From: Bacteroidales bacterium OttesenSCG-928-M11 | GTDB taxonomy: Bacteria > Bacteroidota > Bacteroidia > Bacteroidales > Azobacteroidaceae | Length of the DNA stretch: 34,483 nucleotides | NCBI GenBank assembly: GCA_030265685.1 | Contig: JAJDGO010000015.1 | Coordinates: 1-34,483 of the forward strand | Direction of reading: 5' to 3' | Shown: one piece after another, positions 1 to 34,483 of the stretch | Layout: each line of letters opens with the position of its first letter | How positions within the stretch are numbered: position 1 is the stretch's first letter | The notes under the pieces: model-generated | Seen by the model: only the letters and a program-made list of their open reading frames with translations | Databases searched by the model: none | Told to the model about the DNA's origin: nothing | Translations under genes and position numbers: made by a program

Positions 1-624
1 GCCGCCAGTAAAAACTTTGATTTCAAGTTCAGCGATGAGCAACGCCAGCAGTTCAACCAAGAGCGACGAGCCAAGCAGGGCGAGGGACAGGCGGAAGGTC
101 AGGAACAGAAAATGCCTAAAGCCCGCAAGCTCGGTGAGATTTGGGTCTATTCCAAACAGGGCGGCGTACAACTTTCCCGTGAGGATTTCGACAAGCTGTG
201 CAACAAAGAGCCTATCCATGTTAAGGATATGGAAGCACAGAAGCCCAAACAACAGGCGGATGCTTCGGGAGCGCAAAAGGTGGAAGCGACCGACCAGAAA
301 GGGCAGAAGTACAATGCGTGGGTATGGATTGACGAAAACAGGGGTAAAGTTCGCCATACCACTAAACACCCCGATCAGATACGGGCTATCGAGGCAAAGC
401 AGGCGGCGCAGAATACACAAAACATCAAACCCGCTACAGAGAGCAAAACACAGGTCGCCGTCAATAACGAAGGTAAGACCAACGAAGCGACCAAACATTC
501 TACTGAACCGCTAAAGAAAGGGCAGTCGCAGCCTACCGAAAAGCAGGCGGAGAAAAAAGAGCAGAAGCAGGAACAGAAACAATCCCCTGCTGCTCCGAAG
601 AAAGGGAAAGGGCGCAAGATGTAA
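1..624 (+). CDS. DUF3945-type CTn protein, C-terminal part (5' end outside window)
   Basis: The reading frame is open from the first base, so the gene starts left of the window; the Met at 112 is internal. The visible 207 residues contain a folded stretch resembling the DUF3945/DUF4099 repeat (motifs LGEIWVYSKQGGVQL and YNAWVWIDENRGKVR). A low-complexity tail rich in K, Q, E and A follows, ending PKKGKGRKM. In Bacteroidales conjugative transposons a DUF3945 protein is regularly encoded just before topoisomerase III, and topB starts 36 bases downstream here. Its molecular role is not established; the basic tail suggests nucleic-acid contact, which is inference. Family assignment is from motif memory and gene order. 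Confidence 0.7.
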   Translation, partial: AASKNFDFKFSDEQRQQFNQERRAKQGEGQAEGQEQKMPKARKLGEIWVYSKQGGVQLSREDFDKLCNKEPIHVKDMEAQKPKQQADASGAQKVEATDQKGQKYNAWVWIDENRGKVRHTTKHPDQIRAIEAKQAAQNTQNIKPATESKTQVAVNNEGKTNEATKHSTEPLKKGQSQPTEKQAEKKEQKQEQKQSPAAPKKGKGRKM

Positions 625-659
625 TCCATTATTCAAACCACTAAAAAATCAATGTTAAA

Positions 660-2768
660 ATGAAAATTATAATTGCAGAAAAACCGTCTGTGGCTAAGAG
701 TATAGCAGCCATAGTCGGCGCAAACAATAAAAAAGATGGCTATATAGAGGGTAACGGCTATGCCGTTACATGGGCTTTCGGGCATTTGGTCGGACTTGCC
801 ATGCCGGAGCATTACGGCATCGAGGGCTTTAAGCGTGAGAACCTGCCGATACTCCCGAAAGAATTTAAGCTGTTGCTCCGTCAGGTAAAAGAGGGCAAAG
901 AGTATAAGAACGATCCGGGTGTAATGAAACAACTTAAAGTAATCAAAGAGTTGTTTAATAGCGGGGATGAAATAATTGTAGCCACCGATGCCGGACGAGA
1001 AGGAGAACTCATATTCCGCTATATATTTGAATATGTAGGCAGTTCACTTCCGTTCCGCCGTTTGTGGATAAGCTCACTTACCGACAGAGCAATCAAAGAC
1101 GGTTTCCAAACCCTACGTCCCGGACGTGATTACGATAACCTCTATGCTTCGGCGAAAGCCCGCAGTACCGCCGATTGGCTTGTCGGCATTAACGCAAGTC
1201 AGGCACTTTCTATCTCCGCAGGCTATGGTGTCTGGTCACTCGGCAGGGTGCAGACCCCGACACTGGCGATTATTTGCAGCCGATACCTTGAAAATAAGGA
1301 TTTCAAGCCGCAAACTTATTTCCGTCTGAAGCTGCATACGGCGAAAGATGCTGTGGTATTTCCTGCCCTTTCGGTGGATAAATTCGTTACCCGAACCATC
1401 GCCGAAGAAGTAACGGCACAGGTCAAAGCTGCCGGAGCGGTTAAGGTTACAGGCGTAGAGCGTAAGGAGGTCAAACAGGAGCCGCCTTTGCTTTACGACC
1501 TTACCACCCTTCAAAAAGAAGCCAACAGCAAGCATGGTTTTTCGGCAGATAAGACCCTGACGATAGCGCAAGCATTATACGAAGCAAAAAAGATTTCGTA
1601 CCCACGAACAGGCAGCCGTTATATCTCCGAAGATGTACTGGAGGAAATACCGCACCTGATCGCCATGCTTCGCTCGCATCCTCTTTTTGGTGCGTATATT
1701 GACAGCAGGTTCGATACAACACTCAATACCCGTTCGGTGGACGATACGAAAGTTACCGACCACCATGCGCTGATTATTACGGAAGATCCGGCTACCGGAT
1801 TATCCAAAGACGAACAGCTTATCTACGATATGGTTGCCGGGCGTATGCTTGAAGCCTTCGGCGAACGTTGCATCAAAGAGAACACCACCGTTTCGCTTGA
1901 CGCGGGCGGCGTACACTTCTCCTGCAAAGGCAGCGTTACGCTCGTCCCTGGTTGGAGGTCAGTGTTTAACTTTAAGGACGAGTCAAACGATGAGGACGGT
2001 ACGACAGTTCTGCCCGCCCTCATTGAAGACGATAGCCTGTCTATCCGCGATTGTGAAATACAGGAGAAGCAGACTAAGCCCCGACCGCTTCACACGGAGA
2101 GTTCATTGCTGGCGGCGATGGAGAGCGCAGGTAAGGAAGTAGAGAACGAAGAAGAACGCGAAGCGATGAAAGACTGCGGTATCGGAACACCCGCTACCCG
2201 CGCTGCCATTATTGAAACCCTGTTTTCCCGCGAGTATATCACCCGTGAAAAGAAATCCCTTGTCCCGACAAATAAAGGGCTGGTGGTCTATCTGGCGGTA
2301 AAGGATAAGAAGATTGCGGACGTTGCCATGACCGGGCAATGGGAGCAAGCCCTCAATAAAATTGCATCGGGTGAAATGGATGCCGCTACATTCCATAAGG
2401 GGATAGAGGTTTATGCTTCGCAGATAACAACGGAGTTGCTGGATATGACTTTTGAGCAGCGGGATAACCGCCAGTCATGCCCTTGTCCGAAATGCAAGAG
2501 CGGGAATATGGTTATCTATAATAAAGTCGCCAAATGCCAGAATGAAAGCTGCGGGCTTACCGTATGGCGTTCCATTGCTAAAAAGGAACTGACGGACGGA
2601 CAACTGACAGACCTTTTAATGAACGGCAAGACCGCCTTTATTAAAGGTTTCGTAAGCAGTAAGACCGGAAGCACTTTCGAGGCAGCAATCAAATTCGATG
2701 CGGACTATAAAACAGTCTTTGAGTTCCCGCAGAATAAAGGAGGTAGCAAAAAACGACGTTCTAAGTAA
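660..2768 (+). CDS. topB: DNA topoisomerase III (CTn-encoded, Exc-like)
   Basis: Type IA topoisomerase of 702 residues, the usual length for plasmid/CTn TopB. It starts with the Toprim domain (MKIIIAEKPSVAKSIA, acidic cluster ATDAGREGE near residues 108-116). The catalytic tyrosine is Y314 in ISYPRTGSRYIS. A C-terminal Cys4 zinc ribbon (CPCPKC...CQNESCG) lies near residue 617. It relaxes or decatenates single-stranded-containing DNA. In CTnDOT the homologous protein Exc is encoded in the excision operon, so a role in element excision or transfer is likely but inferred. It sits 36 bases after the DUF3945 gene, probably in the same operon, and is followed by a strong terminator at 2914-2946. 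Confidence 0.95.
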   Translation: MKIIIAEKPSVAKSIAAIVGANNKKDGYIEGNGYAVTWAFGHLVGLAMPEHYGIEGFKRENLPILPKEFKLLLRQVKEGKEYKNDPGVMKQLKVIKELFNSGDEIIVATDAGREGELIFRYIFEYVGSSLPFRRLWISSLTDRAIKDGFQTLRPGRDYDNLYASAKARSTADWLVGINASQALSISAGYGVWSLGRVQTPTLAIICSRYLENKDFKPQTYFRLKLHTAKDAVVFPALSVDKFVTRTIAEEVTAQVKAAGAVKVTGVERKEVKQEPPLLYDLTTLQKEANSKHGFSADKTLTIAQALYEAKKISYPRTGSRYISEDVLEEIPHLIAMLRSHPLFGAYIDSRFDTTLNTRSVDDTKVTDHHALIITEDPATGLSKDEQLIYDMVAGRMLEAFGERCIKENTTVSLDAGGVHFSCKGSVTLVPGWRSVFNFKDESNDEDGTTVLPALIEDDSLSIRDCEIQEKQTKPRPLHTESSLLAAMESAGKEVENEEEREAMKDCGIGTPATRAAIIETLFSREYITREKKSLVPTNKGLVVYLAVKDKKIADVAMTGQWEQALNKIASGEMDAATFHKGIEVYASQITTELLDMTFEQRDNRQSCPCPKCKSGNMVIYNKVAKCQNESCGLTVWRSIAKKELTDGQLTDLLMNGKTAFIKGFVSSKTGSTFEAAIKFDADYKTVFEFPQNKGGSKKRRSK

Positions 2769-2913
2769 AATCTTCATTATCTTTTCATAAGATACTCACG
2801 CTCGACAATGCTAAAATGAATTTTGCACTGTTCTCGCTTAATCGTATCTTTGCCACTGAAAGACTTTGTTTTACGATTCGGAATAGTCGTTTAACATTGA
2901 TCTTTTAGTGGTG

Positions 2914-2946
2914 GGCATCCGGGGCAAGGCTTCGGATGCCTTTTTT
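2914..2946 (+). terminator. Intrinsic terminator after topB
   Basis: Perfect 8-bp stem GGCATCCG (2914-2921) with CGGATGCC (2933-2940), 11-nt loop, then a T6 tract. It closes the topB transcription unit. The cation exporter gene on the other strand ends 8 bases further on. Confidence 0.85.
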
Positions 2947-2953
2947 GTATTTG

Positions 2954-3748
2954 CTACCTTGAAAGTTTCAGAATACGGACAGCACCGCGTATCACTATCA
3001 GAAATATTATTATACCAATAATCAAGTCAGGTAGATTGCTCCCAAACCACCAAACGAGTAACCCGGCAACGATAACCCCAATATTTATAATAACATCGTT
3101 TGCCGAGAAAATAATACTTGCTTTCATGTGTGCATCTTTACTTTGGGTGCGTTGTAACAACCAAAGACATACGGAGTTTGCCGCTAAAGCCAATAGCGAA
3201 ATTCCAATCATGGCTTGAAACTCCGGTATAACTTCCAAACCTACAAATCGCCGGATAACCTCCGATAAACCGAGCAAAGCGAGGATTATTTGTAGAATCC
3301 CACTCCACAATGCCACCCGTTTTTTCTTCGCAATTGCAGCGCCGACTACCATTAGGCTCATACCATAGACCAACGCATCAGCTAACATATCGAGGCTGTC
3401 GGCAACCAAGCCCATAGACCGGGAAATAAGCCCGGTTGTCATTTCTATAAGAAAGAAACCGAAATTAATAGCAAGGACTATCCATAGGACTTTTCGTTGC
3501 CGGGAATCATCTTCTGCTATAACTTCTCCTTTTCCCTCAACGGAAACAACAAGGTGCGATCCTAAATTAAGTGAATCGAGTTCTGCCGAAATCGGTTCTA
3601 CTGCCCCAGTATGCCATACATCGAGCGTTCGCCCGGATAGGTTAAACTCCAATTTCTCAATCGTAGTTATTTCCGCCAATTTCATGCGGATAAGATTTTC
3701 CTCACAAGGACAATCCATTTTATCTATACGAAAGGTCGTTTGTTGCAT
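2954..3748 (-). CDS. Cation diffusion facilitator with N-terminal HMA-like domain
   Basis: About 264 residues from the chosen start. Residues 1-70 look like a heavy-metal-associated domain with a CPC motif (DKMDCPCEENL) in place of the usual CxxC. Six predicted membrane segments follow, with CDF-type acidic residues in TM2 (VADSLDMLADA) and a modified TM5 site (SANDVIINIGV, with Asn where HxxxD is usual). There is no long cytoplasmic C-terminal domain. It probably exports a divalent metal such as Zn or Cd from the cytoplasm. The frame stays open to 3799, but a TATCTTTG promoter box at 3772-3779 lies inside that extension, so the start should be the ATG at 3748 or 3757. It is metal cargo separate from the czc cluster and lies within the transfer/excision backbone. 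Confidence 0.82.
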   Translation of the reverse strand: MQQTTFRIDKMDCPCEENLIRMKLAEITTIEKLEFNLSGRTLDVWHTGAVEPISAELDSLNLGSHLVVSVEGKGEVIAEDDSRQRKVLWIVLAINFGFFLIEMTTGLISRSMGLVADSLDMLADALVYGMSLMVVGAAIAKKKRVALWSGILQIILALLGLSEVIRRFVGLEVIPEFQAMIGISLLALAANSVCLWLLQRTQSKDAHMKASIIFSANDVIINIGVIVAGLLVWWFGSNLPDLIIGIIIFLIVIRGAVRILKLSR

Positions 3749-3771
3749 ATTAATCATATAATTGCGGCCTA

Positions 3772-3779
3772 CAAAGATA
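3772..3779 (-). promoter_or_regulatory. Bacteroides -7 box (TATCTTTG) of the cation exporter
   Basis: TATCTTTG on the minus strand matches TAnnTTTG exactly and lies 14 bases before the ATG at 3757. It lies within the last codons of the frame upstream. No convincing -33 element was seen. Confidence 0.6.
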
Positions 3780-3795
3780 CCACTTTTAGTCCATA

Positions 3796-4002
3796 TCATA
3801 AGCTCGCATTTATAAATAAAAGCGACATCGTTTTCCCTCTATAAACCAGGTATTCCCAATCTTTTACTATTAACGGTTCTTCTTTCGTTCGGTTGAAACG
3901 GCAGCATCTTTTATCTTCCTTATCGGTTAAGACAGGAAACCACATCATTAAATAAAAACCATCATTCATAGGCGTAAGCATTAAAAATCCGGCTTCTTTC
4001 AT
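3796..4002 (-). CDS. Small hypothetical protein
   Basis: A 68-residue frame starting at an ATG preceded by the purine-rich AAGGTGGAAA; a TTG further upstream at 4026 is a less likely start. The protein has no signal peptide or membrane segment. It is rich in aromatic and hydrophobic residues (GFYLMMWFPVL, DWEYLVYRG) and contains a CC pair. I do not recognise the family. It ends just before the promoter of the cation exporter, and the sequence CACCTTTG near 4054-4061 could be a weak -7 box for it. Codon usage looks protein-like, but it could also be fortuitous. Confidence 0.4.
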   Translation of the reverse strand: MKEAGFLMLTPMNDGFYLMMWFPVLTDKEDKRCCRFNRTKEEPLIVKDWEYLVYRGKTMSLLFINASL

Positions 4003-4234
4003 TTTCCACCTTAATGCATACGGCAACTGCCTGACAGGTTATTTTCTATCATGGCGCAAAGGTGTTTACGGAATCTTAACGGGCAGTAAAGTACAAGCCT
4101 TGCAGGTTCTCGGAAAAATCTCCACGCTTGCAGGTTGTATTTTGTCCGTGAATACTTGACAGCCCTAATTCCTACACCGGATATGCACCTGAATAAAAAA
4201 TCAACCCGGCAGATGCCGATTAAAAATTAAGGTT

Positions 4235-4762
4235 ATGGAAAATATATCAGAAGCACGGATTTATGTAGGAACTTACGCTAAGTATAATGAAGGTTCAATT
4301 TTCGGTAAGTGGTTAGACCTTTCGGATTATTCCGATAAAGAAGAGTTTTACGAGGCTTGCCGCGAGTTACACAAAGACGAGGAAGACCCGGAATTAATGT
4401 TTCAGGACTGGGAATATATACCCTCCGGGTTGATAGGTGAAAGCTGGCTGTCCGATAACATATTTGAAATTATCGAAGCCATAGACGATATGGACGATGA
4501 TAAAAAAGCAGCATTCGAGGTCTGGCTGAACCACGAAAGCTACGATCTTAGTTCCAAAGATATAAACGACCTGATTTCCTCCTTCGAGGATGACTTTCAG
4601 GGTGCGTATAGAGATGAGGAAGATTATGCTTACGAAGTCGTTGAAGAATGCTACGACCTGCCGGAATTTGCGAAAACTTACTTTGACTATGAAAAGTTCG
4701 CCCGCGATTTGTTTATGACCGACTACTGGTTCGATGACGGTTATGTTTTCCGGCGTTCATAA
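4235..4762 (+). CDS. ardA: ArdA-like antirestriction protein
   Basis: This 175-residue protein is strongly acidic, with D and E far outnumbering K and R. It begins ARIYVGTYAKYNEGSIFGKWLDLSDY, which matches the ArdA family, whose members mimic B-form DNA and block type I restriction-modification enzymes. ArdA proteins are usually 165-180 residues, so it is full length. On conjugative elements it protects incoming DNA in the new host. It is alone on the plus strand between minus-strand genes, with GGTT four bases before the ATG, and it is closed by a terminator at 4785-4806. The family assignment is firm; activity against any particular enzyme is not shown. Confidence 0.88.
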   Translation: MENISEARIYVGTYAKYNEGSIFGKWLDLSDYSDKEEFYEACRELHKDEEDPELMFQDWEYIPSGLIGESWLSDNIFEIIEAIDDMDDDKKAAFEVWLNHESYDLSSKDINDLISSFEDDFQGAYRDEEDYAYEVVEECYDLPEFAKTYFDYEKFARDLFMTDYWFDDGYVFRRS

Positions 4763-4784
4763 TACTTACCGGAAACGGTTTCAA

Positions 4785-4806
4785 GGCGGAGCAATCTGCC
4801 TTTTTT
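4785..4806 (+). terminator. Intrinsic terminator after ardA
   Basis: Stem GGCGGA / TCTGCC (one G-T pair), GCAA loop, followed directly by T6, 22 bases after the ardA stop codon. Confidence 0.75.
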
Positions 4807-4825
4807 AGTGTCTGTCAGAAACAGC

Positions 4826-4859
4826 AAACCCCGCTCTATCTCACGACTGAACGGGGTTT
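4826..4859 (-). terminator. Inverted repeat downstream of the HTH pair
   Basis: AAACCCCG (4826-4833) pairs with CGGGGTTT (4852-4859) around an 18-nt loop, 24 bases beyond the stop of the second HTH gene on the minus strand. No T tract follows immediately (A6 on the plus strand lies about 20 bases further on), so its role as a terminator is uncertain. Confidence 0.35.
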
Positions 4860-4882
4860 CAACAATGGATAAATCAGAAAAA

Positions 4883-5218
4883 CTAACCGGATGGTTCAGG
4901 TTCAAGTTCCGTTTCGCTGTCATTATCACCTTTGGAAAAATGATCGCGGATGAATTTTTCTACGTTTTTCTCTGTGTAGAAAATCTTATGATGAATAGTT
5001 ATGTAAGTCAGTTCGCCCGCAGAGCGGTAACGTTGCAAAGTCCGTTTGCTCACGTTCAGCAGTTGGCACAAGTCCTGATTATCCAAAAGCCGCTCGCCGT
5101 TCAGAACATTATGCCGCCCACTCATTATATCCATAAATTTATCCAGTCGGTCAAAACGCCCCATAAATTGTTCGAACCATTCCCGCATCCAATCTTTTAA
5201 TCCTTCGTCCTCACTCAT
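4883..5218 (-). CDS. Helix-turn-helix (HTH_17) excisionase-type protein, second of pair
   Basis: 111 residues. An N-terminal amphipathic stretch (WFEQFMGRFDRLDKFMDIM) precedes a MerR/excisionase-like winged helix (LLDNQDLCQLLNVSKRTLQRYRSAGELTYITIHHKIFYT). The tail is acidic (DNDSETELEPEP). Paired proteins of this type in CTnDOT (Xis2c, Xis2d) bind DNA and direct IntDOT towards excision, so a recombination-directionality role is likely here, by family and context. Its ATG overlaps the stop of the upstream HTH gene by 4 bases (ATGA), indicating translational coupling. Confidence 0.8.
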   Translation of the reverse strand: MSEDEGLKDWMREWFEQFMGRFDRLDKFMDIMSGRHNVLNGERLLDNQDLCQLLNVSKRTLQRYRSAGELTYITIHHKIFYTEKNVEKFIRDHFSKGDNDSETELEPEPSG

Positions 5219-5532
5219 GGCTTGCCTCCTTCCTGTTTATCGTTTCTTACTACACGACCGGATAATAGACGTTTAACCTCCGCCAGTGTATACCATGCTT
5301 TACCACCCCGAATGGAATATGTTATTTTCCTATTGCTGCGTAACCGCTGCATGGTACGTTTACTTACCCGCAGTATGGCAACCGCATCTTCATCGTTTAG
5401 CCAAACCTCCAAGGGGTCGGGTTCTTGTATGATGGTGTTCTTTTTCTCCTGCTTTTTCACATAGGTATGAATCCAGTCGATTTTTTGAACCAATCTTTTA
5501 TAGGCTTCCGATTCTATGACTATTACTTTCAT
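5215..5532 (-). CDS. Helix-turn-helix (HTH_17) excisionase-type protein, first of pair
   Basis: 105 residues. The N-terminal helix (YKRLVQKIDWIHTYVKKQEKK) could dimerise. It is followed by a winged HTH (LNDEDAVAILRVSKRTMQRLRSNRKITYSIRGGKAWYTLAEVKRLL). The RTMQRLR and KAWY motifs are typical of the excision-type HTH_17 proteins of Bacteroidales conjugative elements. It is the promoter-proximal gene of a two-gene operon and lies downstream of rteC. The non-coding stretch 5533-5788 before it carries repeated GGTCGGTAT motifs that might be its operators. It is probably excision control; which of Xis2c/Xis2d it corresponds to cannot be told. Confidence 0.8.
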   Translation of the reverse strand: MKVIVIESEAYKRLVQKIDWIHTYVKKQEKKNTIIQEPDPLEVWLNDEDAVAILRVSKRTMQRLRSNRKITYSIRGGKAWYTLAEVKRLLSGRVVRNDKQEGGKP

Positions 5533-5588
5533 ATTCGTAACTTATTAATTTGCTGCAAAGTTCGGGCGTTTCTCAATAGTCGCTAACG

Positions 5589-5785
5589 AGGTCGGTATGA
5601 TATTTCTTGAAAATATTTTCCAATTCGCTTATTAACAGTGAATTAAAAATGATTTATTCGTCAAAAAGCAGGGACAGAAAAGTTAGAAAAGGTCGGTATA
5701 ATGCGGATTATACGTTAAAACACCCGATTTTGACCTAAATCAGCATCAAAATCGGGTGTTCTACTAAAAATACCGACATCGGTAT
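5589..5785. promoter_or_regulatory. Candidate operator cluster: repeated GGTCGGTAT and a palindrome
   Basis: AGGTCGGTATGAT (5589-5601) recurs as AGGTCGGTATAAT (5690-5702). A third, palindromic version ATACCGA-CA-TCGGTAT sits at 5770-5785, just after the rteC stop. All three lie between rteC and the HTH pair, where in CTnDOT RteC binds to activate the excision genes. Operator function is inferred. Confidence 0.4.
5719..5760 (-). terminator. Terminator after rteC
   Basis: A perfect 15-bp stem (5719-5733 with 5746-5760) around a 12-nt loop. On the minus strand it is followed by TTTT, which fits termination of rteC. The plus strand lacks a T tract. Confidence 0.8.
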
Positions 5786-5788
5786 TGG

Positions 5789-6616
5789 CTATTTTCTGCC
5801 CATACGCCGCAATAAAGCGTTTTTTAGTTTATCAAGAAATGGTGTAGGGGTATTCCGTATTTTCAGGTCATCGAAACTTCGTGAGAGGTTACGGTCTAAT
5901 TGAATGTTGAATACATTTTGGATATAATCGAATAGTTGTGTTTGCGGTACTTTTCCGAATATTCCCGCACAATCCCATGAGAAAATTTGTTCTTGCAATT
6001 CCGCCTTACTTCCCATCCATGTTATTTTGGTGGCGGGAAAACCATTAGTGAAAATTTTAATCCCATTGTCTTTCAGTAGTTCTATTTCGTCCATTAAATA
6101 AGCAGAAAGCATATCATTCGCTAGAATCTTTCCTACTTTGAAATCGCAGTTGGTAGAAAAGTTTTGGTCAAATTCATGGCGAAACGTTTCCATATATTGT
6201 TCTGCATTTGTCTGACCACGTAGGAAATAAAGTGAATCCAAATGTGATGAACTTGACCGGTAGTAGCGTATAAAATCGAGCCGCTTGCAGTTGTATCTGT
6301 TTATATCATTTAGCATTTCACATAGATATTCCCGTTGCTTTTCTATACCCGCAGGACGGTTTATCTCAATGTTATAGATCTTTCGATAGTATATCAAGCG
6401 GGAACAAAATCGGGGTTTTATTTCTTTGAAAAATAATACTTCTTCTTCCTCATCTTTAAAAGTGTATGACAGGATAAATATTTTCAACTGATTGAATACT
6501 TCAGTAAGGATATGAGAAGCCTCCAAAGATTTGTTAATCATACTGATTTCAGAGCATTCTATTTGCTCAATCTTGGCATCTATTTCTTTTTTAAGCTGGG
6601 AAGTAAAATGAATCAT
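5789..6616 (-). CDS. rteC: RteC-like excision regulator
   Basis: 275 residues from the ATG at 6616; the frame is open to 6652, but MIHFTSQLKKEIDAKIEQIE is the family-like beginning. Motifs seen include YYRKIYNIEINRP, RLDFIRYYRSSSSHLDSLYFLRG and FSWDCAGIFGKVPQTQLFDYIQNVFNI, all characteristic of the RteC family. In CTnDOT RteC is a winged-helix DNA-binding activator of the excision operon and is itself controlled by the RteA-RteB two-component system. No rteA/rteB is present in this window. It lies directly upstream of the two HTH genes on the same strand but is separated from them by a terminator. Confidence 0.9.
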   Translation of the reverse strand: MIHFTSQLKKEIDAKIEQIECSEISMINKSLEASHILTEVFNQLKIFILSYTFKDEEEEVLFFKEIKPRFCSRLIYYRKIYNIEINRPAGIEKQREYLCEMLNDINRYNCKRLDFIRYYRSSSSHLDSLYFLRGQTNAEQYMETFRHEFDQNFSTNCDFKVGKILANDMLSAYLMDEIELLKDNGIKIFTNGFPATKITWMGSKAELQEQIFSWDCAGIFGKVPQTQLFDYIQNVFNIQLDRNLSRSFDDLKIRNTPTPFLDKLKNALLRRMGRK

Positions 6617-6731
6617 AATTTCGTACTTTATTTTGTAAAGACAGGGCTTCAATCGTAATTTCTCTGATAAAACATATTTCCATTACTTATTGAACTGCTT
6701 TGGATAATATTTATATTCTATACAATATTTC

Positions 6732-8675
6732 TTAGAATTTCATTTTTAAAATTCTAACAGCATTAAGGATTGCTAAAAGTGATACACCTACGTCTGCAAA
6801 CACCGCCTCCCACAATGTCGCTAAGCCGCCCGCTCCTAAAATCAACACAATCAGTTTTACCCCGAATGCAAGGCTTATATTTTGAATGACAATTCGGCGT
6901 GTTGCTTTACCTATTTCAATAGCAGTAGCAATTAGGCTCGGTTGATCGGTTTGTATAATAACATCGGCTGTTTCAATGGCAACATCACTACCCAATCCGC
7001 CCATTGCAATACCCACATTACTTAATGCAAGAACAGGGGCATCATTTATTCCATCCCCTACAAATGCAATATTGTTTGAAGGATCAGCTTTCAACTGCTC
7101 TATATACTCTACCTTCCCTTCTGGAAGCAAATCTCCGTGAGCATGATGTATGCTTAATTCTGTCGCCAATTTTGAAACGATAGCTTGCTTATCTCCGGAC
7201 AGCATCACTATATTTTTGATACCAAATTCTCTTAAAGCATTAACCGCAGTGGCTGCATCTGCTTTAGGTGCATCCGCTACGAGAATATAACCTGCATATA
7301 AACCGTTGATGGCACAAACGACAATCGTTTCGGGTATGACAGTTATCTCCGGTGGAAATGCAATTCCGTTTTTATTTAATAATTTGGGATTGCCTACTAA
7401 TATTGCTTTATTGTCGATTGATGCCTGTAATCCGTGTCCCGCTATTTCATTTACAATTTCCGGCTTAATAATTTCGATATTCTGCTGCTTTGCATATTCA
7501 ACAATCGCTTTAGCAATCGGATGTGTACTTTGAGTTTCCACTGAAGCAACTATGTTTACTAAATCTGTTTCAAGTAAATGGTTTGCAGGAACAATCTTTT
7601 GTACTTTGAAAACACCCTGTGTCAGTGTTCCTGTTTTGTCCATTACTACTGTATTAACTTTTGTAATAGCTTCCAGATAGTTACTTCCTTTGAATAATAT
7701 ACCGTTTCTTGAAGCGGCTCCTATACCTCCAAAATAGCCAAGCGGAATACTTATTACCAATGCACATGGACAAGATATTACTAAAAATACAAGTCCCCGA
7801 TAAATCCAGTCATAGAAAACATAATCAAATGCGGGATTGATAGCTGAATATGCCAATGGCAGCAATACAATCAGTGCTGCCAATACGACCACTATCGGGG
7901 TGTATATCCGGGCAAACTTGCGAATAAACTGTTCGGCAGGAGCCTTTTTCTCTGTCGCATTCTGAACGAGGTCGAGAATGCGAGCCAAAGCACTCATGCC
8001 GAATGGTTTTGTTACTTCAATTCTTGAAACATTGTCGGTTAATATCATACCAGCGAATACTTCTTCATCTTTCCGTATCGTTCTGGGAACGCTTTCGCCA
8101 GTCAATGCCGAAGTATTAAAAGATGCCGATTCATTCAGTAAAATCCCATCAAGAGGAACTCTTTCGCCAACTTTGACTTCAACAATATCACCCACATTTA
8201 CATCCTCCGGCGAAACTGTTTCTGTTCTATTTGTCTTGATAACTGTTGCCGTTTCAGGACGCACATCAAGTAATGCGCTGATACTTCTTTTTGCACGGTT
8301 TACCGCACTGTCCTGAAACAATTCTCCCACAGCATAGAACAGCATCACAGCAACTCCTTCGGGGTATTCTCCGATGAAGAATGCCCCGATAGTTGCGATA
8401 CTCATTAATGTATATTCGCTGAATACATCTTTCTGACGAATACTTTCCCATGCTTCCATTATTACCGGTATTCCGACCGGAATGTAAGCAATGATATACC
8501 ATGCCAGCCTTATCCAGTTGTTAGAAAAAAAAGATAGGTCTGTGGCAGAAAAGATTATGCCTGCTATGAGCATGATAAATGAAATGGATGCTCTTATATA
8601 CGCCTTCTTTTGAGAGAAATTTTCTTCTTTTCCGGTAGTGTTTATTGAACAACTACCACCACTACAATTACTCAT
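6732..8675 (-). CDS. zntA: Zn/Cd/Pb-exporting P1B-type ATPase
   Basis: 647 residues carrying the full P1B-ATPase set: TGES actuator loop, membrane CPC motif (SCPCALVISIPLGYFGG), phosphorylation site DKTGTLT, HP pair (STHPIAKAI) and GDGINDAPVLA. The conserved Asp of the last helices (ADVGVSLLAILNAVRIL) points to group P1B-2, exporting Zn, Cd or Pb. A full HMA domain is missing; the N-terminus has only CSGGSC (residues 4-9). This is shorter than E. coli ZntA (732 residues). It is the last gene of the czc-like operon, 54 bases after the CzcB gene. It would move metal from cytoplasm to periplasm, where the RND pump can take it up. Confidence 0.93.
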   Translation of the reverse strand: MSNCSGGSCSINTTGKEENFSQKKAYIRASISFIMLIAGIIFSATDLSFFSNNWIRLAWYIIAYIPVGIPVIMEAWESIRQKDVFSEYTLMSIATIGAFFIGEYPEGVAVMLFYAVGELFQDSAVNRAKRSISALLDVRPETATVIKTNRTETVSPEDVNVGDIVEVKVGERVPLDGILLNESASFNTSALTGESVPRTIRKDEEVFAGMILTDNVSRIEVTKPFGMSALARILDLVQNATEKKAPAEQFIRKFARIYTPIVVVLAALIVLLPLAYSAINPAFDYVFYDWIYRGLVFLVISCPCALVISIPLGYFGGIGAASRNGILFKGSNYLEAITKVNTVVMDKTGTLTQGVFKVQKIVPANHLLETDLVNIVASVETQSTHPIAKAIVEYAKQQNIEIIKPEIVNEIAGHGLQASIDNKAILVGNPKLLNKNGIAFPPEITVIPETIVVCAINGLYAGYILVADAPKADAATAVNALREFGIKNIVMLSGDKQAIVSKLATELSIHHAHGDLLPEGKVEYIEQLKADPSNNIAFVGDGINDAPVLALSNVGIAMGGLGSDVAIETADVIIQTDQPSLIATAIEIGKATRRIVIQNISLAFGVKLIVLILGAGGLATLWEAVFADVGVSLLAILNAVRILKMKF

Positions 8676-8729
8676 AATTATGATTATTTTACTAAGTAAT
8701 ATATCTTAAATGCTTTCCCATTTTTTTAA

Positions 8730-9953
8730 TTATTCTTCTTCCTCTTCCCCGCCACTTATTTTAGACATAATGTAAAATGCTCCTTTTGAAATAATTTCCG
8801 CATTTTCGGGAATCGTTTCTAAGGGTGTGATTTCCACAAAACCTAATTCCGATGTACCGGTTATTACTTCCACTTTATTGAATTGGAAAACTTTACCGTC
8901 CTCATCACATTCTTCTTTGCAATCGGGGTCATTGCATCCTTCTTCTATACCAGTAAACAAAAAGATGAACTGTTTGCCTTCTGCATGGGCGATAGCATTG
9001 GCAGGTACAGCTCTTACAAGTTGATTGCCAACGTTAATCAGAGCCGAAACGTACATGCCGGGAAGCAATTTCGCACCGTCAGGATTGTTCACTTTTACGT
9101 GTACGGTAATGGATTTGCTGTCGTTCTCGAACGACTGGTTGATACTGTGAACTTTTCCCGAAATAGGTTTATTCTCCATATTGGTGAGGACGATCTCTAC
9201 CTGCTGCCCTGTTTTTACTTTGGGGAAATCTTTCTCAAATACCTGTATATTGCATTGTATCTGCGAATTATCTGTAATTTCCATCAGCGGAGTTTGCATA
9301 TCGGCATAGCTTCCCGTTTTGATGTGAATCTCGCCAACCACTCCGTTAATGGGGGCTAAGATGGGAATTTGCGTAACAAAATTTCCCGCTGCTGCCATTG
9401 CCGGGTTTATATTCAGTTGGCGTAGCTGGGTTTCAAGTCCTGCAAGCCGAGCCTTATCCGTTTCATACTTGGATGTAGCCTGTTGAAACACTTTGCCCGT
9501 TCCTGCATTTTGGTTACTCAATTCCTGCTGGCGTTCGTATTCCTGATAGCTGAAAGCCAGTTCTTGCTTTTGGGCGAGATAAGCCTCTTGCAGTTTCACA
9601 ATTTCGAGGTTTTCCAATAGGGCAACGGTCTGTCCTTTTTTCACAGCAGTTCCTTCAATAACCATAATCTGCTTGATAATTCCTGCCGCCAGTGATGTAA
9701 CATCAGCTTTATTTTGAGGGAGCAAAGCCATTTGCCCGCTTGCTTTAACCACACTGTTGAGGTTTTTCATTTCTACCGTCCCTAACTCTATACCAACGGC
9801 TTTCATCTGTTCTTCGGACACTTCAATGGCTTCCGAATGGCTCTCTTCTGTCGCGGTTTCTTCCTGCTTTTTTCCACTTTCAGTACACGAAGAAAATCCG
9901 ATTGCACCTGCCAGCAAAAGGAGTGCTGTGATTGATTTTATTGTTGTTTTCAT
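8730..9953 (-). CDS. czcB: CzcB/CusB-type periplasmic adaptor lipoprotein
   Basis: 407 residues. A type II signal peptide ends at FSSC, so it is lipid-anchored at about Cys23. The order is that of a membrane-fusion protein: barrel-sandwich half (ASGQMALLPQNKADVTSLAAGIIKQI), coiled-coil hairpin (about 130-205), lipoyl half (ILAPINGVVGEIHIKTGSYADMQTPLMEI) and beta-barrel (VLTNMENKPISGKVHSI). Near residue 340 is an unusual Cys/Asp/Glu-rich insert (GCNDPDCKEECDEDGK), probably metal-binding. It links the RND pump to the outer-membrane channel and starts only one base after the end of the pump gene. Zn/Cd/Co or Cu/Ag substrates cannot be separated by sequence reading; the neighbouring Zn/Cd ATPase favours Zn/Cd. 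Confidence 0.9.
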   Translation of the reverse strand: MKTTIKSITALLLLAGAIGFSSCTESGKKQEETATEESHSEAIEVSEEQMKAVGIELGTVEMKNLNSVVKASGQMALLPQNKADVTSLAAGIIKQIMVIEGTAVKKGQTVALLENLEIVKLQEAYLAQKQELAFSYQEYERQQELSNQNAGTGKVFQQATSKYETDKARLAGLETQLRQLNINPAMAAAGNFVTQIPILAPINGVVGEIHIKTGSYADMQTPLMEITDNSQIQCNIQVFEKDFPKVKTGQQVEIVLTNMENKPISGKVHSINQSFENDSKSITVHVKVNNPDGAKLLPGMYVSALINVGNQLVRAVPANAIAHAEGKQFIFLFTGIEEGCNDPDCKEECDEDGKVFQFNKVEVITGTSELGFVEITPLETIPENAEIISKGAFYIMSKISGGEEEEE

Positions 9954-9954
9954 T

Positions 9955-12900
9955 TTACTGATTCCCTTTTAAATAGTTTAACAAAATAATTGACTGGTTG
10001 AAACGGTTCATTGCTCCGGCATACTGTAATTTGATACCGATAGCTGTTTGCAGGTTTTGAATGTACTCCATGTAGCCTATTTCTCCGAGTTGATAGGATG
10101 CATTAGCGACCCGCACAATATCATTGGCCTGTGCCACGCCTGCGGTTTCATAATACGTCAAACTTTCTTTGGCTTTGAGATATTCGTTGTATTGCACGGA
10201 ATAAGCATTTTGCAGAGATTGCAGGGCTTGTTGTTTTTCCATGCCGATTTGTGTGCTCCTTATGTTGGCTGCTTTGATTTTCGAGCGTTGTGCCCCGAAA
10301 AATAAGGGTACGCTGATTCCTATCTGAAAGCTCGGAACTTTAGCATCCGTAAAGTTGTATCCACCAAAAATATCGGGTAGCAGTTTATTCTTTTCTACAC
10401 TTGCCTGTGCCATACTGACGTTCAGTTGTTGATCGAAGTAACCCATCAACGGATTAACAGATACCGATTCTACATCCAACGAAACCAAGTCGGGAAGTTT
10501 TTGCAACTCGTTTTCCAGCGGCAAAATAGATTCTCCGGTATTGAGCAGCGTTTGCATTTCCAATTGACGGCTTGCCAACGTTGAAATAGCTTGATTTAGC
10601 TGCAAGCGGTTTTCCTGATACCTGTTTTCTGCATTCATTTTTTCCAGTTGGCTGCTTTCGCCCGTATTATAACGAACAGTTGCCTTCTGCAAAAAATCGG
10701 CATAAATGCTGTCCTGCTGCTGTAAAAGATTGACCGTTTGTAATGCGTGAAGCATGTTGTAATAAGTTTCAGACACTTCCCGCACGATTTCATTCTGCGT
10801 AATACTTTTCGATCTTTCGGCCAACAGGGTCTCCTGTTTCAGCATCTTCCCTTGACTTATATATACAGTCGGGAACTCGAATGTTTGCGTGATGCCGATT
10901 TTTTTATCAATCAAACCGGGCATTATGGGGTCTTGGGCGTATTCAATGCTTGTTTTTTCAGGGTTGAATGCCGTTCCCTGCAAGGCTTCCGCCTGTTCTA
11001 TTCCTAAATCTGCCGAACGGATTTGCAGGTTTCCCCTCAAGGCTATATCAATACATTCCTGCAAAGACTTACGGTTGCTTTGAGCGTTGGCGTTTTCGGC
11101 AGAAAACAGAGAAAATGCAATTAGCAGACCGACTATTGGCAATGTTGTTGATTTTCCTATTTTCATTATCCTATGCTTTAAGTTGATTTTCGAGTTGAAT
11201 ATAATGTAGAGTGCAGGCAATACCAATAAGGTAAGTATGGTTGCCGTTATCAATCCACCGATAACTACCGTTGCCAGTGGTTTTTGCACTTCGCTTCCCG
11301 CACTCGTAGAAAGAGCCATAGGCAAGAAACCGAGCGAAGCCACCAATGCTGTCATGATTACAGGACGCAATCGAATGTCGGTTCCTGTTCGTACCCGTTC
11401 GTAAATATCATCCATGCCTTCTTCCTTCAATTGCTTGAATTGTCCGATCAGCACAATGCCGTTGAGTACGGAAACCCCAAACAGGGCAATAAATCCAACG
11501 CCCGCAGATATGCTGAACGGCATATCCCGCAACCACAGGGCAAATATTCCACCGATAGCTGAAAGAGGGATGGCAGTAAAAATAAGCAGGGCTAATTTTA
11601 CATTACGGAACGTAAAGAACAGCAATACAAAAATAAGCAACAACGCGGCAGGAACGGCTATCATCAGTCGGTCTTTAGCTTCATTTAGATTTTGAAACTG
11701 CCCTCCATAGGTGTAATAATAACCAGCCGGAAGTTTCAACTTATTATCTAATATTTGTTGAATTTCTTCTACTGTGCTTTCCACGTCACGACCGCGAACG
11801 TTAAATCCGACGTATATTCTGCGCTGTCCCTCTTCGTGACTGATTTGTGCAGGGGCGGTTTTATAGGATATTTCGGCTACTTGGTTAAGCGGAATGCGGT
11901 TGCCTGACGGTAGCATTACAAATAAGTTTTCAAGGTTAGCCAAATCGCTCCGTAAATCGTCTTTCAAGCGGACAACCATTTCAAAACGTCTGTCGCCTTC
12001 AAAAACCACGCCTGCCACCTCTCCGGCAAAAGCGGTTCTTAGTACAGTGTTTACATCGCTTATGGTAAGCCCGTAAGCCGCTATCCTGTCGCGATTATAT
12101 TCCACTTGTATTTGCGGTAATCCTGTTACTTTCTCCACAAATGGTTCGCTAACTCCCTCCACGTTTTTAATATAGCCAGCCACTTTCTCCGCCTGTGCGG
12201 TAAGAACTTCTAAATCTTCGCCATAAATTTTAATGGCTACATCCTGACGAATACCTGTTATCAATTCGTTGAAACGCATTTGCATCGGTTGTGTTATTTC
12301 CACATATATACCCGGAATTACTTCCAATGCTTCTTCCATTGCCTCCATCATTTCTTCGCGGCTTTTGGCTGTTGTCCATTCTTTCTTTGGTATCATGGAT
12401 AACATCATATCGCCTCGTTCGATAGGCATCGGGTCAGTAGGGATTTCTGCGCTACCGATACGGGTAACAGCTTGCTTTACTTCGGGAAATTTGTCTTTCA
12501 ATATTTTTTCAGCCATGCCGAAGGTTTCGATTACCTGTGTAAGCGATGTGCCCTGTACCATGCTGATTTCAACAGTCAAGTCTCCTTCTTCCAATGTGGG
12601 GATAAATTCGCCGCCTAAACGGTTGAATACGCCGAGGCTGAAGATAAACAGAACGACCATTGACAGAATAACCGTTTTTTTCCAACGCAGGCTAAAATCC
12701 AACGCAGGACGATACCAACGTTTGAGGGTATTGATGATGCGGTCGGAAAAATTTTCTTTATGAAAGGTTTTCTTACTTAAAAACAGTGCGCTCATCATCG
12801 GCACATAGGTCAGCGACAGGATGAATGCACCGAGTATGGCAAACGATACCGTTTGAGCCATCGGTTTGAACATCTTGCCCTCGATGCCTACTAACGATAA

Positions 12901-14298
12901 GATGGGAAGGTAAACAATAAGGATGATTATTTCCCCGAACATCGCAGTGTTTCGGATTTTTGAAGCGGCAGTGTAGACCTCCTTGTTCATCTCGGCCTGG
13001 GTAAGCAGGGGTTTGTCTTTAAATAATAGGCTCTGTCCTGTAATGCGGTGGACAATGGCCTCGACTATGATAACAGCCCCGTCCACAATCAACCCGAAAT
13101 CAATAGCCCCCAAGCTCATCAGGTTACCACTCACGCCGAACATATTCATCATACTAACGGCAAAGAGCATGGAAAGAGGAATGACAGAGGCGACAATCAG
13201 TCCTGCTCTGAAATTTCCCAATAATAAGACCAGAACAAAAATAACAATTAACCCTCCTTCGAGCAAGTTCCTTTCAACAGTACCCATAGCCCGACCTACG
13301 AGTTCTGTACGGTCAATAAAGGGTTCAATGATTACGCCTTCGGGAAGGCTCTTTTGGATTTGCTCCATCCGCTCTTTGACATTAGCTATCACTTGCGAGA
13401 AATTTTCGCCTTTCAACATCAATGTGATGCCTGCAACCACTTCGCCTTCACCGTTACGGGTAACGGCTCCGTAGCGGGTAGCCGTTCCAAAACGAACTTC
13501 GGCTACATCCCTGATCAATATGGGTGTACCATTAGTATTTTTAATAACAATCCGTTCAATATCAGATAAGGTTTTTACCAAACCAATACCACGGATAAAG
13601 TTGTAGTTACTGCCTTGTTCTATATAGCTGCCACCTGTATTTTCATTGTTCTTTTCTAAGGCTTCGTAAATTTCAGCAATGCTGACATTCATTGAAGCCA
13701 GCTTATCATTATCTAATGCTATTTCGTATTGTTTCACATAACCGCCCCAGCCACTTACTTCGGCTAAACCTTCAGTTCCGGCGAGTTGACGTTTTACAAT
13801 CCAATCCTGTATGGTACGCAGGTCGGTACTGCTGTACTTGTCTTCATATCCCTCTTTTGTGTGGATCACATAATGGTATATCTCGCCTAACCCCGTGGAA
13901 ATAGGGGCTAAAGTCGGTTCACCCAACCCTTGCGGAATCTGTGATTCCGCTTCTTTCAATTGCTGGCTTATCTGTTGCCGTGCCCAATAGATGTCGGCGT
14001 CATCTTTAAATACGATGGTAATAACGGAAATACCGCTACGGCTAATGCTCCTTTTTTCAATCACATCGGGTATGTTAGCCATAGCCAGTTCGATGGGCGT
14101 AGTAATAAACTGCTCCACCTCTTGTGCACCCAATGTAGGGGCTTGCGTGATGATTTGTACCTGATTGTTGGTAATGTCGGGAGTAGCATCCACTGGTAGC
14201 CGTACCACGGATATGATTCCCCAAATAACCAGTGCCAGTGTTAGGACACCAATTATGAGTTTGTTCTCTATTGAGAACTTTATGATTTTATCGAACAT
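9955..14298 (-). CDS. czcA: CzcA-type RND metal pump fused to a CzcC/TolC-type outer-membrane channel
   Basis: 1447 residues from MFDKIIKFSIENKLIIG, the usual CzcA start; the frame is open 13 codons further. Residues 1 to about 1035 are a heavy-metal RND transporter with paired TM1/TM7 regions, the CzcA TM4 signature DFGLIVDGAVIIVEA (proton-relay Asp at about 400 and 406) and a final LLVLPALYIIF helix. The frame then runs without a stop into a complete CzcC-like outer-membrane factor beginning at an internal Met (codon at 11166) with a signal-peptide-like segment (LPIVGLLIAFSLFSAENANA) and LQECIDIALRGNLQI. This segment would serve as an extra helix putting the channel domain in the periplasm. 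Such fusions occur in Bacteroidota. The gene uses proton flux to expel Zn/Cd/Co-type ions across both membranes with CzcB. Confidence 0.93.
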   Translation of the reverse strand: MFDKIIKFSIENKLIIGVLTLALVIWGIISVVRLPVDATPDITNNQVQIITQAPTLGAQEVEQFITTPIELAMANIPDVIEKRSISRSGISVITIVFKDDADIYWARQQISQQLKEAESQIPQGLGEPTLAPISTGLGEIYHYVIHTKEGYEDKYSSTDLRTIQDWIVKRQLAGTEGLAEVSGWGGYVKQYEIALDNDKLASMNVSIAEIYEALEKNNENTGGSYIEQGSNYNFIRGIGLVKTLSDIERIVIKNTNGTPILIRDVAEVRFGTATRYGAVTRNGEGEVVAGITLMLKGENFSQVIANVKERMEQIQKSLPEGVIIEPFIDRTELVGRAMGTVERNLLEGGLIVIFVLVLLLGNFRAGLIVASVIPLSMLFAVSMMNMFGVSGNLMSLGAIDFGLIVDGAVIIVEAIVHRITGQSLLFKDKPLLTQAEMNKEVYTAASKIRNTAMFGEIIILIVYLPILSLVGIEGKMFKPMAQTVSFAILGAFILSLTYVPMMSALFLSKKTFHKENFSDRIINTLKRWYRPALDFSLRWKKTVILSMVVLFIFSLGVFNRLGGEFIPTLEEGDLTVEISMVQGTSLTQVIETFGMAEKILKDKFPEVKQAVTRIGSAEIPTDPMPIERGDMMLSMIPKKEWTTAKSREEMMEAMEEALEVIPGIYVEITQPMQMRFNELITGIRQDVAIKIYGEDLEVLTAQAEKVAGYIKNVEGVSEPFVEKVTGLPQIQVEYNRDRIAAYGLTISDVNTVLRTAFAGEVAGVVFEGDRRFEMVVRLKDDLRSDLANLENLFVMLPSGNRIPLNQVAEISYKTAPAQISHEEGQRRIYVGFNVRGRDVESTVEEIQQILDNKLKLPAGYYYTYGGQFQNLNEAKDRLMIAVPAALLLIFVLLFFTFRNVKLALLIFTAIPLSAIGGIFALWLRDMPFSISAGVGFIALFGVSVLNGIVLIGQFKQLKEEGMDDIYERVRTGTDIRLRPVIMTALVASLGFLPMALSTSAGSEVQKPLATVVIGGLITATILTLLVLPALYIIFNSKINLKHRIMKIGKSTTLPIVGLLIAFSLFSAENANAQSNRKSLQECIDIALRGNLQIRSADLGIEQAEALQGTAFNPEKTSIEYAQDPIMPGLIDKKIGITQTFEFPTVYISQGKMLKQETLLAERSKSITQNEIVREVSETYYNMLHALQTVNLLQQQDSIYADFLQKATVRYNTGESSQLEKMNAENRYQENRLQLNQAISTLASRQLEMQTLLNTGESILPLENELQKLPDLVSLDVESVSVNPLMGYFDQQLNVSMAQASVEKNKLLPDIFGGYNFTDAKVPSFQIGISVPLFFGAQRSKIKAANIRSTQIGMEKQQALQSLQNAYSVQYNEYLKAKESLTYYETAGVAQANDIVRVANASYQLGEIGYMEYIQNLQTAIGIKLQYAGAMNRFNQSIILLNYLKGNQ

Positions 14299-14404
14299 AT
14301 TATTCGGTTTAATTATTGACAACTTTATTGAATACAAAAATTACCTCGCTGAACAGCAATAAATGTGTTCAACGTAAAGTCTGTCCCTTAAGTAAGGTGT
14401 TAAA

Positions 14405-14722
14405 TTAACCGATTTTTGGCGGCTGCCAGATGTTTACGCAGAAAGCGGAAATGAATTGTTGAGCGTGGAAAATTGGTGTCGAAAGCCTGTTATTCAATAC
14501 AGGTTTCGCAATATGAGAAACCGGAGATATTGTAAACCCCGAACAGGTGTGGCACGCATGAAAAGGGGAGCAACCCTCTGCACAACCATCATCACTGCTT
14601 TGCGAGTTTCCGTCCATATTCGCCGTAATCTCATATTTATCGCACAAACATCCGATCTCACCAAAGGCGTTAACCGAAAGTGAAAAAATGAATAATGCAA
14701 ATATGAGAGCGAATATTTTCAT
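14405..14722 (-). CDS. Small Cys-rich exported protein of the metal operon (DUF6660-like)
   Basis: 105 residues with a signal peptide (MKIFALIFALFIFSLSVNAFG). The short mature chain has seven cysteines in the pattern CLC, CAEGC, CHTC and a late C, plus several His. Bacteroidota metal-efflux operons often begin with such a protein (I associate it with DUF6660, from memory). It is probably a periplasmic metal-binding or sensing protein, which is inference. It is the first gene of the minus-strand order Cys-rich protein, czcA-czcC, czcB, zntA. Its start codon lies only four bases after a TATCTTTG promoter box, so the mRNA may be leaderless. No alternative in-frame start exists for the signal peptide. 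Confidence 0.75.
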   Translation of the reverse strand: MKIFALIFALFIFSLSVNAFGEIGCLCDKYEITANMDGNSQSSDDGCAEGCSPFHACHTCSGFTISPVSHIAKPVLNNRLSTPIFHAQQFISAFCVNIWQPPKIG

Positions 14723-14726
14723 GCTG

Positions 14727-14734
14727 CAAAGATA
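14727..14734 (-). promoter_or_regulatory. -7 box (TATCTTTG) of the metal-efflux operon
   Basis: Exact TAnnTTTG match on the minus strand, four bases from the ATG at 14722. No TTG lies at the usual 19-21 base spacing; the region where it would be is occupied by the palindrome at 14745-14763. Confidence 0.65.
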
Positions 14735-14744
14735 GCGATTATAT

Positions 14745-14763
14745 TTTGCAACTAAGTTGCAAA
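14745..14763. promoter_or_regulatory. Fur-family-type operator palindrome
   Basis: TTTGCAACT-A-AGTTGCAAA is a perfect palindrome with 9-bp arms, followed by a degenerate extra half-site ACTTAGTGCAA (14763-14773). It overlaps the stop codon of the Fur-like gene and lies 10 bases upstream of the -7 box of the efflux operon, a good position for repression. Binding by the adjacent regulator is inferred from size, symmetry and location. Confidence 0.65.
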
Positions 14764-15174
14764 CTTAGTGCAATTTTCACAGAAGCCCTTAATTACGAGA
14801 TTTATACTTACTGGAATTAACTTATCGGGAATGTTTATATCAGGAACGGCAACTTTTTCCAAACAAAAGGTTTTGTGGCAATGTAAACAGTAAAAATGAG
14901 CATGTGTATCGTCGATACTACAATAGCAATTACTGTTACAGACGGAATATTTCACCGCTCCTGACCCGTCATCAATACTGTGAATTAACTGTTTTTCGTG
15001 AAAAAGGGTAATGGTACGAAAAATGGTTGATTTATCAGCAGTTTCCATCACTGCTTCCAAATCAGCTAAACTGAATGCCCGCGAAAAATCAAGCATATTC
15101 TTTAAAATAAGCATACGCATGGCAGTAGGTTTTATACCTCTTGCTTGTAATAACGATTCTATATTTTCAGACAT
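14752..15174 (-). CDS. Fur-family metal-responsive repressor
   Basis: 140 residues. The N-terminal winged helix (LLQARGIKPTAMRMLILKNML; TADKSTIFRTITLFHEKQLIHSI) is the Fur DNA-binding domain. The C-terminal dimerisation domain has the metal ligands DTHAHFYC and two Cys pairs, CLHC and CENC, of the structural zinc site. Fur relatives respond to Fe, Zn, Mn, Ni or peroxide; sitting just before a Zn/Cd efflux operon this one probably senses Zn or Cd, which would be a twist because Zur normally represses uptake. It shares strand and orientation with the efflux genes and ends 29 bases before them, over the palindromic operator. Confidence 0.88.
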   Translation of the reverse strand: MSENIESLLQARGIKPTAMRMLILKNMLDFSRAFSLADLEAVMETADKSTIFRTITLFHEKQLIHSIDDGSGAVKYSVCNSNCYCSIDDTHAHFYCLHCHKTFCLEKVAVPDINIPDKLIPVSINLVIKGFCENCTKFAT

Positions 15175-15251
15175 TCAGCCAAATTTTTCATGCTGTAAAA
15201 TTACAAATTTGCCATGAAATTATTCGTTTTTACCTACCCTTAAATTTACGA

Positions 15252-15665
15252 TTATATTTCAGTTATCGTTTTTTCAATTTCTGCGAAGGCTTCACTCATT
15301 ACTTCTTCTACCAGCCCACCAATTTGTGCAGCCATTGCAGCCGAGTTCATACGCGAAATATGAGTTACACCGTCAGAAGTTTGATATATAGATATGCGAC
15401 ATGGAAGTAACGATGAATAGAGACGTTCCGCATCGCGCTCCAATATCCTTCCGGAATATTTAGGGCTGCACAATTCTATAACTTTTATAGGCAGTACTTC
15501 TTTCCCATTTTTACGAAGCGTTTCCTGCATATCATGAATATGCTGTATTTTCCAATTACCTATGGACAGGATTTTTTCTGACAATTTTTCAAAAGTCTCG
15601 TCAAAACTGTAGCGGCTTACGTTTTCTAAGAACATGGTGTTTGCTTGCTGTTTAGTTGATTCCAT
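15252..15665 (-). CDS. DUF302 family protein
   Basis: 137 residues with no signal peptide. The pattern SFDETFEKLSEKILSIGNWKIQHIHDM, then KVIELCSPKYSGRIL, LLPCRISIYQTSDGVTHISRMN and a C-terminal helix is that of DUF302 domains, small soluble alpha/beta proteins of unknown biochemical function. The family's conserved Cys (ELCSP and LLPC) is present. DUF302 proteins often accompany metal-resistance and thiol genes, which fits its location 77 bases upstream of the Fur-like gene on the same strand. Function beyond this is not supportable. Confidence 0.8.
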   Translation of the reverse strand: MESTKQQANTMFLENVSRYSFDETFEKLSEKILSIGNWKIQHIHDMQETLRKNGKEVLPIKVIELCSPKYSGRILERDAERLYSSLLPCRISIYQTSDGVTHISRMNSAAMAAQIGGLVEEVMSEAFAEIEKTITEI

Positions 15666-15696
15666 AATGATGTTTTTTAATATTACTTAATGTTTT

Positions 15697-15736
15697 GGCG
15701 AGTGAACAATTCCCTAATTTTTAGTGGAAACTCGCC
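15697..15736. repeat. Inverted repeat between DUF302 and reductase genes
   Basis: GGCGAGT (15697-15703) and ACTCGCC (15730-15736) could form a 7-bp stem with a 26-nt loop. No T tract follows; possibly a weak processing or termination element. The rest of 15666-15838 is AT-rich and featureless. Confidence 0.3.
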
Positions 15737-15838
15737 TTTATGTATTCTTATATATTTTATAAACAATTTTATTGCCAAAAAGGTTACATAATACGCATTA
15801 ATATGTACTTTAATTTATTAGTATCTTGTATGAAGATA

Positions 15839-16387
15839 CTAATATTTTAAATGATACTGTAATATTTTTTGATAATCAACTTTTAGCATACCTGAATTGT
15901 AAACATTAGTACCTGTTATTTTCCATTTTGATCCCTTATCTTGTCCGGGAAATAAGAGTATACCATTTCCTAAAATTAAAGGGACGTAGCAAATTTGCAT
16001 TTCATCAATTAAATCCGCAGCAAGCAACATTGAAACCAATTTGCCACCTCCGACCAACCAAATATCTTTCCCGTCCTGATTGCGAAGTTCAGAAATTGTT
16101 TCAATAATATTCTCTGTAATGAAACGTATATTTCCCTTTGCTTCCCATTCATGGTGGGAAACAACATAAGCCGTTTGCTCTGAATACGGCCAGATTACAT
16201 CCATATTCAGAATTTCACGGTAAGTCCGACCACCCATAATAACCGTGTCTACCGAAGCTGATAGTTCTTTGTAGCCGTAATCTGCCTTTTCGGGATTTGA
16301 GAATCCGGTAAGCCAGTCCAATTCACCGCCCGGTTCTGCAATGCGTTGGTCGAGTGATGCAGCAATGTAAAGAATAATCTTTTTCAT
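15839..16387 (-). CDS. Dihydrofolate reductase / RibD C-terminal family reductase
   Basis: 182 residues beginning KKIILYIAASLDQRIAEPGGELDWL. The family motifs are present: VIMGGRTYREIL (NADPH phosphate loop) and DIWLVGGGKLVSMLLAADLIDEMQICYVPLILGNGILLF. These proteins are NADPH-dependent reductases related to DHFR and RibD; many are not true folate reductases and the substrate here is unknown. The gene has an unusual upstream region: a promoter box at 16657-16664 followed by about 210 bases of strongly foldable RNA ending in a T8 tract, 54 bases before this ATG. That suggests either an attenuated leader or an independent small RNA. Trimethoprim resistance should not be assumed. Confidence 0.85.
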   Translation of the reverse strand: MKKIILYIAASLDQRIAEPGGELDWLTGFSNPEKADYGYKELSASVDTVIMGGRTYREILNMDVIWPYSEQTAYVVSHHEWEAKGNIRFITENIIETISELRNQDGKDIWLVGGGKLVSMLLAADLIDEMQICYVPLILGNGILLFPGQDKGSKWKITGTNVYNSGMLKVDYQKILQYHLKY

Positions 16388-16440
16388 GTTACTAATATTT
16401 ACGTATTATTAAGTCCTTAACTTAATTCGCTGTAACACGC

Positions 16441-16650
16441 AAAAAAAAGCGTGGAACTCACACAGTTCCAATGTAGAGGTACTGGTATACCCTTTGAAAG
16501 AAACAGGCAAGCCCACGCCATACTTTCGTATAGCATGAACATTGCGCTATTAGTCTCTTTCAAATGAAAATTACCAGTTTTCTACATTGAGACGTTCAGC
16601 GAACGTTATGTTATATCTAAACGGATTTAACCCGTTAAAATTCTATATTT
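16441..16650 (-). ncRNA. Highly structured leader or small RNA before the reductase gene
   Basis: On the minus strand, downstream of a TATCTTTG box, four groups of complementary segments nest: 16581-16589 with 16469-16477 (9 bp), 16572-16578 with 16481-16487 (7 bp), 16557-16564 with 16493-16500 (8 bp), and inside them a 7-bp hairpin with a GAAA tetraloop (16517-16534). Two hairpins precede them (16620-16636 and 16592-16606). The 3' part has hairpin GGAAC-loop-GTTCC (16453-16469), CACGC and T8 (16441-16448), a possible intrinsic terminator. CCACGC (minus strand, 16449-16454) can also pair with GCGTGG (16513-16518) or with GCGTG after the T8 (16436-16440). I do not recognise the family. 5' end is estimated from the promoter. 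Confidence 0.6.
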
Positions 16651-16656
16651 CTGATA

Positions 16657-16664
16657 CAAAGATA
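16657..16664 (-). promoter_or_regulatory. -7 box (TATCTTTG) of the structured RNA/reductase unit
   Basis: Exact TAnnTTTG on the minus strand; transcription should begin near 16650. The -33 region (TTTCT) is poor. Confidence 0.55.
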
Positions 16665-16927
16665 GTGATTCTTTGAGAATAGTAGAAATTTCAAAATCAC
16701 ATATTTACACGTACATTGTGCCAATATGTTGAATGGCTGAACGGAAGAAATAGCAGAGAAAGGGATTAAGAATATATATTGAAAATGTTGGCAATATGGA
16801 GATTATTCCGTATCTTTACACCAAGTTAAGTCGCTCTTTATTTTATGCAAGAACTAAGCGAATCAATGAAGTTCGCTCGTTTCTAAATCGTTACCTATCA
16901 AGAAATTATTTTCTGTAACTTGCTTAT
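16665..16927. other. AT-rich spacer, nothing recognised
   Basis: No convincing gene, RNA or repeat. A 13-codon plus-strand frame at 16842 (ending MKFARF) follows a weak TATCTTTA but is too short to support. The border between the metal element and the integrase gene should lie in or at the edge of this stretch. Confidence 0.4.
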
Positions 16928-18004
16928 TTATAGCGCAAAAGATACAACTCTGTGTCTTGCTCGATATGTCGTTAAATCGATAGGTAATTCTAACTCTTTA
17001 CCAATCTCTTTTAAGTACTTATTGATTGTTCTAAGTATTTTACTTAACCTATTTGCTTTTTGAATTTCTGTCTGATGGAACGATGATAGAATAGGGAAGA
17101 GATAGATTTGATTTGGGTGCTCATACTTCTTTATGATGTTCATTGCTTCATTATGGATAGGTATCTTTATCAACTTCTTTGTTTTCTTCCTGTAATACAC
17201 AAGCCTATTGTCAATGATGTTGTTCTTTGTTAGATACGCTATATCTTTGAAGTTTATACCCGCACAAAGATAGGAGAAATAAAATAAATCAACAGATAGT
17301 CGTTTGTATTTACCCTCACATTTGTAAGTTATTATCTGTTCTATATCATTCTTTGTTATAGACCTTTTGGCTGTCTCCTCGTGTAACTTGGAAACTTTAT
17401 ATACCTTAAACGGATAGTCATCTTGTCTGACCATATTCTCATCAAGAGCCTTATTGTATAGTACTCTTAAAGTCCTAAATCTGACCCCAATCGAATTGAG
17501 TGATAGTCCCTTCAATTTAAGCCAAGCTTCATAACCTTTCAGCCATTGTACGTCAATATCTGAAAAATAAATATCCAAATCTTTACAGTAATCTATCATT
17601 GACGCTTTCAGTTCTTTGAATGTAGATGCATATTTTAATCTACCGTCTTTTTCTAACTGTTTGATTTGTTTATCAAATAGCTCATGAACCGTACATCTTA
17701 TAATATTATTCTTTGAACTCTTTAATAATTTGGAAGCTGTAAAATCTTTGCCAATGACTTTCATCTCCAATATCTGCGCAGAATATTCACTTACTTTGTC
17801 ATTGATAAATTTCTGTATCAACTCTTTATTGGGGCTATTTCTCTTTGGTCTGTTCTTCTCAAAATCCCAATGTTGTGGTAAAACGGAGATGCCAAGACTT
17901 TGATATTTTCTTTTGCCATCTTTGGAGATACAAATCATTAAAGGATGTTCTCCGTTTGAAAGTGTTTTTGATTTGTAACATAATATGTTAACTGTACAAC
18001 TCAT
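16928..18004 (-). CDS. Tyrosine integrase, C-terminally truncated
   Basis: 358 residues. An arm-binding domain (about 1-95) and core-binding SAM-like domain (about 105-205) precede the start of the catalytic domain. The frame stops at LTTYRARHRVVSFAL, just after the R-H box (R350, H351). The roughly 45-50 residues with the second His and the nucleophilic Tyr are absent, and neither other frame restores them. Position 248, where Arg I is expected, is Ala (YLCAGINFKD); some Bacteroidales integrases, including IntDOT, also lack Arg I. The gene is AT-rich like the chromosome to its right, unlike the GC-richer element to its left. It is probably inactive: either the element's own integrase has decayed or, more likely, an older tRNA-proximal integrase was cut by the incoming element. 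Confidence 0.85.
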   Translation of the reverse strand: MSCTVNILCYKSKTLSNGEHPLMICISKDGKRKYQSLGISVLPQHWDFEKNRPKRNSPNKELIQKFINDKVSEYSAQILEMKVIGKDFTASKLLKSSKNNIIRCTVHELFDKQIKQLEKDGRLKYASTFKELKASMIDYCKDLDIYFSDIDVQWLKGYEAWLKLKGLSLNSIGVRFRTLRVLYNKALDENMVRQDDYPFKVYKVSKLHEETAKRSITKNDIEQIITYKCEGKYKRLSVDLFYFSYLCAGINFKDIAYLTKNNIIDNRLVYYRKKTKKLIKIPIHNEAMNIIKKYEHPNQIYLFPILSSFHQTEIQKANRLSKILRTINKYLKEIGKELELPIDLTTYRARHRVVSFAL

Positions 18005-18013
18005 TTTGATTTA

Positions 18014-18034
18014 TGGTTTACAGTTTGGTTTACA
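18014..18034 (-). repeat. Direct repeat TGGTTTACA x2 upstream of integrase
   Basis: TGGTTTACA at 18014-18022 and 18026-18034, period 12, within 30 bases of the integrase start. It could be arm-type integrase sites or an operator; this is speculative. Confidence 0.3.
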
Positions 18035-18075
18035 TAACACTGTTGAAATCAAGAAAAACAATCAACATCCCTAAA

Positions 18076-18109
18076 ACAAAAAGAGACTCACAATCTCTTG
18101 TAAGTCTCT
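18076..18109 (-). terminator. Terminator of the tRNA gene
   Basis: AGAGACTCAC (18082-18091) pairs with GTAAGTCTCT (18100-18109), with one G-U pair and an 8-nt loop. On the minus strand it is followed by TTTTTGTTTT. It lies 10 bases beyond the tRNA 3' end and is intact. Confidence 0.85.
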
Positions 18110-18119
18110 CTGTTTTAAG

Positions 18120-18193
18120 TGGTCCCACTTGGGCTTGAACCAAGGACTCCCTGATTATGAGTCAGGTGCTCTAACCAACTGAGCTATGGGACC
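18120..18193 (-). tRNA. tRNA with CAT anticodon (elongator Met or Ile2)
   Basis: A 74-nt cloverleaf on the minus strand. Acceptor GGTCCCA pairs with TGGGACC and is followed by discriminator A. The D-arm is AGCTCAGTTGGTTAGAGC, the anticodon arm CTGACTCATAATCAG with loop CTCATAA (anticodon CAT), and the T-arm CTTGGTTCAAGCCCAAG. CCA is not encoded, as is common in Bacteroidota. It is not initiator Met (no GGG/CCC anticodon stem). Elongator Met and lysidine-modified Ile2 cannot be told apart by eye. Confidence 0.93.
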
Positions 18194-18271
18194 TGCTTTA
18201 TCGAAAGCGCTTGCAAAGTTACTACTTTTTCCGAATAATACAAATAAATTCAAGAAAAATACGTAAAACTA

Positions 18272-19388
18272 TTAAATTTCCTCGCCTCCAAACTCCATTA
18301 AATAGGCTTTAATAAAATTATCTATGTCCCCATCCATAACAGATCCAACGTTAGATGTCTGGTAATCTGTCCGATGATCTTTGACTCTACGATCATCAAA
18401 TACATAAGAACGAATTTGAGACCCCCATTCTATTTTTTTCTTTCCTGCTTCTATCTTCGCACTCGCCCGCCGTCTGCGTTCAAGCTCAAGATCATATAAT
18501 TGTGACTTCAATAGACGAATCGCGTTATCTTTGTTTCCAAACTGAGAGCGAGACTCTGTATTTTCTATAACTATCTCTTTGAGTTCTCCGGTATCTGGAT
18601 CCTTATATTTATAATGCAAACGAACTCCTGTCTCCACTTTATTTACATTCTGTCCACCCGCTCCACTCGAACGAAATGTATCCCATGTAATATCTCCTTG
18701 ATTTACTTCAATCTCGATTGTATCGTCAACTAAAGGAACGACAGAAACAGAAGAGAAAGACGTCATTCGCTTCCCTTGAGCATTATAAGGGGAAACTCGC
18801 ACCAAACGATGCACCCCACTCTCGCTTTTAAGATAGCCAAAAGCATAATCACCTTCAATTTGAATTGTGACCGACTTTATTCCCGCATCATCTCCATCAA
18901 GCCAGTTCGTAACTGTTACTTTATATCCTTTTCCTTCGCACCAACGGCTATACATACGATAAAGCATTTCAGCCCAATCTTGAGCTTCCGTACCACCTGC
19001 CCCAGCATTAATTTTTAAGACTGCACCTAAATGGTCTTCTTCGGAGCGAAGCATATTCTTCAACTCCAAGTTTTCTAACAACTCTATCGATTTTTTGTAA
19101 ATTTCATCAACCTCTTCTTCCGAAGTGATCCCCTCTTTAACAAAGTCATAGGCCAGTTGAAGTTCTTCATTGGCAACCTTTACTTCATTGTAAGCAATAA
19201 TCCAGGATTTTATTCCGCGAACTTTTTTCATTTGTTCTTCGGCTCTTTTCGGATCTTCCCAAAAGTCGGGGGCTTGAGTTCTTAATTCTTCTTCTTCTAA
19301 TTGGATAGTTTTGGCATCAATGTCAAAGATACCCCCTCAGCGCTTTCTCGCGCTCCAATACTTCACGTAATTGGTCTGTCGTTATCAT
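18272..19388 (-). CDS. prfB: Peptide chain release factor 2, programmed +1 frameshift
   Basis: The start codon at 19388 opens 21 codons (MITTDQLREV...LRGYL) ending at in-frame TGA 19325-19323. The site AGGGGGTATCTTTGAC is the canonical RF2 autoregulatory slip site: a Shine-Dalgarno-like AGGGGG three bases before CTT TGA. Skipping base 19325 gives a 371-residue protein. The GGQ catalytic motif is at 244-246 (SSGAGGQNVNK). The stop-recognition tripeptide is SPY (199-201) rather than the textbook SPF, a conservative change. RF2 releases peptides at UGA/UAA; low RF2 increases slipping and restores its level. The gene has its own promoter (19419-19426) and lies between the tRNA and the metallophosphoesterase operon. 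Confidence 0.96.
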
Positions 19389-19418
19389 AATTTGAATGGA
19401 TATTTATTAAAAAACACG

Positions 19419-19426
19419 CAAAGGTA
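19419..19426 (-). promoter_or_regulatory. -7 box (TACCTTTG) of prfB
   Basis: Exact TAnnTTTG on the minus strand, about 30 bases before the prfB ATG and directly after the stop codon of the upstream phosphoesterase gene. Confidence 0.6.
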
Positions 19427-19427
19427 G

Positions 19428-20558
19428 TTATTTTATTTCGATATTAAAAACAGCAAATTCTGAATCTGCCATCAATTTAAGAGGAAGTCCACTTAAACCC
19501 ATACCGGAAGTAACATAAGAGCATGTATTTTCCTCTTGATGAAATCCATAGAAATGATCTTTTATATAGACACCCCAATTAAATGGGAATACATGCCCAT
19601 TATGAGTATGCCCGGAAATAGTTAATGGAATATTCAAACGATATGCCTCCGAAATATCTTCCGGTTGATGTGTAAATAGGATACTTGTTTGTAAAGATGG
19701 TGTTTTTTCAATCAAACTCACCAAGTCTGTACGATGAGAAATATTTATTCGATCATCCCAACCAATCAGATATAGCTCGTTGTCTATATTAGCGATAGAA
19801 TCTTTTAGGATTGTAAAGCCAGCATCGTGAATCCAATTTAAGTTTTCGTCGATATTTGTTTTATATTCGTGGTTACCGGGAATAAAATAAACACCTTTAG
19901 GAGGATCCAAAAGCCTCAAAACTTCATCGCATCCCTCTTCTTTCAGAGGTTCTAAATAATAATCGATTAAGTCTCCTACCACAACAACAATATCCGGAGC
20001 TTGCTCATTAATAACTTCAACATACTTTTCCAACACTTTTCTATTAATAATGTAGCCTAAGTGCAGATCTGAAGCAACCAATAACTTATATTTTTTAGGT
20101 TCGGACAAAATAGAATCACTATCTAATGAAACTGTAAACTCTTTTGTTATGGGCTTAATATAATTATCTTTTGCTATTTGTAATTTCATTCCAAAAAAAG
20201 AAAAGAAGGCAATTAAAACAAAGCTATAAAAGGTAAACAAAGTACCATTTTTGAAACGAATATGAAACACCCATTTTTTATTAAGGAAAGAAATGAGATC
20301 AAATAACAAGAAGAAAAGAAGAAAATAAAGCAACGAAATCACCCAAAAAGCATTAAGTTTTTGGATTAATGCGAAAAATTCGAAAGATAAATAATTCCGA
20401 AAGAAGTATCCGGTAAAATAAATAAGAATCTCAACAAGAAAGAGAGCAACAAGAAAATACTTCAAGTATTTAGGCATCGTTTTTTTCTTTCCAATACGTA
20501 ATAAATAATAACCGTTTAAGAAAATTTGCGCATATATGGAATTAAAGAAAAATACCAT
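19428..20558 (-). CDS. Membrane-anchored metallophosphoesterase, second copy
   Basis: 376 residues. Four predicted N-terminal membrane helices (about 5-22, 30-52, 68-92, 107-124) precede a calcineurin-like phosphoesterase domain. The complete metal-binding set is present: DLH (164-166), GDLID (195-199), GNHE (about 228), a THQPED loop and SGHTHNGH. This is the YkuE/LpxH-like arrangement of soluble phosphoesterase on a membrane anchor. Natural substrate unknown; lipid or nucleotide phosphates are possible. The gene begins two bases after the end of its paralogue, with the same domain order, so the two probably arose by tandem duplication and are cotranscribed. Confidence 0.88.
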   Translation of the reverse strand: MVFFFNSIYAQIFLNGYYLLRIGKKKTMPKYLKYFLVALFLVEILIYFTGYFFRNYLSFEFFALIQKLNAFWVISLLYFLLFFLLFDLISFLNKKWVFHIRFKNGTLFTFYSFVLIAFFSFFGMKLQIAKDNYIKPITKEFTVSLDSDSILSEPKKYKLLVASDLHLGYIINRKVLEKYVEVINEQAPDIVVVVGDLIDYYLEPLKEEGCDEVLRLLDPPKGVYFIPGNHEYKTNIDENLNWIHDAGFTILKDSIANIDNELYLIGWDDRINISHRTDLVSLIEKTPSLQTSILFTHQPEDISEAYRLNIPLTISGHTHNGHVFPFNWGVYIKDHFYGFHQEENTCSYVTSGMGLSGLPLKLMADSEFAVFNIEIK

Positions 20559-20560
20559 GA

Positions 20561-21679
20561 TCAGTCCTTAAATTTAAGGTTAAAAACAACTGCTTCCGAA
20601 CGAGTTCCAACTCGAAAAGGAGGGCCCCACAAAGCTAAACCGGAGGATACATAATAATGTGTATTTCCCTTTTTCTTATATCCACTACCTACTTCGTATA
20701 TTTTCTTTACAAGCAAATTAAGAGGCCACAATTGTCCGTTATGAGTATGTCCTGAAAATTGCAAATCGACTCCATTTATCTCAGCTTCACTCAAATTATA
20801 CGGTTGATGATCAAGCAATATAAGTGGCTGATTGGAGTCGGTCTTCTCAATTAATTGCTTCAACGAAACTCTATTCGCTACGCTTCTATCATCTCTTCCA
20901 ATAATCCAGAAGCTATCGCCTACCCTAACCACAGAATCTTTTAAGACTTGTATTTTAGTCTTAGCTATAAAATTTAGACTTGCATCAATCCCACTTATAT
21001 ATTCGTGATTGCCCGGACAAAAATAAATTCCTAAAGGAGCTATTAATTGATCTAATTCTTCGTTTATTCTTTCTCTTAACAAAGGCTCTATATTATTATC
21101 AATCAAATCTCCGGCAATAATAATAACATCCGGATTCAAAGAATTAATAAAATCTACATATTTCTTAGTATTTTTCTTATCTACATATAAACCTATATGC
21201 ATATCACTGAAGGCAACGACTCTTAAATCCGAATATTTACCACCATCTTTATCAACCACAATTTCCTCTTCAATCACTTCCGGGTGGGTAAACTTAATAT
21301 TTCCAACAATAAGAATAAAAGCAACAAGTGCATATCCCGAAATCACCTGTATCTGATGAAAAGACGATCCTGTTATTGGCAAAAATCTAAAAAAATGATT
21401 AATCAAATGGATTAAATCAGTAAAAACAAAAAACAGAGTAATATAAAGCATTACACCTAACCAAACAACACCAATCCAGTAAAATATTTTTTGTACACCT
21501 AAAGGGAGTATGCTTTTTCCTCCCATAGCAACAAAAAAAGAAAGAGAGATAAAAAGATAAACTACAGTATAGATAATCTTGATACTACAAATATCCGGCA
21601 AAGCCTGCCAGCCTCTATAAAAAATATATGAATTAGTAAGTATGTAAACGAGAAATACTACGATAAAAAAGGGATTCAT
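20561..21679 (-). CDS. Membrane-anchored metallophosphoesterase, first copy
   Basis: 372 residues. Four N-terminal membrane helices (about 3-20, 33-52, 65-92, 112-127) are followed by a metallophosphoesterase domain with DMH (159-161), GDLID (190-194), GNHE (223-226), a LLDHQPYNLSEAE loop and SGHTHNGQ. It overlaps the SDR gene upstream by four bases and is followed after two bases by its paralogue, so the three form one operon. The two copies differ widely outside the motifs, which indicates an old duplication. All metal ligands are intact in both, so neither looks dead. Substrate unknown. Confidence 0.88.
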   Translation of the reverse strand: MNPFFIVVFLVYILTNSYIFYRGWQALPDICSIKIIYTVVYLFISLSFFVAMGGKSILPLGVQKIFYWIGVVWLGVMLYITLFFVFTDLIHLINHFFRFLPITGSSFHQIQVISGYALVAFILIVGNIKFTHPEVIEEEIVVDKDGGKYSDLRVVAFSDMHIGLYVDKKNTKKYVDFINSLNPDVIIIAGDLIDNNIEPLLRERINEELDQLIAPLGIYFCPGNHEYISGIDASLNFIAKTKIQVLKDSVVRVGDSFWIIGRDDRSVANRVSLKQLIEKTDSNQPLILLDHQPYNLSEAEINGVDLQFSGHTHNGQLWPLNLLVKKIYEVGSGYKKKGNTHYYVSSGLALWGPPFRVGTRSEAVVFNLKFKD

Positions 21680-22503
21680 TCTTTTCTTCTTTGCTTTATT
21701 TGAGATAATACGGCATCATCAAACAATCGGTCCGACAATAACTTTTTCGCTATTAACAACTCCAATGCTCTGGCTCCTCCAATATATCTTGTTTTAGGCC
21801 GTTTAGCTGTAATTGCTTTATAAATCAACTCTGCAATTATGACCGGATCGGAATTTTCCTCATCTACAAAAGGAAAATATCCGGCTATTTTTGTTGCTAA
21901 ATCTTCATAGGGCCCGCCTTGAGAACGCTCCATTAAATAAGAACGTCCGATAGAACTCCATTCTGATTTGACACCTCCCGGTTCAATAATTACAACATCA
22001 ATACCAAATGGTTTTACTTCTTGTCGTAAAGAATCACTAAATCCCTCAACTGCATGTTTACTCGCAAAATACCAAGCCCCCATAGGAGATGTTATTTTTC
22101 CTGCAATAGAAGAAATATTAATTATTCGCCCCGATTTCTGTTCCCGCATAATAGGAAGTACCAATTGAGTCAAACGAGCCAAACCAAATAAATTAACATC
22201 CATTTGTTTTTTAGCATCTTCAATCGACACTTCTTCTACCGAACCATATAAACCATAACCTGCATTATTTATCAAACAATCAATCCTACCTTCTTTCTTC
22301 AAAATAGAATTTATTCCTTCGGCAGTAGATTCTCCTGAAGTAACATCCATATAAATAGCATTTCCGCCTAACTGAACCAAGCCTTCCATCTTATCAGTAG
22401 ATCGAGCGGCACCATAGACCACAAATCCTTTTTTTATAAGGTATTCTGCTGCACATTTACCAATTCCACTGCTTGCCCCAGTAATTAAAACGACAGTTTT
22501 CAT
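21676..22503 (-). CDS. Short-chain dehydrogenase/reductase
   Basis: 275 residues, a classical SDR. It has a Rossmann motif TGASSGIG (8-15), NNAG (79-82), catalytic Ser in NISSIAG (131/132), and the YxxxK pair Y145 and K149. The Ala-Ala-Arg-Ser (residues 32-35) after the second strand favours NADP(H). The C-terminal extension (FPFVDEENSDPVIIAELIYKAI) is like SDRs acting on lipids or quinones, but the substrate is not predictable. It is the first gene of the operon with the two phosphoesterases and has its own promoter box at 22539-22546 just after phoR. Confidence 0.88.
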   Translation of the reverse strand: MKTVVLITGASSGIGKCAAEYLIKKGFVVYGAARSTDKMEGLVQLGGNAIYMDVTSGESTAEGINSILKKEGRIDCLINNAGYGLYGSVEEVSIEDAKKQMDVNLFGLARLTQLVLPIMREQKSGRIINISSIAGKITSPMGAWYFASKHAVEGFSDSLRQEVKPFGIDVVIIEPGGVKSEWSSIGRSYLMERSQGGPYEDLATKIAGYFPFVDEENSDPVIIAELIYKAITAKRPKTRYIGGARALELLIAKKLLSDRLFDDAVLSQIKQRRKE

Positions 22504-22538
22504 CGGGATATAAATAAGTTGATTGCTTTTGCGAAATG

Positions 22539-22546
22539 CAAATATA
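22539..22546 (-). promoter_or_regulatory. -7 box (TATATTTG) of the SDR operon
   Basis: Exact TAnnTTTG on the minus strand, 35 bases before the SDR start and five bases after the phoR stop codon. Confidence 0.6.
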
Positions 22547-22551
22547 GTAAT

Positions 22552-24285
22552 TTATTGTTTGCGGAGGGTAAAAAGAAACTCTAAACCTCCCTCTGCCCTA
22601 TTTTTTACGCGAATTGTTCCATTATGAAAAGAGACAGCCTCCTTAACTATCGACAAGCCTAAACCCGATCCTCCCTTATCTCGCGTTCTGCCTTCATTGA
22701 TTCTATAAAACTGTTCAAAAATATGTGTTAAGTGTTTTTCTTCAATTCCAACTCCATTATCAGCAAAAGAAAAATAATAGTAATTTTCGTCCTCCAAATA
22801 GTTATTAATCGTTATGGTAACATTTTCCCCTGCATATTTCATCGCATTATTCCCCAAGTTGAAAAACAAAGAATACAACAATGTATTATTCCCTTTAACA
22901 ACAACATCTTCCGGAACATTTAATTTTATTGTTGCACTACGCTTCTCAATTACCTCCCGGGCGTCTTCGTTGATTTGCTGAAGAAGAAGTTCATAGAGAT
23001 TAACATCTTCCAATTCTAAAAATTGCCGAGCATCGCTTGCTTTAGACAACAAAGCAACATCCTTTATAATCTCAGACAATCGAATTGTTTGATTATATGC
23101 CCGCTCTATAAATTCTTTCTTTTTCTCTTTCGGCAGATGATCATGTTCTATCAAAGTTTCCAAACAACCTCGAATACCTGTGATTGGAGTTTTTAGTTCA
23201 TGAGCAATACTATTCATTATTTCTGTTTTATCCAGACAAGCCTTTTCTTCATCTGTAACATCTCGAATAATTATTTCAAAGCTCTTATCTTCGAATAGGA
23301 TTACCCGAATAAAAAAGTGAGCATTATTTCCATATACTTTTGTACTAAACTCTGTTTTATCACCCGGATACTCGACAAAGCGAATCACTTCGTTAAAGAT
23401 CGGATTAGTAAAAAGATCGTGTACATCAAAGGTTGGCTCATTGAAGAGCATATTAAGGCACTGAATAAAGTAAGAATTTGTATATATATTCTTTCTTTCT
23501 TTTGTAAAAAAAGAGATCCCCTCCTCCGAATAATGAAAATGCTCAAGCAATTTTTCTCTTTCTAAAATAATTTCTTTTTTATTTTCTTCCAATTGCCCGT
23601 ATATTCTCTTTATAAGAGTTCCTATTTCTCTCCATTCATCAGGCAAAGGGACCGATTCTATTTTTTTTGTTTGAGTAAAAGTCAGCACAAAGTTGGTAAA
23701 CTTTTGAATCGATTTTTGATAATAAAAATAAAAAGCGGCAAACAAACAGAGGCAAATCACAATTGCACCTAATTGAAAATAAAGAGAACCTTTGTTTGGA
23801 GAAAGAAAACTAATCGCATCTTCATCAAAAGGCATAGTAATCAAGACAATATATTTCCCTTCATTATTATAGAGAGCATAAAACATCGATTCTTCTTTCG
23901 AAAAAGAAGACTCTCTGAAGCTCCATCCATTACCTTTGATTAAAGCTTTTTTAATTTCCGTTTTATTCCGCTGATTTTCGACCGTATCTATCTCATTTGT
24001 ATAATTGTTATACAAAAATTCGCCTTCTTCATCAAGCACAGTAACTCGAATAGCCTTAGGAAAAAGCCCAACCATGTCATTCAAAGAAGAAAGACTATCT
24101 AAAGGAAGGTTATTTTGTCTAATATATCCATCAATAATTGTAGCATAAACGATTTGATCTGAAACAAAAACATCTCTCTTCAAATCTTTTTCATGGCTGA
24201 TTATCGAAAAAAAAAACAATCCTCCAAATATAAGAAGTAGAGTAACGATTATTAAGAATATTTTCTGCCTGTATTTAATCTTCAT
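22552..24285 (-). CDS. phoR: PhoR-type sensor histidine kinase
   Basis: 577 residues. TM1 is at about 8-29, an extracytoplasmic sensor region at about 30-167, TM2 at about 168-190, a HAMP/PAS-like linker at 200-345, the dimerisation and phosphoacceptor helix with H362 (NSIAHELKTPITGIRG), and a HATPase domain with N box (NLGNNAMKYAG), G1 (DNGVGI) and G2 (GGSGLGLSIVKEA). It overlaps the response-regulator gene by 11 bases. Being the last gene of the pst-pho cluster, it is best read as the phosphate-limitation sensor that works with PhoU and the Pst transporter; that role comes from context. Confidence 0.87.
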   Translation of the reverse strand: MKIKYRQKIFLIIVTLLLIFGGLFFFSIISHEKDLKRDVFVSDQIVYATIIDGYIRQNNLPLDSLSSLNDMVGLFPKAIRVTVLDEEGEFLYNNYTNEIDTVENQRNKTEIKKALIKGNGWSFRESSFSKEESMFYALYNNEGKYIVLITMPFDEDAISFLSPNKGSLYFQLGAIVICLCLFAAFYFYYQKSIQKFTNFVLTFTQTKKIESVPLPDEWREIGTLIKRIYGQLEENKKEIILEREKLLEHFHYSEEGISFFTKERKNIYTNSYFIQCLNMLFNEPTFDVHDLFTNPIFNEVIRFVEYPGDKTEFSTKVYGNNAHFFIRVILFEDKSFEIIIRDVTDEEKACLDKTEIMNSIAHELKTPITGIRGCLETLIEHDHLPKEKKKEFIERAYNQTIRLSEIIKDVALLSKASDARQFLELEDVNLYELLLQQINEDAREVIEKRSATIKLNVPEDVVVKGNNTLLYSLFFNLGNNAMKYAGENVTITINNYLEDENYYYFSFADNGVGIEEKHLTHIFEQFYRINEGRTRDKGGSGLGLSIVKEAVSFHNGTIRVKNRAEGGLEFLFTLRKQ

Positions 24286-24985
24286 GAGATGGAAGTCGTG
24301 CTAAATCATTGAAAGCATAACCATAACCGGATCGATTTGCAATATAGATACTATATTCGTCAAGTTTTTTTCTTAAGCGGGCAACATGAACATCAACAGT
24401 TCTTTCCAAAACGAAACTTTCATCTTCCCAAACATGATGAAGTATTTCTTCTCTGGTAAACAAACGTTGGGGTTCCTGCATTAATAATTTTAGAATTTCA
24501 AATTCTTTCTTTGTCAGGACTATACTCCGGTTTTTTAATTCTAAGTGCTTCGACTTCAAATTGAGTCTCATATCCCCAAAGATAATTTCATCTTGTTCTT
24601 GATGAGCTGTTTGATCCAAACTTCCTCGACGCAAAATCGCTTTTACTCGAGCAATTACTTCTTTTATAGAAAATGGTTTAGAAATATAATCATCTGCTCC
24701 CACAGAAAAACCGGTAAGCATATCATTCTCCGTATTTTTAGCTGTTAGAAAAACAATAGGAGTTTGAATGTTTTTTTTTCGTATCTTCTCGGCTGTACGG
24801 TATCCGGAAATACCTCCCATCATAATATCCAATAGGATCAAGTTGTGTTCGGGAGTAAGTTTTTCCAAACATTCTTCTCCGGAAGAAGCAAATTCGACAA
24901 TGAACCCCTCGTTTTCCAAGTTAAATCCCAATATTTCTCGAATATCTTCTTCGTCGTCAACGATTAATATTTTGATCTCTTCCAT
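24275..24985 (-). CDS. phoB: PhoB-type response regulator
   Basis: 236 residues of the OmpR/PhoB class. The receiver domain has the acidic pair DD (10-11), phosphoacceptor D53 (LILLDIMMGG), T81 and K103 (ISKPFS). The C-terminal winged helix contains LTKKEFEILKLLM, REEILHHVWEDESFVLERTVDVHVARLRKKL and the GYGYAF wing. It would activate phosphate-starvation genes. A possible target is the 22-bp repeat array at 31740-31827, but no Bacteroidota Pho box is known to me to test this. It starts 11 bases after the end of phoU. Confidence 0.88.
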   Translation of the reverse strand: MEEIKILIVDDEEDIREILGFNLENEGFIVEFASSGEECLEKLTPEHNLILLDIMMGGISGYRTAEKIRKKNIQTPIVFLTAKNTENDMLTGFSVGADDYISKPFSIKEVIARVKAILRRGSLDQTAHQEQDEIIFGDMRLNLKSKHLELKNRSIVLTKKEFEILKLLMQEPQRLFTREEILHHVWEDESFVLERTVDVHVARLRKKLDEYSIYIANRSGYGYAFNDLARLPSHED

Positions 24986-24996
24986 ATCTAACGCTT

Positions 24997-25677
24997 TTAG
25001 TTATCATTTTTCTTATGCCTTATATCTACTCCATCGATAAAATAAACAACCGATTCTGCACTATTAATACCTAAGTTGGAAACTTGAGTAATAGTATGAG
25101 CAATATTATTGACACTTATAATACTTCTTAATTCTAGTTCTGTCAGAGGCAAATCTTGATAGTTGACCAAAATCATTTCCTCCAGTTGTTCACAAAGTTT
25201 TTCCGTATCTCCTTTTTTCGAAAGAATCCGGGCAACTGTTGCTTTATCTTCATAATAAAACGAAAAAATAGCCTTTGTTACCAAGTCTTTTGACTGACTA
25301 AGCATTGATTCCAAAATTACTAAGAATTTTTTTAATTCCGGCAAATCAAAATCTATTTTTGATAAATGTTGGGCAATTAACGTCAACAAATCACCTATTC
25401 GTTCCAAGAAATTAGTTAAGTCTTGATAAACAACTATTTTTCGCAAATCTTTAGCACGAGGAGTAAACAAGATTAACGAATTAATAAATTCTATTCTGAC
25501 TTCATTTTCGAATACATCTATTAAATCTTCATTTTCTTTTATACTCGCAAAGACATCCTTGTTTCCCGAATCTTTCATCAAAGCTTCCAACAAAACATAT
25601 TGTTGTATAATTCGCTCCGAAAGAGACTGAAAATTGGCATGCAAACGGCCTAATTGTCTATTTTTTAGGGTTTCCAT
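24997..25677 (-). CDS. phoU: PhoU-type phosphate signalling protein
   Basis: 226 residues, all helical, with the PhoU double three-helix layout. Acidic/Asn metal-site motifs are visible in EDLIDVFENEV and the FLERIGDLL helix. PhoU couples the Pst transporter to PhoR and turns off the Pho response when phosphate is plentiful. It follows pstB by two bases and precedes phoB by 11. Because PstB is degenerate here (see that entry), PhoU might read a non-transporting Pst complex. Confidence 0.85.
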   Translation of the reverse strand: METLKNRQLGRLHANFQSLSERIIQQYVLLEALMKDSGNKDVFASIKENEDLIDVFENEVRIEFINSLILFTPRAKDLRKIVVYQDLTNFLERIGDLLTLIAQHLSKIDFDLPELKKFLVILESMLSQSKDLVTKAIFSFYYEDKATVARILSKKGDTEKLCEQLEEMILVNYQDLPLTELELRSIISVNNIAHTITQVSNLGINSAESVVYFIDGVDIRHKKNDN

Positions 25678-25679
25678 AA

Positions 25680-26444
25680 CTATTGATTATTTCTAATAAT
25701 AAATAATTCCGTTCTCGGATCTTTCGGATTTACCAACATATCGTTGGTAGGTCTAAACTCAATTAATTCTCCTTTTTCAAGATAAACCATATAATCCGAA
25801 ACTCGAGCCGCTTCATTTATATTTTTCGGGATCAACAAGATCGTATGATTCAATTTTAATCTATGAATAAGATCTTCAATAACAACAACTCCCTGATTGT
25901 CCATTAGATTTACCGGATTATCCATCAGTATAATTTCCGGATTCATTGCCAATGTGCGGGCGATACCCAATCGTTGTTGTTGATTTCGAGTAAGAATAGT
26001 CGGTTTTTTATTTAACATATCACATACTTCGTCCCATAATCCAACTTCAACAAGATTTTTTTCTACGACTTCTTGCTTCTGTTGTTTAGTAAGTTTAATA
26101 CCATTCAAGGCATAACCGAAAATAACGTTATCGAAGATGTTGACATGAGGGAAAGAGATCGGATCTTGAAATATCATTCCTACTTTCTTGCGCAAATCTA
26201 ATATATTCATCTCAAGCTGATTCTTTCCATTCCAATTAATTTCTCCCTCTTTTTTTATATTCGGGTACAACTCGTGCAAAAGATTAAAACTCCGAAGCAA
26301 AGTTGTTTTTCCCGAACCGGAAGCTCCAATGATAGAGGTAACCGTATTTTTAGGAAGCGCAAAACTTATATTTTTTATCCCCTCTACTCCATTGGGATAA
26401 GTTATCGTTACGTTCTTTAATATAATAGTCGAATTATCTGTCAT
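25680..26444 (-). CDS. pstB: PstB-like ABC ATPase with degenerate catalytic motifs
   Basis: 254 residues, normal PstB length. Walker A is intact (GASGSGKT, 40-47), as is the Q-loop (Q93, IFQDPISFP). The rest of the catalytic machinery is not: the signature LSGGQ is LTRNQ (151-155), the Walker B catalytic Glu is Asn176 (IILMDNP), the D-loop reads NLMD, and the H-loop His is Pro206 (LLIPKNINEA). I re-read all three sites from the DNA and the frame is clean. A homodimer would have two non-hydrolysing sites, so ATP-driven phosphate import is doubtful, though ATP binding may remain. The gene overlaps pstA by four bases and is in the expected place of the pst operon, with no second pstB in the window. 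Confidence 0.88.
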   Translation of the reverse strand: MTDNSTIILKNVTITYPNGVEGIKNISFALPKNTVTSIIGASGSGKTTLLRSFNLLHELYPNIKKEGEINWNGKNQLEMNILDLRKKVGMIFQDPISFPHVNIFDNVIFGYALNGIKLTKQQKQEVVEKNLVEVGLWDEVCDMLNKKPTILTRNQQQRLGIARTLAMNPEIILMDNPVNLMDNQGVVVIEDLIHRLKLNHTILLIPKNINEAARVSDYMVYLEKGELIEFRPTNDMLVNPKDPRTELFIIRNNQ

Positions 26445-27310
26445 GAGTATTTCCTTTCATTTTCTTGATATTTATTCGCCAGAACATTAATCAACAAGGT
26501 AATTATAAACAAAATCAAAGAAGCCGACCACAACAATTCCGACAATCTGGGAGTCTCGAAGATTTCCCAAATAAAAGTAGTAAGAGTCGATGTCGGTTGT
26601 AATAAATCCCAATTGATCATAGAACTACCTAAGGCTGTAAAAAGAAGCGGCGTTGTTTCGCCAATACTATTTCCAATAGAGAATAAAAGTCCTGATTTTA
26701 TATTTTTCGAAGCCATTGGAATTAGTATTTTTGTAATAATTTTCAATTTACTTCCACCAAGTACAATCCCTTCTTCTACATAAACCGAAGGAATCTGTTT
26801 TAAAGACTGATAAGTAGTTAGTGTTATCAGCGGAATCATTATAATTGCTAAAGCAATACCTCCTGCTAAAGCAGAAAAACCATGTAGGGGAACTACAATC
26901 CAAAAATAAATGATCACACCTATTATTATAGACGGAACTCCCGAAATAATCCTACAAGCCCACTCGGTTAATATTGCTATCTTTTTCCCTTGATTAATAT
27001 ACATATATATACTCGACCCCAAACCAATCGGAATAGAAACCAAAAGGGCGATAAATATAATATAAACGGTTCCTAACAAAGCATGCACAATTCCTCCTTG
27101 AAGGCTTTCGTATCCCTCCTTAGTCAAATACATGGTCGTTTTATCTGCCATCGATTTTATCAATAAGTTTACATCAAGATGATATAAACCTTTAGTTAAT
27201 AAATCCCAGCAAATCCAGAAGAAAGGAACTAAAGATATAGCTACAAAGAGATAGATTACGATAAGCAAAAATCGTTCGAACCTAATTCTATATTTTGAAT
27301 TTGACTTCAT
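26441..27310 (-). CDS. pstA: Phosphate ABC transporter permease PstA
   Basis: 289 residues with six predicted membrane helices. The binding-protein-dependent transport (EAA-type) loop is visible as QSLKQIPSVYVEEGIVLGGSKLKIITKILIPMASKNI, and the Pst-specific SIGNSIGETTPLLFTALG follows. It forms the inner-membrane channel with PstC. It overlaps pstC and pstB by four bases each, which indicates coupled translation. Confidence 0.92.
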   Translation of the reverse strand: MKSNSKYRIRFERFLLIVIYLFVAISLVPFFWICWDLLTKGLYHLDVNLLIKSMADKTTMYLTKEGYESLQGGIVHALLGTVYIIFIALLVSIPIGLGSSIYMYINQGKKIAILTEWACRIISGVPSIIIGVIIYFWIVVPLHGFSALAGGIALAIIMIPLITLTTYQSLKQIPSVYVEEGIVLGGSKLKIITKILIPMASKNIKSGLLFSIGNSIGETTPLLFTALGSSMINWDLLQPTSTLTTFIWEIFETPRLSELLWSASLILFIITLLINVLANKYQENERKYS

Positions 27311-28173
27311 ATTATATCTCTATCTGATATTTTTTGAGCAATAAAATTAATAATTCCAGTAAAAAGGAAAAGAATAAGCAAAAGTGCAATCAATGAATTC
27401 ATTTGCAAACCATGACTTCCTCCAAACTGATTAAAAACAATACTGGATATTGTACTTCCGGTACCATTCAACGAATCCGGAATATTAAACGTATTCCCTA
27501 TTAAAAAGCTTACAATTATAGCTTCTCCCATCACTTTGCTCAAAGCCAACAACAAGGAAGCTATAATTCCACGCCTTGACAATGGCAAACATATTTTCCA
27601 AGCTACTTTCAAACGAGTCGCCCCCATACAAATAGCGGTTTCTCTCATCGCCTGAGGAACTTTTGCTATATAATAAGTAACCAAAGTGGCACTAAATGGT
27701 ATAATCATACAAGCCAAAACAATAGAGGCTGCCAATATTCCATAGCCTTGATTTCCCATATTAAGCGATGAGAGAAGCGGACGAATGGTATAAACTCCCC
27801 AAATACCATAAATAATCGAGGGGATTCCCATTGATAGTTTGATAATGTAAGAAACAAATCGAGACAAAAGAGTGTTTCGATAGAGCCCCCCATTAAATAA
27901 AGCCAAAGAAATTATAAATGGGAGGCATATAATGATGGTTAATATGGACACAATAAAAGTAGTACAAATAAAAGACCAAGCTCCGTACTCTTCCAATCCT
28001 TCTCTTGGATTCCACGAAGAAGAGGTAATAAAATCAAAAATACCAAAATGTAGGAATGCAGGAATAGAACGAGAAAATAAAGCATAGAGCATCCCTGCTA
28101 ATAAAAACAGTATCAAAACAGAGGAGAATAAAAGTAATCCGTCTATTATTTTTGTTTGAAATCGTCTATTCAT
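27307..28173 (-). CDS. pstC: Phosphate ABC transporter permease PstC
   Basis: 288 residues with six membrane helices. Typical PstC features are SSSWNPREGLEEYGAWSFICTTF in the first periplasmic loop, the EAA-type loop (KVPQAMRETAICMGATRLKVAWKICLPLSRRGI) and ALSKVMGEAIIVSFLIGN. The first eight bases overlap the end of pstS and the last four overlap pstA. It pairs with PstA to form the phosphate channel. Confidence 0.92.
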   Translation of the reverse strand: MNRRFQTKIIDGLLLFSSVLILFLLAGMLYALFSRSIPAFLHFGIFDFITSSSWNPREGLEEYGAWSFICTTFIVSILTIIICLPFIISLALFNGGLYRNTLLSRFVSYIIKLSMGIPSIIYGIWGVYTIRPLLSSLNMGNQGYGILAASIVLACMIIPFSATLVTYYIAKVPQAMRETAICMGATRLKVAWKICLPLSRRGIIASLLLALSKVMGEAIIVSFLIGNTFNIPDSLNGTGSTISSIVFNQFGGSHGLQMNSLIALLLILFLFTGIINFIAQKISDRDII

Positions 28174-29174
28174 ACACTATTTCATTTGCGATCTCTATTG
28201 ATTTTTCCTGTATCTCTTCCGGCAATGGCAAATAACCAATAGCTCCTGCTTTCCTTTGTACTTGAGGACTAACCAAGTACTTTAGAAACTTGACCAATGC
28301 TTCTTTTTTATGCACACTGCGATTATTATAATTTTGATTTTTATATAGGGAAATCCACAAAAAAGCAGTAAGTGGATAAGCCTGTGTATCAGTAGAAACA
28401 ACCCCTAAAATTTGTTCATCTTGAATTTCTCCTAAAGCTGAAGCCATTGCATTATGGTTTGGCCAAGTAAAATAACCGGCAAGATTTTTGACAAAAGCAA
28501 TATTTGCTTCCTCTTCCATAGCTTGTAAAAACCCACCATACCCAATAGCTCCTTTGGTTTTCTTTACACTATTGATCAAGTTCTCGTTTCCAACAACCCC
28601 AATTCCGGTCTTCCATTGCAAAGATCTCCCTACTCCCATCTCTTTATTCCAAAGAAGATCGAAAGCATTCAAGTAAGAAGAAAACAAAAAAGAAGATCCC
28701 GACGTTTCTGCCCTAAAAAAAGGTATGATAGGTAACTTCCCAACTTGCTTTAAAGATGGGTTAAGAGCTACCAAATCCGGATCGTTCCAGTAACTTATTC
28801 TTCCTGTATATATCCGACTAATCAACGAAGCATCCAGCTTTAATTCTTGAACCGAGTCGTCAATATTATATAAAACTACAATGGCATCAATGCCAACCGG
28901 AATAGAAACAAGTTCTTTTTTGAAGTTTTCCTTATTAATTAATGAGATTATTGATATAAAATCGAGGGTATAGTCTTGTAATAAATTCACAGCCATTCCG
29001 GAAGAAGCAATATTATACGATATTTTCATATCGGTTTCTTCAGAATATTCGGGAATTACAATATCTAAAAACGGTTGGGAAAGCCCAACCCCCGAAAGAG
29101 ATAAATCTTTTGAGTTATCTTTACAGCATCCGAAGAGGATAAAAATACATAATAGCCAAAAAAAAGTGTTTCAT
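28166..29174 (-). CDS. pstS: PstS-like phosphate-binding lipoprotein, frameshifted in its signal peptide
   Basis: The ATG at 29174 opens MKHFF, then frame is lost in a run of eight T (minus strand; plus strand A8 at 29158-29165). With seven T the frame would read MKHFFWLLCIFILFGC, a textbook lipoprotein signal peptide (lipobox LFGC), and run on CKDNSKD... into the PstS body to 28166, 334 residues in all. As written, ribosomes starting at 29174 stop after 17 codons; the only long frame starts at 29029 and lacks the export signal. The body has PstS motifs (TGRISYWNDPDLVALNPS, RAETSGSSFLFSSYL). It could be a real mutation, phase-variable, rescued by slippage, or a sequencing error. Confidence 0.85.
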
Positions 29175-29196
29175 TTAGATAGCAGAAGTATGAACA

Positions 29197-29204
29197 CAAA
29201 AGTA
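29197..29204 (-). promoter_or_regulatory. -7 box (TACTTTTG) of the pst-pho operon
   Basis: Exact TAnnTTTG on the minus strand, 22 bases before the pstS ATG at 29174. The remaining 29205-29365 is an AT-rich spacer in which I found no E. coli-type Pho box. Confidence 0.6.
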
Positions 29205-29365
29205 ATATATATAATCTTCTTTTATTCCCTTATAATAATAAGATTTTATTACGAAATTGTTTCATTTCTACTTTTATGGTATTTCTTCGGCAAAGAATTA
29301 CCGGCTATTTCTCGAATAAAGAATAGAATTTGAAAGATTCGGCGTCTATTGCCAAAAAGAAAACT

Positions 29366-30379
29366 TCAGAGTTTGTAATAAGATTTGTACCAGTCTACAA
29401 ATCGACTGATTCCTTGCTCCAACTGCACTTGAGGCTTGTATCCGACTTCTTTCTCTAAACGGGTAGTATCGGCATAAGTTTGTGTAACATCGCCTTTTTG
29501 CATCGCCTTCATCTCTAAAACTGCGTCTTTTCCAAGAGCCGACTCTAAGGATTTAATAAAATCAAGCAACTTAACCGGCTTAGAACATCCTATATTATAT
29601 AGCTTATACGCTGGAGTTTCTTTGGGAGCTGTATTAATAACCCGGTATATACCTTCAACAATATCGTCGATGTAGGTAAAATCGCGCATCATTTGCCCAT
29701 TATTAAATACTTGTAGTGGTTTATCTTCTACTATGGCTTTGGTAAAAAGTACGGGAGCCATGTCCGGACGACCCCATGGTCCGTAAACAGTAAAGAATCT
29801 TAATCCCGAAGTTGGAATATTATATAGATGACTATAAGTATAAGCCATCAATTCGTTGGCTTTTTTGGTGGCGGCATAAAGACTAACCGGGTTATCAACC
29901 CGATCTTCTTCGGAAAAAGGAACCTTTACATTCATACCATATACAGAACTTGAGCTGGCAAAGACAAGATGACGAACCGGATTTTGCCTACACGCTTCCA
30001 ATATATTAATAAAACCCACTATATTACTGTCTATATATGCGTGTGGGTTTTCTAATGAGTACCGAACTCCGGCCTGTGCTGCCAAGTGACAAACATAATC
30101 AAATTGTTCATCTTTGAATAATTGTTCGATAGCAGATCGGTCTTCCAAGTTAAGTTTTACGAAACGGTAGTTAGTATATCGGTTACTTTGCGAAAAATGT
30201 CCGTATTGTATAGAATCTTTCAGGATTCCGGTTTCTTTCAAACGATCATATTTCAACTGCGGATTATAATAATCATTGATATTATCCAATCCTACGATAC
30301 TATCTACTCCACATTCTTGTAAAAATCGAACAAGAGAAAAACCTATAAATCCGGCAGCTCCGGTAACCAACACTTTCAT
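29366..30379 (-). CDS. NAD-dependent UDP-sugar epimerase (UDP-glucuronate 4-epimerase type)
   Basis: 337 residues from ATG 30379. The frame continues to a TTG at 30388, but that lies inside the promoter box, so the ATG is preferred. An extended SDR: GAAGFIG NAD motif (7-13), DNINDYY, the substrate pattern HLAAQAGVRYSLENPHAYIDSN, catalytic Ser in FASSSSVYG, YxxxK in YAATKKANE, and RFFTVYGPWGRPDMAP. These last two are typical of UDP-glucuronate 4-epimerases supplying UDP-galacturonate for capsule or LPS. The GalE-like alternative is less likely. It seems monocistronic with its own strong promoter. Confidence 0.88.
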   Translation of the reverse strand: MKVLVTGAAGFIGFSLVRFLQECGVDSIVGLDNINDYYNPQLKYDRLKETGILKDSIQYGHFSQSNRYTNYRFVKLNLEDRSAIEQLFKDEQFDYVCHLAAQAGVRYSLENPHAYIDSNIVGFINILEACRQNPVRHLVFASSSSVYGMNVKVPFSEEDRVDNPVSLYAATKKANELMAYTYSHLYNIPTSGLRFFTVYGPWGRPDMAPVLFTKAIVEDKPLQVFNNGQMMRDFTYIDDIVEGIYRVINTAPKETPAYKLYNIGCSKPVKLLDFIKSLESALGKDAVLEMKAMQKGDVTQTYADTTRLEKEVGYKPQVQLEQGISRFVDWYKSYYKL

Positions 30380-30385
30380 AAGAGG

Positions 30386-30393
30386 CAAAGGTA
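30386..30393 (-). promoter_or_regulatory. -7 box (TACCTTTG) of the epimerase gene
   Basis: Exact TAnnTTTG, with TTG 19 bases upstream (TTGTTG before AGTTGAGCAG), matching the Bacteroides -33/-7 spacing. Only six bases separate the box from the ATG, suggesting a leaderless mRNA. Confidence 0.75.
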
Positions 30394-30457
30394 AGCATTT
30401 TTCTGCTCAACTCAACAAGTAAGGCTCACAAGCCTGCCTATATTTTGTTCAATAATC

Positions 30458-31546
30458 TTATTTTGCTTTAAAAAGCCAACGAACTCCAAGCAAAGCTAAG
30501 TGCGAATCGGCATCGGGTTGTTGGTAAAAAGGTCCATCAAAAATAGTACGTTGATACACATAAGCAGCATGAAAACGTAAATATCTGAGTCGTTCTCTGT
30601 TGAAAGGATAAAACTCTACCGCCGCCTGAGTGCCCCAACCCGAGTAAGCCGTATCATCAAATGAGGTATCCTTGCGCTTATTCCAAACACCTTTCCCAAG
30701 AAAATGCCATTTCCCTAAGTAATACTTCAGATTAAGAGAAAGCGACTGGTCGTCAACTTGCCTCAAACCAAGCTCAGGATTACCTACTATTCCACCATAA
30801 TCCATCATTCGACGCCCGGAAAAATAGTCCAACTCGGTCGAAAAGTTATTGATATTCATCTGCAAACCAGTAGTAAGCCAATGATAAAACGTTGATTCTT
30901 CGTATTGAAAAAGGCTATAAGCACAACGTGTTTTTAATAAACCGTCAAAAAGACTTCCTTGCCATAGCAAGTTCATATTAAGAGATTTGTTTTTATATTC
31001 TTCCGATGCGAACTGAGAGTAATCCGAGTTCACTATCTGCATACTAAAAGTTTGTTCTCCCGTATTAAAAGCAGCAGTAACTCCTGTTTTATATAGATCA
31101 ATATCGCCATTAACCATCGAAGAAAGATATAAATCGGCTCCGTTATAGTCACATTCGAATGTACCGATTTGCATTGATTGCCGTCCAACAGTTATTTTCC
31201 ACTCATCTTGAATTGCAAATGCGAGCCAAGCATGATCAATTGCCGAAGAATAGTTGTCTCGAATAAGAGGATCTTGTGGTTTATTCAATCTATACCTTAC
31301 CCGATAAGTAAAACCGGGAACAATTTCTCCGGCAAACCAAAGCCGCATGGTCTGTCCCTTAAATCCTACGTAGTCTAAATCTTTATTTTTGAATTGAGTT
31401 TGCCCATCAACTCGCATATCTATCAGTACATTAAGCATCTTGCCGTCCCATAATAATTTTTTCAAAATATCATCACTTTCCCGATATTGAGCCGAAAGAC
31501 TGATCGAAAAGAAGAGCAGTCCAATAAGAAGAAAAACTTTATTCAT
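30458..31546 (-). CDS. Phosphate/polyphosphate-selective porin (OprP/OprO type)
   Basis: 362 residues with a signal peptide cut near SLSAQ. The mature chain is an alternating beta-barrel pattern ending in an aromatic-rich strand (LLGVRWLFKAK). The layout FAGEIVPGFTYRVRYRLNKPQ, DHAWLAFAIQDEWKITVGRQSMQIG fits the OprP/OprO porin family. It is the only outer-membrane pore near the pst-pho operon, so phosphate entry is a reasonable inference; the OprP family also includes other anion and substrate porins. The upstream region carries a promoter, a hairpin leader and the 22-bp repeat array. Confidence 0.72.
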   Translation of the reverse strand: MNKVFLLIGLLFFSISLSAQYRESDDILKKLLWDGKMLNVLIDMRVDGQTQFKNKDLDYVGFKGQTMRLWFAGEIVPGFTYRVRYRLNKPQDPLIRDNYSSAIDHAWLAFAIQDEWKITVGRQSMQIGTFECDYNGADLYLSSMVNGDIDLYKTGVTAAFNTGEQTFSMQIVNSDYSQFASEEYKNKSLNMNLLWQGSLFDGLLKTRCAYSLFQYEESTFYHWLTTGLQMNINNFSTELDYFSGRRMMDYGGIVGNPELGLRQVDDQSLSLNLKYYLGKWHFLGKGVWNKRKDTSFDDTAYSGWGTQAAVEFYPFNRERLRYLRFHAAYVYQRTIFDGPFYQQPDADSHLALLGVRWLFKAK

Positions 31547-31596
31547 AACAAAATAAATTAATCCGTTGTAATTGTTTCATAAATAGTTAAAATAAG

Positions 31597-31642
31597 AAGG
31601 GAATATTTTCATGCAAAGCACAAGTCAACAATATATTCCCTT
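31597..31642 (-). repeat. Inverted repeat in the porin 5' leader
   Basis: AAGGGAATAT (31597-31606) and ATATTCCCTT (31633-31642) form a perfect 10-bp stem with a 26-nt loop, between the putative transcription start (about 31657) and the porin ATG (31546). It may affect mRNA stability or translation. Confidence 0.5.
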
Positions 31643-31663
31643 TCTTCAATACAAAATGTATGG

Positions 31664-31671
31664 CAAATATA
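31664..31671 (-). promoter_or_regulatory. -7 box (TATATTTG) of the porin gene
   Basis: Exact TAnnTTTG on the minus strand. This would give a leader of about 110 bases. A TTG 22 bases upstream is a weak -33 candidate. Confidence 0.5.
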
Positions 31672-31739
31672 ACAAAAAACACATACAAAACATCAACATA
31701 ATCAAATATACCTTCTTAAAATCCCCGACAACCAAATCA

Positions 31740-31827
31740 AAGTTATTGGGAAACTTGGGGCAAGTTATACTAAAACTTGAGTGAAGTTATACTAAAACTT
31801 GAGGAAAGTTATAGTAAAACTTTGGGG
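31740..31827. repeat. Four 22-bp tandem repeats, each AAGTT-N7-AACTT
   Basis: Units at 31740-31761, 31762-31783, 31784-31805 and 31806-31827, exactly 22 bases each. All four keep the inverted pair AAGTT...AACTT with a 7-base centre (ATACTAA, ATAGTAA or ATTGGGA). A fifth partial unit (AAGTTAAGG) follows. The array lies about 80 bases upstream of the putative porin transcription start and after the ompA terminator. The two-turn period puts every site on the same DNA face, as in an activator-binding array. Confidence 0.75.
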
Positions 31828-31848
31828 AAGTTAAGGTATCTTTTTTAC

Positions 31849-31885
31849 AAAAAAAGAAGGCTGTCTCGCAGAAGAGACAGCCTTC
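31849..31885 (-). terminator. Terminator of ompA
   Basis: A perfect 12-bp stem GAAGGCTGTCTC (31856-31867) / GAGACAGCCTTC (31874-31885), 6-nt loop, followed on the minus strand by T7. Confidence 0.9.
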
Positions 31886-31923
31886 GAATGATTTACTTAA
31901 CGATTTACTTAAAAATCTTTTTC

Positions 31924-33180
31924 TTAGTCAACAACAAATATTACTACGCGATTCCAGTCATTTTCAGAGAATGGTTGAACTGTATCACCTTTAGCACCTT
32001 TTACTAAACGGTTTTCGCTAACTCCATATTTGTCTACTAAAACTTTTGCAACCGATTCAACACGTTGTTGAGATAACTTTTGGTTTACATTTGCAGAACC
32101 AGTTTCAGCATCAGCATAACCTGTTAATTGTATTTTCTTAGATGGGTTATCTTTTAGGAATTTAGCAGCCTCAGCTATTGCATAATATTGATTTGCAGTA
32201 ACCTTTGAACTACCAATTGTAAAGAAAACCGGAGTAGGTAAGAAAGGAACTATTTCTTCAACTACAACAACTTGCTCTGGACATTCAGGACATACTGGAA
32301 CCGGACGGTTTCTAAGTGCATCGTTTTCTTGACGAAGTTCGTTAATTTTTCTATTAAGTCCGTCAACGATAGCCGGATCATTGAAATCTGCTTTTACAAA
32401 ATGACGGAAGTTGAAGCGATAAGTCAAACCAATACTTGCAGTTGTTACAATATCCGAACCTGCAAACGACTCTCTTGCATCACGATCAAAACCAGCAGGA
32501 ACAGCTAAAGCATTAGCATCTAAGAATAAGTCCCAACGATCGTGCAAACGGAAATTCAACTGAATACCAGTATTTAAAGCAACATTCCAATTATGTCTGT
32601 AATGTACTCCATTAATATCATCGCTCATTGTGTATGTAACACCAGGTCCGATGTAGAATACAGGATTGAAAAACGCTTTTGGATTGTAAGAAGTAAAAAG
32701 ATTCTTCAAATTAACCATAAAATCAACCCCACCATAAATATATTCAGCGTGTCCGGCAAGTGCATAATCGTTGTTAATGTCTCTTCCGTAAGTTGATGTT
32801 TCGCCATATTTCCCGATAAAACGAAATCCGTATGTTGGATTATAGAATTTACCTACAGCACCTCCATAACTAAGATTCCAAAAACCGTCTTTATCAGAAT
32901 CAAATGCATTGAAAGGTTTTCCAACTTGCTTAATTGATCCTGTCAAGCTACCTCCTAATCCTGCGAAACCGGAAATAAACCAATTGTCTTTCGCACGATT
33001 ATCTACCCATGTTGTACTTGTTGCCTTTTTGCCTTCAGTTTGATTTTGAATGGCTTCTGTGTTAATTTTCTGCGCTAACACGTCTCCTGGATATTGAACA
33101 TCAACAGAAGTTTGTGCAAAAGTAAAATTTGTAACCAATAGCAGCGCTGCTGCCAAATAAAACATCTTTTTCATTTTCAT
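31924..33180 (-). CDS. ompA: OmpA-family outer-membrane protein
   Basis: 418 residues. The signal peptide (MFYLAAALLLVTNFTFAQ) is followed by an N-terminal beta-barrel of about 260 residues (GAVGKFYNPTYGFRFIGKYG, FLDANALAVPAGFDR) and a short coiled coil (GLNRKINELRQENDALRNR). A linker with CPECPEQ leads to a C-terminal OmpA peptidoglycan-binding domain (FFTIGSSKVTANQYYAIAEA, IQLTGYADAETGSANVNQKLSQQR). It is a major structural protein tying the outer membrane to the wall. Starts at 33180 or 33174 cannot be separated. It is divergent from tsaD and closed by its own terminator. Confidence 0.92.
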   Translation of the reverse strand: MKMKKMFYLAAALLLVTNFTFAQTSVDVQYPGDVLAQKINTEAIQNQTEGKKATSTTWVDNRAKDNWFISGFAGLGGSLTGSIKQVGKPFNAFDSDKDGFWNLSYGGAVGKFYNPTYGFRFIGKYGETSTYGRDINNDYALAGHAEYIYGGVDFMVNLKNLFTSYNPKAFFNPVFYIGPGVTYTMSDDINGVHYRHNWNVALNTGIQLNFRLHDRWDLFLDANALAVPAGFDRDARESFAGSDIVTTASIGLTYRFNFRHFVKADFNDPAIVDGLNRKINELRQENDALRNRPVPVCPECPEQVVVVEEIVPFLPTPVFFTIGSSKVTANQYYAIAEAAKFLKDNPSKKIQLTGYADAETGSANVNQKLSQQRVESVAKVLVDKYGVSENRLVKGAKGDTVQPFSENDWNRVVIFVVD

Positions 33181-33246
33181 AAATTTTATAACTCTGTTTA
33201 TACTAAATAATTTATTAATCTTGTTAATTATTTACCATATAGAACA

Positions 33247-33254
33247 CAAAAATA
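33247..33254 (-). promoter_or_regulatory. -7 box (TATTTTTG) of ompA
   Basis: Exact TAnnTTTG on the minus strand, giving a leader of about 60 bases to the ATG at 33180. Confidence 0.6.
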
Positions 33255-33338
33255 ATCGTTTTGTTTAATTAATAAAAAAAAATCCGCTTTTTGTACTAAA
33301 AAATGTGTTTAATACTAAAGAAATAAGCACAAAAACAT

Positions 33339-33346
33339 TACTTTTG
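33339..33346 (+). promoter_or_regulatory. -7 box (TACTTTTG) of tsaD
   Basis: Exact TAnnTTTG on the plus strand, 33 bases before the ATG at 33380. It rules out the upstream in-frame start at 33305. Confidence 0.6.
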
Positions 33347-33379
33347 TCTTCCTTATTACTCATATTAATTATTTATCTT

Positions 33380-34396
33380 ATGTCCATTATTTTGGGAATC
33401 GAATCTTCTTGCGATGACACTTCTGCTGCAATCATTCAAGACAATGTTCTTCTTTCAAACATAATTGCAAGTCAAAAAGTTCATGAAACCTATGGAGGTG
33501 TAGTACCTGAGTTGGCTTCTCGTGCACATCAACAAAATATTATTCCGGTAGTTGACCAAGCAATTAAACAAGCCGGAGTAGAAAAGTCAGACATTTCTGC
33601 TATTGCTTTTACACGAGGACCTGGATTATTAGGATCTTTATTGGTTGGAACTTCTTTCGCAAAAGGATTGTCTACGGCATTAAACATACCGATGATCGAA
33701 GTTAATCATCTTCAGGCTCATGTATTAGCACATTTTATAAAACAAGACAAAGACGATTCCAATCAACCGAAGTTTCCATTTTTATGTCTTTTGGTTTCCG
33801 GAGGAAACTCCCAAATCATTCATGTAAAGAATTGGAACAACATGGAGATCATAGGACAAACAATTGACGATGCTGCAGGCGAAGCTTTTGACAAATGTGC
33901 TAAAATGATGGGCTTACCATATCCCGGAGGTCCGGTAGTAGACCGCTTAGCTAAAGAAGGTAATCCTAATACTTTCGTCTTAAACAAGCCAAACATTCCC
34001 GGATATAACTATAGTTTTAGTGGATTAAAAACATCTTTTCTCTATTTATTGCGAGACAAATTAAAAGAAAATCCAAATTTCATCGAAGAAAATAAAGCCG
34101 ATTTATGCGCAAGTCTTCAAGCTACGATCGTAGATGTATTGATGAAAAAGTTAAGTAAAGCAGCTAAAGACTTAAAAATAAAAGAAATTGCAGTTGCAGG
34201 AGGAGTTTCTGCTAACTCGGGATTACGAGAAGCTTTCGTAAATTATGCACAAAAATACCATTGGACAATACATATTCCGTCGTTTGCTTTTACTACCGAC
34301 AACGCGGCAATGGTTGCTATCGTTGGTTACTTTAAATACTTGGAAAAAGATTTTTGTCCGATAGACTCAGTTCCTTTTACACGAACAGAGATTTAA
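33380..34396 (+). CDS. tsaD: tRNA N6-threonylcarbamoyladenosine transferase TsaD
   Basis: 338 residues from MSIILGIESSCDDTSAAII, the universal TsaD start; an upstream frame to 33305 would add a false hydrophobic leader and begins before the promoter. ASKHA-fold motifs are visible: metal-binding NHLQAHVLAHF, nucleotide-binding LVSGGNSQII, GEAFDKCAKMMGLPYPGGPVVDRLA, AVAGGVSANSGLR and TTDNAAMVA. With TsaB, TsaC and TsaE it makes the t6A37 modification of ANN-decoding tRNAs. It appears monocistronic in the window; the 87 bases after it contain nothing I can recognise. Confidence 0.96.
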   Translation: MSIILGIESSCDDTSAAIIQDNVLLSNIIASQKVHETYGGVVPELASRAHQQNIIPVVDQAIKQAGVEKSDISAIAFTRGPGLLGSLLVGTSFAKGLSTALNIPMIEVNHLQAHVLAHFIKQDKDDSNQPKFPFLCLLVSGGNSQIIHVKNWNNMEIIGQTIDDAAGEAFDKCAKMMGLPYPGGPVVDRLAKEGNPNTFVLNKPNIPGYNYSFSGLKTSFLYLLRDKLKENPNFIEENKADLCASLQATIVDVLMKKLSKAAKDLKIKEIAVAGGVSANSGLREAFVNYAQKYHWTIHIPSFAFTTDNAAMVAIVGYFKYLEKDFCPIDSVPFTRTEI

Positions 34397-34483
34397 TCAC
34401 CTAACGATCGCCTTTTATGCATAATTATTTCTTTTATCTGATTTTTGTTATTGTCATTCTTAATTTTACGTGGGAACAAATTT

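Follow-up and report, generated by a model that had tools for sequence, protein, structure and literature searches.

Upstream of a dihydrofolate-reductase-family gene of Bacteroidales bacterium OttesenSCG-928-M11 lies a segment that a preliminary description, made from the sequence alone, took to encode a highly folded RNA with competing pairing partners. It was held to be either an attenuator or riboswitch-like leader of that gene or a self-terminated small RNA. Here we asked what kind of RNA this is and whether it belongs to this one gene. The whole stretch of DNA analyzed (the window) comprises 34,483 nt (assembly GCA_030265685.1, contig JAJDGO010000015.1, positions 1–34,483). All elements of the RNA are on the minus strand of the window, and it measures approximately 200 nt from promoter to T-tract. 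Its parts are as follows, in 5′ to 3′ order of the RNA.

16657..16664 (−), promoter box TATCTTTG, of the TAnnTTTG type
16620..16636 (−), variable 5′ hairpin AACGG..CCGTT, between the promoter and the conserved RNA
16602..16607 (−), strand S0, AACGTT; alternative partner A0, AATGTT, at 16538–16543
16592..16606 (−), hairpin P0, ACGTTC-GCT-GAACGT
16589..16593 (−), strand S1, GTCTC; possible partner S1′, GAGAC, at 16553–16557
16581..16589 (−), P1 5′ arm CAATGTAGA; pairs with 16469–16477 over 9 bp
16566..16582 (−), conserved segment GAAAACTGGTAATTTTC, comprising the P2 5′ arm with adjacent loop bases; left half of the candidate signal-binding core
16572–16578 and 16481–16487 (−), P2 arms ACTGGTA and TACCAGT, 7 bp
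16553..16564 (−), P3 5′ arm TTTGAAAGAGAC, with S1′ GAGAC inside
16528..16545 (−), strand A GCAATGTTCATGCTATAC, 5′ side of hairpin P3b/P4; pairs with B in an antiterminator-like manner
16524..16527 (−), GAAA loop of P4, capping the hairpin GCTATAC/GTATGGC
16507..16523 (−), strand B GTATGGCGTGGGCTTGC, partner of A (P4) or of C (terminator-like helix); core GCGTGG at 16513–16518
16493..16504 (−), P3 3′ arm GTTTCTTTCAAA; P3 has 12 bp
16476..16492 (−), conserved segment GGGTATACCAGTACCTC, comprising the P2 3′ arm with adjacent loop bases; right half of the candidate signal-binding core
16469..16477 (−), P1 3′ arm TCTACATTG
16449..16463 (−), strand C GTGTGAGTTCCACGC, adjoining the T-tract, partner of B; CCACGC at 16449–16454
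16441..16448 (−), T8 tract, presumed intrinsic termination site
16436–16440 (−), GCGTG after the T8 tract
15839..16387 (−), downstream gene for a RibD C-terminal/dihydrofolate-reductase-family protein of 182 aa, ATG at 16387

The promoter, the GAAA-capped hairpin, the two upstream hairpins, CCACGC, GCGTGG, the T8 tract, and the GCGTG behind it were all present on the minus strand where the preliminary description had placed them. It had also named nested complementary segments of 9, 7, and 8 bp; the first two lengths were right, whereas the third arm has 12 bp. TAnnTTTG is the promoter consensus of Bacteroidota (PMC9723704). The minimum free energy of the window segment was −77.5 kcal/mol, against −45.1 (SD 4.2) for 200 dinucleotide shuffles (z = −7.76, no shuffle as low), and the RNA is indeed highly folded. 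The stretch of the 5′ hairpin (16620..16636) differs among close relatives and lies outside the covariance models used below. The downstream protein matched Pfam RibD_C at 65.7 bits, and all its matches in NCBIfam were far under the cut-offs. Its ATG lies 54 bases past the T-tract, and the spacer contains no TAnnTTTG box.

Distribution and comparison with known RNA families

The source genome carries a second copy of the RNA with 82% DNA identity, a third on another contig (L056, contig C51, 3743–3919) followed by a TerB-domain gene, and a weak fourth match (G000:C60:2971-3173, E = 3.8e-5). In this genome, reductase genes follow the RNA twice, and the TerB-domain protein gene follows it on a third contig. 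Of 45 family genomes compared by DNA similarity, eight contained copies (own genome counted), as did four Bacteroidales plasmid records. As the preliminary description had proposed, we then relied on covariance models of homologues. A model made from nine DNA-similar copies (R1) was run against 393 genomes of the order and 395 sampled from the phylum. At E ≤ 0.01, 93 of the former had matches, a single genome having seven at most; at E = 0.001, 44 of the latter did (own genome counted in both). A second model (R2), made from 26 more distant members with no window-type sequence among them, recovered the window RNA with 105.9 bits (E = 2.2e-19) and gave matches at E = 0.001 in 57 of the 395 genomes of the phylum draw.

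The exact pattern of the two conserved segments occurred in at least 119 stretches of named genomes. According to the record titles of the matches listed, 112 are from Bacteroidota, including unclassified Bacteroidetes metagenome-assembled genomes (MAGs), and seven from elsewhere. The 112 comprise Flavobacterium, Chryseobacterium, Mucilaginibacter, Pedobacter, Bacteroides, Parabacteroides, and others, all of which we take to be Bacteroidota. The seven others among the matches listed (L148, L153, L160, L206, L229, L234, and L255) are MAG contigs titled Lentisphaerae, Verrucomicrobia, Ignavibacteriae, or Pelotomaculum; these may be mis-binned or transferred. A phage collection gave no match to the RNA. 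The motif was present on eight IMG/VR contigs (L262–L269), three of which (L262, L263, and L268) were included in the alignment.

Scans with Rfam 15 at the gathering score (window; 13 and 18 further loci; window plus four) gave no match on the RNA, and permissive scans yielded sub-threshold matches only, none credible for the window. No T-box model of Rfam matched the same scanned members. To the extent of these Rfam 15 scans, the RNA indeed belongs to no known family: it represents a large leader family of Bacteroidota that is found in no RNA catalogue (Rfam 15, members scanned). Full-text searches of open-licence papers (main texts) turned up no description of it.

Among described RNAs, Flavo-1 and other Bacteroidota motifs are likewise structured RNAs of this phylum that were defined computationally, as presented in the part of PMC2864571 consulted. 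Identity with Flavo-1 (RF01705) was ruled out for the members scanned: Rfam models gave no match, and in one locus a separate Flavo-1 lies approximately 4.4 kb away. RteR of CTnDOT is likewise an RNA of Bacteroides conjugative elements. Compared by its description in the relevant part of PMC7366714, however, RteR is a trans-encoded small RNA of 90 nt, whereas the present RNA has approximately 200 nt and is followed by genes on its own strand. Of the 3161 candidate structured RNAs in a survey of the human microbiome, several from Bacteroidetes are terminator-like; among the candidates named in the text portion compared, as distinct from its tables, none fits the RNA (PMC8040213). A study of F. 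psychrophilum reports 64 structured 5′ regions, of which some extend to other species and lack Rfam hits (PMC9723704). As far as their texts go, either of these two sets could contain members of the family.

Conservation and covariation of the nested scaffold

Pairing was evaluated in alignment A8 (101 rows, 100 of them distinct, from 100 chosen sources rather than all loci). The nested helices P0, P1, P2, P3, P3b, and P4 were paired in 93.8% of cells, and 674 cells showed two-sided changes, figures that are biased towards this structure because A8 was fitted to it and some of its rows also built R2. None of 500 shuffles reached these values, and slid registers dropped to 28–48% paired. P1 was paired in 95.6% of cells with two-sided changes in six of seven modelled pairs, P2 in 99.7%, P3 in 90.2% with 36–61 two-sided changes in each of its five modelled pairs, and P4 in 94.4% with two-sided changes in eight of nine pairs. 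The corresponding values for P0, which the family aligns in a register slightly off the hairpin of the window, were 86.1% and four of four pairs. The loop sequence of P4 varies across the family. An alignment fitted to R1 (A5), in which P4 was badly placed in distant members, was excluded from the pair counts.

In total, 23 positions were conserved in at least 95% of the 101 rows; 10 of them lie within 16568–16581 and 10 within 16477–16491. A conserved structured core with covariation, as sought in a riboswitch, was found in A8. The bases around P2 are the most conserved of the family and, judged from the sequences, are probably where a metabolite or protein would act to tip the balance between the pairings described next.

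Mutually exclusive pairings of strand B

Strand B, which can be used by A or by C, is also the 3′ strand of P4 and P3b. The preliminary description had put forward the pairing of CCACGC in C with GCGTGG in B, a pseudoknot, before any alignment was made, and the B:C core is absent from both covariance models. This pairing was conserved in 14 close relatives (82 of 82 cells paired, no covariation) and covaried in the wide set. In the latter, B:C alone was paired in 96.4% of cells. Two-sided changes occurred in six of six pairs, which was equalled by 3 of 500 shuffles, and in 35 cells, which was equalled by none. In a plain MAFFT alignment of 26 sequences made without structure, the 16 pairs of B:C were paired in 93.5% of cells, with no shuffle as high; two-sided changes were seen in only three of the 16 pairs, a number matched by 39 of 500 shuffles.

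The idea of competing partners held insofar as the pairings are exclusive, but the competitor of C for B is the 5′ strand of the GAAA hairpin rather than the two partners proposed earlier. The first of these, the hairpin GGAAC/GTTCC, was paired in 76.5% of cells in the 14 relatives, with no two-sided change and no better than in shuffles; nor did these relatives support it as a local terminator hairpin. As for the second, GCGTG after the T-tract, a complement of strand C just behind the T-tract was seen in 13 of 100 members, compared with 4.9 in shuffles, and is a minority feature at best. A local hairpin GYGTG:CACGC was paired in 94.1% of cells in the 14 close relatives, without two-sided changes, and may help termination in them.

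The A:B and B:C pairings were retained side by side. Of the 95 gap-free rows, 88 could form five or six of the six core pairs in each of the two helices. Among the 23 gap-free rows in which the core of B is not GCGTGG, at least five of six pairs were kept for A:B in 22, for B:C in 20, and for both in 20. Examples of such compensated triplets (A/B/C) are GCGTCC/GGACGC/GCGTCC in L092 and L212 and CTGTGC/GCATGG/CCATGC in L074; in L166, L188, and L205, B:C does not fit. Median duplex energies over the 101 rows were −18.1 kcal/mol for A:B and −18.1 kcal/mol for B:C, with B:C the stronger in 50 rows; the window has −19.4 and −17.2 kcal/mol, respectively. When strand partners were swapped among members, the own B:C partner did better than the average swap in 77 of 101 rows, 14 of them clearly, and, in a second set, in 94 of 115 rows (118 non-redundant rows minus three unparsed, with the antisense self-match L063 left out). 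This test is weak for B:C because most members have the same GCGTGG/CCACGC strands. Exclusive conserved pairings, one of them against the T-tract, are what an attenuator would be expected to have, and both were found here.

A third layer of pairing, S0:A0 and S1:S1′, likely exists beyond A:B and B:C, as judged from the alignment. S0:A0, in a register that was picked by scanning, showed two-sided changes in all six pairs, with 84–87% of cells paired (101 rows). For S1:S1′, the own partner did better than the average swap in 91 of 101 rows (in 16 clearly, at <5% of swaps), and exact compensations are visible by eye; the pairing is only moderately supported.

G-U cells far outnumbered A-C cells, both in the nested helices (324 versus 67) and in B:C (97 versus 8). 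This excess indicates that selection acts on the RNA of this strand.

Promoter, orientation, and T-tract

TAnnTTTG was present within 100 nt upstream in 79 of the 101 members (mean of 7.9 in shuffles) and within 100 nt downstream in none (5.5 in shuffles); on the opposite strand, it occurred seven times upstream and six times downstream. In 110 of 119 entries, the next gene shared the strand of the RNA, as expected of an attenuator, which stands 5′ of its gene on the same strand, whereas the upstream gene showed no bias (62 same, 54 opposite). Genes were called with a purpose-written ORF script. The 119 entries include seven loci twice (L057, L058, L063, L066, L067, L068, and L124), and L029/L058 was scored as opposite although a same-strand reductase frame overlapping the RNA comes next. 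For 49 rows from named genomes, the next gene was on the same strand in 41 and on the opposite strand in four, and four had no gene. Spacing between RNA and gene in the 110 same-strand entries was ≤100 nt in 67 and >200 nt in 32; in the latter, a promoter of the gene itself could lie farther off than the tested 100 nt. Many members have a modest T-tract: seven or more of the last 12 bases are T in 43 of 101 rows.

These data bear on the proposal that the RNA is a self-terminated small RNA, acting in trans, behind which a gene lies incidentally or is partly read through. It would have its own promoter and T-tract, and the next gene is distant in some members, such as L071 (374 nt) and L089 (719 nt), besides the other spacings above 200 nt. 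However, the next gene is almost always on the same strand, no promoter box occurs within 100 nt downstream, and exclusive pairings of equal strength would be needless for a stable product. We consider this explanation unlikely. An even less probable one, to which we give hardly any credence, is a recombination or attachment site acting as DNA, whose single strand folds. The element is multi-copy and found on integrative elements, and one cluster of 13 integrase-like entries is present among its upstream neighbors; however, such a site is contradicted by the G-U excess in the helices, by the orientation of promoter and T-tract, and by the prevalence of short same-strand spacings.

Proposed mechanism

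Taken together, the sequence comparisons lead us to regard the RNA, with good though not full confidence, as a cis-acting transcription attenuator leader with a conserved aptamer-like core, in which termination, switching, and signal sensing would proceed as follows. RNA polymerase would start at TATCTTTG and make P0 and the scaffold, then B. The scaffold (P1, P2, and P3) and the conserved bases around P2 would be present in both states. With A:B closed as the long P3b/P4 hairpin, C would stay free, and transcription would read through into the gene. If C, which is made last, displaces A, the B:C helix would form directly at the T-tract, crossing the scaffold as a pseudoknot and acting as an intrinsic terminator, and transcription would end. 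Pairing of S0/S1 with A0/S1′ could pull A from B. Whatever binds the conserved core, metabolite or protein, would set the balance of A:B and B:C.

The strand order would be 1-2, 2-3, 3-4, as in the classical trp attenuator, with no leader peptide detected. In the trp leader of enterobacteria, ordered strands pair as 1-2, 2-3, or 3-4, and the last pairing lies next to a T-tract before the first gene. The present RNA shares the ordered exclusive strands and the final pairing beside a T-tract before a gene. It differs in its large conserved scaffold P1–P3, in a terminator helix that crosses this scaffold, and in that a crude test detected no conserved leader peptide. That a translating ribosome chooses between A:B and B:C, as this likeness in strand order and an ATG within strand A of the window and many relatives might suggest, is very improbable: this ATG is ACG in other members, and by the crude measure of ORF length, the longest ATG frame averaged 21.2 codons versus 19.0 in shuffles and was shorter than eight codons in 20 of 101 rows.

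Transcription-terminating riboswitches are 5′ leaders with conserved core bases, in which exclusive pairings make or break a terminator-like helix. The attenuator leader proposed here has in common with them the position 5′ of genes, the conserved core, and covarying exclusive pairings that would make or break such a helix; unlike them, it precedes functionally mixed genes, has no Rfam match (members scanned), and offers a candidate ligand-binding core only.

Genes located downstream of the RNA

In the 119 entries, the largest clusters of downstream neighbors were reductase-like genes (35) and SusC-like genes (20; 18 as first gene and two as second). The one SusC-like gene tested matched the SusC/RagA model at 706 bits. 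We scanned 63 of the 75 non-reductase downstream proteins listed, omitting 12 repeats or short pieces. They included 17 with a TonB plug domain, five with a response-regulator domain, and three with sigma-70 regions, and most other families occurred once or twice. Genes behind the RNA include those for SusC/SusD transporters, sigma factors, and surface proteins. No regulon of a single metabolite was found among these 63 proteins and the RibD/DHFR-like group. The downstream genes have no obvious common pathway, which is unusual for a metabolite riboswitch; a global messenger is possible as the signal.

Homologues of the window reductase were found at 43 places in 36 of 198 genomes. Thirty of these loci were retrieved, of which L285, L300, and L310 were short of upstream DNA; among the 27 usable ones, the RNA preceded three (L283, L302, and L306). 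At least two of the 13 homologues outside the retrieved set have it as well (G000:C34 and G103:C19). A switch specific to DHFR or folate was ruled out as a general explanation, since most reductase homologues were seen without the RNA and many unrelated genes lie behind it. For the same reasons, the RNA seems to be a portable control module and not something that belongs to the biology of one gene. An attenuator or riboswitch-like leader, as suggested at the outset, is the best supported reading, but its tie to the reductase gene or to one element did not hold.

In two annotated plasmids, the RNA and a reductase gene are flanked by primase/helicase genes on one side and topoisomerase genes on the other, and annotated mob genes lie farther out; PLSDB types these plasmids as non-mobilizable. 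L064 has, in order, genes for a histidine kinase and a sigma-54-type response regulator, then the RNA, and then genes for a RibD_C-like protein (under the Pfam cut-off) and RteC.

The conserved core of this same leader might be read by a protein, that is, an RNA-binding regulator or antitermination factor, instead of a small molecule. The unrelated downstream genes and the transfer and regulatory genes that neighbor it on mobile elements would suit a general regulator better than one metabolite; on the other hand, no single regulator gene was seen travelling with the RNA, the largest neighbor clusters being the reductase-like and SusC-like ones. We see this as a possible but not a probable reading. 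Equally tentative is the proposal that the attenuator leader constitutes a new riboswitch class across Bacteroidota that senses a general signal, whose pseudoknot terminator stem would be exchanged strand for strand with the tip of an aptamer hairpin, and which integrative elements and chromosomes would have placed repeatedly before unrelated genes.

Less is known about regulatory RNAs in Bacteroidota than in model bacteria. A leader family this common, standing ahead of SusC/SusD uptake systems in flavobacteria as well as genes of gut mobile elements, would mean an entire further layer of regulation. Precise, testable predictions follow from the strand-exchange model, and the conserved core offers a concrete target for ligand or protein searches.

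Several loci showed further features. In one genome with five copies, the RNA lies 54 nt before paralogous genes in L073, L110, and L112 (939, 968, and, partial, 271 aa); the two paralogues scanned have FGE-sulfatase and glycine-rich domains, and this is possibly an amplified surface-protein family. In one complete genome (L270 and L124), the RNA is followed by SusC, SusD, and a prolyl-oligopeptidase-family protein with similarity, under the cut-off, to lasso-peptide isopeptidases, and a MauE-domain protein is encoded on the other strand; perhaps the locus is a peptide uptake system. In flavobacterial loci (e.g., L119 and L136), a small divergent gene recurs approximately 90–170 nt upstream of the RNA; of the two scanned, that of L119 encodes a helix-turn-helix domain, and that of L136 gave no match. 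Directly upstream of the RNA module in the window lies a tyrosine integrase gene (16928–18004, minus strand). Its match to the integrase catalytic domain stops at profile position 136 of 172 with a score under the cut-off, and the integrase is probably truncated at its C-terminal end. The window also contains an ArdA antirestriction gene (4235–4759, plus strand), which is consistent with an integrative element.
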